The notes under the pieces: generated by a model | Database searches by the model: none | Told to the model about the DNA's origin: nothing | The model's input: only the letters and a program-made list of their open reading frames with translations | Source of the DNA: Planctomicrobium sp. | GTDB taxonomy: Bacteria > Planctomycetota > Planctomycetia > Planctomycetales > Planctomycetaceae | Assembly (NCBI GenBank): GCA_018659505.1 | Contig: JABJMI010000247.1 | Coordinates: 1-10,943 of the forward strand | Reading direction: 5' to 3' | DNA length: 10,943 nt | Made by a program: the position numbers and the translations under genes | Shown: in pieces, positions 1-10,943 of the stretch | Layout: each line of letters starts with the position of its first letter | Numbering within the stretch: position 1 is the stretch's first letter

Positions 1-920
1 AAGAGGCGGATGTCGATGCGGTAGGGGCCGTTGGGTTCGTCGAATTTTCCGAAGCGGGAGAGGTATTGTTCCATGCGGCCGATCTTTTGTTCGACGCTTG
101 GTTCCAGGTCATCGACTCCGGGGGGCTTGCCCCAGATGATTCGACTTCCGCCGACTGTGGCAAGTTCGAACCTTAAGTCATCGGCTGAAGGCAGAACCTC
201 AGCGACTGTTGGCGCGACGATACCGACGAGCTCGAATCGGGTCCAGTATTTCTCCATGTTTCCATCGGGAGTTAACGCGGCTGCGATCTTCGCAGCGGAC
301 TCCACAACGGGATCTTGCCATGGTTCGCCGACGTTTCCTCTAGGCATCGATGCGACTTCTAAAATGTGCGGAAGTTTTTCGACATCTTCCATGGCGAAGT
401 CGGCTGCCGGGAGTAGGACTCCGTCGACATCAATCGGAAACAAACCTTCCTTCGTTTCTACGAACGCAACAGGTTGACGATATTCGAGGTGAGCACGTAT
501 CGCTGGCTTACTGGTCAAGCTGACGTGCTTCGCTTCCTTCACCCAGGGATGATCAGCGAACGCATTGGCAACGTCATAGCAGATTCCTGATTGCAGTAGC
601 GAAACCTTCTTGGGCAAACTGGATTTGACCAAGACATTGTCGATCAGGTCACCCGGTACCCAGTCGGTTGGCTTATTGACTTCGATCTGTTCCATCTCGA
701 ACTGATACTCTTCTAGTTGAGTTAAATCAGGTAACAGATAAGGAACATAGGGAACCATGACAGCAATCGAAATTGCAAAAGCTGTGATAATGAGAGGTGT
801 CGGTCTGAAGAACCAACCGCGCGCAGCGACGACCAAAGGCGATGGCTCTTTCTTGGGAGCAGCCTTTTTTGCAGGAGCTTTTTTGGCTCCCTTCGGTTTT
901 TTCGCTTTCGCGGTTGTCAT
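1..920 (-). CDS. ftsQ: FtsQ-like cell-division protein (POTRA/FtsQ domain), 3' end cut by window edge
   Basis: The open frame runs from ATG at 920-918 to the left edge with no stop: 306 complete codons. Residues 1-26 are a Lys/Ala/Pro-rich cytoplasmic tail. One membrane span follows at about 42-63. A POTRA-type region covers about 75-150, with PWVKEA (125-130) followed by a strand ending in YRQPVAFVETKEG (147-159). The FtsQ beta-domain hallmark FPIDVDGVLLP is at 161-171. The frame ends in YRIDIRL, like the 'IDLRY' strand near the C-terminus of FtsQ proteins, so little is probably missing. FtsQ/DivIB is a bitopic periplasmic scaffold of the divisome. Ddl lies directly upstream on the same strand, which is the classical ddlB-ftsQ order and strengthens the call. 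The start is supported by the span position; no Shine-Dalgarno is visible, and a heptameric repeat touches the ATG. The basic tail is unusual for FtsQ. Confidence 0.82.
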   Translation of the reverse strand, partial: MTTAKAKKPKGAKKAPAKKAAPKKEPSPLVVAARGWFFRPTPLIITAFAISIAVMVPYVPYLLPDLTQLEEYQFEMEQIEVNKPTDWVPGDLIDNVLVKSSLPKKVSLLQSGICYDVANAFADHPWVKEAKHVSLTSKPAIRAHLEYRQPVAFVETKEGLFPIDVDGVLLPAADFAMEDVEKLPHILEVASMPRGNVGEPWQDPVVESAAKIAAALTPDGNMEKYWTRFELVGIVAPTVAEVLPSADDLRFELATVGGSRIIWGKPPGVDDLEPSVEQKIGRMEQYLSRFGKFDEPNGPYRIDIRL

Positions 921-956
921 AGGTCTAGGGGCTAGTGTCTAGGGGCAAGGGTGAAA
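921..956. repeat. Degenerate 7-bp tandem repeat abutting the ftsQ start codon
   Basis: Read on the plus strand from 922, the sequence breaks into heptads: GGTCTAG / GGGCTAG / TGTCTAG / GGGCAAG / GGTGAAA, ending at 956. Only one base (921) separates the array from the ftsQ ATG at 920-918. The segment 932-956 matches the reverse complement of 4898-4922 at 23 of 25 positions, so this is a dispersed family rather than chance. Whether it acts as a leader, a protein-binding site or is simply a mobile or slippage-derived repeat cannot be told from sequence. Confidence 0.75.
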
Positions 957-1102
957 GTGGTGCTGACGCACTTCTTCTCTCCTTGGCTATCACTTAAACC
1001 TACAACCTGTGTGCAGCGGGGCTGGATTTTCCGTAGGGAATCTGCCTTGAACAGCTAAGATTGCTGAAGCTCTTCTTGGTCAGGCAAAGTACGGTCAGTT
1101 TG

Positions 1103-2041
1103 CTAGTTGGAACGATTAGGCAAGGCAGGGAGAAGAATCCGCTCGCAGAGGTCGGACATCGACCAACCGTGGGCGTACGCCGCTTTGGGGACTAAACTGT
1201 GGTCGGTCATGCCCGGAATCGTGTTGACTTCCAAGAGCCATGGCTGACCTGAATCGTCGACCATTAGGTCGACTCGGCAAACTCCAGCGGTCTTTAACAA
1301 CTCACAAGCTTTTAAGCTGAGAACGGTTGCTCGTTGCGAGGTTTCGGATTCGCTTTGCTTGATGACCTCATACTTGGTGTGGTCGTCTTCATATTTTGCA
1401 GCGAAGTCGAAGAAGGACCGGTTCGAAGAAATGCGGATTGCGGGTAGCGGTTGTCGATCAAGAACTGGAACCGTCCACTCCTCACCGCAGATTGCTTTCT
1501 CGATTAAGATGAGATCATCAAATTCTTTCGCAAGCTGTAACGCCTGCCAAAGTTCATCAGCCGTTCGCACGATGGAAACGCCGATGCTGGAGCCTTGAGC
1601 TTCTGGCTTTACGATGACCGGATAACCAATTTCCGTAGCCAAGCATTCAAGTTCTTGTTGGTCAATTGTAGAGGGGAGAACTTTCCAGTCGGGAGTCGGT
1701 AGTTGATGAGCTAGAAAAACTTCTTTGGCTGAATGTTTATGGAACGCCAACTGTGAAGCGACTTCATCGCTGCCTGTGTACGGGATTTTCAAGTCTTCGA
1801 GTTCAGCCTGGACCTGTCCGTCTTCTCCATAAGTTCCGTGTAACATGATGACCGCAAGCGGATCGGTTCCCCAGTTGAAATCTGAAAGAGGTTGATCTGC
1901 GGGGTCAAGTTGTCTGACTTGATAACCAACTTCGCTTAACGCCCGTGCGACAGCTGTTCCTGATTCCAGGCTGATCGCTCGTTCTGGCGAATTTCCACCG
2001 AGAAGCACGATGACGTTTTGTGAGTTTGATAACCGAGTCAT
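1103..2041 (-). CDS. ddl: D-alanine--D-alanine ligase
   Basis: This ATP-grasp enzyme joins two D-Ala molecules in the cytoplasm for the peptidoglycan precursor. From ATG at 2041-2039 it is 312 aa, close to E. coli DdlB (306). Motifs in order: LLGGNSPERAISLESG (N-terminal loop with the triad Glu), HGTYGEDG, PYTGS, IVKPEAQGSSIGVS (triad Ser), EKAICGEEWTV, FFDFAAKY (triad Tyr; Tyr rather than Phe here favours D-Ala over D-Lac ligation), RVDLM with the catalytic Arg and metal Asp, and LLEVNTIPGMTDHSLVPKAA with metal Glu/Asn. The usual 'DK' before the ATP-binding lysine is 'HK' here, a mild variation. An in-frame GTG at 2074 would add 11 residues, but homology begins just after the ATG. It is upstream of ftsQ on the same strand, with a 182-bp gap that could hold a separate ftsQ promoter. 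TAG stop at 1105-1103. Confidence 0.97.
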   Translation of the reverse strand: MTRLSNSQNVIVLLGGNSPERAISLESGTAVARALSEVGYQVRQLDPADQPLSDFNWGTDPLAVIMLHGTYGEDGQVQAELEDLKIPYTGSDEVASQLAFHKHSAKEVFLAHQLPTPDWKVLPSTIDQQELECLATEIGYPVIVKPEAQGSSIGVSIVRTADELWQALQLAKEFDDLILIEKAICGEEWTVPVLDRQPLPAIRISSNRSFFDFAAKYEDDHTKYEVIKQSESETSQRATVLSLKACELLKTAGVCRVDLMVDDSGQPWLLEVNTIPGMTDHSLVPKAAYAHGWSMSDLCERILLPALPNRSN

Positions 2042-2068
2042 GATGAGAGTTGAGAGTCTATTGTTTAG
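2041..2068. repeat. Degenerate 7-bp tandem repeat at the ddl start codon
   Basis: On the plus strand the heptads are TGATGAG / AGTTGAG / AGTCTAT / TGTTTAG. The first base overlaps the ddl ATG complement. The 17 bases 2045-2061, reverse complemented, match 4865-4881 at 16 positions, with shared core ATAGACTCTCAAC. It is the same period and orientation relative to the start codon as the array at ftsQ. The units are more diverged here, so boundaries are approximate. Confidence 0.6.
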
Positions 2069-2122
2069 CAGCACATTTGGTTCATCTGGAATTTTTAAAT
2101 GATCAATTCTTTAAAGATATAA

Positions 2123-2190
2123 CTCACGCAGAGCCGCAGAGAGCACAGAGTTTTAATTTTTTCTCTGCGAGCCCTGCGGCTCTGCGTGAG
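2123..2190. repeat. Palindromic intergenic element, 17-bp perfect arms
   Basis: Bases 2123-2139 (CTCACGCAGAGCCGCAG) are the exact reverse complement of 2174-2190. The inner parts of the arms pair at about 7 of 11 positions around an A/T-only loop at 2151-2162. The whole forms a hairpin of about 68 bp. I recall 'CTCACGCAGAG.CGCAGAG' palindromes as dispersed in planctomycete and other environmental genomes. That family link is from memory, whereas the inverted repeat is directly visible. There is no terminal U-tract, so it is not a standard terminator. Confidence 0.85.
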
Positions 2191-2209
2191 ATAAGTTTTG
2201 TTTTGCGAG

Positions 2210-2271
2210 AAGAGCAGTACGCAGCGCAAGTGAGTTCTTCTTCCCACTCTCTTGCGCGTCGTGCTTGTATT
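2210..2271. repeat. Second palindromic intergenic element (GCGCAAG type)
   Basis: The inner arms 2224-2235 (GCGCAAGTGAGT) and 2246-2257 (ACTCTCTTGCGC) pair at 11 of 12 positions around a 10-base loop. Outside them, 2210-2221 pairs imperfectly with 2260-2271. The outer right arm contains GTGCTTGTATT. It resembles 'AATACAAGC..GAAGCGCAAGCGAGTG' palindromes that I recall from planctomycete genomes. It lies 19 bases from the previous palindrome, making a compound repeat region. Confidence 0.65.
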
Positions 2272-2528
2272 GGCGGCAATTCTCTGACTCTCATATGCCC
2301 GCATTTCTATCAGTGGTTGATCTCACGTTGTGAGAGGCAAATAATGTTCAAACGAGACAATGATTCTTCGAACGGCACCTAACTGCACTCATTATTTTGT
2401 GCTACGAGATATTCGAGCTTGCCGTTTTTCGTGTTTCGCTTACAGATCTGGTCACGCACAATACAGTGAGTGGCTAATCCGATCATGAGTCCATCTCGAA
2501 AATCAGCTGTGAACTCTATTCAACCTTA

Positions 2529-2558
2529 TTGACACCTATGATGGCAACTACATAGCAT
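2529..2558 (+). promoter_or_regulatory. Candidate sigma-70 promoter for the TonB-like/Exb operon
   Basis: A perfect TTGACA (2529-2534) is followed after 18 bases by TAGCAT (2553-2558), which matches four of six -10 positions. It is placed to give an untranslated leader of about 145 nt to the ATG at 2710, or 80 nt to the ATG at 2644. It is the only near-consensus promoter I see in front of the operon. Planctomycete promoters are not always canonical, so this is tentative. Confidence 0.35.
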
Positions 2559-2709
2559 TTTTTATAACATCCATCACTTGTGCGACAGGGATTCTCTCTG
2601 CAACCACTTTGGTTCACAATCAATAACAAACATTTCTTTCAATATGCTTGCATCGAATCAATTAATTCGCCGGAATACGTCCGCAGCAGCGAACGTACCT
2701 GAACCAGCG

Positions 2710-3546
2710 ATGAAAGTGAACAGCTTTGATCGCGTAAGTGCGGGGATGATTGCGTTCGTTTTTGGATTGATCCTAGTCGTAGCGGGAATTGTCATTTGGT
2801 GGCTGACAACTCGTCCTCCACGTACGCAATTCCTGACACCGATGGAAATGGTTGAAGTCGGTGGTGAAGAAGATGGCTCTCCTGATGAGACGCTGCAGCT
2901 AGAGTCTCCGGAGGATCCTACGGAAAATCCATCACCGACAGATGAAGTGATGGAAGAAACAGAGTTGACTGAGCTCGTTGAGGATGTTGTCGAGCTTGCA
3001 GACAATGCAACTCAACAAGTGAACGCAATTCCCGTCGCCAAACCGGGGAACCCTGGGAGTGCGGTCGGGACAGGTCGAGCGCGCCTCGGTAATGGTCCGG
3101 GGAATGCCGTTCCGAACGAAGAACGGTGGTATATCAAGTATTCCGACAAAACTTCGGTCGACGAATATGCCAAACAGCTGGATTTCTTTGGCATTGAAAT
3201 GGGAGCACTGTTACCGACGGGGCAATTAGCCTTGCTGTCCAATATGAGCACGAGTCCTAAAAAGGCAACCAAGAGTTCCGGCAAGGGAGAAACCCGTCTC
3301 TACATGACTTGGCAGGCTGGTAACCGCAAAGCTGCAGACGAAACACTGTTCAAGAAAATTGGAGTCGATGTCTCCAATGCGATTTTGTTCCACTTCTACC
3401 CTAAGAAAACGGAACAGATGCTCCTACAATTAGAGTTCGATTATAAAAAACGGAAAGCTTCCGAAATTCGCAGGACGTATTTCGTCGCTGCCAAAAAAGG
3501 TTCGGGCTTTCAATTTGTTGTCACAAAACAGACATATATGAGATAA
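2710..3546 (+). CDS. TonB/TolA-shaped single-span membrane protein with unrecognised C-terminal domain
   Basis: Starting at ATG 2710 it is 278 aa. Residues 1-11 are cytoplasmic, the membrane span is at about 12-33 (AFVFGLILVVAGIVIWWL), then come an acidic Pro/Glu-rich linker (50-100), a Gly/Asn/Pro-rich segment (108-136), and a compact C-terminal domain (about 137-278) beginning RWYIKYSDKTSVDEYAKQL and ending FQFVVTKQTYMR. This layout matches TonB/TolA energy transducers, and the ExbB- and ExbD-type genes follow directly. I see no TonB C-terminal signature, however, and do not recognise the domain. A TonB-like transducer role is therefore inferred from topology and context. The start is uncertain: ATG 2644 adds 22 polar residues, and neither start has a Shine-Dalgarno; 2710 is chosen because the span follows closely. 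It is probably the first gene of the operon, 127 bp before the proton-channel gene. Confidence 0.7.
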   Translation: MKVNSFDRVSAGMIAFVFGLILVVAGIVIWWLTTRPPRTQFLTPMEMVEVGGEEDGSPDETLQLESPEDPTENPSPTDEVMEETELTELVEDVVELADNATQQVNAIPVAKPGNPGSAVGTGRARLGNGPGNAVPNEERWYIKYSDKTSVDEYAKQLDFFGIEMGALLPTGQLALLSNMSTSPKKATKSSGKGETRLYMTWQAGNRKAADETLFKKIGVDVSNAILFHFYPKKTEQMLLQLEFDYKKRKASEIRRTYFVAAKKGSGFQFVVTKQTYMR

Positions 3547-3673
3547 GCACTTTCGTGTTGCATCTGCCCGTACAGATTGCGTTTCTTTAGCTAGAACGCA
3601 CTCCTCAGCGAGGCAGGGCACGAAGGCAATTTTAGAAAACACATTTCAGCCAAGAAGACTAAAGGCGTTATCA

Positions 3674-4321
3674 ATGGAACTCATTCTCAGTTGGGCTGGA
3701 CCGGTCATCTATGTCTCGATGGCACTCGCTGCTTTATTTGGAGTGTTTTGTGCTGTCCTTTTGTTTCGTAAGATTTCGCAAAAGCGTTTCTCCAACGCTG
3801 CTCGTTCAGCGGAGTTTCTTGATGAAGTCCGAGATTTACTTTACCAACGGGATTTCGATGGAATCGTCGAGGTTTGCGACTCTCCCCCTTATTGGAGTAA
3901 AGCTCTGGCACAAATGATCCTGGTTGCTTTGGCGCATCGCGACCGAGGACTCTCTAAATTGCGAGTATTACTGGCTGAGAAATACGAACGAGACGTTCTT
4001 GCTGACCTCGAATATCGCTTTTCCTGGATCGGAACAATTGTCAAAACGGCTCCCATGTTAGGACTATTGGGAACGGTTTCAGGTATGATTTTGGCGTTCG
4101 CGAAAATAGCGACGGCATCGGAAAGTGGAGTGAATCCTGCCGACCTTGCTTCAGACATTAGTTTCGCACTCTTCACGACTGCCTGTGGACTGATGATTGC
4201 CATTCCGCTGACGATGTTGGCGGCGGGTGTACAGATTCAGAAAGGTAAAATGACCGACGCTGTTCAGGAGAACCTTAGTGAGTTTCTGCATGATCTCGAG
4301 AAAGTCATGGCAGAAGGCTAA
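3674..4321 (+). CDS. MotA/TolQ/ExbB-family proton channel subunit
   Basis: This 215-aa inner-membrane protein forms the proton channel together with ExbD-type subunits. Three spans are visible at about 9-31, 118-145 and 163-187, with the large cytoplasmic region between the first two as in ExbB/TolQ. The family motifs are APMLGLLGTVSGMILAF (126-142, Thr134) and FALFTTACGLMIAIP (164-178, Thr169); these Thr residues correspond to the pore threonines of E. coli ExbB and TolQ. Length is usual for the family. A weak Shine-Dalgarno-like AAAGG (3661-3665) lies 8 bases before the ATG, the best in the operon. ExbB, TolQ or a distinct planctomycete subtype cannot be separated by eye, so no symbol is given. 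The first exbD follows after 53 bp. Confidence 0.93.
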   Translation: MELILSWAGPVIYVSMALAALFGVFCAVLLFRKISQKRFSNAARSAEFLDEVRDLLYQRDFDGIVEVCDSPPYWSKALAQMILVALAHRDRGLSKLRVLLAEKYERDVLADLEYRFSWIGTIVKTAPMLGLLGTVSGMILAFAKIATASESGVNPADLASDISFALFTTACGLMIAIPLTMLAAGVQIQKGKMTDAVQENLSEFLHDLEKVMAEG

Positions 4322-4374
4322 TCCGTAATATCAGAACTAATTTGGTTTCAAGTAGCCGTATTTAGGACAACCAC

Positions 4375-4812
4375 GTGGCGTCTACGTTTGGGAAAAGTAA
4401 ACGAATCGAATCTGACGACGATGATCTGGATATTACTCCGATGATCGACGTGACGTTCCTACTTCTGATTTTCTTCATGGTCACATCGAACATGAAGAAA
4501 GCTGCGACCGTCAATATCCCGCCTGCCAAACATGGAATGGGAGTTCAGACTTCGAAATCGTCAACGATCACGATCTTCAATACTGATAGTGATCCCGAGA
4601 TTTATCTCTCTGATGGAACAAAAGAGAACGGTCCCGTTTCTCCAGAAGAAGTAACAGCGTTTGTTGAACAAGGAGTCGCTGAAGGGAAGTTGAATGTCAT
4701 TCTCAAAGCGGACAGTGACTTGCCTTCTGGGTTTGTCGAAGAAGTTGCGCGCGCAGCAAACGAAGTCGAAGCAGAACTACAGTTTTTCGTTGGCGTAATG
4801 GATAAACAGTGA
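4375..4812 (+). CDS. ExbD/TolR-family subunit (first copy)
   Basis: This 145-aa protein starts at GTG 4375; a later ATG would remove the membrane span, so GTG is the likely start. Residues 1-19 are a short cytoplasmic tail rich in Asp (DDDDLD at 14-19). The signature DITPMIDVTFLLLIFFM (19-35) contains the channel aspartate at residue 25, as in E. coli ExbD. A periplasmic domain (about 45-145) follows, with the ILKADSDLP strand typical of ExbD/TolR. It should assemble with the proton channel encoded 53 bp upstream and convert proton flow into motion of a partner. It is a standard-architecture paralogue of the zinc-ribbon ExbD encoded next. There is no Shine-Dalgarno. Confidence 0.92.
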   Translation: MASTFGKSKRIESDDDDLDITPMIDVTFLLLIFFMVTSNMKKAATVNIPPAKHGMGVQTSKSSTITIFNTDSDPEIYLSDGTKENGPVSPEEVTAFVEQGVAEGKLNVILKADSDLPSGFVEEVARAANEVEAELQFFVGVMDKQ

Positions 4813-4820
4813 GGCAATCA

Positions 4821-4848
4821 GGAGTTAGGAACTAGGAATTGGGAATTA
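4821..4848. repeat. 7-bp tandem repeat just after the first exbD
   Basis: Four consecutive heptads are directly readable: GGAGTTA / GGAACTA / GGAATTG / GGAATTA, beginning 8 bases after the exbD stop codon. Period and purine-rich strand resemble the heptads at 922-956, but these units carry A/T-richer cores. It lies in opposite orientation to the array at 4865-4971 in the same gap. Confidence 0.7.
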
Positions 4849-4864
4849 GTAAAAAGTTAAGACC

Positions 4865-4971
4865 ATAGACTCTCAACCCTCTTTCTCCCAAACCAATTTT
4901 CACCCTTGCCCCTCAACACTAGAAACTTGACCATAAGAAGACCCTAGCCACTCAACCCTAGTCCCTAGACC
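4865..4971. repeat. Degenerate 7-bp repeat array before the zinc-ribbon exbD
   Basis: Read on the minus strand from 4971, heptads include GGTCTAG / GGACTAG / GGTTGAG / TGGCTAG, and further along TGTTGAG / GGGCAAG / GGTGAAA and GGTTGAG / AGTCTAT. It contains segments matching the ftsQ-leader array (4898-4922, 23 of 25) and the ddl-leader array (4865-4881, 16 of 17), so it joins both variants. It ends 8 bases before the ATG at 4980, in the same orientation relative to the gene as at ddl and ftsQ. Units between these blocks are poorly kept. Confidence 0.7.
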
Positions 4972-4979
4972 ATATTTTA

Positions 4980-5693
4980 ATGCCCATACTGTTTCGCTGC
5001 TCCAATTGTGGAAAGAAACTTAGCATCACTCGTAAAAAAGTGGGGCAGGAAGTCACGTGTCCGGAATGTGTTCATCGCATCAAAGTTCCCGTTCCTAAAG
5101 AACTTGAATCTACATTTGATGCGGAGGCTGAAGAGGAGGCATCGGAGCAATTAGAGGTCGTTCATGGAGATGTTCCAGAACCAAGCGAAGCAGAGATCAA
5201 AGCGGAGTGGCAAGAGAAGAAAAATCCATGGATTGAGGGTGACGAAGACGAAGAAGAGGACTTCAGTTTAGGGCCAGCCGACTTGGAAGAGTCGGGGCTC
5301 GATATGACGCCGATGGTGGATGTGACATTCCTGTTGTTGATTTTCTTCATGATTACAGCTTCCTTTAGTATGCAAAAATCGATGCAAACGGCACCTCCTG
5401 AACCCGATGAGGATGGGGTCTCGCAGTCGGTCTCGATGGAAGAACTTGAAGAGGAATCGGTTGTTGTCGAAATCGATGAGGAAAATAATATCCGTGTCGA
5501 CGATGTCCCGGTCTCTGGAACAGGCGAATTGACTGACGTTTTAGTCGCTAAAATTAGCAATGAAGGCAAAACAGAAATGTTGATTGAAGCACACCCCAGT
5601 GCAAGGCATGGACTCGTTGTGGCAGTCACCGATTCTGGTATCGAAGCACAAATGCAGCGAATTCGACGTTCCATCAAGAAGGCTGACGACTAA
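4980..5693 (+). CDS. ExbD/TolR-family subunit with N-terminal zinc ribbon (second copy)
   Basis: This protein has 237 aa. Residues 5-36 form a CxxC...CxxC zinc ribbon (Cys7, Cys10, Cys27, Cys30) in the style FRCSNCGKKL...VTCPECVHRIKVP. A strongly acidic linker runs from about 40 to 105. The ExbD signature DMTPMVDVTFLLLIFFM (108-124) carries the channel Asp at 114. A periplasmic domain (about 145-237) follows, ending in a helix (MQRIRRSIKKADD). With the span oriented as in ExbD, the zinc ribbon and acidic linker are cytoplasmic, where they could bind a partner or regulate the motor. It lies 167 bp after the first exbD, with a repeat-filled gap. Ordinary ExbD is about 140 aa, so the N-terminal 100 residues are an addition. 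The ATG is unambiguous because the zinc ribbon starts at once; there is no Shine-Dalgarno. Confidence 0.9.
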   Translation: MPILFRCSNCGKKLSITRKKVGQEVTCPECVHRIKVPVPKELESTFDAEAEEEASEQLEVVHGDVPEPSEAEIKAEWQEKKNPWIEGDEDEEEDFSLGPADLEESGLDMTPMVDVTFLLLIFFMITASFSMQKSMQTAPPEPDEDGVSQSVSMEELEEESVVVEIDEENNIRVDDVPVSGTGELTDVLVAKISNEGKTEMLIEAHPSARHGLVVAVTDSGIEAQMQRIRRSIKKADD

Positions 5694-5774
5694 CTGGCTA
5701 AGCAAACAGATGCTGAACTCAAACATTACAAGAATTTAAAGCCCCAAAGACTCCAAAAGAAGCCCGCTTGAAGA

Positions 5775-8700
5775 ATGCCCTTTCTTGAAATTATTCACAT
5801 GACTGGCGAGATCGATCAGCGAAAGTTGTCTAAACAACAACCGCTGACAGTCGGGAGTCATGCGTCGACAGACATCGTTATCGATGAAGACGACGTAGAG
5901 ATCATGCACTGTCGTGTCAGTTGGGGAAAGCAAGGCTATGAAGCTGTTGCAGCCGGGACGGAACCAATCTCGGTCAATGGGAATTTAGTAAAGAACGCGA
6001 CTCTGAAAGCAGGGGACGTACTTCGATTTGGGACTGTCGATGTTCGATATCGAGAAAGTGCCGACGACGGATTTGGTGGGGCCGTCGAACAAAACGATGG
6101 AAATGAATTGGGATTGAAACCGTTAACAGGTGAGTTCGAATCACCTCGACCAACGGCTTCACAAAAGGCGAAATCTGCTGTGGATGAAATCAACGAAGAC
6201 GACATCATCGACGACGATTTGGAAGTCATCGATGACCTCGATGTGATCGATGAAGAGGACGAGATCCCCTCTGGTGGGGGAAGTCTCGCTGATGGTTTAG
6301 CCGCTTTGGCGGCTGCGGAAGGCCAATCTGAGACGCCGGCGACAGGTTCGAAATCGAAGAAGAAATCAAAGCCCAAGCCCAAGCCCAAGCCAACTCCAGC
6401 AGCTAAGCAGAAAAACCCTGCAAAGCCAGCAGCAACAAAATCATCGACCCCCGCAGCGAAAGCCAAGGAACCAGCTGCATCGCCCAAAGCTCCAATTGCC
6501 AAAGATGATGGCATGAGTCCGCGGATGCGAGAAGCGATGCGTAATCAACGCCGTCGCCCTGGTGAAGAGGATCCGTTGCGTTCACCATTGGTCTTAGGGC
6601 TTGTGGGGGGAGCCGCAGCGTTGGCTCTGACCGGCTTGATCTTCTTCTTTATCGCCTCTAGGCAAACCACGCAGCAAAGATATGATCAGGCAAAGGCAGT
6701 CTACGACGAAGGTAAGTTTCAGAACGCGATTACCGAATTTCAGAATTTCATTATCGCCCACCCACGGCAGGATTTGACCGAAGAAGCGAAGACACTGATG
6801 GGACTTGCCAAAGTTCGTCAGCAAATCGAAAGCGCGACTCCGGATTTCCCCGAGGGATTGGATCAGTTGAGGATCTTCATCAGAGATAATTCGGATCGTG
6901 AGGATGCTTTCGAAGCACTTCATCCGGAGATTGTCAGACACGCCCGCACGATTGCACTCGAAGCAGCTGTGACAGCTGGGAAAAGATTTGATGAAGAGCT
7001 TCTCAAAATTTCAAGCGACGCACGGACAATCCTTAATACCTACGCTCCTAAAGACTCGCCTCCGACTGAAACGCTGAACCAGATTGAGGCGTCTCTACGG
7101 GCTTCAAAAGCAATGATTTTGAAGAACAGCGTCTTCAAAGAACATTTGGCGCGAATGGAGAAAGCTCTCTCTGACGAGGATCCTTCTAAAACTTCACCGC
7201 TTGAAGCAATGAAAGCGCGTCGGGACTTATTGGTTCGTTACCCCCGCAAGTCTCCGAATGATCGAACTTCATTCGAAACGAACAAAGAGATTGTGAGCAA
7301 TTTCAACAAGGCGATAGAATTAGAAAAGAAGAAGGTTGTTTCGAGTGATAACGATACACCGGCTCTTGTTGATGATCATTCCATCGACGCGAAATCCCTC
7401 ACTTTGGCATTTCATGGACGTACCAAAATCGATGAAGTTTCGGTCGGCAAGTCTGTTATTGTGGTCGCCAAAGACTGCTGCTACGGAGTCGACTTCGTCA
7501 CGGGCGAACCGATATGGCGTCGAGTCATCGGATTCGATACTCCGTTCTTCCCACTTCAGGAAGCACAACTTCCGAGTGTTGTTCTCTTCGATACGAACAA
7601 TCTCGAACTTGTTCGACTCAACCAAACAACAGGGCAGCTCGTCTGGCGATTACCGATCAATGATTTTGCGTTTGGTCAGCCATTGTTGGTCGACAAAACA
7701 GTTTATCTCTCCACTGAATCTGGTCGTCTATTGGCGGTAGATCTGGAGACCGGTCTGCTCGCTGGCGAGTTACAATTCTCGCAACCGATCTCTGGACCAG
7801 TGCAACTCAAGGACGATCAGTATTTGTTCGTCGCTGGAAATGAAGAAGTTAGCTATACGTTATCCAAGCGTCCCTTTGCCTGTACTCAAGTCTCATATCT
7901 TGGTCATCAACCGGCTTCCATCGCGGCACCGCTCCTGGAGATGGGGCCATATGTATTGATGATCGAGAACAAAACTGATTCGGCTTCCTTAAGATTACTT
8001 GACGTTTCCGATCCCAAGGTTGCGGTCACTCAAGTCTCTTCCGAGACTGTTGGCAGTCGAGTGATTGACCAACCGGTCATCCGTGGTCGAAATCTTTTTG
8101 TGCCTGCAACAGGTGAATCGATTCATGTCTTTGCGATTTCAGACGATCCTGGCCAACCACCAATGACCACTGGTCCGATCTTTGACGGACAAGGGACTAA
8201 AGGAGAAAGTATCAATCTTTTGACTGGTCCGAATGGACAAGTCTGGATGTCAACTGATGCTCTGAACCGATTACAACTAACAACCGATTCGCTACAACCG
8301 GATGGGAATCCCTCAGCAGCCGGAATTGCAACTCAACCTCTGCAAATGGTCTCTGGTTTTCTACTAAACGCTCGCCGTCGTCCCTTTACAGATGCCGTGA
8401 CTTTCACTCGTACGAACCGCGAGGACATGACAAGTGACTGGCAATCCGTTTTAGGAGGCAAACTCCTTGCAACAACGGGCAGCTCAGGTGATTCGATTAA
8501 CATGGCTTCTGTCAACGAAGCTGGTCACGTTTTCCGAATCGGTTCCAAGCAATTAGCTGACGGGAAATTCGTCACCGATGCAACGGTACGACTTCCACTG
8601 AATCCTGACCTTGAAACGCCTCTCATTGGGGCAGCTGTCGCTGGAAATCGACTTGCTGTTGCATGTGGCAATCCAGAACCACGTTTATGGATCATTAACG

Positions 8701-9446
8701 CTGCCGGTCAAATCGAAGGTTCACCGCGTATCCCGGAACCTCTTCAAGCCTCTCCGAGTTCTATCGGAGACCGCATTGTCTTGCCAATGAAAGGTCGACT
8801 CAGCGTCGCCCGCTTATCAGGTCAAGCTGCGGTCCAAGATTTCATTCTTCCTTCCGGTGAAGAACAGGAATGGAGAAGTGTCGTCCCAGCTGGTGAAGAC
8901 CAAGTTGTTGCAGTTACGAAATCAGGGTTGGTCTTACTGCTTAAGCTGCAAGCTTCACCAAGACCTCATTTAAGTGAAGTCGCTCGACTTGAACTGGGAG
9001 CCAAAGTTTTGTTTGAGCCAGCTGCCAATGACAAGATGGTCGCAATAGTTGACGCTTCAAAGAAAGTTACTTTGTTTGACACCGTCCGCCTCGATCAAAT
9101 CTCCAGTCGGCAATTCGATCAGCCTTTAACAAACCATCCATTCATTGTGAACAATCTGGTTGTCGTCGAGGCTGGCAGTCAAACAATGCACGCCATGTCC
9201 TTTGAGCAATTACAAGACAGCTTCACACTTCCTCTGAATTCGGTTTCGCTAGCGGGAATCACTCAACTTGATTCAACTTTGTATGTGGCACAACAAAACG
9301 GGAAAATTCAACTGCTAAATGCGAGCTCAGGTGAAGTCACGAAAGCATACACGCTGAATTCCATCCTCAGCGATGGAGTCATTCGTGCTGAAGAGGAACT
9401 GTTTTTTGTCGCTGTCGATGGTACGCTCTTTCAATTAGGTCAATAA
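5775..9446 (+). CDS. Large membrane protein: degenerate FHA domain, one span, periplasmic TPR and PQQ-type beta-propeller
   Basis: The product has 1223 aa. Residues 1-95 are FHA-like: LTVGS (24-28), VEIMHCRV (41-48), SVNG (66-69), LKAGDVLRFG (77-86). Next are an acidic stretch (137-164, DDLEVIDDLDVIDEED), a Lys/Pro/Ala linker (about 191-245, with KPKPKPKP at 199-206), a basic juxtamembrane segment (NQRRRP) and a span at about 272-294. After the span comes a TPR-like hairpin (302-350, YDEGKFQNAITEFQNFI), then about 190 mostly helical residues, then a beta-propeller from about 540 to the end with PQQ-type blades (VDFVTGEPIW 572-581, TTGQLVW 618-624, VDLETG 655-660). The basic segment predicts FHA inside and propeller in the periplasm. 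It probably scaffolds or senses for the adjacent Exb motor; this is inference. The FHA lacks the phospho-binding Arg (Ser28 instead) and the following Ser (Glu42). Its stop is 18 bp from the next gene. Confidence 0.85.
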   Translation: MPFLEIIHMTGEIDQRKLSKQQPLTVGSHASTDIVIDEDDVEIMHCRVSWGKQGYEAVAAGTEPISVNGNLVKNATLKAGDVLRFGTVDVRYRESADDGFGGAVEQNDGNELGLKPLTGEFESPRPTASQKAKSAVDEINEDDIIDDDLEVIDDLDVIDEEDEIPSGGGSLADGLAALAAAEGQSETPATGSKSKKKSKPKPKPKPTPAAKQKNPAKPAATKSSTPAAKAKEPAASPKAPIAKDDGMSPRMREAMRNQRRRPGEEDPLRSPLVLGLVGGAAALALTGLIFFFIASRQTTQQRYDQAKAVYDEGKFQNAITEFQNFIIAHPRQDLTEEAKTLMGLAKVRQQIESATPDFPEGLDQLRIFIRDNSDREDAFEALHPEIVRHARTIALEAAVTAGKRFDEELLKISSDARTILNTYAPKDSPPTETLNQIEASLRASKAMILKNSVFKEHLARMEKALSDEDPSKTSPLEAMKARRDLLVRYPRKSPNDRTSFETNKEIVSNFNKAIELEKKKVVSSDNDTPALVDDHSIDAKSLTLAFHGRTKIDEVSVGKSVIVVAKDCCYGVDFVTGEPIWRRVIGFDTPFFPLQEAQLPSVVLFDTNNLELVRLNQTTGQLVWRLPINDFAFGQPLLVDKTVYLSTESGRLLAVDLETGLLAGELQFSQPISGPVQLKDDQYLFVAGNEEVSYTLSKRPFACTQVSYLGHQPASIAAPLLEMGPYVLMIENKTDSASLRLLDVSDPKVAVTQVSSETVGSRVIDQPVIRGRNLFVPATGESIHVFAISDDPGQPPMTTGPIFDGQGTKGESINLLTGPNGQVWMSTDALNRLQLTTDSLQPDGNPSAAGIATQPLQMVSGFLLNARRRPFTDAVTFTRTNREDMTSDWQSVLGGKLLATTGSSGDSINMASVNEAGHVFRIGSKQLADGKFVTDATVRLPLNPDLETPLIGAAVAGNRLAVACGNPEPRLWIINAAGQIEGSPRIPEPLQASPSSIGDRIVLPMKGRLSVARLSGQAAVQDFILPSGEEQEWRSVVPAGEDQVVAVTKSGLVLLLKLQASPRPHLSEVARLELGAKVLFEPAANDKMVAIVDASKKVTLFDTVRLDQISSRQFDQPLTNHPFIVNNLVVVEAGSQTMHAMSFEQLQDSFTLPLNSVSLAGITQLDSTLYVAQQNGKIQLLNASSGEVTKAYTLNSILSDGVIRAEEELFFVAVDGTLFQLGQ
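6369..6391 (+). repeat. In-frame AAGCCC hexamer repeat encoding Lys-Pro
   Basis: AAGCCC is repeated 3.8 times (6369-6391) inside the FHA/propeller gene and encodes KPKPKPKP at residues 199-206. The units are identical at the DNA level, which suggests recent slippage. It sits in the linker before the membrane span, so its length may vary between strains. Lys-Pro runs are stiff and extended, as in TonB linkers, but here the topology puts them on the cytoplasmic side. Confidence 0.85.
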
Positions 9447-9464
9447 GGTTTCATAGCTGAATCC

Positions 9465-10943
9465 ATGAAGTATTTTTTGACGCTCAATTTGTTCTTGGTA
9501 CTGGTCGGTGTCGCGTATGCGCAACCTGAAGGCGAAGAGGAACAACTTCCGACCATCGAAGAAATAGCTCTGCCTTCTGTGCAGGATCTGCTTACTAAAA
9601 CCCCAATGGATTGGATCGTTCTGAACACTGGGGGTGTCCTGACTGTTGAAGCTTTGGTCCCTCGACCGAATACGCTGGAGGCAAGAGATGAGGAAGTTAA
9701 ACTTCTCGAAGCAGAGCGTCAAAAGACTCCCGCCAATCAAAGACAGCGATTCATCGATGAATTAAATGATCTGAAGTCCTTAAATGTTACGCTTCCCAAT
9801 GTGCAGGGGAATCCAGAATTCAAACTTCCGATCCGTCAGATTGTTGAAATTATCCATCACGAAGATCTTGTGATCAGACGCATCAACGAGTTGCTGAAAG
9901 AAAACAAAATCGATCCTGCACTGGAACTTCTTAGTCGCTTGCGACAAAACTGGGACACTTGGCCTGGGATGGACGAAGCTCAGGTTGCGATTATCTTCAC
10001 TGATGCCAAGAAGAGAATTGAAGAGGGAAACGCAGCCAATAGTCTCATGTTGCTGGATGAAGTTTACCGTCTCAATAAAGGCTATTTACCGTTACCAAAT
10101 CAAACGGGGATTGCGATTCGACAGTTACTTGAGAAAGCATTCGCTAAAGAAGACTATCAGGAGGCACAGTTTTACCTGAACTGGATTTCGCAACGATTTA
10201 CAGACCACCCCGTCTATCAGGAATTCAGCCAACAACTTTTTGACAAATCTCAAGATTTACTCGTGAAAGCCGATCAATCCAGCCAGGCGAGTGAATACAA
10301 AATTGCATCTGAATTGGTTGACGAAGCCGCCCGGATTTGGCCGCGACATCAAGACTTGCGTGGGCCTCACCGGACGCACTTTGAAAGGTTTCAGCGATTG
10401 AAGGTAGGTGTTGTCGATCTTCCCGGTAACAGCGATGCCTACTTCGCATTATCGCCTGCAGAGTTACGTCAGCAAAGAGTCACGAAGTTAACTCTTTTTG
10501 AGTTGGACCGTTTACGTGATGGAACTGCCTACTATCGAACTCGTTTCTTTGATGAATGGGAACCGACCGATCTCGGTCGTGAAATGCGATTCACGCTAAA
10601 GCAGTTTCGGCAACCGTACGAAATGCAGGCTGTCCTAACGACTGCGGAGATCGTCCCGCTCATCCTCAATCGACTTGACGAAAACCATCCCGATTATGAC
10701 GAACGTCTTTCAGCTTATGTCAGCTCAGTCGAAATTCATTCACCAATGGAATTCTCACTGACTTTTAGTCGCGTTCCTCCAAGAATTGAACCGCTCTTGG
10801 CAAGTGTAGTCGTCAAGGTTGCAGATGAGAAACTTCAAGAAGAACTCCTCAGCGATCCCGGAGGATTCCAGACGTCTCATCAAGACGACACAAAAATTAC
10901 CTACACTCGTAAACTGCCTGAACCAGACAGTCTACCCAAGTAT
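9465..10943 (+). CDS. Secreted protein: helical N-terminal half and probable family-5 solute-binding domain, 3' end cut
   Basis: The frame is open from ATG 9465 to the right edge: 493 codons with no stop. Residues 1-19 are a signal peptide (MKYFLTLNLFLVLVGVAYA) with a likely AYA/Q cleavage, so the protein is periplasmic or exported. Residues 20 to about 300 are largely helical with repeat-like elements (IDPALELLSRLRQNW; EEGNAANSLMLLDEVYRLNKGYLP; EDYQEAQFYLNWISQRF) resembling TPR units. From about 325 the sequence resembles the N-terminal part of a peptide/nickel-type (family 5) solute-binding protein: TKLTLFELDRL, YYRTRFFDEWEPTDLGREMRFTLKQF, TTAEIVPLILNRL, VSSVEIHSPMEFSLTF. This assignment rests on pattern only and is moderate. 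The gene starts 18 bp after the FHA/propeller stop, so the two are almost surely cotranscribed. No ABC permease or ATPase is in the window. Alternative: a pure scaffold without ligand. Confidence 0.75.
   Translation, partial: MKYFLTLNLFLVLVGVAYAQPEGEEEQLPTIEEIALPSVQDLLTKTPMDWIVLNTGGVLTVEALVPRPNTLEARDEEVKLLEAERQKTPANQRQRFIDELNDLKSLNVTLPNVQGNPEFKLPIRQIVEIIHHEDLVIRRINELLKENKIDPALELLSRLRQNWDTWPGMDEAQVAIIFTDAKKRIEEGNAANSLMLLDEVYRLNKGYLPLPNQTGIAIRQLLEKAFAKEDYQEAQFYLNWISQRFTDHPVYQEFSQQLFDKSQDLLVKADQSSQASEYKIASELVDEAARIWPRHQDLRGPHRTHFERFQRLKVGVVDLPGNSDAYFALSPAELRQQRVTKLTLFELDRLRDGTAYYRTRFFDEWEPTDLGREMRFTLKQFRQPYEMQAVLTTAEIVPLILNRLDENHPDYDERLSAYVSSVEIHSPMEFSLTFSRVPPRIEPLLASVVVKVADEKLQEELLSDPGGFQTSHQDDTKITYTRKLPEPDSLPKY

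Follow-up and report, generated by a model that had tools for sequence, protein, structure and literature searches.

A conserved planctomycete gene cluster with a TolQR/ExbBD-type motor as a candidate envelope-spanning machine

The envelope of planctomycetes, which are diderms, is unusual, and the question arises how this class couples the energy of the inner membrane to the outer membrane, since TolB_N was found in 0/60 class genomes (3/14 control genomes were positive) and TonB_C in 10/60 (controls positive). The window analysed here, a stretch of 10,943 nucleotides which is the entire contig JABJMI010000247.1, brings this question to a single locus, where a sequence-only reading had seen six genes as one machine built around an Exb-type motor. 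Is it one machine, to which known system is it closest, and what could it do? No description of the cluster was found in the open-licence PMC literature searched, including the available parts of PMC12204202, PMC8871954, PMC12505986, PMC10632474 and PMC3169522, in line with the earlier remark that it is not a described system. In particular, ExbB, ExbD, TolQ and FHA do not appear in the available main text of the Planctopirus essential-gene (Tn-seq) paper (PMC10632474).

All six open reading frames are present on the forward strand, and their coordinates bear out the five gaps of 127, 53, 167, 81 and 18 bp that had been reported with gene 1 counted from position 2710. The start of gene 1 is probably the ATG at 2644 rather than 2710, because the protein P0069, 99% identical to its product, has 300 aa. 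The notion of a six-gene unit has to be widened, since the conserved cluster has an additional gene, g7, behind gene 6 and another one, g0, before gene 1, which makes a unit of seven to eight genes; the g7 gene of the window's cluster would lie beyond the contig end. A weak promoter-like site (TTGACA-18-TAGCAT, 10/12 match, 2529..2558, + strand) stands upstream of gene 1, and such sites, five in the region against a shuffle mean of 8.6, are not more frequent than by shuffling.

Genes 2 to 4 score over the Pfam cut-offs and by this measure are members of the ExbB/TolQ-ExbD/TolR motor families. Gene 2 (3674..4321, + strand) encodes an ExbB/TolQ-like subunit (MotA_ExbB 1.5e-20, 73.7 bits, cut-off 22.9), with TolQ as its best PDB sequence match. 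Gene 3 (4375..4812, + strand, GTG start) encodes the TolR-like ExbD1 (Pfam ExbD 1.7e-16, 60.9 bits) and gene 4 (4980..5693, + strand) the TolR-like ExbD2 (4.4e-21, 75.7 bits), both against a cut-off of 25.4; their membrane motifs, TPMIDV and TPMVDV, are conserved, and the N-terminus of ExbD2 carries a zinc-ribbon motif (Zn_ribbon_8 0.0011, below the Pfam cut-off). T121, T134, T168 and T169 of ExbB are invariant in 8/8 ExbB rows; we take the membrane Asp of ExbD and the Thr residues of ExbB to be functional motor residues. The count of one ExbB and two ExbDs is supported by the Pfam domains; the label "Exb-type" needs amending, as the best NCBIfam and PDB scores of the motor are closer to TolQ/TolR than to ExbB/ExbD.

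Gene 1 (TonBl, 2644..3546, + strand), which had been called TonB-shaped, keeps this description for its predicted topology. Its AlphaFold model (mean pLDDT 71.5, pTM 0.50) has a TonB/TolA-type arrangement of a TM helix (residues 5-34 counted from 2710; 2722..2811, + strand), a disordered linker and a folded C-terminal domain (residues 136-276 in the same count; 3115..3537, + strand). In the fold comparison of this model the matches were taken up by the TM helix. By sequence the likeness ends there: gene 1 matched no family in Pfam or NCBIfam, including no vWA family in Pfam, hhalign did not relate it to E. coli TonB (Prob 0.3) or to TolA (Prob 0.4), and TonB_C was absent from 12/12 TonBl members in a sequence profile search at E 0.1, fold-level kinship aside. 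The SHLS motif, by which TonB/TolA transducers bind their motor according to the available part of PMC12204202, is found in the TM helix in 0/67 rows (0/55 and 0/12), so the known TonB/TolA mode of motor binding is inapplicable to gene 1.

Gene 5 (FHAprop, 5775..9446, + strand) encodes the 1223-aa protein that had been read as reaching from the cytoplasm to the periplasm, and Pfam and hydropathy support that layout. A cytoplasmic FHA domain (2.3e-7; residues 25-86, 5847..6032, + strand) is followed by a hydropathy-predicted TM helix (residues 276-294, 6600..6656, + strand) and by a periplasmic part of TPR and PQQ-type propeller (PQQ_2 6.7e-15, best stretch at residues 566-661, 7470..7757, + strand). 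The Arg and Ser positions of an FHA domain, which we take to be its usual phosphothreonine-pocket residues, are here Ser28 and Glu42. Arg is kept in 9/34 and Ser in 3/34 locus rows (these 34 include two unrelated FHA proteins with both residues and three duplicate records), and in 7/79 and 0/79 database proteins, respectively. We do not claim strict phospho-reading by this domain, because its usual pocket residues are mostly replaced; a structural FHA of the YscD type may be an alternative (PF16697 29.4 bits, below the cut-off of 33.2).

Gene 6 (TPRSBP, 9465..10943, + strand) is truncated by the contig end, with 493 aa in the window against 794 aa in the near-identical full-length P0001, and is a putative secreted protein in which a family-5 solute-binding protein is fused behind a TPR region. 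Such a protein could mean an uptake system in the manner of TonB-dependent import, where a solute or peptide caught by the SBP5 part is brought through the outer membrane with power from the motor. SBP_bac_5 is matched by 14/14 aligned TPRSBP members, the C-terminal half of gene 6 is like DppA and NikA, and the TonB/TolA topology modelled for gene 1 would also suit import. Nevertheless we consider uptake unlikely. The DppA segment whose Asp we presume to anchor the amino group of the ligand is gapped in the TPRSBP alignment, no permease, ABC ATPase or receptor gene is among the 10 flanking ORFs scanned from 4 loci, and TonB_C is absent from the searched genomes of the window's genus. Of the earlier "receptor or scaffold" wording the binding-protein likeness holds and the gap at the Asp segment favours the scaffold over a peptide receptor.

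Whether these genes belong together is best seen from their relatives. Of the 34 relatives that have the propeller protein, 19 show the same order without a break, 6 more agree with it as far as a contig end lets them be read, and 9 have it split, so it is shared beyond chance; g7 follows TPRSBP in 37/46 loci. After splitting, most parts persist: a strong ExbB (179-225 bits) is retained in 5 genomes with a relocated motor and in 2 with gene 5-gene 6 relocated. In a set of 119 class genomes, 82 have a strong ExbB and 84 a strong TonBl, the latter being the same 82 plus two, with thresholds of 179 bits for ExbB and 133 bits for TonBl that were set after the gap in the lists was visible. Family f3, whose copies are mostly weak and scattered, has a distant gene 5 at 150-221 bits in 9/15 genomes and at 114 bits or less in 6/15; it also keeps TPRSBP, and TonBl adjoins ExbB-ExbD-ExbD in 3/6 of its loci read. 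A gene order not conserved in relatives had been named as what would speak against one machine; the order is instead kept in several families. The exceptions are G241 and G303, which have TonBl, a gene 5-like protein, TPRSBP and g7 without a close ExbB, and G338, where gene 5 and TPRSBP are present and a close ExbB is absent; the coupling of the motor to the remaining parts may therefore be not obligatory, and the one-machine reading is supported in part.

At their cytoplasmic ends, ExbD2 and gene 5 carry varying modules, namely zinc ribbon, FHA, GYF-like and Ser/Thr kinase; the GYF_2-like module lies on ExbD2, below the cut-off, in 4/6 scanned. Lineages differ in whether ExbD2 or gene 5 bears the kinase and zinc-ribbon modules, and because two kinds of module occur on either protein, we infer that the two ends sit together. 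On the gene 5 tree L046 and L052, which have the kinase on ExbD2, stand apart (group support 0.86 and 0.82). We do not present these as two certain fusion events: the tree support is moderate, the kinases look alike by eye, and in the assembly the L046 ORF is missing the beginning of its kinase. Planctomycetes are rich in kinases in general. In six loci (L037, L062, L063, L122, L123 and L128; a raw count) a separate kinase gene lies behind g7 in convergent orientation, and in L104 one lies just upstream of TonBl.

The splits could also be read as two separate neighbouring systems, in which the motor works for some other partner, and gene 5, gene 6 and g7 make up a set for signalling or scaffolding that may descend from a receptor kinase with a propeller as its sensor. 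In this direction point the motor standing apart in family f2 and gene 5-gene 6-g7 standing apart in f4, the three genomes without a close motor, and gene 5 itself, which bears a kinase in two lineages and, in further ones, a pre-kinase domain. The split points, however, differ between families, the parts mostly persist after each, and ExbD2 as well as gene 5 can bear kinase and zinc-ribbon modules, so we regard two systems as quite improbable.

Against known systems, the cluster resembles Tol-Pal (TolQ, TolR, TolA, TolB, Pal, CpoB) in its TolQ/TolR-like motor scores, a TolA-shaped protein and a periplasmic propeller with TPR, but differs in a gene 1 that shows neither sequence kinship to TolA nor SHLS, in two unlike TolR-like subunits, in a PQQ-type propeller fused to FHA and TPR, and in TolB_N, which was found in none of the 60 class genomes. 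With TonB-ExbB-ExbD it shares motor families and transducer topology, but gene 1 lacks TonB_C and sequence kinship to E. coli TonB, there are two ExbDs, and the few flanking ORFs scanned contain no receptor gene. The vWA force transducers, as far as the available part of PMC12204202 describes them, likewise combine TonB/TolA topology with an unrelated C-terminal domain, occur in the PVC group too and sit beside one tolQ-like and two unlike tolR-like genes; their vWA domain, the SHLS present in many of them and their partner set are unlike what the cluster has. In the available part of PMC3169522, the Agl-Glt gliding machinery of Myxococcus (AglR, AglQ, AglS, GltG and others) likewise has a single TolQ-like subunit with two TolR-like ones, besides TPR proteins and an FHA protein of the inner membrane, but its 640-aa GltG unites FHA and a TonB C-terminus, and neither SBP5 nor a propeller is listed there. 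No GltG-type protein was found in the cluster, where FHA is on the TPR-propeller protein of gene 5 and the transducer, gene 1, is separate and lacks TonB_C. Also improbable, in our view, is an Agl-Glt-like trafficking, adhesion or motility machine whose motor drives a periplasmic complex while FHA, zinc-ribbon and GYF-like modules dock a regulator: the motor composition, the FHA and TPR proteins and the GYF_2-like module agree with it, but the missing FHA-TonB union does not, and we know of no gliding in these bacteria.

The reading that we prefer, and hold to be rather probable, is that the cluster encodes a single machine that spans the envelope and is driven by protons through a TolQR/ExbBD-type motor, and whose likeliest job would be outer-membrane or envelope upkeep. 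It is best read as working like Tol-Pal or Agl-Glt while being filed under neither. The TolQ-like channel ExbB and the two unlike TolR-like subunits, ExbD1 and ExbD2, would use proton flow, and the force would reach two targets: gene 1, which is TonB/TolA-shaped and has a C-terminal domain of its own kind, and an assembly in the periplasm made up of the TPR-propeller part of gene 5 together with the TPR-SBP5 and g7 proteins. On the cytoplasmic side, the ends of ExbD2 and gene 5 may make up one docking or signalling platform. The Tol-Pal-like upkeep role is proposed from what the class lacks, TolB_N in all and TonB_C in most of the 60 genomes searched. A further step, which we offer as a tentative possibility, would make the cluster the class's own replacement of Tol-Pal/TonB and another kind of proton-driven machine across the envelope, with a new transducer family and with a cytoplasmic face where FHA, zinc-ribbon, GYF-like and Ser/Thr-kinase modules are plugged in and swapped, on the motor's ExbD2 as on the propeller protein, giving signals from the cytoplasm control over the motor.

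By sequence, gene 1 points to a transducer family outside TonB/TolA, and the cluster draws attention to fusions of Ser/Thr kinases with a motor subunit or with the neighbour of that subunit. For the coupling of inner-membrane energy to the outer membrane in planctomycetes, it may be taken as a concrete candidate with defined subunits.

The arrangement described in the sequence-only reading, six plus-strand genes separated by gaps of 127, 53, 167, 81 and 18 bp, agrees with the ORF coordinates, and the best reading of this cluster, according to our sequence analysis, is one predicted proton-driven envelope machine. The window is a complete contig (10,943 bp) of a 4.65 Mb genome, 75% complete and distributed over 951 contigs. 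ATG 2644 is the most likely start of gene 1, which encodes the transducer candidate TonBl, because P0069, a listed protein with no outside source, is 300 aa long. Gene 6 is truncated by the contig end (493 aa visible against 794 aa in a near-identical full-length copy). No Rfam family reached threshold in the window, no plus-strand terminator-like sites were found in the five intergenic gaps, and promoter-like sites were not more frequent than in shuffled sequence. The D-Ala-D-Ala ligase gene ddl (1103-2074, minus strand) is divergent from the cluster, as it is at the same place in loci L036, L038 and L039 and not in L037. Behind it lies a minus-strand protein (3-920), FtsQ-like by eye and position only, which gave no Pfam family at E 0.1 and whose homologs follow ddl in L036, L038 and L039.

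Of 40 genomes, 35 have the FHA/TPR/propeller protein (gene 5), namely the one that contains the window and 34 of the 39 relatives; it was not found in G020, G026, G027, G031 and G035. Some of the genomes are incomplete, and where scripts were used, ORF calling was mechanical. Named relatives include Thalassoglobus, Planctomicrobium, Gimesia, Maioricimonas and Caulifigura. When the 34 gene 5-bearing relatives were sorted by order in the fetched neighbourhoods, all six genes were contiguous in 19, and six more (G005, G007, G008, G015, G016, G029) had a consistent order interrupted by contig ends. The motor genes (ExbB, ExbD1, ExbD2) were displaced in five, with TonBl, gene 5 and gene 6 still together (G012, G025, G030, G034, G038), and two had TonBl and the motor separate from genes 5 and 6 (G032, G036); ExbB was found in all seven genomes of these split kinds, at 179-225 bits. 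TonBl lay away from the remaining genes in G006, and the cluster was weak and dispersed in G039. G021, which has a complete cluster, also carries a second, divergent ExbB-ExbD-ExbD-propeller set (L069:4876-10607).

Two further genes accompany the cluster. In an all-against-all comparison, 36 loci had g7 as the gene immediately following gene 6, in the same orientation, and an HMM found it in 37 of 46 loci bearing TPRSBP, the gene 6 protein; it was not found in the other nine, which comprise L036 (contig end), L043, L046, L120 and the five loci of family f3. Four of four g7 proteins scanned had no Pfam match. Directly before TonBl, 17 loci carry g0, with HEAT-type matches in 3/3 scanned and weak squalene-cyclase-like ones in 2/3; in the window the divergent ddl occupies its position. 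By raw count, six loci have a convergent Ser/Thr kinase gene immediately after g7 (L037:17095-18669, L062:14472-15869, L063:3530-4939, L122:17940-19304, L123:14240-15610, L128:16198-17556).

Among 294 genomes of the phylum, members of the ExbB subfamily, scoring at least 199.9 bits, occurred in 47 of 52 within the sampled class, presumably Planctomycetia, and in none of 242 outside it, where the best score was 111 bits. Across 119 class genomes, 82 had a strong ExbB (at least 179 bits) and 84 a strong TonBl (at least 133 bits), namely the same 82 with G241 and G303, both cut-offs having been picked post hoc from the score gap. Family f3 accounts for 31 of the remaining 35 genomes, and G338, G345, G365 and G379 make up the rest. 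Downstream parts are present without a close motor in G241, G303 and G338. In f3 distant copies of gene 5 score 150-221 bits in 9/15 genomes and 114 or less in 6/15, TPRSBP-like matches are retained, and a TonBl-like protein adjoins ExbB-ExbD-ExbD in three of six loci read (L114, L126, L142), with none next to it in L113, L115 and L141. A tandem pair of TonBl-like genes precedes ExbB in G345 (L118:4549-7545).

The motor itself is recognised by Pfam, gene 2 as MotA_ExbB (E 1.5e-20) and genes 3 and 4 as ExbD (1.7e-16 and 4.4e-21). ExbB residues T121, T134, T168 and T169 are invariant in 8/8 alignment rows, and the membrane motif TPM[IV]DV is kept in both ExbD alignments. The best NCBIfam scores of ExbB descend from tolQ (58.8) through exbB2 (50.0) to exbB (37.9), and tolR is the top score for each ExbD, all far under cut-off; the best PDB sequence matches of ExbB are TolQ (58.2 bits) and ExbB (44.6 bits). 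TonBl had no family over the Pfam or NCBIfam cut-off. In its AlphaFold model (whole-model pLDDT 71.5, pTM 0.50), residues 5-34 form a transmembrane helix, 47-131 a linker modelled at low confidence, and 136-276 a folded C-terminal domain with a block pLDDT of 74-92. PMC12204202 gives SHLS as the motor-binding motif of TonB/TolA transducers, and it occurs in 0/55 and 0/12 rows of gene 1 proteins.

The cytoplasmic modules of ExbD2 and gene 5 vary between loci. ExbD2 carries a zinc ribbon by motif in 26/41 loci and an N-terminal Ser/Thr kinase in two, L046:9661-11088 (the kinase start is missing from the ORF as assembled) and L052:5092-6711, in both of which gene 5 is without FHA; the module that ExbD2 carries in families f2 and f4 is GYF_2-like, under cut-off (E 0.004-0.014, 4/6 scanned). 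Gene 5 carries FHA in 28/51 loci and a domain of about 70 aa in 7/51 including L122; two of the remaining loci are cut by contig ends. A Ser/Thr kinase replaces FHA in L122:9173-13603 and L118:9670-14118. The N-terminal part of planctomycete kinases is related to the domain of about 70 aa (E 5.7e-6 against stand-alone kinase L037_43), which occurs in f5, f7, f8, f10, f73 and f74. A zinc-ribbon motif is found on gene 5 in five of six newly fetched f3 loci and in L068 and L120, with Pfam concurring under cut-off in 2/2 scanned. The occurrence of kinases and zinc ribbons on ExbD2 as well as on gene 5 suggests that the cytoplasmic ends of the two may sit together. Exceptions to a simple module rule are L049 (neither FHA nor ExbD2 kinase), L121 (no ExbD2 module) and L116, where no module was found on gene 5. 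We make no claim of phospho-reading by FHA, because the usual phosphothreonine pocket residues are mostly missing.

The window's gene 5 matches FHA (2.3e-7) and PQQ_2 (6.7e-15); a match to YfiO-like TPR stays under the Pfam cut-off. The gene 6 family contains SBP_bac_5 in 14/14 aligned members and matches solved proteins such as NikA and DppA. An uptake system is the less likely reading of the cluster, because this binding-protein part is altered and no transporter or receptor was seen in 10 flanking ORFs at four loci. Aligned to DppA (hhalign 98.4%), gene 6 is gapped across the segment whose Asp anchors the amino end of the peptide.

TonB_C was detected in 10/60 class genomes, all ten with TonBl too, and TolB_N in 0/60, each control search being positive in 3/14 known genomes. 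PMC8871954 likewise describes Tol-Pal as largely reduced in Planctomycetes. The cluster is like Tol-Pal in kind, having a motor, a TolA-shaped protein, a propeller and TPR, but homology of the transducer was not found, hhalign relating TonBl to neither TolA nor TonB of E. coli. It also resembles Agl-Glt, in which, according to PMC3169522, an inner-membrane FHA protein accompanies a single TolQ-like subunit and two TolR-like ones. For these planctomycetes, the most likely job of the predicted machine would be outer-membrane upkeep.
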